64,000 bases of DNA from Rhizophlyctis rosea (taxonomy: Eukaryota; Chytridiomycota; Chytridiomycetes; Rhizophlyctidales; Rhizophlyctidaceae): the NCBI GenBank assembly GCA_027596075.1, contig JADGJC010000159.1, positions 1 through 64,000 on the forward strand, read 5' to 3'. The notes under the pieces are model-generated. The model searched no databases. It was not told where the DNA came from and saw nothing but the letters and a program-made list of their open reading frames with translations. Of the stretch, positions 1-64,000 are shown piece after piece. The position numbers were made by a program, and so were the translations under genes. Within the stretch, counting starts at the first letter, position 1; each line of letters starts with the position of its first letter.

Positions 1-443
1 GGATGTTAGCGTGCTGGTGGGCCATATATAAGCCACAAGTTGGCGCCCTACGTGGGGGTGCACCTTTGCGTTGAAGGCGACTGTAGTAGAACGCGTACAA
101 CCTGTCCCAGAATTCACGGCAGTTGGCCCTCTAAGGCAAATAGAAGAATCGCTTTGAGAAGCAGAATCCCTCAAAAGCGTGCAGTGACGGCCATTCCTTC
201 CCTCACCATTATTTACATAGTTCTCGTAGGTGATGATTCTGTGAGCTTTCAAGATTGCACGTTTTTGTGTGTGTTTCGCTTTTGCGATGTTTTCCCATGG
301 AGTGCATGGTATGCCCGGGCACTGCTGAGAAGCTGCGTATCAGTACTCCTGCAAAAGGAAGAACACGCTACACTACATATGCTAGATTTGATTTCGCCGC
401 CCCGTCAAACTTACTGCCATCTTCACTATCTCTACCACTCCGT
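1..443. other. No gene recognised
   Basis: Several short overlapping open frames occur here, but none has a recognisable motif or convincing composition. This is probably the 3' flank of the NET-domain gene that ends at 444. A TATA-like string (atatataag) near position 24 is not tied to any gene. Confidence 0.4.
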
Positions 444-2345
444 TTACCGATGACCTTTTCCTTTGCTGCCACCCACCATCTCCTCCATCGCCTCGTCCAT
501 CGCCTCCTCCATCCCACTCCCCCCATCAGACGCATTCGCCTCACCATTCATCATCCCATTAGCCGTCCCACTCCCCACCTCTAGCGCTTCCACCCGTTTC
601 CGGAGAGCCTTATTCTCCTTTTGCACATCTTCCATGTCTTCTTCTGTATCCTGGACACGGCGCTTGAGAGTCTGGTTTTCCTCTTCAAGCGCGGCCAACC
701 GACTCTCCATCGACTGAACCCACTCGAAAACGCCCCAACCGGCTGGTTTCTTCCCATCGGTGGTAGCCGCAGAAGCCGCAGACCGTGAGTCAGCAGCTGC
801 GGACAAAGGAGAAGCAGACCGACTCGTCGCTTTTCGGAACGAGATCATTGCCAGATTGGTCATGCCTGTCAGACGATGATGCGCGGTCATGCGTGGAGTG
901 CGCAGCATGGTACGGGAAGGTCGACGGTTCGGCGGGCGACGCGTTCTTTTTGGCGCTTCCATTTTGTGGTGTGGAGGAGATTGAGCCTTCCTTCCCGCAG
1001 GCTTTGAGCACATGGTCGTATAGTTTGGCAACCGTCGACGGATCCATTTCTTCAAGGTCGAGTTCGATGCCGTCTTCATCTTCCGTGACGTTGGGGACTG
1101 CTTTCCGGACCAGCTGGATTACGCCTTGACAATGTTCCAATCATTTTGCACAAGTCATGCTTCTGCGCAAAGGACAACACCGGTATTGCTTGATCGACGC
1201 CATCGGTCGGCTTCTGCTGGTCCATCCGGCTCACTGTTGATGCAGATGCATTTTCCGTAGCAAATGGCTGCAACGATGGACCAATGGGTTGGGATAGGAA
1301 GGGCAGACAGTTTTGTAATTTCACGCGCCGGAATTTTTACACCCTTGGTAGATGAGAGGCGAGACTTGGGGGCCCGGATTTGGCGTCCCATGCTTTGTCC
1401 ATTGATCTTGACCATGTCGAATGTAGCTGCTGCAAGTCCGCCGACCTTCGCCGCAGGCGTTGGAGTCGCGAATGTATTTTGGGCTGGGGACAATGGAGAT
1501 GGACCATGTATCCCACTTCCAGGGAAGCGGCCTGCTGCAGGTGACGAATCTGAATCCCCCGAGAAGTCGAGCGCAGGTGGGAGACGGGGTGATGGGGAGA
1601 GTCCAAACGTTCGATGGATTCGTGGAGTGAAGGCCGTGGCAGACAATTGTGATTGTCGTTCTTCCTTTTTCCTCTCCTTTGTGATATTGAGTGTGAATAA
1701 TAGGCAACACATATGCAACACTGACACACACAAACCTGGTCGACTTCCATGTTGTTCAGCATATAATTCACCGAGCCAGTGATGGAGTAACTTTCACCAT
1801 CGTCCGCGTCCTCCCTCCGTTCAGCCTGAATGCTCCGTGGAACCAACAAATCATGATAATCATTCAGGACATGTGCAGGCATCTTCTTCGAGTCCGTGTG
1901 CAGCATTTCCTGACCCGACGGACAGTCACAACCATATCTGACTTTGAATTCCGATCCTGTTGGGTCTACTGTATTCCAGAATTTCCTATCATTGCATACA
2001 GGTCATGTCAACACAGGTAAATGATTTTTGCGATGGTCATTGGCAATGCGCCCATACTTACTGATTCATGTCCTTGGCTGACGCGGTTTCCCGACTGGAT
2101 GGAAGGACCATTGCTGCATGCCATACCCCGGATCCTTCTTCTTTTTCATAGCGAATCACTCGGTAGTATTGTGACGGGTCTTTACCATCATTCCACAAGT
2201 CAACTGCCTTTTGCCACCCCACCAGTTTGGCTGCGACCGTTGCTTCATGCAGGTCCCTCCTTTTCCGTTCTTCTTCGAGCGCGTATATTGCGAGATTGTT
2301 TTGCGTGGGCGGTGCTCCCTGGTTCGTGCTTGGTTGCAAGTTCAT
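444..2345 (-). CDS. NET (BET extra-terminal) domain and coiled-coil protein, frame disrupted
   Basis: Probable transcription/chromatin factor. A first exon reading MNLQPSTNQ... ends at a clear GTAAGTATG donor near 2061. The next exon contains FKVRYGCDCPSGQ and a conserved-looking segment of unknown family. Downstream come a Ser/Pro-rich stretch, then a NET-like domain (SFAQKHDLCKMI, then GVIQLVRKAVPN and ELDLEEMDPSTVAKLY), and a C-terminal acidic heptad coiled coil (MESRLAALEEENQTL) ending GKGHR-stop at 444. No bromodomain is visible. The NET half and the coiled-coil half lie in different frames. About three frame changes occur between about 1320 and 830, and no good GT..AG introns explain them. 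At about 1130, removing one base would join KMI to EHCQGV. The N-terminal start is uncertain, because another ATG lies in a different frame at 2469. The NET identification is fairly secure; the gene model is not. Confidence 0.5.
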
Positions 2346-3067
2346 CGTCTGCGAGGGAGTCCGGAAAAGAAAGTTCAGACTCTGGCAGACGTCTCCAAAA
2401 CTTTGGGGCCGGCCTTTCACCCTTCGCAGTCTCGCTGATGTCCGGTCCGTTTGGTGGCGTATCTTCCAACAGTACTTACGAGATAGTATTTGTAAGGGGA
2501 AAGTATAAATAGGGTGTTGGTATGTGGATGTATGTTGGGCCGCTATTTTTGTAGTATGCGAACACGTGTATGATTTTGTGTGCCAGTTCTGCGGATCCGA
2601 GTACGGAGGCAAGGAAGTGAAGTCTTAGTGAGGAGGGTGTGGGAAAATTGACGGGCAGAGTCTGCCGACGTGCTTATTAATGATCCATCTCGCTCGCTGG
2701 GAGCTGCGGGACGGGGGCCTGCGGCTGGGGCTGGGGCTGGGGCTGGGGCTGGGGCTGGGGCTGGGGCTGGGGCTGGGGCTGGGGCTGGGGCTGGGGCTGG
2801 GAATTGGACCTGGGAATTGGCTGGAGCCAGATAGCCTGGGCGGTGAAAGTCTTGAGATGGGGCCTCAGATGCCCGCCTATGAGGCCCGCCCCCAGAGAAC
2901 GGCACGGCCCAGCAGATACCCACCTGCAATACCTAGCTAGTATCAGGTAACCTACCTACCGGTATTATCAAAATCTTTGCACTCAAAACGGGCCTCCTTT
3001 CCTACTCTTCTACTCGCTCATTGGACTCGGCAGATATTCCCCAAAACCGAACGGACTAAGCAGAAAC
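2346..3067. promoter_or_regulatory. Divergent intergenic region with GGGGCT microsatellite
   Basis: This stretch separates the NET gene (leftward) from the BTB gene (rightward), so it should carry both promoters. It contains a G-rich hexanucleotide repeat (separate entry). Some of its left end may be 5' coding or UTR of the NET gene, because a GTAAGT donor-like string lies near 2482 on the minus strand. No other element is recognised. Confidence 0.4.
2723..2801. repeat. (CTGGGG)n hexanucleotide microsatellite, about 13 copies
   Basis: The plus strand reads CTGGGG about 13 times without interruption. Open frames across it are simple Gly-Leu or Ala-Pro dipeptide repeats and are not taken as genes. 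Runs of four G every six bases on one strand are expected to support G-quadruplex formation. Confidence 0.95.
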
Positions 3068-3836
3068 ATGACAACCTCAGACCGAATCATCCTCAATGTT
3101 GGTGGCACAAATTTCGAAACAACCAAAACAACTCTCCTCCTCCATCCAGACTCGATGTTAGCTGCACTCGCGCGTTTTCCCACAGAACTTTCCAACAGCA
3201 CCGACTCATCTTCCACCCCGGTGATATTCATAGACCGCGATCCAGGCGTGTTCAACATCATTCTCACTTACCTCCGCACAAATGAACTGCTCCTCCCCTC
3301 CCCCTCCCCAGCCACACCTTCCCTCTCCTCCATCCGCTCTGAAGCTTCCGGCTTTTACAACCGTTCGTATAGTCTTGTATGTCTTTCAAGCGCTTCCAAC
3401 ATTAAAGGGCAAACTTTCCTATTTAGTACCACATCTCGCCCACCTCGCCAGCCTCCACGAACCGCAACTTGAAGTGCTCCTCCTAGAAGCCAAGTGGTCC
3501 GTAGGCGGAAGGAAGTGGGCCAACGGTTGTGGCATAACAAAACTGCCCTTCCACCCCGCCGTTGTACTGGACAGCACAGGCAAGAATGGGGATGTCGGTA
3601 TGGGCGGATTGTTTGAGCACGTCTTTGATATGGACGGAGAGGCCCTCAGTTGGGTGCTTCACACCGTGGAAAGTCGTAATGCAGAAGAAGTTAAGACAAC
3701 GGGCTGCACATGGAAATTGAGAGCATTGGAAGGGCGGGTGGAAATTCCAACACGTGTGGTGATTGTTTTGGAAAGGGTTCCGCCAACCGGGGCAGCAGCA
3801 GAGAAAATCGCTGAAAGCGCTTTAGCCGACGATTGA
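3068..3836 (+). CDS. BTB/POZ (T1/KCTD-type) domain protein
   Basis: Predicted 234-residue protein from two exons, 3068-3362 and 3427-3836. The N-terminus is a T1-type BTB: IILNVGGTNFETTKTTLL, then the acidic turn FIDRDPGVFNIILTYLR, and, after splicing, SEASGFYNLPHLAHLA, the usual end of the KCTD T1 fold. Joining exon 1 at a GTTCGT donor to the TTTAG acceptor restores exactly this motif, which supports the 64-nt intron. The C-terminal half (AKWSVGGRKWANGCG... to ESALADD) matches no family I recognise. KCTD-like proteins form oligomers and often serve as cullin-3 adaptors or partners of other proteins; which role applies here cannot be read from the sequence. The gene faces away from the NET gene. 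Confidence 0.85.
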
Positions 3837-4673
3837 AGATGGACATGAATCTTCGTCTGCAGGCAAGTTACGGTCGGACAATGTTGGACCCAGCCTGTGG
3901 GCGTGGCGGACGATGTCGATCTAAGAACTAAAAGTTCTCCTTGACAGTAGTCTTTGAGTTGGGAGAGACAGCAGTCTGAGCCTAACTAGCACCGTCATGT
4001 AATATACCAATCCGAGTAGGCGATGCTTGCCTCATGTGAATTATAATTGTAACCTGTGCAAAGAGCTGGGGAGCTGGAGCATTTGAGTGACCGCATTTGA
4101 TGGACGGAGTGTCAAGTCTGTAATGGGAAATGCGGAGCACCATTGTAAGGTCAATTGTTCATCATGGCTCTACAATGTGGTGTGCATGTTGACACTGCTG
4201 TGAACACATCTTGAGCTGCTGACGTTGATGAGTTGGCATTTTCAGAAAGCTTCAACCTTGGCACACAACTCACATAGGATACTATCAGAACGCGAACTAG
4301 ATAGTCAGGCCATGCCCAATATTGTGTCAATGTGTGCAAATTTCCATTTCCCGCAGGGGGTGATGGACTTGTGATCCATCGGGGAGAAAGGCGAGTGGGC
4401 GTGGTTTTGCCGACACCCGTTTTTCTAAAGTACTCTGCCAGGGTCGAGTTGGGCAACCTTGGAAATGAAAGCAGAAGATCACCTTTGACGGCGGGAATGC
4501 TGCCCTCTAAATGGCATCAACAGTAGCCACTCAACATTGAACAACACCACAAATTTAAACACATCAACATGCATGATACACGTGTTATTTACAAACATGT
4601 ACATCAACAGCACAAAGTGAACGAATGACATCGCTCCCGCTCAACCGGGCATCGCCCTCCCCAACCACAACCA
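3837..4673. other. No gene recognised
   Basis: This 0.84-kb stretch lies between the ends of two convergent genes, the BTB gene and the CRT10-like gene. It holds only short frames without recognisable motifs and presumably contains both 3' UTRs. Confidence 0.5.
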
Positions 4674-7600
4674 TCAAACAACCACCCACATCCCACTGAT
4701 AGGATTCGCCTCCGCGGCCCTCGTCAACTCAAATGCGTGCAACATCCCTTGCCAATCCACTGTTGGTAAATAAGGGGATGGGTGAAAAGAAAGAGAGAAA
4801 CGCAAGCACATAAGAAATGGAATCAAAATGTGAAAGAGTCAAATGAAACTCAAGCATCCCATCAAAATGAAACGGCAGCAACAATCGTGCAAAGTTAGCT
4901 GCACATTGAAGTTGCCTGGGCCGGCATACCCATGTCCCACAAACTAAAGGTGCCCCGCCGAACACTCACCAAAGTGCACCACAAACCCACACAAAGCCCC
5001 CTCATCTCCAACCACATCCCTCCTCGTCACGAACATTCCAAGCAATACGGCTTCGGCGTGATCGCCGTGAATTGGAAGCGGCGGGAGGTAGCATTCTGGT
5101 TCCTGATATGCAAGAGGGAGAGAAGCACGAGGTTGGAATGAGACCCAACACGATGATACTCAGGATAGGGAGGGCAAGGTGCAACGTACCAGATAAACCC
5201 GCTCTTCGCCCGCCTCATCCACAACCTTGACCACCCTCACAATAGCCGCCGGCCCACTCTGATTAGCCACGACAAGGACGCTCAGTTCCTCGATATATTC
5301 CAGGAAACAGATCCCTACACGCACCACAAACCATCAAATGTCATCAATTGTAATCTCATTCCAATCCCACACCCCACCCGAAACCAAAACCCAACCAATC
5401 TCAACTTACGATTCAAGGGCCCATCAATCCTCTCCACAACCCTCTTCATCCCACAAACCTCCTTCATACCGCTCGCACTCAAAAGACTCAAATCCTCAAC
5501 AGTAGTCATAGCAACCCAATCCTCCAACTCCCCCTCCCCAATCCCCAACTCCTTCAAACGCCTCTCCTCCTCACCTCCGCCCTCCCCATCCCCGCCACCA
5601 CGGACACCCCCATACCCCCTCCCAAGCGCCCTTAGAAATGCCCAACTATCCTCCAACACCGCGTGGAGGCCTCCTCCGCCTTCTTCTCCTTCCTCATCCG
5701 AATGATCGCCAGTATGATCATGCACCCCAAGCACGTCCTCATCCCCACCTCCCTCGGAATCAGACATCCCGTCATCGCTCACCCCACCGTGCCCGTATAT
5801 CCCCTCCGGGTCCGAATAATCCGGATCATAGTCGTCGTCGTCGTCGTCGTCGTCGTCGTCTGGTTCGAAGTTCGGGTCAAGATCCATGTCGTCCTCGTCG
5901 TCATCATCATCACTAGCAGGAAAATCAACCCCGGGAACCGGCCCTCCGTCCTCCATGTCGTCCTCGTGATGGAATATTGGAGGATGCGTCGGGATCACGG
6001 AGTTAGAAGAGTGTGCGTCTTCTTCATCGTCCACGCTGTGGACGGCTTCGCCATCCATAGGTTGATAGTTATCCGGATTGGACCACACGCTAGGCGGGCC
6101 TTCGTTATCCGGATCGGACCACAGATCCACATCTCCGTCGTTGTTCTCGCCCATCTCCGCAGCTGCAGGCTCCGTGAAACTCTCCAGCATGTTCTGATCA
6201 GATTGATCACTGAACGCAGGAGGACCCGGCACAAGACGATGGAGTTGACGTGTTCCTTCCTCTGTCAGATGGGGAGGCTGGGTACCCAAAGCCAACGAAT
6301 CCGCGTCGTCCGAAGACGTTTCTTCTTCCTCCTGCACTGCATGACCCTCGTTTGCCTCCACTCCACGGACTTCATTCTCTTCCCCTCCCCCAATCTGCTC
6401 ATCAAACGCTTGACTCCCTTCCTCCCCCCATTCCCACTCAGCCGCCCCACCACCTCTTTCCTCCTCGTCGCTATCATCAAACAACAACGCGCTCTCCTCG
6501 CCGCCGTCTCCACTTGCCCCTCCAGCCTCCTCCGTCCCGCCACCAACTGACGTATGCCAATACCGTTCCGCAATTCGCGGGACCTGTCCCAACTCGCTCA
6601 TCATTGTCATGCGATCGGGTACAGGAAGCCATCGCGGCGCAGAGAAGCACGTTGTTTGTTGATTGAACCTGCATATGAGGTCCGCTGTGGCCGGAATGCG
6701 CTTGATGGAGGCGCGCGGGATGCAGCGAACTGCCCAGTTCCTGGTGAGGCGTGATCAGGACGGTGACGTGTGTTTGTTTTGGAAAGTAGTGAAAATATAA
6801 GCACGACATGTTCCATACCAAGAACTTTGACCTCCTTTCACGACCTTCATCGCCACCGTCTGCCCCGTCCTGAGGTACCATAACCGAGTGGTACAATCTA
6901 AAGAATCAAGTCTTCATTCCTGATCCTCTCCATTGACACCGCAAAAAAGACATTCTTCTGGCGTACCAATCGAACTCGAGACCAAGAACTTCCCGCAGGA
7001 AGTGAAGTCGATGCTGGGTATGTTGTGAAGATGGCCGAACAACTCACATTTGTCGAGGCCTTCGCCACGTGGTTCTGGTGCTGGGAGGTTTGCTGCTGCG
7101 GAAGAGGGTGATGCTGCGGTGTCGGCGTCTGAGTAGCTGGCGAGATTGTACACGACAATGGTGTGGGAGTTTGATGAGACTGCGAGGAGACGGGATGGGT
7201 GGATTGCTACACCCCATGTAGAATCTGAATGCCTGCATCATCCCGTCAGCAAATCGTGCACAGTATTCGGAATTTGCCTTGAAAAGAGCAACCCAATTCA
7301 CATGGTCCAACACCCACCTCAACATAATCGGCCTCCTCCCCCAATCCTCCGTATACCAAACAAAAATCCTCCCCAAATCATCCACCGTCGCCAATACCTC
7401 CTCCGTCCCCAAATACCCCACCCGGATAGCATTGATAGGACCCGCACGATGCTCAACCGTGTACCCATTCTCATCCGTATCACAGCCTGCCGGGTATGGG
7501 ATTTTGCGAATGGGTTTGAGGGGTGTTTTCGGATGGTGTTGCGGGATTTTGTATATGAGTATTTCTTTGTTTACTGCCATGTAGAAGACTGAGGGGTCGC

Positions 7601-8014
7601 GGAGGGAGGTTGCGCAGAGGTTCATTCGCTAAAGGGTGAAGCGCGGGAAATGGGGTTAGTGATGTTGGACTTCTGAACAGCGAACGCGCGGACTTTGCAA
7701 ATCGACACCCTCCACTTCGCACACCACACGCAAGCTATAAATAACTCGACGACGACACGTACGTAAGGATTAGCCCCTCTTGCACCGGAGACAGGAACAG
7801 AGAGGAGAGTGGCATGCACTTGCAAAGGCGAATACTGCTCCGTCCTATGAGTGCGTCCCGCAATGCGGTCAGGTTGCTTGCCCTTGTCCATTTGGCTTTG
7901 TTTCCGTTCTCCAGGAGGCGTTCTCTCGGTCGGTTGTGAAGATGGGTTGGAGTCGTGAGGGCGTACAGATGAAGTACTGGGTACGTGTTCTGCCGTGCTG
8001 TGTACTGGTTCCAT
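4674..8014 (-). CDS. CRT10-like WD40-type protein with acidic insertion
   Basis: Multi-exon homolog of the fungal CRT10 family; yeast Crt10 is linked to transcription of ribonucleotide reductase genes. The start MEPVHSTAEHV is at 8014. Family-like blocks follow in order: VFYMAVNKEILIYKI and GPINAIRVGYLG with LGRIFVWYT (7.6-7.3 kb), YNLASYSDADTAA and GHLHNIPSIDFTSCGKFLVS (7.1-6.9 kb), and VWYLRTGQTVAMKV (about 6.85 kb). A very acidic low-complexity insertion of about 350 residues (6.6-5.5 kb) includes an uninterrupted Asp run. After it come GPLNR, ICFLEYIEELSVLVVANQSG (5.3 kb), YLPPLPIHGDHAEAVLLG (5.1 kb) and a last exon ending SGMWVVV-stop at 4674. Donors and acceptors such as G|GTGAGT (about 4970) and AACAG (about 4760) join these in frame. 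Exact internal exon ends were not all fixed. Confidence 0.75.
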
Positions 8015-8531
8015 ATTGTTCAACGTGTACTTGCGTCTCTTGTTGACTTATGTTAATGGACGATGGGACGTGGATATGAATCTGAGTGGGTGGGTTTGAG
8101 AATGAGTTGTGGGTTGAAACTTGAGGGGGTTTGCGCAGCACAAGCCTCATCAGTTTGGCCGCCAGGGTTCAAGGGTCCTTTTCCTGTGCCGTTTTCCCCC
8201 ACACGAATTTCCACAAATCCATGGAAAAAAAGTGGTGAGAACCCATCCATTTCGTTCCCGCATACAGCCTCCATAAGAGGTTCCCGAATACAGCCTCCTT
8301 CTTATCTTCATTTGCTCACTGGGATTGGTTGCCATTGCAACTACTTCCTCCACAATATTTTCCATCACAGCAAGTGCAAGGTCAAATGCGCACCGGAAAG
8401 CAATATCCTCACGCACATAATGCGGCCAAAATTCCCTCCATCTCTAAATCACCTCCACCAACAAACATATTGCGATTCCAAAAGTCATAGAAAAACCCCA
8501 ATATCATTCGCACATCTTACACAACAACTCG

Positions 8532-10065
8532 TCAATGTTTCCAAACGTCAACCACAACCAACCCCTCATCCTTAACCGCCCCCTTCTCAAGCTCCCCAGT
8601 CCACCTCTTCAGCTCCTGCCAAGCCCGCTCAGCCTCCGGAAGGTACTCCCATCCAACCCACGTATGCGGCATGCCCGGGTACACTTGAACAGTATGCATA
8701 ACACCAACAGCCGCAAGCTTATCATGTAGCACAATAGAGTCGGAGTGCAAAAGGTCGTATGATCCGGTTTGCTGTTTGCGCATTGCAAAATGAAAGCAAG
8801 TCAATAACTGCTGCTTATAATGTCTTCCCAAAATATTTGCGTGATGCGAGGTAGACATACCGCAAGGATAGGAGGCAGGCCCTTCAGATCCGCATATAAA
8901 GTGCTCAACAAAGGATATTTTTGGGGCAAGTCGCCAGCATACGCCCGTGCAGGATCTTCCAAACATCCAGGAATGAGGTAACATCCATTGCGCTGATAAC
9001 ACGATGGACCAGAAGTACAAGAGATATCCAGCTGGTAGTGATCAACGACAGTTAGACATCACCGAAATGACAGAATTTTCCTACCACCACGACAAAAACA
9101 GCACATAGAACACACTCCGCAACTTACCCAAGGCGACCACAACGCCGCACCGGCAGGCATTTGTAGTCCCACAGACCATCCGTACTGAGCCAGGTACACC
9201 AAGTTAGACATGGCCAATCCAGCGCCGGCGCTGTCGCCCATGAAAATGATGCGGGATGGGGAGATGTTGAGGGTTTTGGTGAGGTAGGTGTAGGCGATGA
9301 GGGCGTCTTGGAGTCCGAGGGGGAAGGGATGTTCCGGAGCGAGACGATAGGCGATGGCTGTGGACAGATGGTAATTTGTCATTGACTGGTAGGATATTGG
9401 TACATAGGCTGCAAAGTTTTGAAAAGAGCTGACTTACACAACACACTGGCATTGCAGTCAATAGCAATTCGTTGAGTCAAGTTACGGTGGGTAGCAGGGC
9501 TGAGAGTCCAATAAGCTCCACCATGACAATAGAGTACCACGAGGCCTTTGGATGTAACAGGATCCACCCCATTTCCATTCCCGTCCTTCAAATTCAACCA
9601 CTCTCCAGTCAAATTCCCCGTCCAATCCAACTTCCCATCCAACTCCCTCGGCCCGTTCCAAATGCCCTGTTTCTCATACTCCGCACGGACAACTTCCCAT
9701 GATGAAACCTGAACACGAGGATCGACGTCTTGCAGTTTGAGTTCCATTGTATGTTCATTCTGTCTGGACTGACGGACTTGGAGGATTAGGTCTTTGATGG
9801 ACGGCGGGGTCAAGGGTTTGGGACCAAAGGAGGAGCGGATGGTGTTTAAGAGGAGATGGAGGCGGAAGGGCCAGTGTGGGTGGGGTGGGCCGAGGATGTA
9901 GTGGCGGAAGAGGGTGCTGAGATAAAGGGACCAACTGCGGATGTAGGAATGGCATCGTTGTATGAGGGTTTGTTGGGTTTTTGAACGTGGGGTAATGGGT
10001 TCTTCTTGAGCTAGGAGGGAGGTGCTTTCGGTGGCCGAAGCCTTTGAAGTGTCGGTTGACGCCAT
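8532..10065 (-). CDS. HSL-type (hormone-sensitive lipase family) alpha/beta hydrolase, esterase/lipase
   Basis: Predicted carboxylester hydrolase. Four exons: 10065-9438, 9357-9128, then two ending at 8532. Motifs in order: oxyanion-hole HGGAYW (LYCHGGAYWTLSP), spliced VLSIAYRLAPEHPFP, nucleophile elbow GDSAGAG (Ser), LKGLPPILAQTGSYDLLHSDS carrying the catalytic Asp, and the catalytic His in PGMPHTW. The order and spacing fit the alpha/beta-hydrolase fold-3/HSL group. The N-terminal segment of about 120 residues contains a hydrophobic stretch (SWSLYLSTLFRHYILG) that could associate with a membrane. The substrate cannot be deduced. The gene starts 311 nt from the divergent HIBADH gene. Confidence 0.9.
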
Positions 10066-10376
10066 GGTGGGGAACCAGAGACCCTCGTCGTCTTCCGTTC
10101 TCTCCGCTGCAACGAAGCCAGATGGAAGTGAAGGGTCGCTGAAGGGGTGAGAGAAAGAGATGAAAGGGTTTGTTTACATCGAGGAAGAGCCGGGCCAAAT
10201 CCCGACTCGCCGGTACGAGCCACCTCGTCTTGCTGAGCCACATTTCAGTGTCCAAGCAAGTCACAAGGGCCCATCACACGCCAGGGTTTCAGAAATCGGT
10301 CGTTTCCCCTTCGTCAAAGTCATCTTGACACCGTCAGCGCGCAAATTCAACAACGACAGTCATATAGCTAAAAACA
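10066..10376. promoter_or_regulatory. Divergent promoter region, hydrolase / HIBADH
   Basis: This 311-bp spacer lies between two divergent start codons. No specific binding site is recognised. Confidence 0.5.
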
Positions 10377-11646
10377 ATGCTGCAAGCACGAAGATACTTT
10401 GCCTCTAGTAAGTACTTCCATCCGTGTGACATCATGCACATCGTTATCTGACCCTCTCTTTGCTCGCCAAAAGGTGCTAAATCGAAGGTAGGCGTAGCGG
10501 ACGCTTCGATATTGAGTTTGACATTTATACCAACAACTCCCACACACAAACCCAGCCAGCACTCGGCTTCATTGGTCTAGGCAAAATGGGGTTCCCCATG
10601 GCCCACAATTTCTACCAAAAAACCCACTCGGAAGCCGAAATAACACCACAAACACCTTCAAACAATCCCCCCTCCTCCTTCCTCATCCACGACGTCTACC
10701 CCGCCTCCGCAAATTCCTTCTGCGAATCCCACCTCCATGCCTCAGCAGCACCTCTCTCGACAATCGCGCATCACGCAGATGTCGTCGTAACGATGCTGCC
10801 GGGACCTCAACACGTGAAGGAGGTGTACCTTGGCGAAGATGGGTTGTTGAATAGTGCGAAAGTTGGGAGCGTGATGATTGATTCTAGTACGATTGATCCT
10901 GCTACGGCTAGGGAGGTTGCGAGGGTGGCGAAGGAGAGGGGTGTGCTGATGGTTGACGCGCCGGTGTCTGGAGGTGAGTTCAGTTGTGAAAGTCAAAGTT
11001 ACGCGACTTGCGAATCAACAAGCCATAACGCGTCAATGTAGGCACGGGAGGAGCTCAGGCCGGCACACTCACATTCATGGTTGGCGCTCCGTCACAGCAA
11101 GACTTTGACCGTGTTCAACCCTATCTGTCGCATATGGGGAAGAACATCGTATATTGTGGAGCAAACGGTAACGGGCAAGTAGCCAAGATCTGCAACAACA
11201 TGTTGCTAGGAATAACAATGATAGCTGCTTCGGAAACAATGAATCTGGTAACACGTACAATCTTCTCAGACATACATCAACCCGTCATCTCTGACACCCA
11301 CCACGAACAGGGAATACGCCTGGGAATGGACCCCAAACTCCTCGCCTCAATCCTCAACTCCTCCAGCGGCCGCTGCTGGTCCACCGACACCTACAACCCC
11401 TGTCCGGGCGTCATGCCCAACGTCCCCGCATCCCGCAACTATGAAGGAGGATTCGGCGTGCCCCTGATGGCGAAGGATTTGGGTCTTGCGGTCGCGGCTG
11501 CGCAGGAAGCTAAGAGCACGGTGCTGTTGGGAGCGCATGCGCATCAGATTTATAATCAGTTGGCGAGTAGTGAGGAGTTTGGGAAGAAGGATTTTTCGAG
11601 TGTGTTTAAGTGGTTGAATGATGATGCTAAGAAGTTTGAGGAGTGA
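10377..11646 (+). CDS. 3-hydroxyisobutyrate dehydrogenase, mitochondrial
   Basis: Oxidises 3-hydroxyisobutyrate to methylmalonate semialdehyde with NAD in valine catabolism, normally in the mitochondrial matrix. Four exons (10377-10407, 10560-10973, 11042-11247, 11311-11646) give 328 residues. Splicing joins the presequence MLQARRYFAST to LGFIGLGKMGFPMA, the Rossmann dinucleotide site. Other family motifs are TMLPGP, MIDSSTIDP, DAPVSGGTGGAQAGTLTFMVG, CGANGNGQVAKICNNMLLG with the catalytic Lys, and C-terminal GGFGVPLMAKDLGLA. All exon joins keep frame at GT..AG sites. The short basic N-terminus is consistent with mitochondrial targeting. The length is normal for eukaryotic HIBADH. Confidence 0.95.
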
Positions 11647-12271
11647 ACTGAGTTGTGGAGTGGTTTGGATGTGGATGAGATCTTGTCATTGATGGGCCAG
11701 CCGACAGTGGTCTTTTGCATTTCTTACTCGACCGGCTGCCTTCTTGATAAGGACCTGCGATTGCAAAGTCTTTCTCACTTTCTCCTATTATGTACAACAG
11801 AGAGGTTGTTCGTCAAGTCAACAGAGGAGAAAGAATGGAATGGAACGTTTGCAAATGCTAACGTGACCGAGTTCCATCATTATGTCCAAATCTGACAAAT
11901 TGAAAATAGCCATGAATATGGAAATTGGCTATTGAGGGATAGGATCCAAACAAACAGACTGCGTGGTGGGCGGCTGACGCGATTCTGCGCATGATCAAAA
12001 CGCTCTCCCTTCACGCCTGCTCGCCTTGCAAGTTGCCCTGCTGGTTGGTTGTTTACCCTTGACTTAACTATTATTGTACTTGTCATCCGCCATCCAACTC
12101 GTGCGTGCGTATCCAACCCCAGCACCGCTAAGCAGTGCATCCTTCGTAGCCCAATCACTAGCTCAAAAGTGTGAAAAGCCTGAGAGTAGGACTCATCATA
12201 CCTACCTCTAAACTTGGGTGCTCACCCCTGGCGTTTCACAGTCGCACAACCTCAAACACCATCACGTTGCT
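11647..12271. other. Intergenic, no gene recognised
   Basis: Contains the 3' flank of the dehydrogenase gene and the presumed promoter of the TLDc gene. No motif-bearing frame is seen. Confidence 0.45.
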
Positions 12272-13816
12272 ATGCCTGAACCCGACAACACGGGACACAC
12301 CACCCACTCGCTCCTCGATAATCCCATATCACCATCGACATCAACCCCCCCACTAGCAATACCCTACGCACCCTCTAAACAAGACCAACCCCTAGCATCC
12401 CCAACCTCCGACACCTCCCCCAACTCCCCCGAAACCGACCAAGACCACAACTCCCCACCGTCCTCCCCACCCCTAAAAACCCCCACCCGCCGCAACTCCC
12501 TAGGCTTCAGCCAAGACTCCTTCCCAACATCCCTCTCAGGCTTCTTTTGGGAAATCTTGGGGTTCTCCTCAAATAACATCCAATCCCCTCACCCTACAGA
12601 CCATCACCAACAACGCAGCCCACGCCGCTCCCTAGACACATCCGCCTCATTCTCCTCCTCAGCACCCTCATCATCATCCACGAACTTCCTCGGCGCATTC
12701 GACGAGGCGCCGTCTACTCCGTCACGGATGTCAACCTCAATGGATAATCATAGTGGTATTCCCGCCCCGCCAGTTGCGCAAGTTGTGTCAAGTCCACCGA
12801 TAGCAACGGGTCTATCAGAAGAGGAGGAGTTTTTGCGGAGTTTGGATGTTGTTACGGGGCCCGGGTTGGGTGAGCAGGAGGAGGAACTTGAATTGGTTCT
12901 TTCACCATTCGATGATGCTGCGAGGGGGAGGATCCACTTAAAAGGCCGCAACCCCCTCACGGAACAAATCATGACGGAAGAACTTGCTGAAAAGGTAACA
13001 CTCTAATCCCTTCTTACTCCAACTCTTCACCAATATCATCTCACCTAATGCCCACATCCACCAGATCCGCCTCCACCTCCCCCCCCTCCTCCGTGAATCC
13101 ACCGTCTGGCAACTGGTATACAGTTTAGACCAGCACGGCATATCGCTCAACACGCTCTACAAACGCGCGGCGGAGGACCATGGGCCGCAGTTGCTGGTTA
13201 TTAAGGATAGCGATGAAAATGTTTTTGGAGCGTTCGGGAGTGAGCATTTCCATGTGCGGACGGGGTATTATGGGACGGGGAGTTGGTGAGTGTTTTGGGG
13301 CGAGGTTTTGGTTATCTGGCTTGTGACCGTTAGGGTGTTTGGGGCCGGGCAGCGAGGGGTGAGGGGACATGAAGGTGCATTAATGAATACTCACTCACTC
13401 ATGGGGCGTGCCTGTGTTGAACGCTCCAGCTTCCTATTCAAACAATCCTCGTCACCCGAAAACGTCGACGGCGGATCGGGGGAAGTCAAAGTCTTTCACG
13501 CGACGGGGGAGAACGATTACTTGATGTTGAGTGAACCGCATTTCATTGCTCTTGGTGGGGGGTAGGTGTTTTTCCTTTCCCCTTTTTTTCTTGTTGCGGT
13601 TGGTCGTACGCAGGGTTTGGAGAGAGGCGTCTCGTGTTCGCAATCTCACTTACATCTGTCGTATACGCAAATAGGGAAGGACACTTTGGACTATGGATTT
13701 CGGAGGACCTGTTCCATGGGCATTCGGGACCGTGTCTGACGTTTGGGAATGAGCGGTTGGGGGATCGGCCCGAGTTTGATGTGTTGGGGGTTGAGGTGTG
13801 GGGGTTTAAGCTTTGA
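12272..13816 (+). CDS. TLDc domain protein (OXR1/NCOA7-like)
   Basis: Predicted 405-residue protein from four exons: 12272-12994, 13065-13285, 13430-13561, 13675-13816. The first 240 residues are Pro/Ser/Thr-rich and disordered. The rest is a TLDc domain: ESTVWQLVYSLDQHGISLNTL, LLVIKDSDENVFGAFGSE, the join YGTGSCFLFKQ, HATGENDYLMLSEPHFIALG, GGGEGHFGLWISEDLFHG, LGDRPEFDVLGVEVWGF at the C-terminus. The TLDc family is associated with oxidative-stress resistance and, in several members, with binding the V-ATPase; neither role is shown here. All three introns are short, and the splice joins fall inside strongly conserved motifs, which supports the model. Confidence 0.95.
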
Positions 13817-14363
13817 TTTTGTGTTTTTCTGGTTGCTTGGGGACGGCTTCTTAGATGTGTTTTTCTTCTCACGTATGATATTGTTTTTGGCGGTTGGTTG
13901 GGTGGGAGGAGGTCTTTTTCATACCCCGTTGTTTTACATTTTTTTGCGTTATCTTTCTCTGTGCTATTTTTTTTTTTCCTTTTATCTTTCCTTTACATTA
14001 TACCCAGGTTATTTTTTTTTTTGGTTTCCTTTTTTGGGGAGGGAAGGGAAGGCGGGAGCGGGGCGGTTTGGGGTTCATAACGATGGCGTGGTAGAAGGAG
14101 GATGCGAAAAAGGAAAATAAGAAAATGTATATATGTTCTTTCGCTTTTATCATATGCCAAATTCATCCCACGGTGTGGTGTTTGTCCGTCATGCCGGTCA
14201 AGGGAATTTCGTTGTTCCTTTCCTCAGCAACAACCAAAAACCCAAGCCTCTCAACCAACGTGTTGGAGGGATCGGGTCCTCTCCATTTTGGCGTAGCCGT
14301 TCAACGGCAAACACGGATAGACATTTTCATTACCGTGTCAATCCAAATTGCACCCAGCACCCC
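13817..14363. other. Convergent 3' intergenic region, T-rich
   Basis: The region lies between the ends of the TLDc and SSXT genes. From about 13860 to 14040 the plus strand is strongly T-rich with several poly-T runs. No gene is recognised. Confidence 0.5.
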
Positions 14364-15677
14364 TTACTCCGCGCCCTCCAAATCCAAATCATCTTCCTCC
14401 TCCTCGTCCTCGTCATACTCGTCTTCGGGTGTATAAACATCAGGACCAGGTACGTATTCTCCGTCCTCTTCTTCCTCTTCGTCGTCCTCGTCAACATCTC
14501 CACCCGCACCACCATTCTCACCACGACCATCCACCCCCACACGACCATCCACCCCCACATCATCAACATCCATCCGATCCTCCCTCCCATCCCCCTCCCC
14601 ACCCTCAGGCGTCCCCACACCCTCCTTCCCCTCCACCCCCTCTTCCTCCTTCTTCCACCCCACCTCCCTCCCCCCCATCCTCGCAACGTTCCCCCATGCC
14701 AACCGTGACCTCACAACCCTATGTACCGTCTCCCCGTCCACCCTCTCAAACACCCTCTCCCCATCCATCAAAACTCTCGGCCACGTTTCCCCCGGCACAG
14801 GGTGCGCCGGCAAAACAAAGGGTGGAACAGCAACATACGCTGTTGGATTCAGTTTCGGGTCATGTGTTATGGAGGGGTCGACGAGCATTGTGGGTGGTGT
14901 GAGGCCTAGACGGGATGTGAGCGGTGCGGTGCCTTTTTCGTTTTGTGTTGGGTGTGGGGGGGATGTGGTTGGTGTTGGTGTTTCTGATGGTGTTGGGGGG
15001 GTAGGTGTTGAGGATGTTGAGGAGGCGGCGGATGGTGTTGTTGTGGTTGTGTTGGTGGGGTTGGAAGGGCGGGAGTATTTGTAGTATTGGCTGATGGGTT
15101 CGTTGGACATGATTGTTTTGCCGGAGGGGGAGGAGGAGAGGAAGAGGGGTTGTGGGAGGGGTGGGGCGGGTGGTTCCTGTTGGAGTTTAAGGTGATGTGT
15201 TAGCGTATTTGTGTTACGAAGGCTGAGTCAAGTTGATTTGATAATCCACCTTTGACATGACGGCGTCGGCGACCGTTGCGAGGTAGATGAGGTTGCTTTG
15301 TAATCGTTGTTGATAGCTTTTCAAAAAATGGAATGCAGTGTCAGCCACGATGCTTACACTGGCGGTGTAACCCTTCCCCGCCAACAGCATGGAGCAACTC
15401 ACATGATATGCTCAGGCTGTCCAATCCACCCATTATTCTGCATCTCCGCAATGATCGCAATCAGGCGTTCATTTGTTTCCAGGATCTAGAAAAATCGAAA
15501 AAAGGGCATTAGTCACTACGTGATTGATAGGTTAGGACACTCCGGCGATTGCTCCTCGAGTCTCACCGATTCTATGGTCCTGTGATTGAAGCTGGGTATC
15601 AGGACTGCGTGAGGGTTGTCTTTTCTTTTCGTGGAGGCGGCGGGGTCTCCTATGATTGGACTTGTTGGTGGGTCCAT
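14364..15677 (-). CDS. SSXT (SS18/GIF N-terminal homology) domain protein
   Basis: Predicted 357-residue transcription co-regulator. Exons: 15677-15567, 15485-15403, 15316-15250, 15176-14364; every join keeps frame. Exons 2-3 encode the SSXT domain: ILETNERLIAIIAEMQNNGW, then QPEHIIYQQRLQSNLIYLATV and ADAVMSK. This matches the SS18 pattern of L..N..LI..I...N.G followed by YQQ.L..NL.YLA..AD. In animals SS18 is a subunit of BAF chromatin remodelers, and in plants GIF proteins partner GRF factors. The C-terminal 270 residues are Pro/Thr-rich, then acidic, ending in long Glu/Asp runs (EDEYDEDEEEEDDLDLEGAE). The gene diverges from the LACTB2-like gene. Confidence 0.85.
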
Positions 15678-16300
15678 CTGAATAAAGAAGGGGAGTAAGC
15701 GAGGAGGCGGAGGGGGTGTTGGTTGGCGGACAGTTGTCAAGTATCCGTGTATTGGTGGTCCGCCCATGTGGCGCGGGCTGTTCAACCTTTTTTTTTTTTT
15801 TCGGTGCCGTGAGTTGGTGCCGAAACTGGCAGATTGTGGGGATTTTGCAAACGTACCTTCTTGAGTTGTGTAGTGGTGAGACGCGATGCGTGTGTGCACT
15901 ATGTTTGGTGAGTGTGGTGGGTTGTGAGTGGGTGGTGGGTTTGAATTGGTTGATAGGGTTTGTGGAAATTGTGGGAATAAGGATGACTGTGGGTGGGAAA
16001 AGAAGGAGAGGTGTCTTGTGAGGAGTTGATGGGGGACATCATACGTGTGCACCTGTCTGGACTCTGGACACACCTTGCTGCGGAATCAGCCACACCATCA
16101 CCACACTCGGACATGCATGCGCCACATCTCAATGACATCGATCCGGTTCTGAGTCTTCTGACGGGAATGACAAATCATCTTCCTCACTTTCCTCCTGACA
16201 TTTATATATACCGTCTGTCCTTCATCCTCCCGGCAACTCATCTTAACAGTCACATACACCCATATCCCGTCGGAACTCAACAACCCACGGCCGAGGAGCA
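15678..16300. promoter_or_regulatory. Divergent intergenic region, SSXT / LACTB2-like
   Basis: This 0.62-kb spacer lies between two divergent starts. It carries a poly-T run near 15790. No gene is recognised. Confidence 0.45.
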
Positions 16301-17795
16301 ATGTCAGAACCTCTCTCAATCCTCCCAACTTTCGCGCGGCTGAGCGAACGAGTTCACGGTAAGTTACACAATTCTTCCTCCCGCAAAACAGTACCTCACC
16401 AACTAAACTCCTACTCTCAATCCAAATAACAGTCATTCTAGGTCTAAACCCAGGTAGACCTTCTCATTCATCAATATGAAAACTACGCCACTATCTCCAA
16501 CATGCTCTTCTAACATTCTCACCTGTCACCCTTTTTTGCCACCAAAGGTAAATTCACCTTGCAAGGGTGAGTCAAAAACTGTTGGCATGACACCACGTTT
16601 TGGCGTCGTGCGGTCAATGTTAACTACATCTTACGTGTAGCACAAACACGTACCTCGTCGGCACGGGACCTAGACGGATTTTGATTGGTAGGGGTTGGTC
16701 GATATCATGTCATGCGTTGACAAACTGCAATGTGCCGCTTGCTGACCCCATATTCTTTGCGTACATACAAAAGATACGGGATCCGGCACTCCACAATACG
16801 CCGCACACTTCAAAGAATCCCTGGTAAAGGCCGGCGCAACGGAGATCTCGGATGTGATTTGCACACATAGGCATTCAGGTAGAAAGGAATCCATTCGCAG
16901 CATGCTCACGAAACGCCATATTAAAAGCCTGTACACAACTGATACTCACACATAAAATCGGGGGGGGGGCGGGGGGGGCGCCGCGGGGGGGCGGGNNNNN
17001 NNNNNAAACTCCTCACCCCCCTCGACACTCCCCCACTCCCACACCCCTACACCCCCCTAACCCACCTCCAAACATTCACAACCCCCGGCGCAACCCTAAT
17101 TGCCCACCACACCCCCGGCCATCTAGACGACCACGTCGTGCTGTACCTCGAGGAAGAAGCGGCGCTTTTTAGTGGGGATAATGTGTTGGGGGAGGGGACG
17201 ACGGTGTTTGAGGATTTGGGGTGTTATGTGGGGAGTTTGGAGAGGATGAGGGGGGTGTTGGGTGAGGGAATTAGGGCGAGGGGAGGAGGGGGGAGGATAT
17301 ATCCGGGGCATGGGCCGGTGGTTGAGGATGGGGTTTGGAAGATTGGGGAGTATTTGAGGCATCGGCAGGTGTGTTGGGTTGTTGTTATTGGGGTGGGTTC
17401 GGTTGCTCGTGTGGGAGGGTGTTGATTCTGAAGTTTTTTGTTCTTTTGCATTTTTCCTATCTCTTGTTCATGTGCTGCATGAACTTCAGGACCGCGAAGA
17501 CCAAATCATCACTCTCATCAAATCGTCGCCTCCCTCCACGTCCTCATCATCATCAACGACACCAGCGCCATCACCAACATCACATGCACCACCATCTACT
17601 GCATCGACTTGGACCACCACACAACTGGTTCACATCATTTACGCGCAATACCCAGCGTCCATCCACCAGGCTGCCCAAAGAGGAGTGTTTTTGCATTTGA
17701 GGAAGTTGGAGGAGGAGGGAAAGGTTTTGCGTGATGGTGATGGGTGGAAGTGGGTAGGCGGTGACGGAAATGTAAGACTGGCGCCCCATCAATAG
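16301..17795 (+). CDS. LACTB2-like metallo-beta-lactamase-fold protein (endoribonuclease family), interrupted by assembly gap
   Basis: Short exons at 16301-16358, 16433-16453, 16548-16566, 16642-16687 and 16774-16878 splice to MSEPLSILPTFARLSERV, HVILGLNPGKFTLQG, TNTYLVGTGPRRILIDTGSG and then DVICTHRHS plus a split G of the next codon. The metal motif HxHxDH therefore needs the next exon to begin AT CAC; that exon is missing at the 10-N gap (16996-17005). After the gap, 17006-17368 encodes HHTPGHLDDHVVLYLEEEA, LFSGDNVLGEG and IYPGHGPVV. A last exon, 17490-17795, gives the winged-helix-like C-terminus (RGVFLHLRKLEEEGKVL). Human LACTB2 is a mitochondrial single-strand RNA endonuclease; the same role here is by homology. 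Confidence 0.85.
16965..17005. other. Poly-G/C stretch and 10-N assembly gap
   Basis: Long G runs interrupted by C lead directly into ten Ns at 16996-17005. The gap falls where an exon of the LACTB2-like gene carrying the DH of the metal motif should be, so real sequence is missing and the gap length is nominal. Confidence 0.9.
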
Positions 17796-18046
17796 CGCAG
17801 ATAGTAAATAGCCGCGTAGAGTTCCATCCAAATCTGTCAACGATCCTAGATAGATTAGTTGTATCTCCTTCCGACACATCTTGACAGCATGGTAGAGCCT
17901 CCCAACTCATTTCCGATGGTTAAATTAGTTCATTTCTACTATTTTGTAAGTGGGTGGAGAAATATACATGTGCGGGTGGATAATCGACGGGCGTTAACGA
18001 GGGAAGAGAGATGAAGGGGTGAGAGTGTGTGTTGGTGTTCGGTTTT
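17796..18046. other. Convergent 3' region
   Basis: This 250-bp spacer lies between the LACTB2-like and mL49 genes. No gene or motif is seen. Confidence 0.4.
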
Positions 18047-18634
18047 TCAAAAGTTCCGAGCCGTAAGCCAATCCCTCATGTCGTTTACGTAGTTTCCTTT
18101 GAGGAGGAGCTGATTTTTGCCGTGTTTGACGACGATTTTGTCTTTTGGGATCCAGGTGCTTAGGTCGTTTGCTAGTGCCTGTGGTGTTTAAGTGTGAGTT
18201 TTAACAGCAGTCGGCCATGGTTGAAGTTTTGCTCACCTCCAAGTCACCGTGCACTCGTCGGAGAACGACCGAGACGTTTCCTTTTTGGGCTTGGATTTTG
18301 CTGTAGACGGGGAGGCGGCCGCTGGCAGTTAATCGTCGGACGTCGTAGGGTAGGTCCTCTGCATTTCCGAAATCGCCACCGTCAGTCAACCGTCTGTGAT
18401 TAAATCACCACAGGTAGCGTCGTTTAACCCACCTTTAGAAGGCACGACCTCACCCTCCACCAGTGCAGGTCGCAAATAAACGGTGTTACGGACGCTGTTG
18501 CGTTTGCGTTGTGCGCGGATACCATCTGGGTTTGATAAGTCGTGGCCTTTTTGGTGGGTTATGAATGTGCGGAGTTGGGGTTTTGGGAGGAGGGTGGAGG
18601 GTGGTGTGTGGGGTCGGAGGAGGGTGCGGAACAT
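18047..18634 (-). CDS. Mitochondrial large-subunit ribosomal protein mL49 (Img2 family)
   Basis: Structural protein of the mitochondrial 54S/39S ribosomal subunit. Three exons (18634-18433, 18358-18237, 18178-18047) give 151 residues. The N-terminus MFRTLLRPHTPPSTLLPK is basic and fits a mitochondrial presequence. The family core is EDLPYDVRRLTASGRLPVYS, VSVVLRRVHGDLEALANDL and STWIPKDKIVVKHGKNQLLL, ending GNYVNDMRDWLTARNF. This matches mL49/IMG2, in which the domain ends with a V..WL..  segment. The joins at AAAG|GTGGGT / GCAG and at GGAG|GTGAGC / ACAG restore the core. Confidence 0.9.
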
Positions 18635-19454
18635 TTTTGAGGAGTGAGTTTTGTGGACGAAGGGAGGTTGGTGAGTTGGTGGCGAGTGTGTGGTGGGGAA
18701 GTTTGAGTGGGGAGCGTTGGGTGTTATTGACGAGGGTAGGGAATGGAGGTGATCTGTTTGTGGGGTTTGTGGAAAGACAGGAACTGAAGGGAAAGCAAGG
18801 TGGATGGTGTTGTTTACGTGGCTTGTATGTGGCTTGCATGTTGGCGGTGATTGAGTGTGACTCAACTAACCACATGTCTGTGATCGTGATTTTGATTGAT
18901 TGATGCCAATGGTTACACAAGTGACGCGCGTGTCTTGTCCGACCTCCGATGCGCGCCAAGCCACGGATGCGTCGCAGTCGCACCGCCCCGTTTATCCTCT
19001 CTCATGCGTGTGTCTGTCGATCAAAACTCGCCTTGGCCTGCGGGTGATGTTGCAAACAACCTTGCCTCACAGGGGAACTTGACTGGTGTGCAATACATAG
19101 TCGCAATTAGAAGGTCCCGACTCCCGCTCATTAATCTCTCCGCAGAAACAACCTATTCTTAGGCATCCCACCTTCTACCGCCCTGCTCGGGCCAGATATA
19201 CAACCCTTACTCGCACCATTCAAACAAGTACCGCAGTATCCACCCATACTCGCACTGGTTGACGTAATATTCCGAGAAACTACGAACGGCCTGCGTACAT
19301 AATCGCCGCACGCAGTGGGAGACTTTTGACTTCCATTCTGTACGTCAACGAAACCTTTTGCTGTTTCCGGAACCCAAATCGTTCCAAGTCTATGTAGCTG
19401 CTCTAACCCACAAAAACCTCATACAGATCATCTTCAACCGCCAACAGTTCAACA
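18635..19454. promoter_or_regulatory. Divergent intergenic region, mL49 / disordered protein
   Basis: This 0.82-kb spacer lies between two divergent starts. A minus-strand frame reads through it but shows no domain. No gene is recognised. Confidence 0.4.
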
Positions 19455-21035
19455 ATGCACTTCCTAAAAACCAAACGCCCACCACCACCACCAACAACAA
19501 GAGACCACCCCTCCCCACCCTCCTCCCCACCACCCCCAACCAACTCTTCTTCCCCACCCACAACAACAAAAACCCCCCAAAAACACCTCTACATAGTCTC
19601 CCGCCGCCCCTCCCGCCCAACCCCTCTCACAACCCTCCGCAAAACCAGCAAAGCCTCCTCCCTCTCCCGCCCACCCCGCCACCAAACATCCCGCACAACC
19701 TCCGGCTCCTCTTCCGACACATCCTCTTCCTCCTCCTCCGGCCCACGCACACCGACATCCCCAAAAACCCACGACGACGGCCGAACCCACAAAACAGGCG
19801 CATACCACCACCCGGCCCTGACGCGCATCGACTCCTTCTCGTCTGTATGGAGCGAGGCGTACGATTTGGAGGGTGAGAGGGAGAAGTGTCGTGTTGAGGA
19901 GGAGGCGTGGAAGGAGGGTGTTGAGTGGGTTGATGAGGAGTTTGGGAGTGATGAGGAGGGGGTTGGTGCCGTTGAAGATGATGATGGGAAAATAGCTGAG
20001 GAAGAAGAAGAGGAGGACGATGATCCGGGGTTTTTGGACGTTTGGGATGATGGGGGTAAATTGGTTGTGGGGAGACCTAAGAAAGGTGCTGCTAAACCTC
20101 TACCTATTGTTCCGAATGAGGAACTGGAGGGAGAAAACGTCATAGTTTTCGACGCGCACGATGAAGGAGTATCATCATCCGTCACGACACCCTCCACACC
20201 ACCTCGCCAATCCCTAATCATAACAACAATCTCCATGACCGACCTCGCCTCCGTCGAAGCACAGTCACCATCAACATCAGAAGACGAAGAAGACGAAGAT
20301 GCTGAGAAAACTCCGACAACATCAAACCCTACGCCAGGGTCTACGTTTCCTTTGCCTTCACCGCCTTCTGCGATGCTTCTTTCGCCGGGTCTTCCTGTTA
20401 CGCAACAACAACCGACAAACCCATCACGCAAATCTATATTACAGCTGGACGATCTGTTGAAGCAGGTGGAGGCTTTTAGGGGTGATAGTGAGTTGGTGCC
20501 GGCGCTTCCCCGCTCAACGGGGGAGAAAGATGTGGGTGGGGAGAGTGAGGGAGCGGTAGGCGGAAAGAAACAAAGACCCGTGTCGGACTCATATGCACTC
20601 CGCCCACCACCACAAATGGGTTCCCCAGCCGCGCGGTTCCATTCTGATTCTGCACCACCACTGCCTGTTACGTTCCTTTCCGTACCCACACCCGCACCGA
20701 AAGAGGGTGAAGTTTCACCCCATCCATCCTCTACCTCCACCTCTCTCCTCCCACCACAAAGCGCACACCCCCCCACCCGCTCCCAATCCACTCCACCAAC
20801 CTTCGATCCCTCGCCAGAGCCTCAAACTCCCATCACACCACAAACTCCACCATCAGGTCGCAAAACCCCACAGGGCCCGCGCCCGTTCTCGCCCGGCGCG
20901 GAAAGCGAGAGTGAGGGGGGTAGTGTGCTTACGCCTGGTGGTGGGGAGGGCGGTGGCAAGACGGGACATGTGAAGGGGACGAGGAGGAAGGCTTTGAGGG
21001 GGTTTGTGAGGAAGTTGAAGAGGGCTGTTGGGTGA
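19455..21035 (+). CDS. Hypothetical Pro/Ser/Thr-rich disordered protein
   Basis: A single exon encodes 526 residues from MHFLKTKRPPPPPTT. I do not recognise a family. It is a mosaic of low-complexity regions: a Pro/Thr-rich N-terminus (1-115), a short ordered-looking patch (HHPALTRIDSFSSVWSEAYD), an acidic region (about 135-200), a second Pro/Ser/Thr region with many SP/TP sites, and a basic tail (RRKALRGFVRKLKRAVG) that could form an amphipathic helix. SP/TP density suggests phosphorylation by proline-directed kinases, but this is inference. The long open frame and the lack of stops support coding. It ends tail to tail with the DEK-like gene. Confidence 0.6.
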   Translation: MHFLKTKRPPPPPTTRDHPSPPSSPPPPTNSSSPPTTTKTPQKHLYIVSRRPSRPTPLTTLRKTSKASSLSRPPRHQTSRTTSGSSSDTSSSSSSGPRTPTSPKTHDDGRTHKTGAYHHPALTRIDSFSSVWSEAYDLEGEREKCRVEEEAWKEGVEWVDEEFGSDEEGVGAVEDDDGKIAEEEEEEDDDPGFLDVWDDGGKLVVGRPKKGAAKPLPIVPNEELEGENVIVFDAHDEGVSSSVTTPSTPPRQSLIITTISMTDLASVEAQSPSTSEDEEDEDAEKTPTTSNPTPGSTFPLPSPPSAMLLSPGLPVTQQQPTNPSRKSILQLDDLLKQVEAFRGDSELVPALPRSTGEKDVGGESEGAVGGKKQRPVSDSYALRPPPQMGSPAARFHSDSAPPLPVTFLSVPTPAPKEGEVSPHPSSTSTSLLPPQSAHPPTRSQSTPPTFDPSPEPQTPITPQTPPSGRKTPQGPRPFSPGAESESEGGSVLTPGGGEGGGKTGHVKGTRRKALRGFVRKLKRAVG

Positions 21036-21471
21036 AGGGGGTGTGGGAAGGAGGGGAGGAAGGAGGGAAGGGAAAGGATTGAGATTTCCCTGTAGGTGTT
21101 AGGTTCCTATGATTTTTTGTGTGTTTTTTGTGAATTTCTCTGTACCATATGTTTTGTATGTCTCTTCTTTTTTTGCCTGTAAGAATATTGTTGTAGTCTG
21201 TAACCAGTACAATCTGAAACAAAAACACCGTTCCAAAAACAAAAAACCAGTATATTTTTTTGTGTTGGGCAATGGCCGAGTTGTCCCTTCTTGTTTCACC
21301 ACGCATCTCTTTTCTTCTCTCCCCTACGACGAAGTCAAAAGTATGCGAAAAATAAACACAAAATGATGTAATATTTATCCAGCAAATAACAACAGCAGCA
21401 CACTATTACACCACCATCCTGCAAACACCCCTCACACCCAGCCCCTTCCACCAATTCCAAACTCCCCAAAA
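21036..21471. other. Convergent 3' region
   Basis: The spacer lies between the disordered-protein and DEK-like genes and holds AT-rich sequence with AATAAA-type strings near 21350. No gene is recognised. Confidence 0.45.
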
Positions 21472-23744
21472 TCACGCATCCTGCTCGTACCCCTCGTCCT
21501 CCTCCTCCTCAAGGGCTTCCTCCTCCATCAATTCGTCCCCCGCTGCCGCCGCCGCCTCCGCCGCCGCATCGGACACCCTCGCCAACGTCTGATCAATCAA
21601 CGTGTTAATCACAGCCTTCTGATCCCTCAAATCCTGCCCAAAATGCTTCTCGAGCTCCGTCCGGACCGACCGGTTGGTCAGGGTGTCGAGGTCGGCGTCT
21701 AAGGTGGGGGTTTATGTGTGAGCTCAGACAGGGGTGTTCCGTAAAATGGGAATGGGTGAATCATAATAAAGAGAAAAACTCCACCTTCGATCATCTCCTG
21801 AACGACTTTCAACAAGTCCTCCGTGGTCGGCACACCGCCCTTCCAACTGGAATCGGCCTTCTTGGCCTTCTTGGGCGATGGCGCTTCGTCTTGTTCCTCC
21901 TCCTCCTCTTCTTTTGCATTGTCGTTCTCGGCTCCAATGGCGTCGGCCTATTCCCAGAAGACGCGAAATGAGCAAAGCCAGAAAGTACAAATGGCATCGA
22001 CGTTGGCAAAGCCTCCGCCCACGCAAGAAAGGGGTCATCGGTATAGGAGCTTCTCACCTTCTTCCCCTTCCCCTTGCCCCCTTCCTTGAACTTCTCCTCA
22101 TACTCCTTCCTCTCCTCCTCCCCCAACCCCTCCCAAACCTCCTTCAACTTCGCCTCCACGTCCCCGCCCTCCTTCGAAACCTCGTCCCTCTTCTCCCTCG
22201 CAAACACCTCAAAAGCGCTCTTGGCCTTTGGCGGCCGCCCGCGCTTCTTCCCCGAGCCAGGAGTGGCAGGCTTGGCCTTGGAGCTCGATCCCGCCGCGGC
22301 CTCTTCGTCGTCGTCCGAGTTGACGAGTTCGTCCGAGGTAGATTGGCCTTTCTTTGAGGTCCGGGAGACGGAACGTTTCTGTTTTTGTATTGATGTTGAT
22401 TAGGATGTCCAGAAGGCTGGAAAAGATTGACAGGGAAAGCTGAGCGAACACATACCCGCTTGACGGATCCGCCACCCTTGACGTGCTCCGCGTCGGGCTT
22501 TTTGAGGAACTCGAAGATCCTTACGGCCAAATCTCGCTACAGTCAGACCCCAAATTTTCTATCAGAGGACGGTGATGAGGACCACGATTCCAATCTTCAA
22601 GGTCGTCACCTTGGTGCCACTTGACTCCAAATGGAGTACCTGAGCGAATTCCTTCAACCCTTGTAGCGTCCACTTATGAACGCGGTAGAGCTTGTCGTCA
22701 TGTTCTTTCTGCATATCGACATAAAAAATCAGATACAGAATTGAAGGAACTGCTATGAAAGAGCCATGCAAACTTACGTTAGTGTTGAACTTGAATCCTT
22801 TGAAGTTGAGGAGATCTTGTTTCAAGTTTTTGTACTGGAGAGTAATGATCAATGGACAAATTCGATACTCAGTTTCAAAGAGGCTCAAATGATAAGTACC
22901 GTGGCCTTGCCCCATACGAGAGTGTGGAACCCCAGCAGGATTTCGTAGAACTTGTGTGTTTTGGTCACTTTTTGCACTGTTTCTGCGACTGTAGGCCGAT
23001 TGGAATGGTTAGACAAATTAGATTACGGACGAGTGTGTGCAATGTTGGGTACGAACTGGCCGTAATGTCCTTCAGCGGTGTTCCATCTCCCTGAAGGATT
23101 AGACATGCAGATGAGCATCACATTTTTAGCGTATTGTAGGTATGCTGCGTATGATCTATCAGAGTACACACCTCCGGAATCTCGATCGGCTTTGGAGTCT
23201 TCACAAACGACTGAGTAAGCGAGAGTCGGTCCACGGACTTTCGCTCACGAGGAGTACGACGCTCTCCCTCAGTCGGGGTAACAGGCGTTGAATCCTCCTT
23301 CTTCGCACGCTTCCTCTGCGGCGTCTCATCTCCTCCCTCCTTCGCGTTTCCGTCTGCCTCTGCCTTTGCTGGAGTGCCGTTGCCAGCAGGTTTGGCCTTT
23401 GGTGGGCGTCCGCGCTTTTTCGGGGCCGGTGTGGTCGGGGGAGCGGCTTCTCCGTTGTTGTTGGCAGACTCCTCCTTCGCTGGCTGTGCCTCTTCCTTTT
23501 GCGGAGATTTGGTCGGTTCCGTCCCGTTTCCTTCGTGCGCGGCCTCTTTCTTCGGTGATCCGACTTGCTGATCCTGCTGATCTTTCTCCTTTTTCGGGGA
23601 CTGGACTGGCTTGGTGGGAGAGGTTTTAGTCGGAGAAGCTGATCCCGCCTTTGTGGGTGAGGCGGAGCGACCTCGCTTCGGTGAGGATGCCTGTGCCCTG
23701 GTGTTCTGTGCGTCTGTTTGTTCTGGTTTCTCCGCGTCGGTCAT
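21472..23744 (-). CDS. DEK-like chromatin protein with AT-hook-like motifs and HMG box
   Basis: Multi-exon gene starting MTDAEKPEQTDAQ at 23744 and ending EGYEQDA at 21472. Residues 1 to about 190 are disordered SPTK/SPKK-rich sequence with an AT-hook-like KKRGRPPKAKP. Spliced exons then give the DEK core: GDGTPLKDITA, TKTHKFYEILLGFHTLVWG, YKNLKQDLLNFKGFKFNTN, KEHDDKLYRVHKWTLQGLKE and a SAF/SAP-like LHLESSGTKRDLAVRIFEF. Next is a second KKRGRPPKAK motif running straight into an HMG-box-like segment (SAFEVFAREKRDEV, LKEVWEGLGEEERKEYEEKF), then the C-terminal DEK_C-like helices (TTEDLLKVVQEMIEDAD, LTNRSVRTELEKHFG). DEK binds DNA, nucleosomes and histones. The core introns have good GT..AG sites. 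The AT-hook-to-HMG fusion inside a DEK protein is less usual. Confidence 0.85.
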
Positions 23745-24671
23745 TTTGGCGAATGTAAGTGACTGTGTCGATGTAGCGTGATCTACTGGGACTTTTCAGA
23801 GTACTTGCAGTATGGCTGGGAGTGAGAGATCCGTGCTATTCAACACCAACTGATGTGCAGTAGTAACGTGTTTCAAGAAAGTGATGTCTATTCTCACAAA
23901 GTGACAGAAAATAGGAATGTGAGAAAAGATGAAATTGGCCTTGTGTTGTGTTGCGTGCACCTGCAGCCAGCGTCCCCCCATTGGTGTGATGGCTGATAGC
24001 AATGTTGCCTTTTTGGATGAGATGAGGAATTCACATGAAAGTCAGGTCATGTGACGTAGTCATGTGATTGATAATAATCGGCCTGCTTATTAACTCCGTG
24101 ATGACTATTTTAATTTTTTGGCCTCTCCCCGTTTCCCCCACACTTTCATCCAATTCCAATTCCAATCTGCGCCAGCATACCCACGCATTGACAGCTAAAT
24201 TCGAGAGCGCTCGAGGATAAACACTAAAAACACTCCTGGAGTACTATCTGCTAATATCGAGAACGTGTGGGCTGCTGACACAAGGTTCGTCGTCTGAGAA
24301 GCTTCTCAAGGGTCCACACTGCGACGCGTGGGAAAGGGTCATCTGGTCGGCGTCGAGTCAACTCTGCAGTAGCAAAAGAAGTGCATACTGGCACGCCAGA
24401 GTAACTTGAATGCAAAAAAGAACATCTTAACTGAATGTCAAATTTGCTTCCTTCGAAAAATATGCAACAGTCGGACAAGCAGAAGCAACCTTGAACTTTT
24501 GTAGGGTTCTGCCACCACTCTGAAGGAAGACAAGTTCAAATCAAGTCGTGAGTATAGCATTGACGTGTACAAGGGCTACGTGGGTCTCCTGTCATTCGTG
24601 CGCCCTCTCTCACGCTTGCCACATATTACAGTCCGAACATTCAAACCATTTAAGACGCAAGTTCGGCACAA
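23745..24671. promoter_or_regulatory. Divergent intergenic region, DEK-like / Cys-rich
   Basis: This 0.93-kb spacer lies between two divergent starts. CT-rich tracts (about 24120-24170) lie upstream of the Cys-rich gene. No gene is recognised. Confidence 0.4.
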
Positions 24672-26496
24672 ATGGCAGCGACCGGTTCTATGCCAGTTAC
24701 CGATTCGGAGAATGGCTTTGAGCAGATCCCGGCAACGATGGAGAGCTTGACGCTGAACTTCAATACGGTCACTCTTGATGTCGAACCAAGACCCGTATCT
24801 GATTCCTTGTCGACCTCCAGCGTTGATGCAAGTGGTTCCTCCTCTACGTCGACCATTGAATCAGCACAGCCCATGTTTGGCGGTAAGCAACCGGCGACAT
24901 CTGCATCGATGCCTGTGTTCTCTTCTGCCTATCATGAGATTTCTCAACTTGGGATCGATGCACCAACACGCCTTTTGCCTATGCCAGGCTTTCCGGCAGA
25001 AGTACCTGCACTCGGCGCATTCACGTTTGACGTACCAAGGTTTAGAACATCCTCACTTGGCGGCGAGGCTTCCGGTACCCCGGTGCAGGAAAAAACCAAT
25101 GAAGCCATCAAAACGAGTGATCCGACCACGACAGTGGCAATTGGAGCAGCATCAGCTACTTTCGGTGGCGTTGGGTCGTTGTCGTCTATGCCAGCACCTG
25201 CATCAACACCACTCTTCGGCGGCGGCGACTTCGGTGCCTTTGGGTTGTCGACCACATCCGAACGATCAGCATTCACATTCAGTTCTCAGCCATTCGCGAC
25301 GTCCGCGGCATTGTCTGGCCCCACTCCAGCATTTCAAGGTACATCATCAGGGGCTAGACCTTCCGCACCCATGTTCAATGCCAGTTGGCCTGCAGACTTC
25401 GGAAATGCATCATCTACAATGCCTGCGCGACCTGCTCGTCTTGTCGGAGCCCCTGGACGTACAAAGCTTGGAACAGAGAAGTCCAGAAAGCCAATGGCCG
25501 CAGAAACCTCAGGCGTTGCAGGAATTCCGACTGCGTCGTCGCGTGAAGCTCCCTTTTGGCATCTCGAAGCGCATCACGAAATACCAGCCGGACGTCGAAT
25601 CCTAGCGGCAAAATCGATACTTTCAACATCAAATGCAGCATTTGCTCATGATGATCTCAACTTTCGAGCTTCCATGCCGCTTCAAACATCCTCGTCAACG
25701 GCTCCAGCCCGCGCGACAGCCCTTGAGCCTTACACTTCTGCCCCAGCTAGGGATGTGAGTCAAGAGGAACCGGTCGGGACAGCAGCAACACATTCTTCAC
25801 CATCCGCACCTCCTCCTACGTACGCCGTCTCCCAGCGTCGCCAGAGATACGGTCCAACCACCCGAAAACCCCTCTGCGATCACTGCAAGAGAACCCGTCT
25901 TCCTCGAAACGTGAATACAATCGTTGCCGTGGACCCTTTGGCCAACAAGAGCAGACACGACGACTACAGCCTTGTGGAAACCACCAAGTCCGGGCTGGAA
26001 GTCGTCTGGACCTACCCGATCGCCATGCGTCATGGTCATTGAGCTATGCAACTCCCGTCAGACCATCTGCACCGACTGTGTCAAGAGAAAGTTCGCAGCG
26101 AGTGAGGAAGGGGTCCGGTGTGAACGGTGTGATGAGCTATTCCCACCTATCCGTGATACGCGTGACGAGCATGGATGTACGGGGCGGGTGACGATGCATG
26201 GGATTACGGGCGGGGGTCGGGGGAAGGGGAATTACGACTGGGAGGGGTGTTACCCGATGTGGATGAAGGAGAATTGTCATGCGGAGTTGGATACGAGCCG
26301 GGGGCGGAGGCACTGTAAGAATTGCAGGGATGAGTACTGGAAGCGTGGGAGGATGTGTATGCATGCGGTTTTGCCGACGCGGTTGCGGGTTGGTGACGCG
26401 GTTTGTGATCGGTGCATTGTGAGGTTGTATGAGGAGGGGGAGGTGGATGCTGGGACGGAGGGGGAGTTGGCGGCGTTTGTTGCAGGGCGGGCGTAA
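24672..26496 (+). CDS. Cys-rich putative zinc-binding protein with FG-rich N-terminal region, one frameshift
   Basis: Starts MAATGSMPVTDSENGFEQ. The N-terminal 300 residues are Ser/Ala/Thr/Pro-rich with scattered FG/FGG dipeptides (MFGG, TFGG, LFGGGDFGAFG), recalling FG-nucleoporins, though spacing is irregular. From about residue 400, Cys pairs appear: CDHCKRTRLPRN, then, in the next frame, ICTDCVKRKF, RCERCDELFPP, HCKNCRDEYW and VCDRCIVRLYEEG. The paired CxxC motifs suggest several zinc sites. The first frame stops at 26040 (MRHGH-stop), while the second continues from about 26020 as MVIELCNSRQTICTDC to 26496. One base change near 26025 would fuse them, and no GT..AG intron fits. The domain is not one I recognise. 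It is probably a single gene with an indel or an assembly error. Confidence 0.6.
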
Positions 26497-26919
26497 GGAA
26501 AGGTTGGGTTCTATGGGTGGGAGGGTTGTGATTCCGATGTGATGGGGAGATGGCGGGTGATGGGGTTTGCGCATGTGGCTTTGCAAGACAAAGGGAAACG
26601 AAGAAATGTAGCATATTGCATTTGGGTAGATTCTTTTGCTGTTCAGTAATACACTTGCTTCACATTGCACTTAATTGTTGTCTGACATTGAAAGGGATGC
26701 ATGCAAAACGATAATGGAATGGAACTCTGGGTCGGTTTTGTCAAACGCGATTGTGCGGATGGTGCTGATTTGGTGGCACGGTGACGCACAGCAACACGAC
26801 CTCCTCCAGATCCATTCCCCATTCAACTGGTATCACACGTCAAAGGCGCCGTCAAACAAACTTAATTTCATCTTTCTCCAACGTTTTCAAGTTGCAAAAG
26901 CATCTCCCAGTCCTGAAGA
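26497..26919. other. Intergenic, no gene recognised
   Basis: Contains the 3' flank of the Cys-rich gene and the presumed promoter of the SAYSvFN gene. No motif is recognised. Confidence 0.4.
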
Positions 26920-27550
26920 ATGTCCGCAGTCAACAGAAAGAAAGGGGAAAGGATAACAATAAAGAAGGTGTGGGGCTCGGCACTGATACTTCCGACTAGC
27001 GAAAACTCGCAGGAGAAACTCAAAAAATGGATTTCTTCTCAAACCCTGCAGGGTGTCCCGACCGTCACAAAAGATGTCGACGTGTTCTCGTCAGGTGTGT
27101 GTCTTTGGCTCGTTCACCTCGTCTCGACACCTTCCCCTTCTCTTGCAAAACGTCATACCAATGAAACCATCCATCTTGCTTTTGAAAATCGGAACCCCAC
27201 ACACTAGAATACATCCTCCCAAAACTCAAAAGCCCAATCTTCCAAACCTACATAGCCCTACAACTCCTCGCCGCATATTTGGAACTAGGCATTATTTTCT
27301 TTGTATGTGCTATTCTGTTCTTTATTGTGCGGAATACGGGGACGGAGGAGGAGAGTGGTGAGTCACTTGTTATTTTGCAGGGCGTGTGGGAGTCTTGACC
27401 TGTTTATGTGACCTTGGAAATTGATGAAGATTATTTTCAGTGGGCCAACCGAAGAAGAAATCTGCGTATTCGGTGTTCAATGAAGGAATGGAACGGCTTG
27501 ATGGGAGTTTGACGGCTGAGCAGTTTGAGAAGGAGATTTATAGACGGTGA
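26920..27550 (+). CDS. SAYSvFN-domain small membrane protein (SAYSD1-like)
   Basis: Predicted 144 residues from three exons: 26920-27094, 27208-27357, 27441-27550. The joins keep frame: VDVFSS|EYILPKLKSPIFQTY, then NTGTEEESV|GQPKKKSAYSVFNEG. One hydrophobic helix pair (ALQLLAAYLELGIIFFVC, then AILFFIVRN) is followed by the signature SAYSVFNEGMERLDGSLTAE and a short Q-F-E-K-E-I-Y-R-R tail. In animals, SAYSD1 is an ER-associated translocation quality-control protein; the function in fungi is inferred only. The N-terminal 55 residues are poorly conserved, so the start could be elsewhere. Confidence 0.85.
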
Positions 27551-27697
27551 TTTTGTTTGGGTGAGTATTTTTCCGGGTGTGGTGCCTTGCTTGAAGTTGA
27601 TTTCTGCGAGGCCGTTTTTCTCCCGTTTTTGACTCGGGGCGAATGCACGTGAACTGTATCTATTAACATTGCTGCTTACTGATCCTTCACTGTACAC

Positions 27698-29412
27698 TTA
27701 AATGACAACTCGTTCCTTCCAAGTAGACAAAGTACCAACCATCTCCACCTCCACCACCCCCTTCCCCTCCCCTCCCACCCACCTCCCCCAGCACCCAACC
27801 AAGCTCTCCCCAAACTCCACCTCCCGAACACACTTTCCCTCACACCAAACCTTAACGACCCCACTCTCCTGCCCACTTACAACCACGTCACCGCATCCCC
27901 CCACGATCTGACAGCACGCCACAGGACCTTCGTGGGCTCGCCATGTTTGTGCAGTCTTTGGTGTGGATAGGGAATGTGTTGCGAGGAGACCGTTGGCGTA
28001 CCCGATGAGGAGGGTGGAGTTGAGGAGGTGCATACGGAGGGGGTTAACGGGTATTGGAGAGGTGGTGATTCTTTGAGTGAGGGTGCCGGTTCGGGTGGAC
28101 CAGATCAGGAGGGTTGGGTCGAGAGCCATGGAGCAGAGGATGGTTTCGTTCATCTATGTTAAGAGGGAGCAAAGACAATAAATGAACGCATTAATCCTTT
28201 TCTTTTCATATGAAGCCTCCCCTTTGTTTGCTGGTGCAAAATTTTGGGACGTCTTGCTGCAGGATTTCTGAAATTTGTCCAGACCCTACGAAGTCGAAAA
28301 TCACAATGAAGAGGAACTTACCACGATCCCAATAACAGGGCCCGCATGTCTCATCCCAATCCACTTCAAGCGCGCACCGGCACCTCCACACCTGACAACA
28401 TCCAGCTCCCAAAATCGCAGGACCCCGCTTGTGTCGCCGCACGCGAGGGCGGAGCGGCCGTTGAAGTTTAGGGCGGATATGGATGACATGCCGGTGTGGG
28501 TGAGGGAGGCAAGGGGTTTGAGAGTGGGGAGGTGGCGGAGTTGGAGGGTTGTGTCCTGACAATGAGAAGCGGTCAATGATTATGGAGTGGGGAGGGAGAG
28601 AAAGTGCAGGTGGGGCTTACCTTGCTACCGGTAACGACAATACCGTACTTGGCGTCGATGGAAGTGATTGGAGCGCTGTGAGGTTGGTTTTGTGATTAGT
28701 GATGGATGCTCTTGCATGGTTGGAGGGTTTGGACGGAAAAATCTTTAAGATCACCTATGAGCTTGCACCTCGTTTGGTGACGGAACCTTCTCCCTCATAT
28801 CCTTCCTCGCCGTGCCGTCCTTCGTAACATCTGATACCAAAAGGGACCCGTCGGGTCGTCCTTCAATAAGGAGAGTTTGGTTATGTATCTGGTGGGGAAG
28901 GGAATGAGTCCCAGACGGGATGTTGAATGAAACGTTCAAAGATGCCACAATAACAAGATGCTTAGAAAACTCACATCAACACAACACCTCACCCCACCCC
29001 ACCCGCCCAATAACCCCTCGCTTCCACTCCCACATCCCTTCACACCCCTCCCACCACCACAGATTACACCCTCCTCCCTCCTCCTCCGTGCATAAAGTTC
29101 ATAATACCCTCCACAGTCCTTCATCCCCATTCGATCACCCACGGCATCACATACGTCCCTCCACGTGCGTGCGCAAATGCGGCGCCAGAAGGCGTCGGTT
29201 TCGGGTGTGTGGGTTAGGGTTTGGTGGAGGTGGAGGGATGTTGCGGCGAGGAGGGTGAGGCATTTTGGGGGGAGGTAGGGGATGAGGGAGAGGTGGATGT
29301 CTTGGGGGAGGGTTTCGAGGGTGGGTGTTTGTGTGGGGGGGGGTGGGGGTGGTGGGGGTGTGGGTTGGGTGTGTGGGGGGGTTGTGGGGGGGGGGGGGGG
29401 GCCCCCGGACAT
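27698..29412 (-). CDS. F-box and WD-repeat protein
   Basis: Predicted 438 residues from five exons: 29412-28975, 28888-28755, 28675-28621, 28555-28322, 28153-27698. A polyproline N-terminus (MSGGPPPPPTTPP) is encoded across a poly-G/C run. An F-box follows at about residues 35-80: TLETLPQDIHLSLIPYLPPK, LTLLAATSLHLHQ, and DAFWRRICARTW. The rest is a beta-propeller of weak WD repeats: HNQTLLIEGRPDGSLLVSDV, SAPITSIDAKYGIVVTGSKD, NGRSALACGDTSGVLRFWEL, SMALDPTLLIWSTRTGTLTQ and SGQESGVVKVWCEGKCVREV. F-box/WD proteins act as substrate adaptors of SCF ubiquitin ligases; the substrate is unknown. All joins keep frame at GT..AG sites. Confidence 0.85.
29372..29405. repeat. Poly-G tract in F-box/WD coding sequence
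   Basis: Plus-strand runs of G followed by CCCCC near 29380-29406 encode the polyproline N-terminus on the minus strand. Homopolymers of this length are prone to length variation and sequencing error, so the number of prolines is uncertain. Confidence 0.8.
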
Positions 29413-31137
29413 TTGGAGGGGATGGTACGGGTGATGTGGCGATGTTGGGTTGAAACTTGGAAGGGGGAGAGAATGATGTTGAGTTGGGTGGATGGGGGCT
29501 TGGAAGGATTTGTCAGTCACTTTGGAGGAGAGAAGAAAATATGGTTTCAACGACATTGAAGAATGGCAGAAGTTCATGCAGAGTATGTTCAAATGGTCAA
29601 TCTTGTCGATGACTCTGCACATCTCCATGCCGATCATGCGTACCTTACGAGAAAACCCAAACGCCCTAAAAAGCTACACCCCAACTTACCAGTACTACCA
29701 CGGACAAGGACAAAAATCACCGATAGATCATGAAATTTCTCGCCAAGAAAATTGATAACAAAATAGAAGAACCCCTTTCCGCAATCCAACTCCAACTATT
29801 GACATTGGCACATCCCGGCCGAATTTTAAGTTTTCCTGCCCTCTCACAAGAGAGCCAGGAAATAATCTCCTATCAGCACAATTTTCATCCATGACCCCAT
29901 TTGGCCAGTGTCGGGCTTGGCTGTGATCAAGAGTAGCCATGGAATCAGTGACCTCTTCAACATCATGTGGATGCAATTTACCGGCCGCATCAAGACCATC
30001 TCTTCAGGCAATTCATGCAAGGACCACTTTTTAGTGCCGACAGCTCCGATCTCTTTATCGGCATATGCATCAGATATGACGGCCAACGGTCTTTCTTGGC
30101 ATTCATTGATCGTTTAATGGACTTTCAAGTGGTTCTAAATGGTTTTTCCAGCGCTTAATGTGAAGGGGGAGATTTTTGGAATACACCCTGTGGCGCAGCT
30201 CACGCGATTTTGGTGGCCACCGCATGATGGCACATAACAGGACGAAAGATGACGGTCTCAGAGCCAGGTAGCCCATAGAGAAACCACATGTAGTGAATTG
30301 TGAGGACGTGATATTATTGGCCGATACATTTGCCTCCCACAGAGCGTGTGACGTGCTGGGATGTAGACACTATCAGATTTGATGGTTCATAACTCTTTCC
30401 CACGATCGAATTTCCTCCTTTACACCTTTTCCCTCTTTTACCGTTTTTGCTCTCTCCACCAAAAACCATGCACGACGCCGATACTTACATAACCGCAGCA
30501 CACAATGCAACAGTCACCTAGCGCCGGCAGCTTCAATAGGGCTCAAGGGGCTTGACCGCCAAGCAAAAGGGCTGGGGACCAATGGACCCTGATTGATCGT
30601 CAAAATCTGGCCCGACTAGGACCCATACCACCCTGATCTCCCGGCCCGACTGAAGCACATCAGTGACGAACTATGCTAGCCATGATGCTAGTAGCACCAT
30701 TGGGGCCTAGGAAAGGTGAGCCTCTTACTCCGCTATTACGGAATGGTTGACAAGATCGACGCTACCCTGCCAAGAAAAAGAAGCCAACAGACCTCATGAT
30801 GCTATGAGGGATTGACAAGTCGGGCCAGGATTGATGTAGCCATTAGAGAAGGTCATTCTGTCATCTTTGTCATCCGAGTTTTGAGGGTTTGGTGGGTTTT
30901 TTTTGCGCGGGATTTACATGGCGGCGATCTCCCTTTGATGGGGAAAATACAAAAGGGACTAGACTGCCGTTCCATCTCCCATTCTTTCTCTCATCACTCG
31001 TCTGTTGGGTTTCTCTTGTCTCCCATTTCCTGCAGAACGAACCTGTTACACCTACGCAGAAACCAGATCTTGGAGAGCAGTCTTCGATACACATTACATT
31101 TCGTATCCGACAACGGGAAAAAACCATCTTCTACACT
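29413..31137. other. 1.7-kb intergenic region with one orphan frame
   Basis: The region lies between divergent genes. A plus-strand frame at 29492-29755 (MGAWKDLSVTLEERRKYGFN..., 87 residues) has non-random-looking composition but no family, and it overlaps the 5' side of the F-box/WD gene. From 29900 to 30160 short frames occur on both strands without a stop-free model. The stretch at 30480-30850 has repeated GGCCCGAC-type words on both strands. No gene is called. Confidence 0.4.
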
Positions 31138-34100
31138 ATGCACGGGTGGACATCTGTCGCGCTCCTGCTTCTGTCTGCGTCGGCTACGGCCGTTGAGGGG
31201 CTTCCTGCCTTTCCATTCCCATTGCCAAAACGTGAGTTGCGAAAAGTGACATTGAAAGCGGAATGGCTCCTGTTCGAGCATCAGATATCTAACTTGACTC
31301 CCCTCATGCACGACAGTGATGGAAAGATCCCCCGAACCCGCCTCCCAGAGCAGCACCACCCGCCTCCAATGTCTCGCCCAATGCCGCGCCGTCTACCGCC
31401 AAACCACATCCATCTGCCGCACCCAAGGCTGGCAACAGAGCTGCAAAAACATCCGGGACACCTACGACGACGATTGCCGCAGCGCCTGTGAGAGCGGTCA
31501 GCCGACGCCCCCCATCTCGCAAGGGATCGGCTCCTGCCGCAAAGCGTGCGAAGCGGCCTACATCGTGCCCGCTTACTGCAAAAAGAACGAGAATACGAAG
31601 GAGTGCAAGCGGTACCGCAGGAATTACAACACGATTTGTGAGAGTTCTTGCTCGGATGGGTTGGAGGCTGCGGCGAGTAGTACTCCTACTACTTCGAAGA
31701 CAGCGAGGACGAGGAAGACGAGAACTTCCAGGACCAAGTCTACCAAAACTTCTTCCTCTACAACCACTTCTTTTTCCACCACTATCACCACCACCACTCC
31801 TCCCCCCGTTGTAGCCACCATCAACTCGGAAATCACAAACGTCCAAAGCGCCATCGCCTCCCTACACTCTGCCGTTGAGAGTGCGGCTTCTCAAACTATC
31901 GCTGTTCCGACCCCAGCAGCAGCATCTGAAGCCGCGCAGGCATTGGAAACCCAAATCGAGGAAGTGCAGAACAAAATCTCCTCCCTCTACTACCAAGCTG
32001 CAGTGTCAACCGCGAATCAGGCTGTCGCTACTCAGGTTGGTATTTCCATTAAATATGTGCATCAATGGATCCACATATGCTAATTCCTCATATCTTCACC
32101 CAGATCGCAAACGCTCACAGCGTCCTCGCCTCCCTCGTCAACGCCGTCGACGCTATCGCCACTTCTGCTGCCGCCGCTGAAGCGTCTTCCACTTCTTCGG
32201 CTGAAGAAGAGACCTCTGCCACCATCGCACCTGTCATTTCCCCGGTCCAGGAAGTCATCCAAAGCCAAATTGACGACATCCAGGCCCAACTTTCCACCCT
32301 TTACGAGGCTGCCTCCAGTGCTTCCGGCTCGCCCGCGGTTCAGACTCAGGTCGCCCAGGCAGAGAATGCTCTCCAATCTCTAGTTTCTGTCGCTGAAGCC
32401 ATCGCTACTCCCGCCCTCACTACTACTGCGGAGGAAGGCAGCGGCACGACCACAACCACTTCGGAGGAAAGCAGTAGCACGATCACACCCGCTGCTGCTG
32501 AGGCTGAGGCTTTGGCTACGCAGTATGCCAATGTTGAGGAAGAGTTGTATAGCTTGTACGATGCGGAGACTGTGAACTCGGCTATTGAGACTCAGATAGC
32601 TCGTGCGGAGACTAGGTTGGTATCTCACGATACTTTTACAAGTGATGATGTTGCATATGTACTGATGCCTTCTTCTCATCGCTAGGTTGTCGCAAATCGA
32701 GCAATCCATTGCTGTGCTTCCGCCTGCGCCGTCTGCCACCACTACCGCTGCGGAGGAAACAAGTGCGACCCCAACTACCACTAAAGTTACGAAGACAAAG
32801 AAGTCGAAGACCACCAAGACGAAGACTACGAAGACCAAGACCACGAAGACGCAGACCACCAAGACTAAGAAGTTCAAGAAAACTACCACCACTTCGTCTT
32901 CTACTTCCACCGAGGCCGCAGAAACCACCAGCGCCCAGGCCACTGCTACCCCCGTCATTCCCCTTCCTGCATTGGAATCTGAAGCCGCGGCCGTCGGCGA
33001 GCAACTCAGTTCCCTCTACGTAGCAGCCTCTTCATACATCGCCGACCCCGCCATCTCTACCGCAATCGCCGGCGTCGAAGACATCCTGGCCTCTATCGAA
33101 TCTGAGATCCAACGGGCTACCCTTACCTCCGAGCCTGCGTCCACCCCTACTCCGGCTGCAGCGGAAGCAATCGAGTCCCGGATTGCCGTCATTGAGGAAC
33201 AGTTGTCCACCCTTCAAGCTGTTGCAGCCGTCAATACGGACGCTGCGGTGGAGACGCAGATCGCTCAGGTTCAGACTGTCCTTGCGTCCCTTCAATCGGC
33301 CATTGCGGAACTTCCTACTGCTGAGGCAGAAGCTACCACCACCTCTGCCAACCCCGTCGAAGCCCTTGAGACTCACCTTTCTTCCCTCCTTGAGGAAGCG
33401 TCTACCACAGCCGCCGAGATCGCCTCTCAAGCTGCCCCCGCCGAAACCACTACCTCCAACCCTGTCAAAGACCTCGAGGAACAAATCAACAGCGCCGAGG
33501 CGGAACTGACGTCCCTCGGTGAAGTTCTTGCCTCTGCTACCGGTATTGCGCAAGCCCCACTCCAAACCGCGGTCAACGAAGCGGAAGACGCCCTTGAAAC
33601 CCTCCTGGAACTTGCCTCCTCCCTTGAAGCCGAAGCTCCGTCCACAACCGCCCCCTTCGTCCCCGCCCTCGAAACCCAGATTGCCGCTGTGGAAGAGCAG
33701 CTGAGCTCCCTCTATGACGCTGCCGGAACGGTGACAAGCGGCCCTATTGCTACCGCCATTTCTCAAGTTGAGGATACTCTCTCTTCCCTCGTTGCGGCCG
33801 CGGAACAAGCGACTGCGCCTCCTCAAGCTTCTGCTTCTCTGCCGCCTGCTGTTCAGACTGTTGTTGAGTCCGCCGTGTCTGCTGCGCAAGGTGGTGCAGC
33901 TTCGACCAGTTCTGCTGCTGCTGCCACAATCACAAGCATCACAACCACCACCACCAAAACGACAAAGACCAAGAAGAGCAAGACCACGACCACGACTTCA
34001 AACCGCCAAGCTACGGTCACAATTACGGAAACGTCTACATCCATCTCGACTACCACTGCCACGTCCACCATCACCCGCACCCGTACAAAGACCGTTACTG

Positions 34101-34540
34101 CATCGCCTGTAACCGTCTATCTCCGTGCCTCCTCAACCGTCGCCACCTTCTCCAAAACCATCGTCCAAACTGAAGCTGCAGGAGGTGCCGCCCAAACCAC
34201 CGCCTCAGCCGCTGAAACCTCCACGTCTTCCCAAGCAACAACAGCAGCACCTACCACCACCCAACAACAACCCGCCATCGAAACAGCCCTGGCATCCCAA
34301 CTCCGCACCATCTCCTCCGCCGCCGCCCAACAAACCGGTACAGCCTCCGCATCCGCACACGCAGCGATCCAAACCGCTGCGGCGTCCATCTCCTCTCTCG
34401 TCGTTTCCGAGGGCGCCCCGACGCAGCTTGCGGAAAGCATTGTGAGCCAAGCTACGGCTACTGGGACGGCTGTTGCGACAGCTATTGCGTCGGGGGCTGG
34501 GTCGGCGCAGGCTACGGTCGGAGCTCCGCCTCCGTTGTAA
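31138..34540 (+). CDS. Large secreted protein: duplicated six-Cys module plus helical repeats and Thr/Lys linkers
   Basis: Predicted 1059 residues from four exons (31138-31231, 31317-32035, 32104-32615, 32686-34540), all joined in frame. Residues 1 to about 21 (MHGWTSVALLLLSASATAVEG) form a signal peptide. A 12-Cys region follows in two copies of C-x3-C-x9/10-C-x8-C-x10-C-x3-C (RLQCLAQCRAVY... and GSCRKACEAAY...). The remainder is Ala/Thr/Ser-rich with about eight related units near 50 residues, of type ALETQI..VEEQLSSLY.AA ... TQIA.VE..L.SL, predicted helical hairpins. Units are separated by Lys/Thr tracts (KTKKSKTTKTKTTKTKTTK) and Thr/Ser stretches likely to be O-glycosylated. No GPI signal or transmembrane segment is evident at the C-terminus (ATVGAPPPL). 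I recognise no family; a cell-wall or extracellular role is inferred from composition. Confidence 0.85.
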
Positions 34541-35356
34541 GGAGGGAGATGTGAAGAAAAGTTGAAGAGGGGGTTGTAATTGTTTAGTTTTTTTTTTGTA
34601 TACTTGTAAGAAAAAGTTTTGGAGGGGGAGTTGAGGAGGGAGTAGGGGAGGAAAGGGGGGTTGTTTCTGTACCATACACTCATACACATTAACAAGCACG
34701 CACAAACATGATCGCAGTAGTTAATATAAGGTGTTTTATCATTTGTCCAAGTATATTGTTTGGGTTTCACTTCTGAGGCGTGTGTCGAAGTTTCAAGTGT
34801 GCAAGGCATTTGAGAATTCTTGCGGTTGGTATAGTGTCGGGTAGCCACTTTGTTGCATTTTGAGAGTTGCCGTTTGCATCTTGCATCAGGTCTTCGCTCT
34901 GAAATCCGTACGTGTTGAGATCAATTGCATATGCTGGTGGTGTCATTGAATACTTGAGGAATTGAATTGTGAAGGAAAACGGTGGGAATTGTTTCTTCCA
35001 TTCCCAATTATTCCCTCCCGGTTCAAGGGAAGGGACATCGCCAATAGGACCCTGATTATGTGTGGCTTGGCTTTTGGTGACTGATGATCATGTCACCCAC
35101 CTTGGAAGCTTGAGCACCACCTCCCTCACCCGTAACTTTTGGAGCCTTCAACACCTCCAAACTTCTCACTGCTTTACCAAAAACTACCCAAAATCGCCTT
35201 TCCCATACCATAACACAACAGCTAGACCGTACACAAGGCGCTGACCGTGAAGCTGGACGGAAAGGGCATCTCCTCTGCCCTTCAAAATCGATAGACTTCG
35301 TGCTTGACACCAAACCAACGAGCCCGGCACCGTGCAACGTTTCGTGACTAACAACG
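34541..35356. promoter_or_regulatory. Intergenic, no gene recognised
   Basis: 0.8 kb between two co-directional genes. The left end holds T- and G-rich 3' flank (a poly-T run near 34590). The promoter of the chromo-like gene is expected in the right part. A minus-strand frame covering 35056-35529 is a shadow of the first exon of that gene. Confidence 0.4.
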
Positions 35357-38300
35357 ATGAAGCGACGAAGGGACGAGTCCGAATCGGAAGAAAGCGACTC
35401 AGGCTCCGAAACAGACTCTTCTTCTGAGGAATCCGATGTGAAGGACGACGACCTCAATCCGGCTGACTGGGGCAACAAGGGTAAGTTGCTGCCGATTTCT
35501 ATATACACGTCGGAGGAGTTGCGCTTCACATCACTCTTCTTTCAACCATACAGACTGGCTAGTGAAGCAAATATTACGGTGCAAGTGGGACTATAATGCA
35601 GAGCTGAAGTGAGCATAGTTGGTGTCAATATCCGTAGTCACAAGAGAAATATATTTATGTCGGTTCACCAGACCAGACTGGATGTTCCTCATAGACTGGG
35701 AGCCCACGATGAGGAAGAACGGAAGTGAGTGTGTGGTCAATATCAATGCAGACCATGATTGAGGTTTGCTGGCTGACATATTGCGTTTTATTCATATTAG
35801 CGTGGAAACATTGGGAACCTACTTGGCAGCCCAACAAAGATGTGGTACGTCGAAGTAACATGGAGAGGAAGGAAATGGGGAGTGAAAGAAGTAGACTAGG
35901 GAACTGGAAGCATTGCACTAGAGTTTAAAAGTTTTTATGCAAATGGGTGCAATGGATGAAGGTCTGGAGCGGCTATGGTTATGTGAAGGGCCAGAAAGGA
36001 AACTTGTGGGCGCATAAATCAGACGTCCAGTGATCAAAGCTGATTGGGCTGAGCGGCCGTCTCGCCATGGGTCACCAAAAGCAGTATGCCGAGCTAATCT
36101 TTTCAATATTCCTCAGCCAAATAGACTTCAGATACAATACAGCAAGAACTCCCGAGAGAGCTATTGTCCTGTTTGCCAGAGATCACTCAACCCTCCAAAA
36201 CAAGAGAGAGATGCCAAAGGTCGGAAGAAGAAACGAGTGAGACATTGCAAGAAATGCCGATTCTTTCACGAATATTTCTGGGACAAGTATGGTATCGACA
36301 TACAGCGACCGTGCCGTATTAATGAGGAAACGGGGAAGCATGAATGGTGGGACTATACATACGAGGAGGAATTCAAAAATGCCTGGGAGAAGCAGACAAA
36401 GCGAGAGCAAAAGGAAAAGGAGAGAGAACGAAGGAAGGAGGAGAAGAAGCGACAAAAAGGGGAGGAGAGGAAGAACCACATGAAGCGACGAGGGATCATA
36501 CAAATCAGTGATTCTGAGGACGACGATCATGTGCCGGCCGGGAAACCTTCGACGGGATCTTCTGATAGCAAAGTGAATGAAGTGGAGCAGGCGGGACGGG
36601 AAGAAGGCGAGAAGAAGAAGACAAAAGTAGTCATTGGTGCCGATGGAAAGGAGTTTGTCGTCTCGAGGGAGCCTTCTCAGAAAGAAAAAATCGCGGCACA
36701 TTCTGAACGGCTGGAGACTGGTCAGGTCCCGCCGAAAGGCGACAGGGCTCAACCTCCAAAACCAGCTCCACCGACAACTTTATCACTTACAGCGACGGCA
36801 TCATCGCCGGGTCTCACCCTCAAAAAGGCCGTACGATCGGAACCGGAGCCTGTGAAATCGAAGCCTTTGACACTCAAAAATCTTCTTTACCCTGACCTGG
36901 ACGAACCAACCTCCTCTTCCTCTCCTACCGCGACTGCATTGCACACCCCGCTTACAACTTCACCAACATCTGCTTACCCTCCTTCATCGGATCCGTTCCG
37001 CGGCCTTTTCGCATCATCACGATCCTACAGTACCGCAAAACCACTTCTGAAGAAACGCCCACCAATCCCCAATCATTCTCGCCCATCAACATCAATCCCT
37101 AACCATCCCCGCCCTCCGACATCAATCCCTAACCACTCTCACCCATTGACGACCGTTGCCAATCACTCTCGTCCATCACAGTCCGATGCCGCGAAAGCTG
37201 AATCCGCTACGCAACAACCGCAACCCATACCGCGAGCAGATCCGGTTCCGAAGGCACGAACAAGTGCACCGAGTTTACCGAAAGATGCGAATGGAAAATT
37301 GAGGTTGCCGTTTGTGATTGGGCAGTCGCCTCGGGGGGAGACAGTGAAATCTTCGCCGGTTCTCACTCATGCTCTTCCGCCAAAGCCGACGGTGTCGAAT
37401 GTGCCAACATCCACAACGCCATTAAAAGATCAAATGTCCATAACCGCTTTAACAAATCCATCTCCTCCCAATGCCTCGTCCACTACCGCACCCGCTCCAA
37501 AGCTAACGCATCAAATCCAGCCAGTCCCCACCACCCCATCCACACCCCAACCCGCACAGAAACCCTCCTTCACTTCTGCTCTCAAATCCACATACCCATT
37601 CTTCCCTCAACTCCCCACACCCGCCACGCTTCGCGTCAACTTTGCTTTCCCGACCAACTGGTTGGACGGTAACATAAGACCTCCCTTATCTGAAGACCTC
37701 GATCGGTCGTGGGAGGATGGTCCCGTGAATGGGGGCGGACCGTCTTGGGAGGAAGTTCAACGGGGTGTGGAGAGGATGAAAAGGGAGATGGAGGAGGGCA
37801 AGAGGAGGGAGGAGGAGAGGAGGAGGGAGAAGGGGAAGGGGAAGGAGGAGGAAACGAGCGGTGCGGGGAAGGGGAAGGGGAAGGAGGGGGATGAGGAGAG
37901 TGGGAGTGTGGTCAGGAAAGAAGGTGAGGAAAGCAATATTCGGTCCATCATCTCGTGGGAGGATGAGGATGAGGATGAAGATGAATGGGGTGCTGCCAAA
38001 GGGGTTGCCGAAGAAGAGGGAGGGGTTGAAGAAGAAGGAGTTGAAGATGGGGAAGTCGTTGAGGAGACGTTCGTTCCGTTTAAGGGCAATTCGTTCCTTT
38101 TACCGGATCTATCCGGGCCGGCGAAGTGGGACGATGGTGTGGTGGAAGAAGAGGTTGATGAGTATGATGAGTATGAGAATGCGCCAGATGCGCCGGCGTT
38201 GCTTGAGGAGGTGGAGACGGGGGGTGTGGAGGAGGAGGGTGTGGGTGGGAGTAGTGGGGAGGCGGAGAAGAAGAAGGCGGTGGGGACTGGGGGGTTGACG

Positions 38301-40109
38301 TTGGCGCAGATGTTGGCGATGGAGGAGGAAGAGATGGAGGAGGGGGAGGAGATGGAGGAGGGGGAGATTGTTGAGGAAGGTGGTGGGGATGTTGAAAGCC
38401 AGGATGGAGAAGAGGATGTACCTGTTTTTGTGGCGGTTGCGGGGTCGAGCGCTGATTCTGTTTCGACTCCGGTGCCGATCCCTTTTGCGGCCGTCCCGGC
38501 GCCTATCCCTGTTCCCACCCCGATCCCTGTTGCAGCATTCCCGACACCTATTCCATCCATGGGTGTGCCCTCACCGATTACCACAATTGCAACACCTGCT
38601 TCCGCGCCAACTCCAATCCCTGTCGCGGCGTTGCCAACGCCTACTCCTGTTGCCAATGTTCCTACACCGGTCGCCACAGTCCCTACTCCCGTTGCCAATG
38701 TTCCTACACCAATTGCCACCATTCCTACACCTGTTGCCAACGTTCACATACCGATCGCCACAATCCCGACTCCTGTTGCCAATGTTCCCACACCGATCGG
38801 CACAATTCCTACTCCTGTTGCAAATTTTCCCGCATCGATCGCCACTCTCCCCACACCAAGTCCCAATGTGTCGATCCCAACGCCTATTCCATCCATTCCT
38901 GCTCCCACGCCCATTCCAGTTGCTGGTATGGAAGTGACAGACGGGCGTGCTGTTGTCGATGAGGACGTTGTGATGGTTGATGCAACTGTTTTGGAGGATT
39001 CTAGTAAGGGAAAGGGAGGTGATGCGGAGGAAGGGAAGGGGAAAGGAGGTGAGGAGGCGGAGGCGGAGAAAGGGGAGGCGAAGGACAAGGCGGTATCAAC
39101 AGTTGCTGATGATGGGCCGGTGCCGAAGGTTGGGGATGGGGGGAAGGTGGGTGGGAGTGTTGGTGTTGGTGTTGGTGGTGCAAAAGCTGCACCTGGAGGC
39201 GTGTCCGTGGAGTTTCTTGAAGATGTGGTAGGTGAGGATGGGCCGGACGCGGTGGCGGCGAAATCGTCTACGTTGAAAGAGAACGTTGCGGCAATGGAAG
39301 GAGTTGAGATGGCCTTTATGGGAGATTTGGTGGGTGAGAGTGGAAGTAGTCCACCCGTCATGGCGGAGACGGTGAATTTCGTGAATGCGGAGAAGGGCAC
39401 GGTGGGAACGGCGGATCGGGCGGTGTCGAGTGTATCCGGATCTAGTGGTGACAAGGGAGGTGCGAGCAGTAGGGATAAAAAGAAGGAAAAAGAAGACGAC
39501 TCGCAACGTCGTGCCGTTTTGTACCCCTGGGTGACGGACTTGGAAAAGAGTCCCAAAAAGGCCAGCGGTCCGTCCACCACTTCCTCTATCATCACAACAA
39601 CCGAAGTCCCACCCCCCACACCAGCAGCTCCGCAACAACCTCCCCCTATCACCACCACCATCGCAGCAGCACCTGCACAACAACCCCCTTCAACACCCCA
39701 ACAACCCTCAAAACGTAAACGCGCCCCATCGACAGCGCCATCCACCCCGTCAGCGACAGACACACCGACAGCCAAACGCCCACGTCGTGCCGCGGTTGCC
39801 GCGGCGGTCAAGATTGAGAGTTCGCCGGGTGTTGTGGGAAGTGATGATGAGGAGGAGGATGGTAAGGGTATGCCTACGCGGGGGAGGGGGAGAGGGAGGG
39901 GACGTGGACGGGGCAGGGGAAGGGGCAGTAGTAGTGGGAAGGGAAGAGTGAGTGGTGGGAAGAAGGGTGGGGATGTTGGGCATGGTGGTTTGGAAGGCAG
40001 TAGTAGTGGTGGGATGAATATTGGGTATGGGTGTGAGTGGGGGACTTGCAGGGAGATGTGTGGAAGTAGGGAGGAGTTGGAGAGGCATTTGCTTGATGTG
40101 CATTTGTGA
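35357..40109 (+). CDS. Chromodomain-like and C2H2 zinc-finger protein with long disordered region
   Basis: Predicted 1454 residues from five exons: 35357-35480, 35554-35608, 35672-35724, 35801-35854, 36031-40109. After an acidic start (MKRRRDESESEESDSGSE), exons 2-4 splice to a chromo-like module: DWLVKQILRCKWDYNAEL, KPDWMFLIDWEP, GTWKHWEPTWQPNKDVVRR. Next comes a CxxC pair (YCPVCQRSL, RHCKKCRFFHEYFWDKYGID), a basic/charged coiled region (EKERERRKEEKKRQKGEERK) and about 1000 residues of low complexity: Pro/Thr-rich, acidic, and a degenerate repeat of PTPVANVPTPIATIPTPV type (38.6-38.9 kb). The tail has PKRPRR-like and RG repeats (RGRGRGRGRGRGRG) and a final C2H2 finger, CEWGTCREMCGSREELERHL then LDVHL. 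Probably nuclear and chromatin-related. Family not recognised. Confidence 0.8.
38560..38930 (+). repeat. Coding tandem repeats, PTPVANVPTPIATI type
   Basis: Units of about 30-36 bases such as CCTACTCCCGTTGCCAATG with a preceding C, recurring about eight times with substitutions, encode Pro-Thr-Pro-Val/Ile-Ala-Asn/Thr-Val/Ile-Pro. The repeat sits in the disordered middle of the chromo/C2H2 protein. Confidence 0.85.
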
Positions 40110-40364
40110 GGGTTAGGGTAGGTCAATGCTAGGAATGGGTAGTTCTTGGGCGTAGGGTTAGTCCCAGCATCTCCGCTTTTCTGGAGCAAAGTGTATGTAG
40201 CTTGGGGAATAGGAAAACCTGTAACCAGCGTAAGGCTACGTGTATTATACAAAACACAAACTTGCAAACCTTGAGAATTGTGCTTTCCCGATCTTCTGGG
40301 GTGGTATCTATTTACAAAGTAAGGTTGCACGGGGTACAGCATACAAAACCCTTATTCCTGAAAT
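40110..40364. other. Convergent 3' region
   Basis: 255 bp between the chromo/C2H2 gene and the sirtuin gene. Two isolated telomere-like GGGTTAGGG or TAGGGTTAG strings (40112 and 40153) occur but there is no array. No gene is seen. Confidence 0.4.
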
Positions 40365-42797
40365 TTACCCAGGGGCATGACGGATCTCCTCCGTTTCATC
40401 CACCTCTCCCATCTCCTCTCCTCCATCCTCCTCTCCATCCCCACTATCCCCACCCACATCAAACCCACCCACCTCCCCCATCTCACTATCCCCATCCCCA
40501 TTCTTTCCACCATCACCCTCCTCCTCCTCCTCCCCTTCCTCCCCCTCCCCACTACTCCCCTCACTCGACGTCCCACTATCATCCTCATCCTCCTCATCAC
40601 TATCAGGAACCCAACTATTAGGCTGCATATCCCCAATCGTCAACGCCCCCTCAAACAAAAATTGATGCGGGTGTCGGCCCTGAATATACGGCAGTTTCGT
40701 TTCTCCTCCTTCCTGTTCGCCCTCCTCTTTCTTCTCCTCTCCTTCCGTTTTCTCTTTTTCCTCTGCGGTGGTGGTACTACTACTTCCACCGCCCACGTCG
40801 CCACTACTCCCGGCCGTCACGACCTTCTCATGTTTCAACTCCCACCCGAGCATCTTACACAACTCCGCGACGATCGTGTCGCAGTAACCGAGGAGTTGAA
40901 CGTCGAAGCCGGCCATGTGGGGTAGGGACTCCATGTTGATTAGGATTTGGGGTACGTCGTGTGGGATTTTGTCTAAATGTCGACCACATAATACAGAAGC
41001 ACAAAACGGAATTTGATCAGCAAATTTGTCCACCGTGCAATGGACTCATAGCAGCAAAAAAGGTCAACAATGGACCGAAAAACACCAACCTTTAACATCC
41101 GCCACCGGCGAAACCTTCAACGAAGACCCCATCACAATCAACAAATCAACCTTATCCTTGTCCTCCGCAAACCGCCGGTCAAACTCGTCCGGCAACTTCT
41201 CGCCAAAAAACACAATGTCCGGCTTCATGATGGGGTGCTCCGCGTCTTCAGGGCATTTTGTGCATATCGGGACGGTCTTTGTTGCATTGTGTTTTGATTA
41301 GACGATTTCGTGGTGTCTCACGCAAGATGGATGTCTTCGTTACCTGAGCGAATATGTCCTTCGCTATTGCGTCTCCTGGTACCTCGTGTTTACAGCTGAT
41401 GCATCGTGCCGTGGCGAACGAGCCTCCAGCCGGAATGTCAGTACTTTGCATCCCACCGCAAAAGCACATTCTTCAGCTGTTTCTCACCATGACACTGAAC
41501 AACATTCTTAATCCCCGCCACCTGTTCCAAGGTATCGATATTCTGCGTATAGTTACGCAGCAACTTTCCCTTCTCTTCCAAAAGTTTGATGAACATATGT
41601 GATGGTGAGGGTTGGAAGTTGCTTGGGTATATTTCCTGTAATTGAGCAACAAACAGATAAGGTACGTAGCATATTGAGGAACGATACGGCGGGGGAACTG
41701 GTCGAAATCGACTCCACACAACAATCAAATCAGGAATCACAAGTCACACCACAAAACATACTTTTGCAAAAGCATAAAACGTTTCCGGCTTATCACGGAA
41801 ATAGTGAATGTCGAACATCTCCTGCGGGTCGTTTAACTCGAATTCGTCTAGACGCGAGTATATCCCGTTTTTGGAGCGGAAGTCGGGTATGCCACATGAT
41901 ACAGATACCTGTTGATGAAAGTTGTCAGGTTAATGAGGATTCCCTTCTGAGCTATTCGTTCCCGATACTCACCCCTGCACCCGTCAACACCATTATATTA
42001 TGCTTGTCTTTCAATAATTGGACGACATCTTCTATTGTGTTAATATCTTCCCTCTTCCTTCGCCTCGCCGTCTACAGAGATATCATGAGCAATGACGAAG
42101 CACTTTGCATTATACAATTGCAATACCGACCTTCTTTGCTATTGCCGCCTTCAACATTGGTAAGAGATCATGGAAATCGTCCACGCCTGGCGGCTGCACA
42201 ATCGGACACTGTTCAGCAGATTGTCCGCACATATGTGGCCAACAGGATGGAGTACAAACCGCTTCGCAATCAAAGACATTCAGTAATGTCACAATAGGTA
42301 AACGTGGGTAGTATTTTTCAAACCATTCCCAAAAATCTAAGAATAACACGGTCAATCAAGATTTACATCTTCGTTTGGTGGCAGTTCCAAACCTAAGTGT
42401 CTCGCTTCATCCTGCATAATCTCTTTCGCCACTGCTGTGACCACATATTTGATGGGTGATGACGCTCTCTCTTCTCTCTCAGGCTCATCCTCTTCATCCG
42501 TCACGTCCGACTGCCCTCCAACAAGTCGCCGTTCACCGCTGACCAAATCGACATCCTCCAAATTGCCCTCCCTTTCCTCCGACTGGTGGTCTTCTGTGAC
42601 TATCGCACGTATGTCGTCGCCCAGTTCTAGATCGGCGGGTGTGCCATCCTCGTCGTCCGCCTGGAGGGGGAGAGGTGGGGAGTCAGTTTCTTAGAACAGC
42701 CAATCGCGCGGGTTCAACCTCATACCAGTGTTGGTCTCATGCGCTTGGCGGGCGGTTCCGCGTTGTCCGCGTCGTGATCAGACTGTCTGTCTTCCAT
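40365..42797 (-). CDS. SIRT1-class NAD-dependent protein deacetylase (Sir2 family)
   Basis: Deacetylates lysines using NAD, usually on histones and transcription factors in the nucleus. Starts [20 protein letters not shown]. The acidic N-terminus ends in ELPPNEDV, then [15 protein letters not shown]. The catalytic core, spread over several short exons, follows SIRT1 closely: [72 protein letters not shown] with the catalytic His, two zinc pairs ([13 protein letters not shown] and PICTKCPED), [29 protein letters not shown], and [20 protein letters not shown] with [13 protein letters not shown]. The C-terminus is acidic and disordered to 40365. At least seven introns are implied; the donor after NED (GTAAATCTTG) and the small introns near 42.3 kb were not placed exactly. 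Confidence 0.9.
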
Positions 42798-43228
42798 GCG
42801 CGATAGTGGTGTATGTGTTCAGTGGTGTTTCAGTAGCTAGTTTTTGATCTGTGGGTGGATTGCTTGAGCTGATTGAAGATGGAGAAGGAGAGAAGGAGGT
42901 GCGGCGATTGTCCGACCACGAAGGCACTAACTGAGCCGCGCGCACGCCACATGAAAGCCCTGCCACTGTCCAATAATAGATTTCGGACATGAAGGGACTG
43001 GAGCATGGCCATGCAGTGCACTTTCCCACACTTTCCAACAAAATTCTCATGATCTCATCTTGGTAGACCGCGCTCCTGAAATTCGAACAGACACATACTA
43101 TTTGAAGTTTGAATATACGATAAATTTTGGTAAGGTCGTGAGGACATCAAGTGTTTCTTCCATTGGCTTTACTTGCCGTCACATCAGAAAGTAACAATCT
43201 GCCAGACCTGCCAACGGAACGAAAAGCA
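42798..43228. other. Divergent intergenic region
   Basis: 0.43 kb between the sirtuin and the broken F-box gene. No motif is recognised. Confidence 0.4.
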
Positions 43229-44162
43229 ATGCCCCACCCCCCAACTTCTCTGTGCCTCCTTGCTTGTCTTCCTGAACTCATTTTGGATGACATCTTCGTC
43301 TACGCTTCCAAAAATCTTGAAGGAGAGAACATCACCCCTCCACCTACCGTTTCAAAACGGTGGTACGCAACCTGGCAACGGACCGTCCTGCGCGACCTTT
43401 CCAGCACCGTATTCGAGGACTCGAACAACTGCTACGCTTTCTTTGAAATGCTCAACAAAAACCGGCACGTGTACAACCACATTCGGAAAGCCCACATATG
43501 TCCGGTTTGCCCGCCTCGAAAGCCCCGAACCCCCTTCACATGGGGGAACGAATACAAACCCAAAGTTGACATCAATGAAGTAATGTTGACAGCCACGATA
43601 CATATCAGAAACATGAACAACCTTCGAGACTTGACGATTGGCCTCGCAGAAACTGAGCATATGTGGCATGCAAATATCACCTATACAACCGTTGCCCTCA
43701 TCCTCCACAGCATTCCGCCCACCGTCACAAAACTCTGCATCAAAGGGTTTCGAAGAGGATGCGATATGCAGAGGACATCAATCATATGATCATCATCTCT
43801 GCCCGATCCTCGCGCGCGCCGTCCAAAACATGACCTACGTCCGAATCTGCGTACCATACATCTGCAACGACTTCTTTTCGTCGGTGGACTCGTTTCCCAA
43901 CCTCAAGGAGTTTCATGTGGATGGGGGTACGACTGAAGGCCTGCAACTCTGCCATAATTCTGCTTTCCAAGTGTCACCACGGGACGAAGAGGAATTTTGA
44001 CGTGCCGGGATGAATAATTTGGGGAAGATGCCGCAGCTGAAGGTGTTCACTATAATCAATCCGAAGTATGCAAAGGAGGAATGGTGGTATCTTGAAAATA
44101 TTCTGGACGGGGGACAGTGTGAAGATTTGGACTGGGAGTCGGTTCCGGCAGAGTGGTATTAG
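43229..44162 (+). pseudogene. F-box-like gene with one frameshift and one in-frame stop
   Basis: Starts MPHPPTSLCLLACLPELILD, where LACLPELILDDIFVYASK with VSKRWYATWQRTVLRDLSST resembles an F-box followed by the usual outer-strand region. The frame runs to 43789 (CDMQRTSII-stop). The sense continues in another frame from about 43780 (DHHLCPILARAVQNMTYVRI, FPNLKEFHVDGGTTEGLQLC) to TGA at about 43998 (DEEEF-stop). It then continues in that same frame beyond the stop as RAGMNNLGKMPQLKVFTIIN and WWYLENILDGGQCEDLDW, ending at a second stop at 44162. The retained reading sense across a shift and a stop points to a recently decayed copy or two assembly errors. Fungal F-box families with LRR-like tails commonly contain pseudogenes. 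Confidence 0.65.
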
Positions 44163-45581
44163 CTAATAGCGGATAGGGGTGAGGGAGTACTTGCAGGTGA
44201 GCAGGCATTCAATGAGTGGGCTTAGAGGCCAATATGTATGAATCGTTGAATCTCGGACGCCTTATATTGGCAGGAATACCATGGTTTGGAGTTGCGGAAG
44301 AAACGGAATATGTATAATGCACCGTGACAGGCGGATGTAAATGAAAAGAACTTGCACGCAGCTGTATCCGTATACCAGTTTTCCTCATTCGTGTTTCATG
44401 TTTCTATCGCAGAATTGACATTGCCGACACTACTCATGAACTTGAAAAAACCAATCATTTCGGGCCCACGATTTAGATGATTGCCTGCACAAAGCTCAAC
44501 CAGGAACTCAGTGTTGTCTATTGTTGAGGTGATATTGCCTGATAGTTCGCTACGGCTTCCAGCTTCATCGAGACACCATCCTGAGCTTGTTCGTCGCAAT
44601 GTGTTCTGTTTGCAAAAGTCCCATCTCTTTATTCCTAGTTGGAAAGATCGCCATCTTCCGACCTGTCTGATCACTGCCTTTCATTTGCGGCTCCAAGACC
44701 ATTGGCCATTACTGTCAACGCGAGAGTAGTGTCTGATCTCCCTCCTTCCCGCACTCAACATATGGGTTTCCCTCACTGTAACCGACCCCGGGCCATAAAC
44801 CCCGTCTCGATAATGAACCTCAAATACTTATCTCACGTTTCGCATTGGCATGCCAAACGTCCGACACATTTCCCTACAATAGCTTGCTCGAAAACCACAA
44901 TCACGCAAGCGGTCCATCCATCAAAAATGGACTTGAAGATGATGAGTTGGGGTGGCAAGTTTTATCCGTAAAGGGGAAGGGAATTGCGCAAGGTTTGGCC
45001 GTCCGGACTTTTGATGGGCCACCTTCAGCACAGTGCATTGCATTCGGACATTGCGAAGACAAGGACAGCAGACGCGTCGCAACATTCACAGTATCCCAAA
45101 CCAGCATCCCCCTTGCCCGCCACCGATGAGATTGTCCCATTTGCAGTTCAATCTCTACCTGCCAACGCTCCCTCTGCTGCTCTGCATAGGGAACACTTTG
45201 TGTTCATGTTGAAGTGGAGGATATGCGGCAATCCAATTTTTTCGTGTTTTTCTCTCAATGCTCCAGCCCTTCCGCCTGGCGCTGCCGTTTTCTCCTAATC
45301 AACGGAGTAACACCAGACTATGCAGCTGCGATCTGCTCGCGCCGCCGCGGTGGCCAGGAACGAATCACAACTCTTGCGGATGCGGAAGCCCTCATTCATG
45401 CAATGTTGGCATATTGAATATCCAATTGCAACGCGACGGGATTCATGAGGACTATTCCGATCGGGCACGAAGAGATATGGATATATAAGTCGGCCTTCCC
45501 ACCTCCCGTCAATTCATCCTTCAGCTCGAGCCTCATCTAGTGACCTTTGCTTTCTTGAAACCAAAAGAAGCAGGAACCAAC
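44163..45581. other. 1.4-kb intergenic region, no gene recognised
   Basis: Only short overlapping frames without motifs occur. Sequence from about 44680 to 44775 shares short words with 47470-47560 (see rejected items). The promoter of the small secreted peptide gene should lie at the right end, where CT-rich sequence precedes the start. Confidence 0.4.
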
Positions 45582-46142
45582 ATGCACATCAAGGCTTCCA
45601 TCATCGTGTGCGCCTTCCTCGCCATGGCTCCTATGGCCCATACCGCCCCAAGTGAGCAGCCTGAAAAAACCTCCTGCCTATGAGTTGCTTTTGCCCTCCA
45701 TCGGTTTCTGAGTCCTTTAACTGAACATATCCTTCCCCTCACCACAGCTCCCACCAGCGCACAAGTCAACGGTAACACCTTCGGTATGCGTAAACGAGAC
45801 GGTATGTAGTCCTACAATATTGTTGTGCACAACGAAACCCATGGGGGGTGTTCGTTTCCATTTCCCATTACTGAAATGCTTTTATTTTCCATGTATCCTC
45901 GTCTTTTATCGCCTTGGTCAAACTTGGACGCCAAAAAAAATAAAGGAGTAAGCGTCAATGTCGAGGCCGGTGGCAATGCCCGTCGTGCTCAACAACCGGG
46001 TCTCCCTAAAGCATTGTCCGGTCTGGGAGAAACTTTGAACGGTCTTCTTGGTGGGGGTGGAAACGGTCCCCGACCATCTAGTCCAATTATTGGTCTTGTG
46101 CCCTCTATTGTTGGTGGAAACGGTGTGGGGCAAAAGGGATGA
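45582..46142 (+). CDS. Small secreted peptide precursor (106 aa)
   Basis: Three exons, 45582-45651, 45748-45801 and 45946-46142. Signal peptide MHIKASIIVCAFLAMAPMAHT, then a short propeptide (TPTSAQVNGNTFG) ending in MRKR, a Kex2/furin-type dibasic site, then a 66-residue mature region DGVSVNVEAGGNARRAQQPG... rich in Gly, Pro and hydrophobics (ALSGLGETLNGLLGGGG, SPIIGLVPSIVGG). There are no Cys residues. I recognise no family; the layout is that of a processed secreted peptide. The downstream sequence repeats the last intron and exon (next entry), which could supply an alternative C-terminus. Confidence 0.7.
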
Positions 46143-46408
46143 TGTGTAGACTTTTTGTTGCGCAGGAATAGAGAGATGTGTTCGTTTCATTTACGATTGT
46201 TATATTTTTGCACATTTATTCCGCGCCCGTTTTTTGTCACCTTTCGTCATTCAATAAAATAAGCTGTAAACATCAATGTCAAGGCCGGTTCAGCCTCTGC
46301 CGAACTTGCTGGTCCTTTACCTTCTTCAAAGAATGGTCGAAGGTAATGGGGGCCCTTGATGGTGCTCTGAAACTTCTGAATACTGGTCTGCTGGCATTCA
46401 TCAAGTAG
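46143..46408 (+). repeat. Tandem duplicate of the last intron and exon of the secreted peptide gene
   Basis: 46143-46263 aligns by eye with the intron at 45802-45945 (GTAG..., TTGTTG(C/T)GCA, GTGTTCGTTTC, poly-T stretch, final A-rich acceptor). 46264 onward aligns with exon 3 (GTCAATGTCGAGGCCGG versus ATCAATGTCAAGGCCGG). Read from a splice after exon 2 it gives DAVNINVKAGSASAELAGPL then PSSKNGRR-stop at 46346. A second frame beyond (GALDGALKLLNTGLLAF) resembles GLGETLNGLL of exon 3. The original donor at its start has become GATGTG. It is either an alternative terminal exon or a decaying copy. Confidence 0.6.
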
Positions 46409-48925
46409 TACATTACATGGGTGACAACGGTGATTTTCTGATGAGCTTGCAATGAAATGAACGGTGATGAGAGTCGAGTTCATATGACGTTGAAGAACCT
46501 ACTATTCGTTGCATGCATGCACCTACCATATGCACCACCCTGCTAATACATCGCCATTTAAGCAATTCGACGGAGAGAGGTGACAGGGAGGGTAACTTGG
46601 CACACCAATCTGCTTTCGGGAAAGTTGGCATCTTGAACTGGGGATTGGTGCTGGCTTATTTAGCTGGGATGGTCGGGATCACACTTCCTGAGTGAAGACA
46701 TTGCGGATCTCATTTCTGAATATGTTGGCACGCCGGGCGTTGGAGTCAATGTCGCGAGGTGACAGTGGAGTTCGATGCGGGCTTCCGCCAATAGGTAAAT
46801 AGTCATCAACAACTTGCCTTCCTGCGCGCACTCGAACTTTCGCATCTGGAGGCATCGGACGTCAGTACATGCTGGAAGCCATTCATTGGCAAAGGGCAAT
46901 TGGCGGAAAATTGCGTGCATTTGCTTTTTATGTTTTCCTTACAGTCTGTTGTCTCTGGAAGTTCCGGTGGAAAACGATTACCATGAGTCGAGTCAATCCG
47001 TCAAGGAAGCGTTTACCATTCGTCATACCCGTCAGGTACATTGTCTGGAAGTGAGGAGTGACGAATTCTTAGAGTAAGTTAGAGTAAGTAGGGAAATTGG
47101 GGAGTGAAGAATTCGCTTAGGATGACGAGAGATATTAAGTGAAAGTCTTCGTCTATGATTGCTCAAAAGAGATGAGAAACATTGGTGAGCTTTGGTGGAG
47201 CTCGTGGACAACATGTGTGAAAGAGACGTGGTTTGGTGTTGTTCACATTCACTCCAAATTTACCTAAGAATGTTAGCATCATGACCATGTTTGCCCACAC
47301 TTCACCCGTCAAAATCGATGGCAGCACCCATCGAATGTTTGCAAGAGCAACGAAACACACCTCTGCTCAAAGCCCGAACTCATCTTTCTTCGCCCTTGAC
47401 TCCTGCTAATGCGATTCATTCCCACATGCTCGGTTTTGTGTTCCTTGCGGATCAAAAAATTTGAAATTGCGCTTCATCTTTCATTTGCGACCTCCACCGA
47501 GTCCATCCATCGCATTTTCCACGTCCGATCCGGCTCCTTCCCGCACTCGATATATGACGCAAAGATGTAAAGAACCTCCTCCACTGCCGATGCATAGAAG
47601 TTTGACAGCTCGGAGCTTTCCACCCAAGTCTCGTGAGTCATGAGGTCATTGGCCGTTACGGCGCCTGCATCCCTTCTATCCGGACCAGCGGGGTGGTTGG
47701 ATAGTGGGGTAGGTGCATGCAATAGTTCCCCACTTCCGGACAACCAACCACTCCAGATATCGACATGGTGTGTTGGGACTTGGCCATATGACCTTGATGA
47801 GCAAATCCCACGTTCAACAAATTGGAAAAGAAGGTTTGGAGGAAGGGTCGGTTCCGGCTAAAACTTGCAGGGTTGCGGGCTGCAGCATGCCTTCTTCCCA
47901 TTGGCCGAATTGCGCCAGCAAACTCGCCCACACGTGCTGTGCCGCCGTCATCTCGCACACGGAATCCGAGTAGGGTTGATTTGTCATCAAGAATGATAAG
48001 CCACGATGAATTTCCAACCAATCATCTAGCGATGACGGGCCTCAGTCATATACGCCTCGTCACCCAAGGGACAAATTCCGCCCTCCGATTGTGTAAGCTA
48101 GAACCTCGATGGATTCGATTCATCAACTCGGACAATCAATCTTGTGATACCATATTTACCAAATCGGAGGCGATATATCACGTGGGGAGACAGAAAGTGT
48201 CATCCAAATGAGCCAGTCCGCGACCCAAAGAATGGCGTTGGTTGAACGACCTCCGAAGTTTTTCTTCTCACAAACGGGTCCGCCCTGGAACCGGCAAAAC
48301 TTGTCAGTTGTATCTTGCCTTTGTTTTGAGCACGTTTTTGTACGTTTGCGCAGTGGCTAAAGTGGCTGGGACACACGCAGCTCGATTCCTTGTCAAATGC
48401 GAATGATTTCATTTGCACAGGATGTTGGGAAACGTGATCTCCGATTGGCAATTGGGCAATTAGAAAGAGAAATTGGGTTCGCTGCGGGAGAAACGTTCCT
48501 GTCTGACTGATAGGAAATCGCCCATTGGCTCGGACTGCGCCCCCCCTGACAATGACCATGATGGCTCATCCCGCATTGATACACTTGACATGCTGTGATG
48601 TGCATGCGCGCTATTGGACGGCCAATTTGATTGCAATCATTGCATCGCGGAATCGCATTGGCAATCATCCAAACCAAGAAAAACAACAGTTTTCTTTTCG
48701 GTAGCGTCATCTAGATAATCCGTATAGTGAAAAATGCCACCATGGCAAAACAAAGTTATAAATCAAGAGTGGGCCTTACCGCCCCTCTTCGTTTTCGTCA
48801 GATATACATCAAATCAACATAACATAACAATAACAGCAACATAAAAGCACTTCGCTGCACTAGCAACACCGTCACTATCATCAAACACACATACCATCCC
48901 ATCAAAACATAATACATCCGCAACA
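46409..48925. other. 2.5-kb region, no gene recognised
   Basis: Many short frames on both strands, none with a motif or a plausible exon series. The stretch contains a short direct repeat AGAGTAAGT near 47070-47085, and AAC/AACAT-rich sequence (48810-48845) just upstream of the Ecl1-like gene. Gene-poor compared with the rest of the window. Confidence 0.4.
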
Positions 48926-49261
48926 ATGACTTTCGGAGCAATCGACCTCGAATGGTGCCACTGCGGTCAACAAACTCGTGACGGAAACCTCTACTGCAGT
49001 CCCGCCTGCCGCGACGCCGACAACAGCCAATCAACCTACTCAACCTCCTCCACTTCCTCCCCATCCTCATCCTTCATCCGCCGCTCTTCCGTAGAATCAG
49101 TAGATTACTACACCACCCCACGCTCCCCATCCCCCTATGGCGTCTCCCCAACCCAACCCTACACAATCAACATCCGCAACCGGTCCCGCCCCTCATCCCC
49201 ATACCTCGGCCCCGTAACAACGCCAAGTCCCATTGCGTTGTCGGCTTGGCGCTTGCATTAA
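48926..49261 (+). CDS. Ecl1-like small Cys-rich protein
   Basis: 111 residues, single exon, from MTFGAIDLEWCHCGQQTRDG. The N-terminus carries a C-x-C...C-x3-C pattern: WCHCGQQTRDGNLYCSPACR, like the ECL1/2/3 (extender of chronological lifespan) family, where the N-terminal motif is CxxC.T..G.LYCS..C and binds zinc. The remainder is Ser/Pro/Tyr-rich (RRSSVESVDYYTTPRSPSPY, NIRNRSRPSSPYLGP) and disordered. Yeast and fission-yeast Ecl proteins affect lifespan and starvation or zinc responses. Only the Cys motif supports this assignment, so it is moderate. Confidence 0.6.
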   Translation: MTFGAIDLEWCHCGQQTRDGNLYCSPACRDADNSQSTYSTSSTSSPSSSFIRRSSVESVDYYTTPRSPSPYGVSPTQPYTINIRNRSRPSSPYLGPVTTPSPIALSAWRLH

Positions 49262-50783
49262 ACCAAAAGAAGAATGCGTCGCCTCGTTTGCATCGGACGG
49301 AATACCAGTTGTTTGTGGGGATACCAAAGGGAATCGAAGAACGTCTCGTGGGATGGGATGATGGATTCCGTGATATACATAGCTTATACACCATGTAGAT
49401 GTAGATGTCCTTCCGTCGTTGGAAGGACGATTGTAAATTTCGAACCGCCGTGATAGATTACTCATTTGTACATATTGGAAATCAAATCACATATCATTCT
49501 TTGCTCTTGATTCATGATTGCCTCTTGCCATGTGTTGCTGATGGGATCGTTCTGTGCTCCTTAATCAGCATGGGAACGGAAATGCAGGGAATATTGTTCC
49601 GCACATTCGGACGCGTTCGATAATGAGGGGAAGTTTATAGCACGCAAATGTGGGTGCACAGCTGCAGGCCGTACGGGATTTATTATGATGAGGGAAACCC
49701 ACCAAACCTCACTTTGTACAATACACGGTTGAACTATCTACCTATCTAACTGAACGGACCGACGGTCCTCGCATGGATATGGACGACGGCGAAAGAGAGA
49801 AAAGTATTAGTAAGGTGTTCAAAGAACTGGTGAGCTCGATTCTTTCCGACAAGGTCCACAGGCGCCTTTAAGCAGAGCTCGACGTCCACCCCAGGTCTTC
49901 TTTCGCCAAAGTACTAACAGCAGAGAGGTCAACCACTCCCCGCAAGGAGTGGTGTAAGCGGCGTTCCACCCATCCAAGATCAATAACTCGGAATGGTGCA
50001 CTTGCAATTTACGAGTCCGGGGGGCAATTCCTTTCGTCGTCAGCTGAATCCCCGCTTCGGGGGGAATCCTGCTTTCCCGAGTGTCCATACACACACCGTG
50101 GGCCTAGACACTTACATTGACGAAGTGACGCATCGAGGAGGACGGAGACGGTAGCGTTGGTCGATAAGAGTGACGATTATGTTGGATCTTGCTGACGAAC
50201 AACTTCTGCATGAACAGAATATCAAACTTCGTTGTTTATATCATGAAAAAAGGAATTAGCACCCATAGGGTGCCCAGCATACTGGTTCGCCGAGGTTGTT
50301 GTCGTCGACGTTGTAGTTGAAGTTCTTGAGTCGGCAAGAATGGAAATTGCCTAGAGGAAAAGGAGAAACCAGTCGATCTTTGGAAACCCTCGATGGGATG
50401 TGCGGCCTGAATTGTGGTTAAGCAATTAAAGGGTTTATTTGAGAGCAGTCTCACGTGACTGCTGACATCTTCCAAATTACATTGTTTACATGTGGGGAAG
50501 GTGTTGCTCAGTTGCTCCACGCAGTTTACCAGCTTGGTGTGACTGCCGTGTGGAAGGCCTTCAACTCCTTTCCCGAAAGCTCGCAATCCTGTAAACGAGC
50601 AAAGGGCGCTCCCGCGCATAAAAGAGTCAATAGCGTATGCTCCCGTCCCGCCGTGTTGGTCCGCTTTTCTCGACACGACTGCGCACAAGCTTGTTACAAG
50701 TCGGTCATAGATCACTTATATCGCCTCCAGTGAAGAACCTCTTCCCAACGACACCCTATCGGTTCCACCACGTCCCCGTCAAT
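49262..50783. other. 1.5-kb intergenic region with hairpin-rich block
   Basis: No convincing gene. A minus-strand frame (49819-50094) has unnatural composition. The block from about 49740 to 50130 is unusually rich in perfect short hairpins (next entry). The promoter of the cysteinyl-tRNA synthetase gene should lie at the right end. Confidence 0.4.
49740..50130. ncRNA. Candidate structured RNA block (hairpin-rich), strand unknown
   Basis: Perfect inverted repeats occur close together: GGACC-gac-GGTCC near 49755, CCACTCC-6nt-GGAGTGG at 49933-49952, and CCCCG-ctt-CGGGG at 50050-50062. This density is unlike the neighbouring DNA and could mark an RNA gene. I compared it mentally with U1, U2, U3, 5S, SRP and RNase P/MRP signatures and recognised none. 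Very tentative. Confidence 0.2.
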
Positions 50784-53700
50784 ATGTCTGAAGGAATACA
50801 GCAACCTCCATGGCATAGACCCAGGGGCACCGCTGTGCCTGTCCTTAGAGTGAATAACTCTTTGACAAAAAACAAGGTCGGTATGCGCAACTTCTACAAA
50901 CACATACCACGGTCGTACTTTGTTTACTTATCCCGTCCTGACAAAAATAGGAAGAGTTCATACCGGAAAATGGAAAGCGAGTAGGATGGTATTGCTGTGG
51001 GCCCACTGTATATGACAAATCGCACATGGGTCACGCCAGGTACTTTCTGATGCTTCTTAAATGGATAGCAAACGATATCTTACATGGTCCTCAGAGCATA
51101 CATTACTTTCGATATTTTGCGAAGAATCTTTGAGGATTACTTTGGCTACGATGTTTACTACGTCATGAACATCACTGACATTGACGATAAGGTCCGTCAA
51201 ATCTTGCGCATCATGAGAGGGCTCCTCTTAACTCAACCCACTTGGCAGATCATCCTCGGAACGCGCTATAAATTCCTGTTCGAAAACTACAAAGCAAGTC
51301 ATTCGGCTCTTACAAAAGAGTTGATCGACAACGTGGAAAGCGCGTGGGTTGAGTACGTCACGGATAAGTTGGGGGAGTATGATGGGAATGTGAAGCAAGG
51401 ATGGGATGCATTCGCGGCCAAGTATGCGGCCGGCAGCATTGCCATCCCAAAGAAGAAGAAGGAGAAGACCGATTTATATACCAAGACTGGCGTACGTTCA
51501 TCATCTGCTTCGTCATCCGTACATGGATCCTTGTTGACTCGTGTCGCATATAGACAAGCACGTTGAACGCCATCCGAAGTGCAAAGGAAGCCCTTGCGCA
51601 AGGAAATAAATCACAAGAGGCAGCTCATGCATTGCTGGACAGTAGCAGAGATGTTGTGGCAGGGTGGTTGGATGCGAAGGACGGGGACAAAATCACGGAT
51701 AACAAGCTTTTCCGTGATTTTGCTGCCTACTGGGAGGACGAGTTCTTTGCTGATATGGATGCATTGAATGTAGGCATCGGTTGATGTGCAAAATGTTAGG
51801 GGCCAGTGATTCACGATCTTTTGCAGATCCGCCGACCGGATGTGTTGACTCGCGTGAGCGAGTACGTTCCTGAAATCATCACATATGTGGAGAAGATCAT
51901 CAAGAACGGTTATGCGTAAGTGGGATCATTGTCTCAAAACTTGGCAATTGGCAACGGGAGGCTGATGAGCATTACTCCAGATATGAGGTGGACGGATCCG
52001 TATATTTCGACACGAAGGCATTCGGCGAGTCGGATCACCACGATTATGCAAAGCTTGAGCCGTGGTCGGCCGGAAATGAGGGGTTGGCGGAGGAAGGAGA
52101 AGGTACCAGAAGAATGGATGTTTGGTATGAAGCTCTGATGTTGATGGAATGATATTTTAGGCGCTTTAAGCAAGAAGACTCAGGGAAAGCGTAACGCATC
52201 CGACTTTGCTTTGTGGAAGGCGAGCAAGGCTGGAGAGCCGGCGTGGGCATCTCCGTGGGGTGAGGTATGATTGGTTTGGTTACATTTGGTTTTTTGGTGC
52301 CCCTCCCTTGCTCATCCGATAATCATCAGGGCCGACCGGGGTGGCACATTGAATGCTCAGCGATGGCGAGTGAAGTTTTGGGAGAGAAGTTGGATATCCA
52401 CACCGGCGGTATCGACTTGGCGTTCCCGCACCACGACAACGAGCTTGCTCAAGCTGAGGTATGTGGTTGTGGAGCTTTGCTGGATATTGTAGCACTAGGA
52501 TGTGAAAACAAAACGGACCATCTCAAATGAGCCGTTGAAAAGGCAATAGCGGCTTGTTTAATGCTGGTTTCCAACAATAAATACATATGAGGAAATCTCT
52601 GACTGTGATGGATAAAGTTTCCCCACGGCTCGTTTCCAAACCTCATACATCTATGTAATGGCATTGACGTATGTCGAAAACCTAATCAAACTAATCAACT
52701 CTCCTCCACCAATGTAGGCGCACTACGACTGCCAACAGTGGGTCAACTATTTCCTGCACGCCGGTCATCTGCACATCGAAGGCCAGAAGATGTCTAAAAG
52801 TTTGAAGAACTTCGTCACCATCAGAGTGAGTCAGCGGTCTCCCCACATCCTCCAACATGTCCCTTGCCTGACATTGAATGCGTCTTTCGCAGGAAGGATT
52901 GGAAAAGGACACCGCAGCGCAAATCCGATTGATGTACTTGCTTCACCAATGGGATTCCATCTTGGATTTCGGAGCGGGGTCTCTTGCCGAGGCGCGGGGA
53001 GTTGAGACGCAGATCCATAACTTCTTGGCGAACGTTAAGGCGGTCGTTCAGGAGCAGTCTGGGCCGCAGACGTTTACGGGTGCTCATAATTATAGGGAGG
53101 CGGAGAAGGGGTTGTCGGATGTGTATGTTTTCCTCATGCGCATTTCACTGTTTACTTTTTGGGGTTGCTGATCCCACAACATGACAGCTTCGAACAACGC
53201 CGCACCGCCGTCCACGCCGCCCTCTGCGACTCCTTCAACACCCCCGTCGCGATGAACGAGATCCGCGAGTTGATCTCGTCCGCCAACACCTACTACCAAG
53301 ACAAGGAGAAAGCGCGCCAGACCCCGAATGCGCAGGTGTTGGGGAGGATCGCAAAGTATGTGACGAAGATGATGCGAACGTTTGGTGTGTTCCCGGATTC
53401 GAATGTGGAGATTGGTGTTGGGGGTGGAGCTGGTGGGAAGAGTGTGAGTTTTTTTGAGTTTTCGAGATGAGGGTGGGGATTGTGTTTTGATGATGATTGG
53501 ATTTTAGTCGGATGAGGTTTTGCTTCCATACCTTCAAACGATGTCGACTTTCCGGGATGGTGTGCGTGAGCTGGCTCAGGCTAAAGCTGGTGAGAGTTGG
53601 ACTTTGGTTTGTTCTTGCCACCGAAATCTTTGGCTGACAACGTTTCTGCAGATCCTAAGGAGTTCTTGAAGCTAAGTGACAAGCTCAGAGATGAGGACTT

Positions 53701-54269
53701 GGTGGAGCTCGGCGTTGTGCTCGATGATCGTGAAGGTATGGATCTGCGTCATCGAGGTGTTCGTTATCGGTTTGTACTCATAGATATTATTACAGGCGGC
53801 AAAGCCTTGGTAAAGATCGTTGACCGCGAGGTGTTGATCAAGCAGCGCGAGGAGAAACGTCAGGTAAGGAAACATTCTTCTTTGCATCTTCAAAGAGAAA
53901 CGTCAACTCACATCCAATCACTCCACAGCGCGAACTAGAAAAACAACGCGAAAAGGAGGAACGCGCCCGTGTAGCAGCACAAAAGAAAGCCGAGAAGCTC
54001 GCGAAGGGAGCCACGCCGCCTACGGAAATGTTCAAGGATGAGGCTGGGCGGAAGGAGTATTCTGAGTGGGATGAGCAGGTATGGCGCATCTTCTCCTTTC
54101 CCATCAGACCCATAGCAGCACATGATGGTATTTTTCTCTTTAGGGCATCCCCACGAAAGACGCAAAAGGCGAGCCGGTTTCGAAAAAGGGGCGGAAGAAC
54201 TTGGAGAAGCAGCATGCGGCGCAGGGGAAGTTGCATGAGGAGTATTTGGCGTGGAAGGCGTCGCAGTAG
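50784..54269 (+). CDS. Cysteinyl-tRNA synthetase, cytosolic type
   Basis: Charges tRNA-Cys with cysteine. Many short exons. The start [20 protein letters not shown] is followed, after an intron at about 50877, by [20 protein letters not shown] and [10 protein letters not shown], the class I HIGH motif (here HMGH) with the adjacent zinc-ligand Cys. Next come [20 protein letters not shown] and [12 protein letters not shown], a fungal/animal insertion ([20 protein letters not shown]), [57 protein letters not shown] (KMSKS loop) and [19 protein letters not shown] Lys/Glu-rich tail ends [12 protein letters not shown] at 54269. This matches the long eukaryotic cytosolic form. About a dozen introns are implied; not all ends were fixed. 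Confidence 0.93.
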
Positions 54270-54650
54270 GGTGGGTGTGTAGGGTGGGCTTTGGAATGAT
54301 ATAGGTGAGGGGATGTAGGTAGACTTTTGGTAGTAGTATTGTATAGATAGTTGTGTTTTTTATGTAAGTCAATGAAACGGGTGTGAAGCGAACATTATGC
54401 GGCTATGGCAGATACTGTCTGATGGTGGGGTGGACGGTTGGGGCCGGGTGGTGAGGACATCTTGCAGGGAATGGAAGTCGAACCATCGAAAACATGGACC
54501 ACTAGCGGACTCTCCACCTTCATGACCAGTCAAGCTCACAACGCTCGCATAATAGTCAGGGCCGTCATATTGACGTATTGACTTGACTATCTTGATTGCA
54601 AAAATCCGTTACCCAATGACTTGCAGATCCCTCCAAGTGCTGACTCGAGA
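54270..54650. other. Convergent 3' region
   Basis: 380 bp between the synthetase gene and the two-TM gene. No gene or motif is recognised. Confidence 0.4.
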
Positions 54651-55874
54651 TCAGAAAAGCGCCTTCCGAATCACAACCTCCTTCTCCAAAACCCTATACC
54701 CCCTTCCGACCCACAACTCCCAAAATCCGCCCAAATTCACCATCCGCCATAACTTGAACCACCTCTCTTCCGCCCACCATGGTCTCTTATTTCGATACAC
54801 GAACAGGATCTTCTCCTCGATGTACTTATGTTCGTCCCGCACTGCTTTGCGTCCGAGCCAATTTTGGCGCGGTGGGAAGAGTGGTGGGTACGCGTCGGGG
54901 ACTGTGGTGATGATCTTCACGTTATCTGTCCATCGTTTTGGTTGGGGCGGTGGGTCGGTGGTGTATGCCCGGGGCAGCGGGGGAGGATCAGTGGTGTAAG
55001 ATTTTGCGGGGAAATTGTCCATAAAATTCCCGACGGATTTTTTGAGTTTTTTGGTGTGTGTGCAGGAGAGGGTGATTGTTACTTTGAGGACTGCGCGCGG
55101 AGGGGGGTGCAATGCGGTTTGAAAAATTATCAGTTCATGATGCGTTATGTTTTTTTTCTTTTTTTGGAAGCATCATGATTTTTCCAACTTACCATCAAAA
55201 GGAGCATTATCCACGATGTTATCAAAGTTCACAAATACCTCCTCCTCCGTCGTATCCTCCCACCTCTGGACATCGATCTCCTCCCACTTCCTCCCCAAAC
55301 TCGCCTTCTCATCCTCGGTGTTAGGCCTCTCTTCCCACAACTCCCCAGAAACCTCACACCTAGGCTCCGCCTCTCTCACCCCGCGTACGAACCGCTTGGC
55401 CTCCTCACCATCAACCCACGAAACACTAACCAAATTAAACTTATAACCCCCATAATCCCTCTCACACTCTTTCCTCACATCAACCCGATCACCAAACAAT
55501 CCGTGTGGAAACCCGCGCTCGTGCGGATGGACGAAACCTAGACGTCGTCCGGCGTTGATGGATGCGGGGTCGTACCACCAGAAACGACAGAAGCAGAATG
55601 TCATGAGGCAGATGAAGGATGGAGCGAAGAAGTAGCCCCAGCTTAGGTTTGGGGGCATGAAGGGGCGGTCGGCGAGGATGAGCATTAGTGTGAAGCCTAG
55701 TGCGGCGAGGCCGAGGGTGAATGTGAAGATGGATGCGATGGTGTAGTTGGTGTGGGGTTCGTATTTTGGTGGGGGATTGGTGAGGGTTGGGGTGGGGTTT
55801 GATGGTGCGTTGGTGTGGGCGATGGGTAGGAGGGGGGCATGGCTTTTGCGGGGGAGGGCTTCGGGGTCTTTCAT
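54651..55874 (-). CDS. Hypothetical two-transmembrane protein
   Basis: 373 residues from two exons, 55874-55193 and 55090-54651; the join (DG|VLKVTITLS) keeps frame. The N-terminus is a Pro-rich segment (MKDPEALPRKSHAPLLPIAH). Two hydrophobic helices follow: TIASIFTFTLGLAALGFTLM at about 44-66 and WGYFFAPSFICLMTFCFCRF at about 78-100. The long remainder is soluble, with mixed helix/strand character (RCEVSGELWEERPNTEDEKA, VRDEHKYIEEKILFVYRNKR) and a short internal repeat (AYTTDPPPLPR/AYTTDPPPQPK). I recognise no family. The even number of helices suggests both termini on the same side of a membrane. Confidence 0.65.
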
Positions 55875-56676
55875 CGGTGGAACAGATTATGATGGAATGA
55901 TTGTTGGGAGAAACGTCCGAACATGTAATCTGCGCAAAGGTTGACGGAACCGCGAGGGATGGTGGGAGTGCTGGGGGGATGGGCCATGGTATTTATCCTC
56001 CTCGCCTGTCCCACTCGAAACTTCGCATGGAAATTATGCTGCGCAGTCCTCCCATAATCGGGGAATTGCATCCGACGCCGGAGGTCGCCGGCTTTGTATC
56101 ACTCGGGCTACTCACATGTCGAGGAGGTGTGTACTCACTGTACTACTACGTGCAATCGTTTCCATGACTGATAGGCTGGACGTGCAAACCACGGATCGCC
56201 TCAACCAGCGAAGGCAGTCCAACTGTTTGACTTGGCAATGGTGAAGTAAACCCTAGATCCCGATGTGGTTTCAAAGTCACGAAATTCACGATCTGCTCCA
56301 GATGTCCCGTCTATCTCTGGTCGATGTCCACCATGTCGGCACCGATACCATTGAGGCCAAACCAAAAACAAATTGGGCAGTTTACATATGCAATGACGGG
56401 CGTTTGGTATGGCCTGACCAGCTGTGGTGATGCCACATTATGTATTCACCGGCTCCGGGCCAGACGGTCCATAGCGGCATTACAGACCCCCGATTGGGAA
56501 TACGCGCGGATCCAATGATCCTTCCTGGGACCGCCATCCTGCCTAGCTTCGGTCAGTCCTCAAAACGGCAAAAGGCGAAGAACCAAAACGACAATGCGCG
56601 TCCATGACTCCTGCTCACATGAGCTTTTGGATGGGAGAAGACTAAACGACAAAAAGACCTATTCAAGAGCACCTAG
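55875..56676. other. Intergenic, no gene recognised
   Basis: 0.8 kb between the two-TM gene start and the tRNA gene. Short frames only. Confidence 0.45.
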
Positions 56677-56758
56677 CGACACGAGCAGGATTCGAACCTG
56701 CGCGGGAAGATCCCAATTGATTTCTAGTCAATCGCCTTAACCACTCGGCCATCGTGTC
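56677..56758 (-). tRNA. tRNA-Ser(AGA)
   Basis: 82-nt tRNA on the minus strand. The acceptor stem GACACGA pairs with TCGTGTC followed by a G discriminator. A-box-like TGGCCGAGTGGTTAAGG and B-box GGTTCGAATCC are present. The anticodon arm GATTGACT-AGA-AATCAATT gives anticodon AGA, reading UCU serine codons. A long variable arm (class II) is present, as expected for serine. No intron. No CCA is encoded. Confidence 0.93.
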
Positions 56759-57842
56759 TTGATGTTAGTTCTACTCTGTTGGTTATATAGAGCACTTAAC
56801 AAACGGCTGATTTTTGGGAGGAGGAAGAAGGGGGAGAACGACGCGAGTGGTAGCAATGGGGAGAGAAAGGGCACCGAGTAGGAATTGATTCTGGAGCGTT
56901 CACTGAAAGCGGGTCGGAAAATTCACATCACCGTACACAAGGTGAACTGGAACTGGATACGGTGTAGGGGAAGGGAGGGAGTCCCATGCCCGAAGTTGGC
57001 GGAGGGGAGGGTGGGCATCGAAGGCAAAGGTGGCTCAGGTTATTTATGTGACTGGCCAAAGACTGTAGGGGAAAAGTATGATTCTCAATTGGAAGCTGAT
57101 ATCGAGCAAAACTTGTATGTTTCAACCGACTGGAAGGAATGCCACAAAAAGTCATGAATTTCATGGTTAGCGATACCGTGAAAGACTGGGCCGATTCTTT
57201 TTCAGTCAAGAATTTGGATACCTCGTTGCGCATCACATGCCATGAAACATTACTTTGGTTTTCGCAAGGTTAAAATGATTCAAGGACATAGGGTATTGAG
57301 CAAGTGGGTGACTACCCGGCGATTTTGTATGCCGAAAAGCATCTCAGACGACTGGCGAGTTTTCAGTCGGACGAGTGGTTAAGGCGATTGACATCCACCG
57401 TACTAATTGGGTAGTCAATCGCCTTAACCACTCGACCTCCAGTGGGAATCGGGCCTGCATTGGTGGAACTCATGACGCCGATTCCACCATGAGCTACAGT
57501 GCCTGTGAAGCCATTCAAATCAATGCCCATCCTTACTTAAGCCCCCGCCCCTTTCATGCCGATTCCCTGTACCACTCCGCGCACCAGTAAATTGGCATAC
57601 TTTGTGGTTAGAATGCCGTTGTTCGGCAGCACTTCTTCACTCCATTGACACCCGTGCATGGTCATGATTCAGATAATTGAGTGCTATTTACAGTGTAATC
57701 TATATAAGTAGGAATACCTATCCATAATACTGGCTGATCTACTTCTCATATACGTCTCGATCAGATCCACTATCTACATGCTCCTCCATCACATTCTTAA
57801 CCCCAACTTCCGAATAAATTGGAGAAGCAAAATTTCCGACCA
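56759..57842. other. Intergenic with tRNA-derived inverted repeat
   Basis: 1.1 kb with no gene recognised. It contains the tRNA-Ser-like inverted repeat near 57370-57434 (next entry). Confidence 0.5.
57372..57434. repeat. tRNA-Ser-derived perfect inverted repeat (21-nt arms, 21-nt spacer)
   Basis: The arm at 57372-57392 and its exact reverse complement at 57414-57434 both match the D-arm/A-box and anticodon-stem 5' half of the tRNA-Ser gene 0.6 kb upstream (GAGTGGTTAAGGCGATTGAC). A weak B-box-like match (GAATCGGGCCTGC) lies just beyond the second arm. Neither arm forms a complete tRNA. Confidence 0.85.
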
Positions 57843-58376
57843 TTATTCAAAACACTCCTTCCTCCCATCCCTCCACCTCTCAAAAACTCTACTACAATCA
57901 AACTTCTCCTTCCCCAACATCTCATTCACCTCATTATGCACCCCACAAAACCACTTGCTCAACCCCTCCGCCCCGCTCACATCCGGTGGATTGACCTCCA
58001 TAACGTTGCGGAGATGTTCCGCGCATGGTGAACAAGGGTAGAATCGCGAGAAGGAGGTGAGGAATTGTTGCATGAGGGTTTGTTCGGTTTGGGTAGGTTT
58101 AGGCGGGTAGTAGGCGGCCATTGTGTGGAGGAATGTCCAGGTTGCGTTGCCGAGGGTTGGGGAGTCTGCGGGGCAGGGGAAGGGTTCGTAGGAGGAGGTG
58201 GAAGAGGAAGTGGCAGCAGCTGCTGCCGCGACGCCTGCGGTTGCTGCTGTTGCTTTTGACTTTTTACCGGCTTTGGGTAGTTTGCGGCGGAGGTCGCGGA
58301 AGTCGGAGCACGGCCCGCATGGTTTTCCGTCCACTTCAACTATGTTGGCCTTTGTGGTTCCCTCAGCAGTTGGCAT
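57843..58376 (-). CDS. FAD-linked sulfhydryl oxidase Erv1/ALR
   Basis: 177 residues, single exon. Erv1 works with Mia40 in the mitochondrial intermembrane space, reoxidising Mia40 and passing electrons to cytochrome c or oxygen. The family core is complete: ADSPTLGNATWTFLHTMAAY, FSRFYPCSPCAEHLRNVM with the active-site CxxC (PCSPC), LSKWFCGVHNEVNEMLGKEK and FDCSRVFERWRDG with the structural Cys. The N-terminal KPCGPCSDFRDLRRKL carries the shuttle CxxC, here CGPC. An Ala/Ser-rich linker separates shuttle and core. The gene diverges from the Rrp7 gene over 337 bp. Confidence 0.95.
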   Translation of the reverse strand: MPTAEGTTKANIVEVDGKPCGPCSDFRDLRRKLPKAGKKSKATAATAGVAAAAAATSSSTSSYEPFPCPADSPTLGNATWTFLHTMAAYYPPKPTQTEQTLMQQFLTSFSRFYPCSPCAEHLRNVMEVNPPDVSGAEGLSKWFCGVHNEVNEMLGKEKFDCSRVFERWRDGRKECFE

Positions 58377-58713
58377 TATGAGAGAGCTGACTTGTTGTGG
58401 TGAGACCAGACTGTCTTCCTTATCGGACGCGGTGATCTAATGCAGTGGTTCGGGAAAAGGAAGTAAAGAAAGAAGGAAGAGTCAAGATGGATTAGTCAGT
58501 CGAATCCAAATCGATACCAGCATGCAGCATCAACGCGTCAATGCGCAGCAGGTGGCGCCGCCATACTATGTGGCGTGTAATACAATGTGGCTGGTATAAT
58601 TGGATGTGGGAACAGGAAGGCTCTCAATTTTTTTGGCAAAACTTCGCGCGCGTTCCGTTGTTCTGCTGCCTGCATTCTCCTTCACCAACACCCACGCGAT
58701 AGCAATAACGAAG
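58377..58713. promoter_or_regulatory. Divergent promoter region, Erv1 / Rrp7
   Basis: 337-bp spacer between divergent starts. Likely shared promoter. No specific motif is identified. Confidence 0.45.
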
Positions 58714-60019
58714 ATGCCTGCGGAGAAGAAAAAGAAGCGAAGTCAGCCCTCTAAGGAGGGACCAGGCACCACCACCATACCCCTTCCACAATTTAATCAA
58801 TTTAAACTTCTGGAAGTAACAATGCCACCCCTCTCCCTCACTCCCCTCCCCAAAACCTTCACAACCCACACACTCCCAACCCCACCAACCCCGCACCCAG
58901 TAACGCACACAATCCTAATGCGCCCCCACGAGTTCCGCCAAACAACCCACTCAACATCCCTCACATCCCTCCGTCAACCCTTCCCCGAAAAGCGCACCCT
59001 CTTCCTTGCCAACATCCCCACCGACAGCTCCGAAGCCCACTTCCGCCGCCTGTTCAGACGGTGCGGGACGGTGGAATGGGTGCAGTTTCATGATCAGGGA
59101 TTCGTGAAGGGACGTTTGGGCGGGAGGGTGCATAAGGTGGGGGGGTCGGCGCATGTGGTGTTTAGGGAGGAGGAGGCGGTAGAGCGAGTTATGGGGATGA
59201 AGGTTCGGAGAAGGGTGTGGAGTGATGCGGTGGAGGAAGGGGAGAAGGATGGGGAAGAGGGGGAAAGGGCGGGTGATGCGATGTATGAGGATGAGACGGA
59301 TAAGGACGCGATGGACGAGGATGGCGTGCCGGGAGGGAGGAAGAAGGGACCAGAACCCGTTGGCATGGAAAGTAAGTTTTCATCCTGGTGGAGAATCGCC
59401 GATCATCTTGCACATTTGCATGCTTATCCACGCCCATCTCTTATCAAACCTCCAATCTCACGCACCACTTCCTCCCCACCAGAATACCTCCTAAACCACT
59501 TCCACTCCCGGCCCCCACTACCAACGCTCTCCCACCAAGTAAACACCTCCCTCGCAGCCTTCGAATCCGCCGAAGAACAAGCCCGTCTCGCCGCCGCACG
59601 CCGCCACAACGTCCCCGACGAAGACGGCTTCGTCCTCGTCACCCGTTCTCGTGGCCGGAGAAACGTCAACACAGACGCGAGCGGCGCGAGCGTCACGGCC
59701 GCACGGCCAGAGGAAATTAAGAAGTTGAAACCGAAGAAGTTGGAGGTGGTCGACTTTTATAGGTTCCAAATGAGGGAGAGTAAACGGAATCGTGAGTGTT
59801 TTGATTTCTTTCGCATTTGTGTAGTGGGTACATCTGATGGGTCTTTTTGGGTGGGCGGAACTATTCTTCGGGTTTCGCCCTTGTTCCGTATGGTCATAAC
59901 TGTTGCTGATGTGCACACTCTCAAATCCACCAGAACTCGCCGACCTCCGCCGCAAATTCGAAGAAGACAAAGAAAAGATCGCAAAACTAAAAGCAAGTCG
60001 GCGCTTCAAGCCGTACTAA
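58714..60019 (+). CDS. Ribosomal RNA-processing protein 7 (Rrp7)
   Basis: Component of early small-subunit pre-ribosomes needed for 18S rRNA maturation in the nucleolus. Three exons (58714-59371, 59483-59791, 59934-60019) give 350 residues. The N-terminus KKKKRSQPSKEG is basic. An RRM-like module includes KRTLFLANIPTDSSEAHFRR and GTVEWVQFHDQGF, followed by an acidic insertion (DEDGVPGGRKKGP). The C-terminal Rrp7 signature is spliced together: DGFVLVTRSRGRRN, VVDFYRFQMRESKRNQLADL, RRKFEEDKEKIAKLKASRRF and the end KPY. The match of that tail to Rrp7A is strong. Confidence 0.92.
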
Positions 60020-60200
60020 GTACTCCCCTCGCCTGCCGCCCGTGTAGCATATGCTGCAACACCCGTCGAACTTACTGGTCCTCAGCGCAACATGTAAATA
60101 TAACAATATAGGCGTGGGTGGATAGCGAATTGTAACAATTGAAGGCTGTTTATTGGTGCATGGGCTCGTCTCTTTCTTCAAAAGGGCTCTTACGATCTTT
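60020..60200. other. Rrp7 3' flank
   Basis: Short 3' flank before the tandem-repeat block. Nothing else is seen. Confidence 0.4.
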
Positions 60201-60204
60201 CCCC

Positions 60205-60550
60205 AATCTCAGTCTGATCAAGCTTGTCGATCCCTCTTGTTAATCTCGTTACTGTTGTCAATCCCCAAGATTGTCAATGACGTCGATCTTGTCAATCCCT
60301 CTTGTCAATCTCGTAACTGTTGTCAATCCCAGATTGTCAATGATGTCAATATTTGTAAATCTCACCAGGCTCGGTAATCTCCAACTTTTAATTTGTCAAT
60401 CTCCGGCAATCACTTGTCATTCTCGACACTCTTGTCACTCCCGGATTGCCAATGACGTCAATCTTGTAAATCTTTCGCCAGATCTTGTTAATATCAAAAT
60501 TCTGATCGTCAACACTGTCAATCCCGGCCATTCCCTTGTTACTCTCGACT
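60205..60550. repeat. Degenerate minisatellite of TTGTCAATC-type words
   Basis: Words such as TTGTCAATCC, GTCAATGACGTC and TCTTGTCAATC recur. Two near-identical units of about 64 bases occupy 60225-60352 and decayed ones follow (TTGTCACTCCCGGATTGCC, ATTGCCAATGACGTCAATC). Open frames here are artefacts of the repeat. Confidence 0.8.
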
Positions 60551-62420
60551 CGTTTATCTATCCATGGTGGCTAATCTTGCTAATGGCCTATTCAACGCTA
60601 CTTTCAAACATCATAGCCCTCCCCAAATCCATACAACTACTTCAGAAAACCCAAAACAAAGTCTAATCTATACATAAAAGCGGGCTACCAAACCCTTCAA
60701 ACCGCACTCGAAGAACGCGCAGAGGCCAAAAAGACCCTCCGGACGCCAGAGGTTTTACTCCGCGAAACTCCGGCGACTCAACCCGAAGGGAATCACTGTG
60801 GACGGCAAATCTTGGCATCGTACTGGTCGTCACAGCCCTTCCCCACCAATCAATACAACTACCAACTACCTGCCTGCCCCACCGACCAGTCTATCTAAAA
60901 GTGCGGAGACAGCGTCGTCGGAAAGTCCAGAGCTTGACGTCTTGGTCTTGTTTGGCACGGGACTGCGTTGTGGTTTGAAAAGTGTATATCTAAGTAATCT
61001 CAGAAACACGTAACGGGAAGAAAAAAGACATTGATCAAAGGTGATGAAAAGGATGGGATGTTGGTGACAGCGAGATGTCGATCTTGAGTGGGACTCGAGT
61101 TCTGTGGGTCCTGAAAGGAACGAATGAATGAGTGAATGAGTGGATGCTTGGGTAGATGAACAGGCGAAGGTAGGCAACGTACCCGACCGCCACCCCGTTG
61201 CTGGTAGCAATCCCATATCCCTGCCTGTGCCGAAGAAGTCGGGAATCTATAAGATGTATGTATCAGTGTCACAAAATAGAAAGAGAATGTGCCGACGAAA
61301 AACGACCTCAAGGCACTTCCATATCCCATGTTATCAGAACATGGCCAAGACCCGAAGTGCCCTTTCCGCGGGTACCATCAAGAATAACGTTTTTCTTGGC
61401 TGCATGAGTGGGAATGCTTCGGCGTGAACACTATTGCACCGCGTCGTCCTTTTTGAACTTTGCAAATGCCCAGTCTCTTTTGAGGCGACTCGGAGGGTAG
61501 GGTCTGTTATGACTCGAATCCGCACAGAGTTCTTTGTTTCAGGTCGAAGACGAGAAGAAGTATTCATCATCAACGTTCATCATCCTCTCTCTCAAATCTT
61601 CATGACTACAACACGAATCACGCTCAAGGACCATGTCATGGAAGGGGAATCCTACAACTCCCTCGAGTTCCGATGTTGTTGTTGATCCTTGCTTGAGCGT
61701 GACGGAGTGTACCGGCTGTCACGATTACCCTCGACAGGCAGCGACGGATTCCACGCCAGGAAGTCGATAGCATTCGATGCTTCTTGATAAGCGGCCGCCA
61801 CCCCCAAGCGATATAGAAGGAAAGAAACGAATCACTGAACCATACAGTCAGCCAGAACCAAACACTAGTACAACTCACCCGACAGACCCACATGACACGT
61901 CCCCCCTTCTTGCCACTGAACCGAACGGCACTGAGATCCCACAATCAATGGAAACAGTGACCACAAAAAGGGTCCGGAACTGGCCGCTATCCCCAGCGAA
62001 CCCCCCTCGTGGGAAGCCGCCAAGGTTCAACTGGAGGGCCACCTTCATTTGCTGGTAAGGACGGACGGGAACACCAAAAGCGTCATAACGACGAATTGGC
62101 ATCCCTCGCACGCGTCACTCACCAACTCCGGTGTGCCCATCCAGCCTGAGTCTCCTGGCATCCTTCTTCATAGAAGTAGCTCAAGGACCCACACCAATCC
62201 ACTCCTGCTTTATAAGCCCATGTTGTCCGTATCCAGCACTCAGACGGCCCGAGGTGGAAGAAAGGTCGGGTCTTGTACTTGTTTAGCCGGGACGGCGACG
62301 ATCCCCGACTGAAGCAGGGAAGTCTTGCATGACGAGGTAGGAGGAGCGGGACGGAGGAGTGGTGTTGGTGATTGCATATGGTGACGGCGGGAGACGGCGG
62401 ATTACTTCGTCTCAACTTGG
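60551..62420. other. No gene recognised
   Basis: About 1.9 kb of short overlapping frames with no motif, splice series or RNA signature. The composition changes little from the neighbouring DNA. Confidence 0.45.
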
Positions 62421-62429
62421 GATAGGTGG

Positions 62430-63420
62430 CGCTGGCGCTTGGTGGTTATAGCGAAGGAGGGAGGAGGACTGACGAAGGTAGGAGGTCGAAGGGAGGAGGC
62501 GGAAGAGGAAGGAAGGTCGAGCGGGAAGGACCAAGTTCGAGACTTGACGGCGGGATAGGAAGGACCGAGTATGTCGAAGGCCCATTGGGGCCGAGAAACC
62601 TATTAGAACAAAGCAGAATCAGTCCTCGAAAAGAAGATGGATGACAAGTAAGAGAGGAACACCAAGATGCCGCGTCAGGTGCTCCGAAAAAGGCAGCGAC
62701 CATGTTTTTGCGAAGAGAGTTCAGTCGCGTCACCCTTCCAGGGGGGGTCATGCTCAACCGCTTTTTAGCCAAGTCGCCCCCCATCCAGATCATGCACAAC
62801 GCCGTAGCAACCACCCTTCTTTTGATTGCGTGACACCCCAGTAGAACCATCTCCCACTTGTCACCCGGGAAGGGAGCAGCAAGAGACTTAACTGATGTCT
62901 TGTATTCTTGTGTTTGAAGCCCTTGTTGAGGGCTGGACCGGTCAACCTGAGAGAGAACGATAGAATCAGTCCTTATCAAATGAACGGGTAAGCAAAGCCA
63001 GAAAGAAGCGACTGAACGATGACACATCAGGCGCTCCAAAACAGGCAGCTAACCATCCGGACTCTTCGAAGAGGGCTGAAATGCGTCACCCTTCCAGGGG
63101 AGATGTCATGCGAGGCTACTTGTGTCTCGTCGTCTCCCCTTCGAGCTCATGCGCAATGCCTTGGCCACCACTCTCCATTTTCGTTTGTGTGTCACCCCAG
63201 TGTGCCCTTGCTGATTTGCCACCCAAAAAGAAGAAGCAGGAACTTAACTGGATAAGTGCCGGTCGCCCAGACGATAGGGAGGCGGGACGACGCCCTTCTT
63301 GGCGAAAGAAGGAGGAAGGGAGGACGAGAACCAGTCAGGAAGAAGATCGATGGAGGAAGAAGACCGGAGGGCGACGGAGGGTAGGACCGAAGTTGAAGTG
63401 GAACGAAACGGAAGGCTGAT
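62430..63420. other. GGA/AGG-rich flanks of the duplication
   Basis: G+A-rich sequence (GGAGGA, GAAGG words) lies at 62450-62560 and again at 63270-63410, flanking the duplicated core and possibly part of the same larger unit. No gene is recognised. Confidence 0.4.
62640..63240. repeat. Diverged tandem duplication, about 355-bp period
   Basis: The block at about 62640-62890 is repeated, diverged, at about 62990-63240: shared words include CGTCACCCTTCCAGGGG (about 62728 and 63084), GTGACACCCCAG or GTGTCACCCCAG, and TTGCGAAGAG or TTCGAAGAG. The encoded frames (RHPSRGG and RHPSRGD) are shadows of the DNA repeat unless a protein is shown. Confidence 0.65.
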
Positions 63421-63549
63421 TCTTATGGTACCTAGTGATGAAAAAGACCTGCCGAAGCAGTCAGCTTGTTGTTCCAAAAGGACCACCACACCTATGTCCA
63501 CCCCCATCCCTTCACGAGAAACCATGCGACACCGTCCACGATCCCGTCA

Positions 63550-63645
63550 GAAGGAGGGCGAACCCCCAACCTTCAACATCGCTTCATCCGGGCCCCCAGC
63601 CAACCCCACAGCACCCACAAGGTGGAGGGCGAACCCCCAACAACC
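63550..63645. repeat. Short direct repeat, GGAGGGCGAACCCCCAA
   Basis: The 17-base word GGAGGGCGAACCCCCAA occurs at about 63555 and again about 70 bases later, with a related CCCAGCCAACCCC segment between. Confidence 0.7.
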
Positions 63646-63797
63646 CATGGAGCGGACATTGACCAGAGTTTTCGGACCATGGTCCCCGACGAAGGGTACG
63701 AAGTGGAGAAGTGCGTGCTGAGACGTATGTCCGAAAACATACCTTGCGTAAAGGATCTTGTGCGAGTACTTCGACGTGCGAGGAGGGACTTGACTTG

Positions 63798-63835
63798 AAT
63801 GGATGGATGGATGGATGGATGTATGTATGGATGCC
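63798..63835. repeat. (ATGG)n microsatellite
   Basis: Five to six perfect ATGG units run into ATGT units near 63798-63830. Simple sequence, noncoding as far as can be seen. Confidence 0.9.
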
Positions 63836-64000
63836 ATGGATGCATGCACGTGAAGTGTAGAAAAGTCTGTGACTGTGAAGATACATGTTAACGTCGGCAT
63901 GAGCATCCAGAAAGAGCATGTGGCAGACAAAACTTACCCAAATGCAGTTGGATATCCAACGACATGGTCCAAACAGAAGAGTGCAGACACAAATGAAACC

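Follow-up and report, generated by a model that had tools for sequence, protein, structure and literature searches.

We have analyzed a four-exon gene of Rhizophlyctis rosea located at 31138-34540 (+) in a 64,000-base window, the whole stretch of DNA considered here, which corresponds to bases 1-64,000 of a 91,994-base contig in an assembly of 44.1 Mb in 634 contigs. Joining the open frames in phase yields a predicted protein of 1,059 amino acids plus stop. The structure of the gene is as follows.

31138..31231, + strand: exon 1, start and signal-peptide-like segment, aa 1-32
31232..31316, + strand: intron 1, 85 bases, GTGAGT...CAG with CTAAC within; branch site read by eye
31317..32035, + strand: exon 2, a single open frame with both Cys modules, K/T tract 1, helical unit 1 and half of unit 2
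32036-32103, + strand: intron 2, 68 bases, GTTGGT donor, interrupts helical unit 2
32104..32615, + strand: exon 3, from translation
32616-32685, + strand: intron 3, 70 bases, GTTGGT donor, interrupts helical unit 4; found at the same place in a copy of the gene on contig 5
32686..34540, + strand: exon 4 and stop codon, open frame, from translation

Long open frames make up exons 2 and 4, and the intron phases fit. Although the GTTGGT donor shared by introns 2 and 3 is unusual, the joined frame restores repeat units 2 and 4. Since the Cys modules, K/T tract 1, unit 1 and half of unit 2 run uninterrupted through exon 2, the Cys region and the first repeats are joined within that exon alone, and for this part of the protein the original prediction of a joined product holds. 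Introns 2 and 3 both begin GTTGGTAT, and each interrupts the helix B of its repeat unit, the two places differing by about 7 residues within the unit; the shared start and placing is either a trace of unit duplication or chance.

Elsewhere in the window an ERV1/ALR sulfhydryl oxidase gene (57843-58436, -) adjoins an RRP7 ribosome-assembly gene (58600-60111, +), and a 3-hydroxyisobutyrate-dehydrogenase-type frame is found at 11029-11646 (+). Of the 10 neighbouring frames scanned there, two more gave sub-cut-off matches, to an alpha/beta hydrolase (9379-10173) and an HMG box (21809-22399), and 7 gave no match. An open frame of 1,363 residues (36018-40109, +) contains Pro/Val/Ala/Thr repeats and has as its only match a sub-cut-off zinc-finger at the frame end.

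The N-terminal part of the predicted protein contains two modules of six cysteines each, with helices given in the numbering of the structural model described below.

31370..31489, + strand: Cys module 1, aa 50-89, spacing x3-x10-x8-x10-x3, model helices 12-33 and 36-55
31535..31651, + strand: Cys module 2, aa 105-143, spacing x3-x9-x8-x10-x3, model helices 63-77, 82-86 and 91-116

The translation bears out the duplicated six-Cys spacing first noted from the DNA, with the second copy differing by one residue: Cys 50, 54, 65, 74, 85 and 89 form C-x3-C-x10-C-x8-C-x10-C-x3-C, and Cys 105, 109, 119, 128, 139 and 143 form C-x3-C-x9-C-x8-C-x10-C-x3-C. When the pattern is relaxed, the six frames of the window contain two matches, both in this gene, and 60 first-order Markov windows contain none. 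The two modules align with a score of 56 (27% identity), which was reached by 0 of 1,000 full shuffles and by 11 of 1,000 shuffles with the Cys held fixed (maximum 70); their likeness beyond the Cys is thus modest. The spacing is mirror-symmetric. When the Cys are paired from the outside in, their positions sum to 139, 139 and 139 in copy 1 and to 248, 248 and 247 in copy 2, and in every helix the three Cys face the same side (resultants 0.84-0.91). The Cys head has a charge of +5 over aa 49-146, and KR/RR sites are found only inside module 2.

Structure prediction, suggested earlier as a check, gives two helical hairpins, one per copy, in a single-sequence AlphaFold2 model of residues 36-153 (mean pLDDT 77.1, pTM 0.57; the remaining four models have mean pLDDT 66.0-69.6). 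The model helices span 12-33, 36-55, 63-77, 82-86 and 91-116, and the Cys of each copy sit on two arms, as a hairpin predicts. The original prediction had placed two disulfide-bonded hairpins in each copy; the mirror-symmetric spacing and the model helices point instead to a single three-rung hairpin in each copy, which would make the block a tandem of two hairpins. The simplest reading is that each module forms an antiparallel helical hairpin with three level predicted disulfide rungs. The fold lists for the Cys block contain unspecific helical bundles only; those named there include copper storage proteins, spidroin N-terminal domains and invertase inhibitors, which were set aside because their levels are usual for helical bundles.

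The remainder of the protein consists mainly of helical units separated by basic tracts, as listed here.

31706..31783, + strand: basic Ser/Thr/Lys/Arg tract 1 (K/T), aa 162-187
31937..32169, + strand: helical unit 2, aa 239-293, 35.7 bits, outside the profile seed, split by intron 2
32248..32418, + strand: helical unit 3, aa 320-376, 85.0 bits, seed member
32503..32722, + strand: helical unit 4, aa 405-454, 27.2 bits, outside the seed, split by intron 3
32789..32911, + strand: K/T tract 2, aa 477-517, charge +14 over aa 467-520
32963..33130, + strand: helical unit 5, aa 535-590, 88.3 bits, seed member
33161..33319, + strand: helical unit 6, aa 601-653, 77.3 bits, seed member
33359..33610, + strand: weak units 7 and 8, aa 667-696 and 705-750, -0.2 and 8.3 bits, not above shuffles
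33659..33826, + strand: helical unit 9, aa 767-822, 84.5 bits, seed member
33941..34000, + strand: K/T tract 3, aa 861-880
34241..34537, + strand: C-terminal Ala/Ser/Thr/Gln segment, aa 961-1059, ending ...VGAPPPL, hydrophobic tail absent

A repeat profile was built from four units (the seeds, 77-88 bits) and scored against two sets of 300 shuffles. It finds two non-seed units, at 35.7 and 27.2 bits compared with shuffle bests of 10.4 and 10.9, while other stretches (8.3, 5.8 and -0.2 bits, and five lower) were not above shuffles with this four-unit profile. The "about eight" units counted at first therefore correspond to six clear units, four of which are the profile's own seeds, and about three weak ones; the three K/T tracts located here agree with the earlier description of helical units split by Lys/Thr tracts. 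In an alignment of seven hand-trimmed units, hydrophobicity is highest at positions 2, 6, 9, 13 and 16 of helix A and at positions 1, 5, 8, 12, 15, 19 and 22 of helix B, a heptad pattern. The hydrophobic moments of both helices are above all 2,000 per-unit shuffles. That of helix B is also beyond column shuffles (0.002), and that of helix A, which is 1.07 at the helical angle versus 1.12 at the strand angle, is not (0.16 reach the value). A model of the repeat block (289 residues) made without relatives is poor, with pLDDT 54.7 and pTM 0.35, and shows mostly helices. Met, Cys and Trp are all absent from the 913 residues after aa 146.

The charge of the protein is arranged in blocks. In hand-drawn segments from the N-terminus, the net charge is +5 in the Cys head, +7 in tract 1, -30 in units 1-4, +14 in tract 2, -43 in units 5-9, +8 in tract 3 with the stretch after it, and -2 at the C-terminus. 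The variance of charge among 50-residue windows over aa 22-1059 is 31.45, against a mean of 7.22 and a maximum of 15.66 in 2,000 shuffles, so that the alternation of basic K/T tracts with acidic coiled-coil blocks goes beyond every shuffle. This alternation is the strongest whole-protein feature that we found, and it had no place in the original prediction. It could in part follow from the presence of K/T linkers between acidic coiled coils and be incidental.

At the N-terminus, the signal peptide proposed earlier survives as a signal-peptide-like start, judged by a hydrophobic run at aa 4-19 (best 11-mer mean 2.05) and a putative A-x-A-type site. These features support a protein of secreted type; secretion itself, and all later steps of the mechanism proposed below, we infer. 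Further along, 19-mers at aa 277-278 average up to 1.57 and so nearly equal the start of the protein (1.65) in hydrophobicity, which counts against a secretion-based explanation. The protein has no GPI-type tail, its C-terminus being without a hydrophobic tail, and no known wall-binding domain. A LysM search of the genome itself gave one match.

The original prediction recognised no family for either part of the protein, and none emerged from the two family libraries searched (Pfam and NCBIfam), from PDB sequences or from a protein database that includes fungi. No Pfam family reached the cut-off for the Cys block, the repeat units or the whole protein, and the strong match of the Cys block to a named family that would have spoken against the original prediction was not found. 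The only family listed for the 118-residue block was COX6B at E 0.92 (10.1 bits versus a cut-off of 26). The whole-protein listings MerR-DNA-bind, DUF7723 and Dynactin_p22 all fell under the cut-off and were set aside. NCBIfam, a library made for prokaryotes, was queried with the Cys block, for which it returned 0 families, and with the frame of exon 4, for which none reached its cut-off. PDB sequences gave no credible match, with one chain at E 1.6 and 0 with the two-copy Cys profile. In the database of ~5.8 billion proteins, whose search needs a shared 5-residue word and applies a length rule, no protein matched at E <= 10, either among 264 candidates for residues 1-150 or among 194 candidates for the 184-residue head; both queries represent the Cys region and not the repeat block, and proteins of ~323-581 aa lie outside both searches. 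Stretches matching a peptide pattern numbered 8 in viral contigs and 92 in prokaryote genomes, and by tblastn none of them is related to the Cys block. Among the papers surveyed on fungal secreted helical hairpins with CX3C, on twin CX9C with secretion and on CX3C with CX10C, no title or abstract opening describes this Cys spacing in fungi.

Coverage of the protein database was controlled with the ERV1-type frame of the window, which drew 675 candidates, of which 585 proteins matched at E <= 1e-20. The best 120 of these 585 are led, after the window's own protein, by Spizellomyces punctatus (56% identical across 81% of the query), with Linnemannia and Thoreauomyces next to it; these 120 also include Polyrhizophydium, Blyttiomyces, many Mortierellomycota and Coemansia alongside Thoreauomyces. 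Since the control finds fungal proteins, the database includes fungi. By this one gene, the genome is that of an early-branching fungus, probably close to the chytrids and Mortierellomycota, and none of the best 120 matches comes from a near relative. ERV1 is conserved, however, and the control thus shows coverage and not the detectability of a fast-evolving protein. Given the shared 5-residue words and length limits, the absence of matches is meaningful for close relatives and not for distant ones.

Contigs 5 and 107 of the assembly each carry a damaged-looking relative of the gene. The contig 5 copy (piece L014 3811-4565, +) is truncated; it covers exons 3 and 4 in part and retains intron 3 at the same place, there with a GTATGT donor. 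It lacks, in frame, 49 residues in the region of the first helix of unit 5, and is open across 227 aligned codons. Over these codons, with gapped columns (including those 49 residues) excluded, gene and copy differ at 17 first, 17 second and 46 third codon positions, corresponding to dN 0.076, dS 0.296 and dN/dS ~0.26. The concentration of differences at third positions indicates a real, translated frame. On contig 107 (piece L013 3629-5233, -) a 534-residue open frame is composed of scrambled gene pieces, with a repeat piece upstream of the Cys piece and the Cys piece in a different frame; it is either rearranged debris or a chimera. The stretch between its repeat and Cys pieces appears ubiquitin-like by eye. 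A 50-base stretch of the window (61710-61759) has 82-84% matches in both L013 and L014 and is probably a dispersed repeat. Weak genome matches were also seen on contig C448 (E 2.2) and, to the repeats, on contig C246 (E 0.66). A match of the Cys block on contig C112 (E 0.04) adjoins frames that by eye resemble a CAF1-type nuclease, and was discarded.

Truncated and scrambled copies in the same genome, a low-complexity tail and the failure to find relatives at the sensitivity used are what might be expected of a gene that arose recently and is under loose constraint, with a composition that would stem from repeat expansion and drift without any specific mechanism. The dN/dS of ~0.26 against the contig 5 copy, the heptads and the Cys symmetry argue otherwise, and we regard this explanation as rather unlikely. 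As far as sequence can tell, the gene is most likely real, intron-bearing and lineage-restricted, and its product most likely a secreted structural protein. The sequence itself shows the reading frame, the mirrored Cys modules, the heptad helix-hairpin repeats and the alternating charge blocks, while the disulfide pairing and the function are predicted.

A structural surface or wall protein with a disulfide head and a charge-block tail is the role that we tentatively favor, as a serious possibility that stops short of being probable. In such a protein the two Cys hairpins, with rungs C1-C6, C2-C5 and C3-C4, would pack into a small stable head. The basic K/T tracts are probably O-glycosylated and, together with the acidic coiled-coil hairpin blocks, would make up a block polyampholyte. 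Blocks of opposite charge would attract each other between neighbouring chains, and the basic tracts may also bind acidic wall or matrix polymers. Chains joined in this way would harden into a matrix, be it of a wall, slime or holdfast, and the disulfide head would provide its fixed node. It is a much more doubtful proposition that the protein founds an extracellular architecture of its own, in which the three-rung hairpin tandem would be a rigid node and the alternating-charge coiled-coil copolymer a self-complexing glue or matrix polymer. The novelty of architecture suggested at first is possible for the whole, but every one of its pieces (a disulfide-laddered hairpin, heptad coiled-coil hairpins and Ser/Thr/Lys linkers) belongs to a known kind.

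Extracts from published surveys report two large secreted families without recognisable domains in Batrachochytrium (PMC5364385) and 854 secreted tribes counted in four chytrids (PMC9926174). Because chytrid secretomes include domain-less families, as the former describes, the present finding is neat rather than startling. The protein nevertheless provides a testable anatomy: the disulfide pairing is predicted residue by residue, and the charge-block tail predicts salt-dependent assembly. If the proposal is true, a fungal case would be added to the protein glues that work via opposite-charge complexing; if not, the protein is another lineage-specific secreted one.

Hairpins of the alpha-hairpinin type can occur in tandem in precursors, and the peptides are usually short. 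The tandem basic Cys hairpins (+5, aa 49-146) recall them in general plan (PMC11591084, in part), and the gene might then encode a secreted bioactive protein, with antimicrobial or effector-like hairpins that are released or displayed and a tail that is a mere stalk. The Cys spacing differs from both alpha-hairpinin motifs given in that source, the only KR/RR sites fall within module 2, and the tail has 913 residues where such peptides are usually short; this role seems to us improbable.

Similarly improbable is a surface-active protein whose amphipathic hairpins would spread on hydrophobic surfaces in the manner of HsbA (PF12296), the fungal hydrophobic surface binding protein A, with the Cys head and K/T tracts as anchor to the cell. 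One of the seven units scanned matches Pfam HsbA (E 0.0009, 20.1 bits), and the Ala-rich helices have heptad hydrophobic positions. However, the match is under the cut-off of 33.5 bits and spans just half of the profile, sister units score almost as high with other helical families, HsbA is not listed by Pfam for the whole protein at E <= 1, and at E <= 0.001 the genome itself yields no match to HsbA.

A gene-model artefact or pseudogene, which the GTTGGT donors at introns 2 and 3 might suggest, is very improbable in view of the long open exons 2 and 4, the fitting phases, and the contig 5 copy, with its GTATGT donor at the intron 3 site and its signs of selection. An intermembrane-space CHCH-type protein, proposed because each module has two CX9-10C pairs (C54-x10-C65 and C74-x10-C85; C109-x9-C119 and C128-x10-C139) that lie in a helical hairpin by their spacing and the single-sequence model helices, is the least plausible of all: COX6B is the sole Pfam family listed for the Cys block, but its score lies far below the cut-off (10.1 bits versus 26, E 0.92), and the additional outer Cys pair, the hydrophobic secretory-type N-terminus and the long Ser/Thr-rich tail all speak against it.

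The structural surface or wall protein that we favor can be compared with several known systems. It is like HsbA in being a putative fungal surface protein and in the weak match of one repeat unit, and unlike it in that the match is under the cut-off and the Cys head and charge blocks are additional. The pollen polypeptide Ole e 6 has CX3CX3C at both ends and is set apart by description, since it differs in spacing and is acidic, from a plant and without a repeat tail. A Cys module shares with it a size of ~50 residues, six Cys and two antiparallel helices, as outlined in excerpts of PMC8198727. According to extracts of PMC11591084, alpha-hairpinins follow a 4C motif (CX3CX4-20CX3C) or a 6C motif (CX3CX3CX4-20CX3CX3C); neither is matched by x3-x10-x8-x10-x3 or x3-x9-x8-x10-x3. 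The modules resemble these short plant peptides in the helix-loop-helix, in CX3C at both ends and in inter-helix disulfides, which are predicted here, and differ from them in that the inner Cys lie nine or ten residues in, which gives a longer ladder. With CHCH and twin CX9C proteins the modules would share two helices joined by inner Cys pairs, and module 2, like COX VIb1/Cox12p and COA6 as these are described in part of PMC7909247, has one CX9C and one CX10C. Unlike CHCH proteins, the modules have a third, outer Cys pair four residues further out, stand in tandem behind a secretory-type N-terminus and match no CHCH profile. By the tests made, the predicted head is a member of neither the CHCH hairpins nor the alpha-hairpinins, while it resembles both in anatomy.
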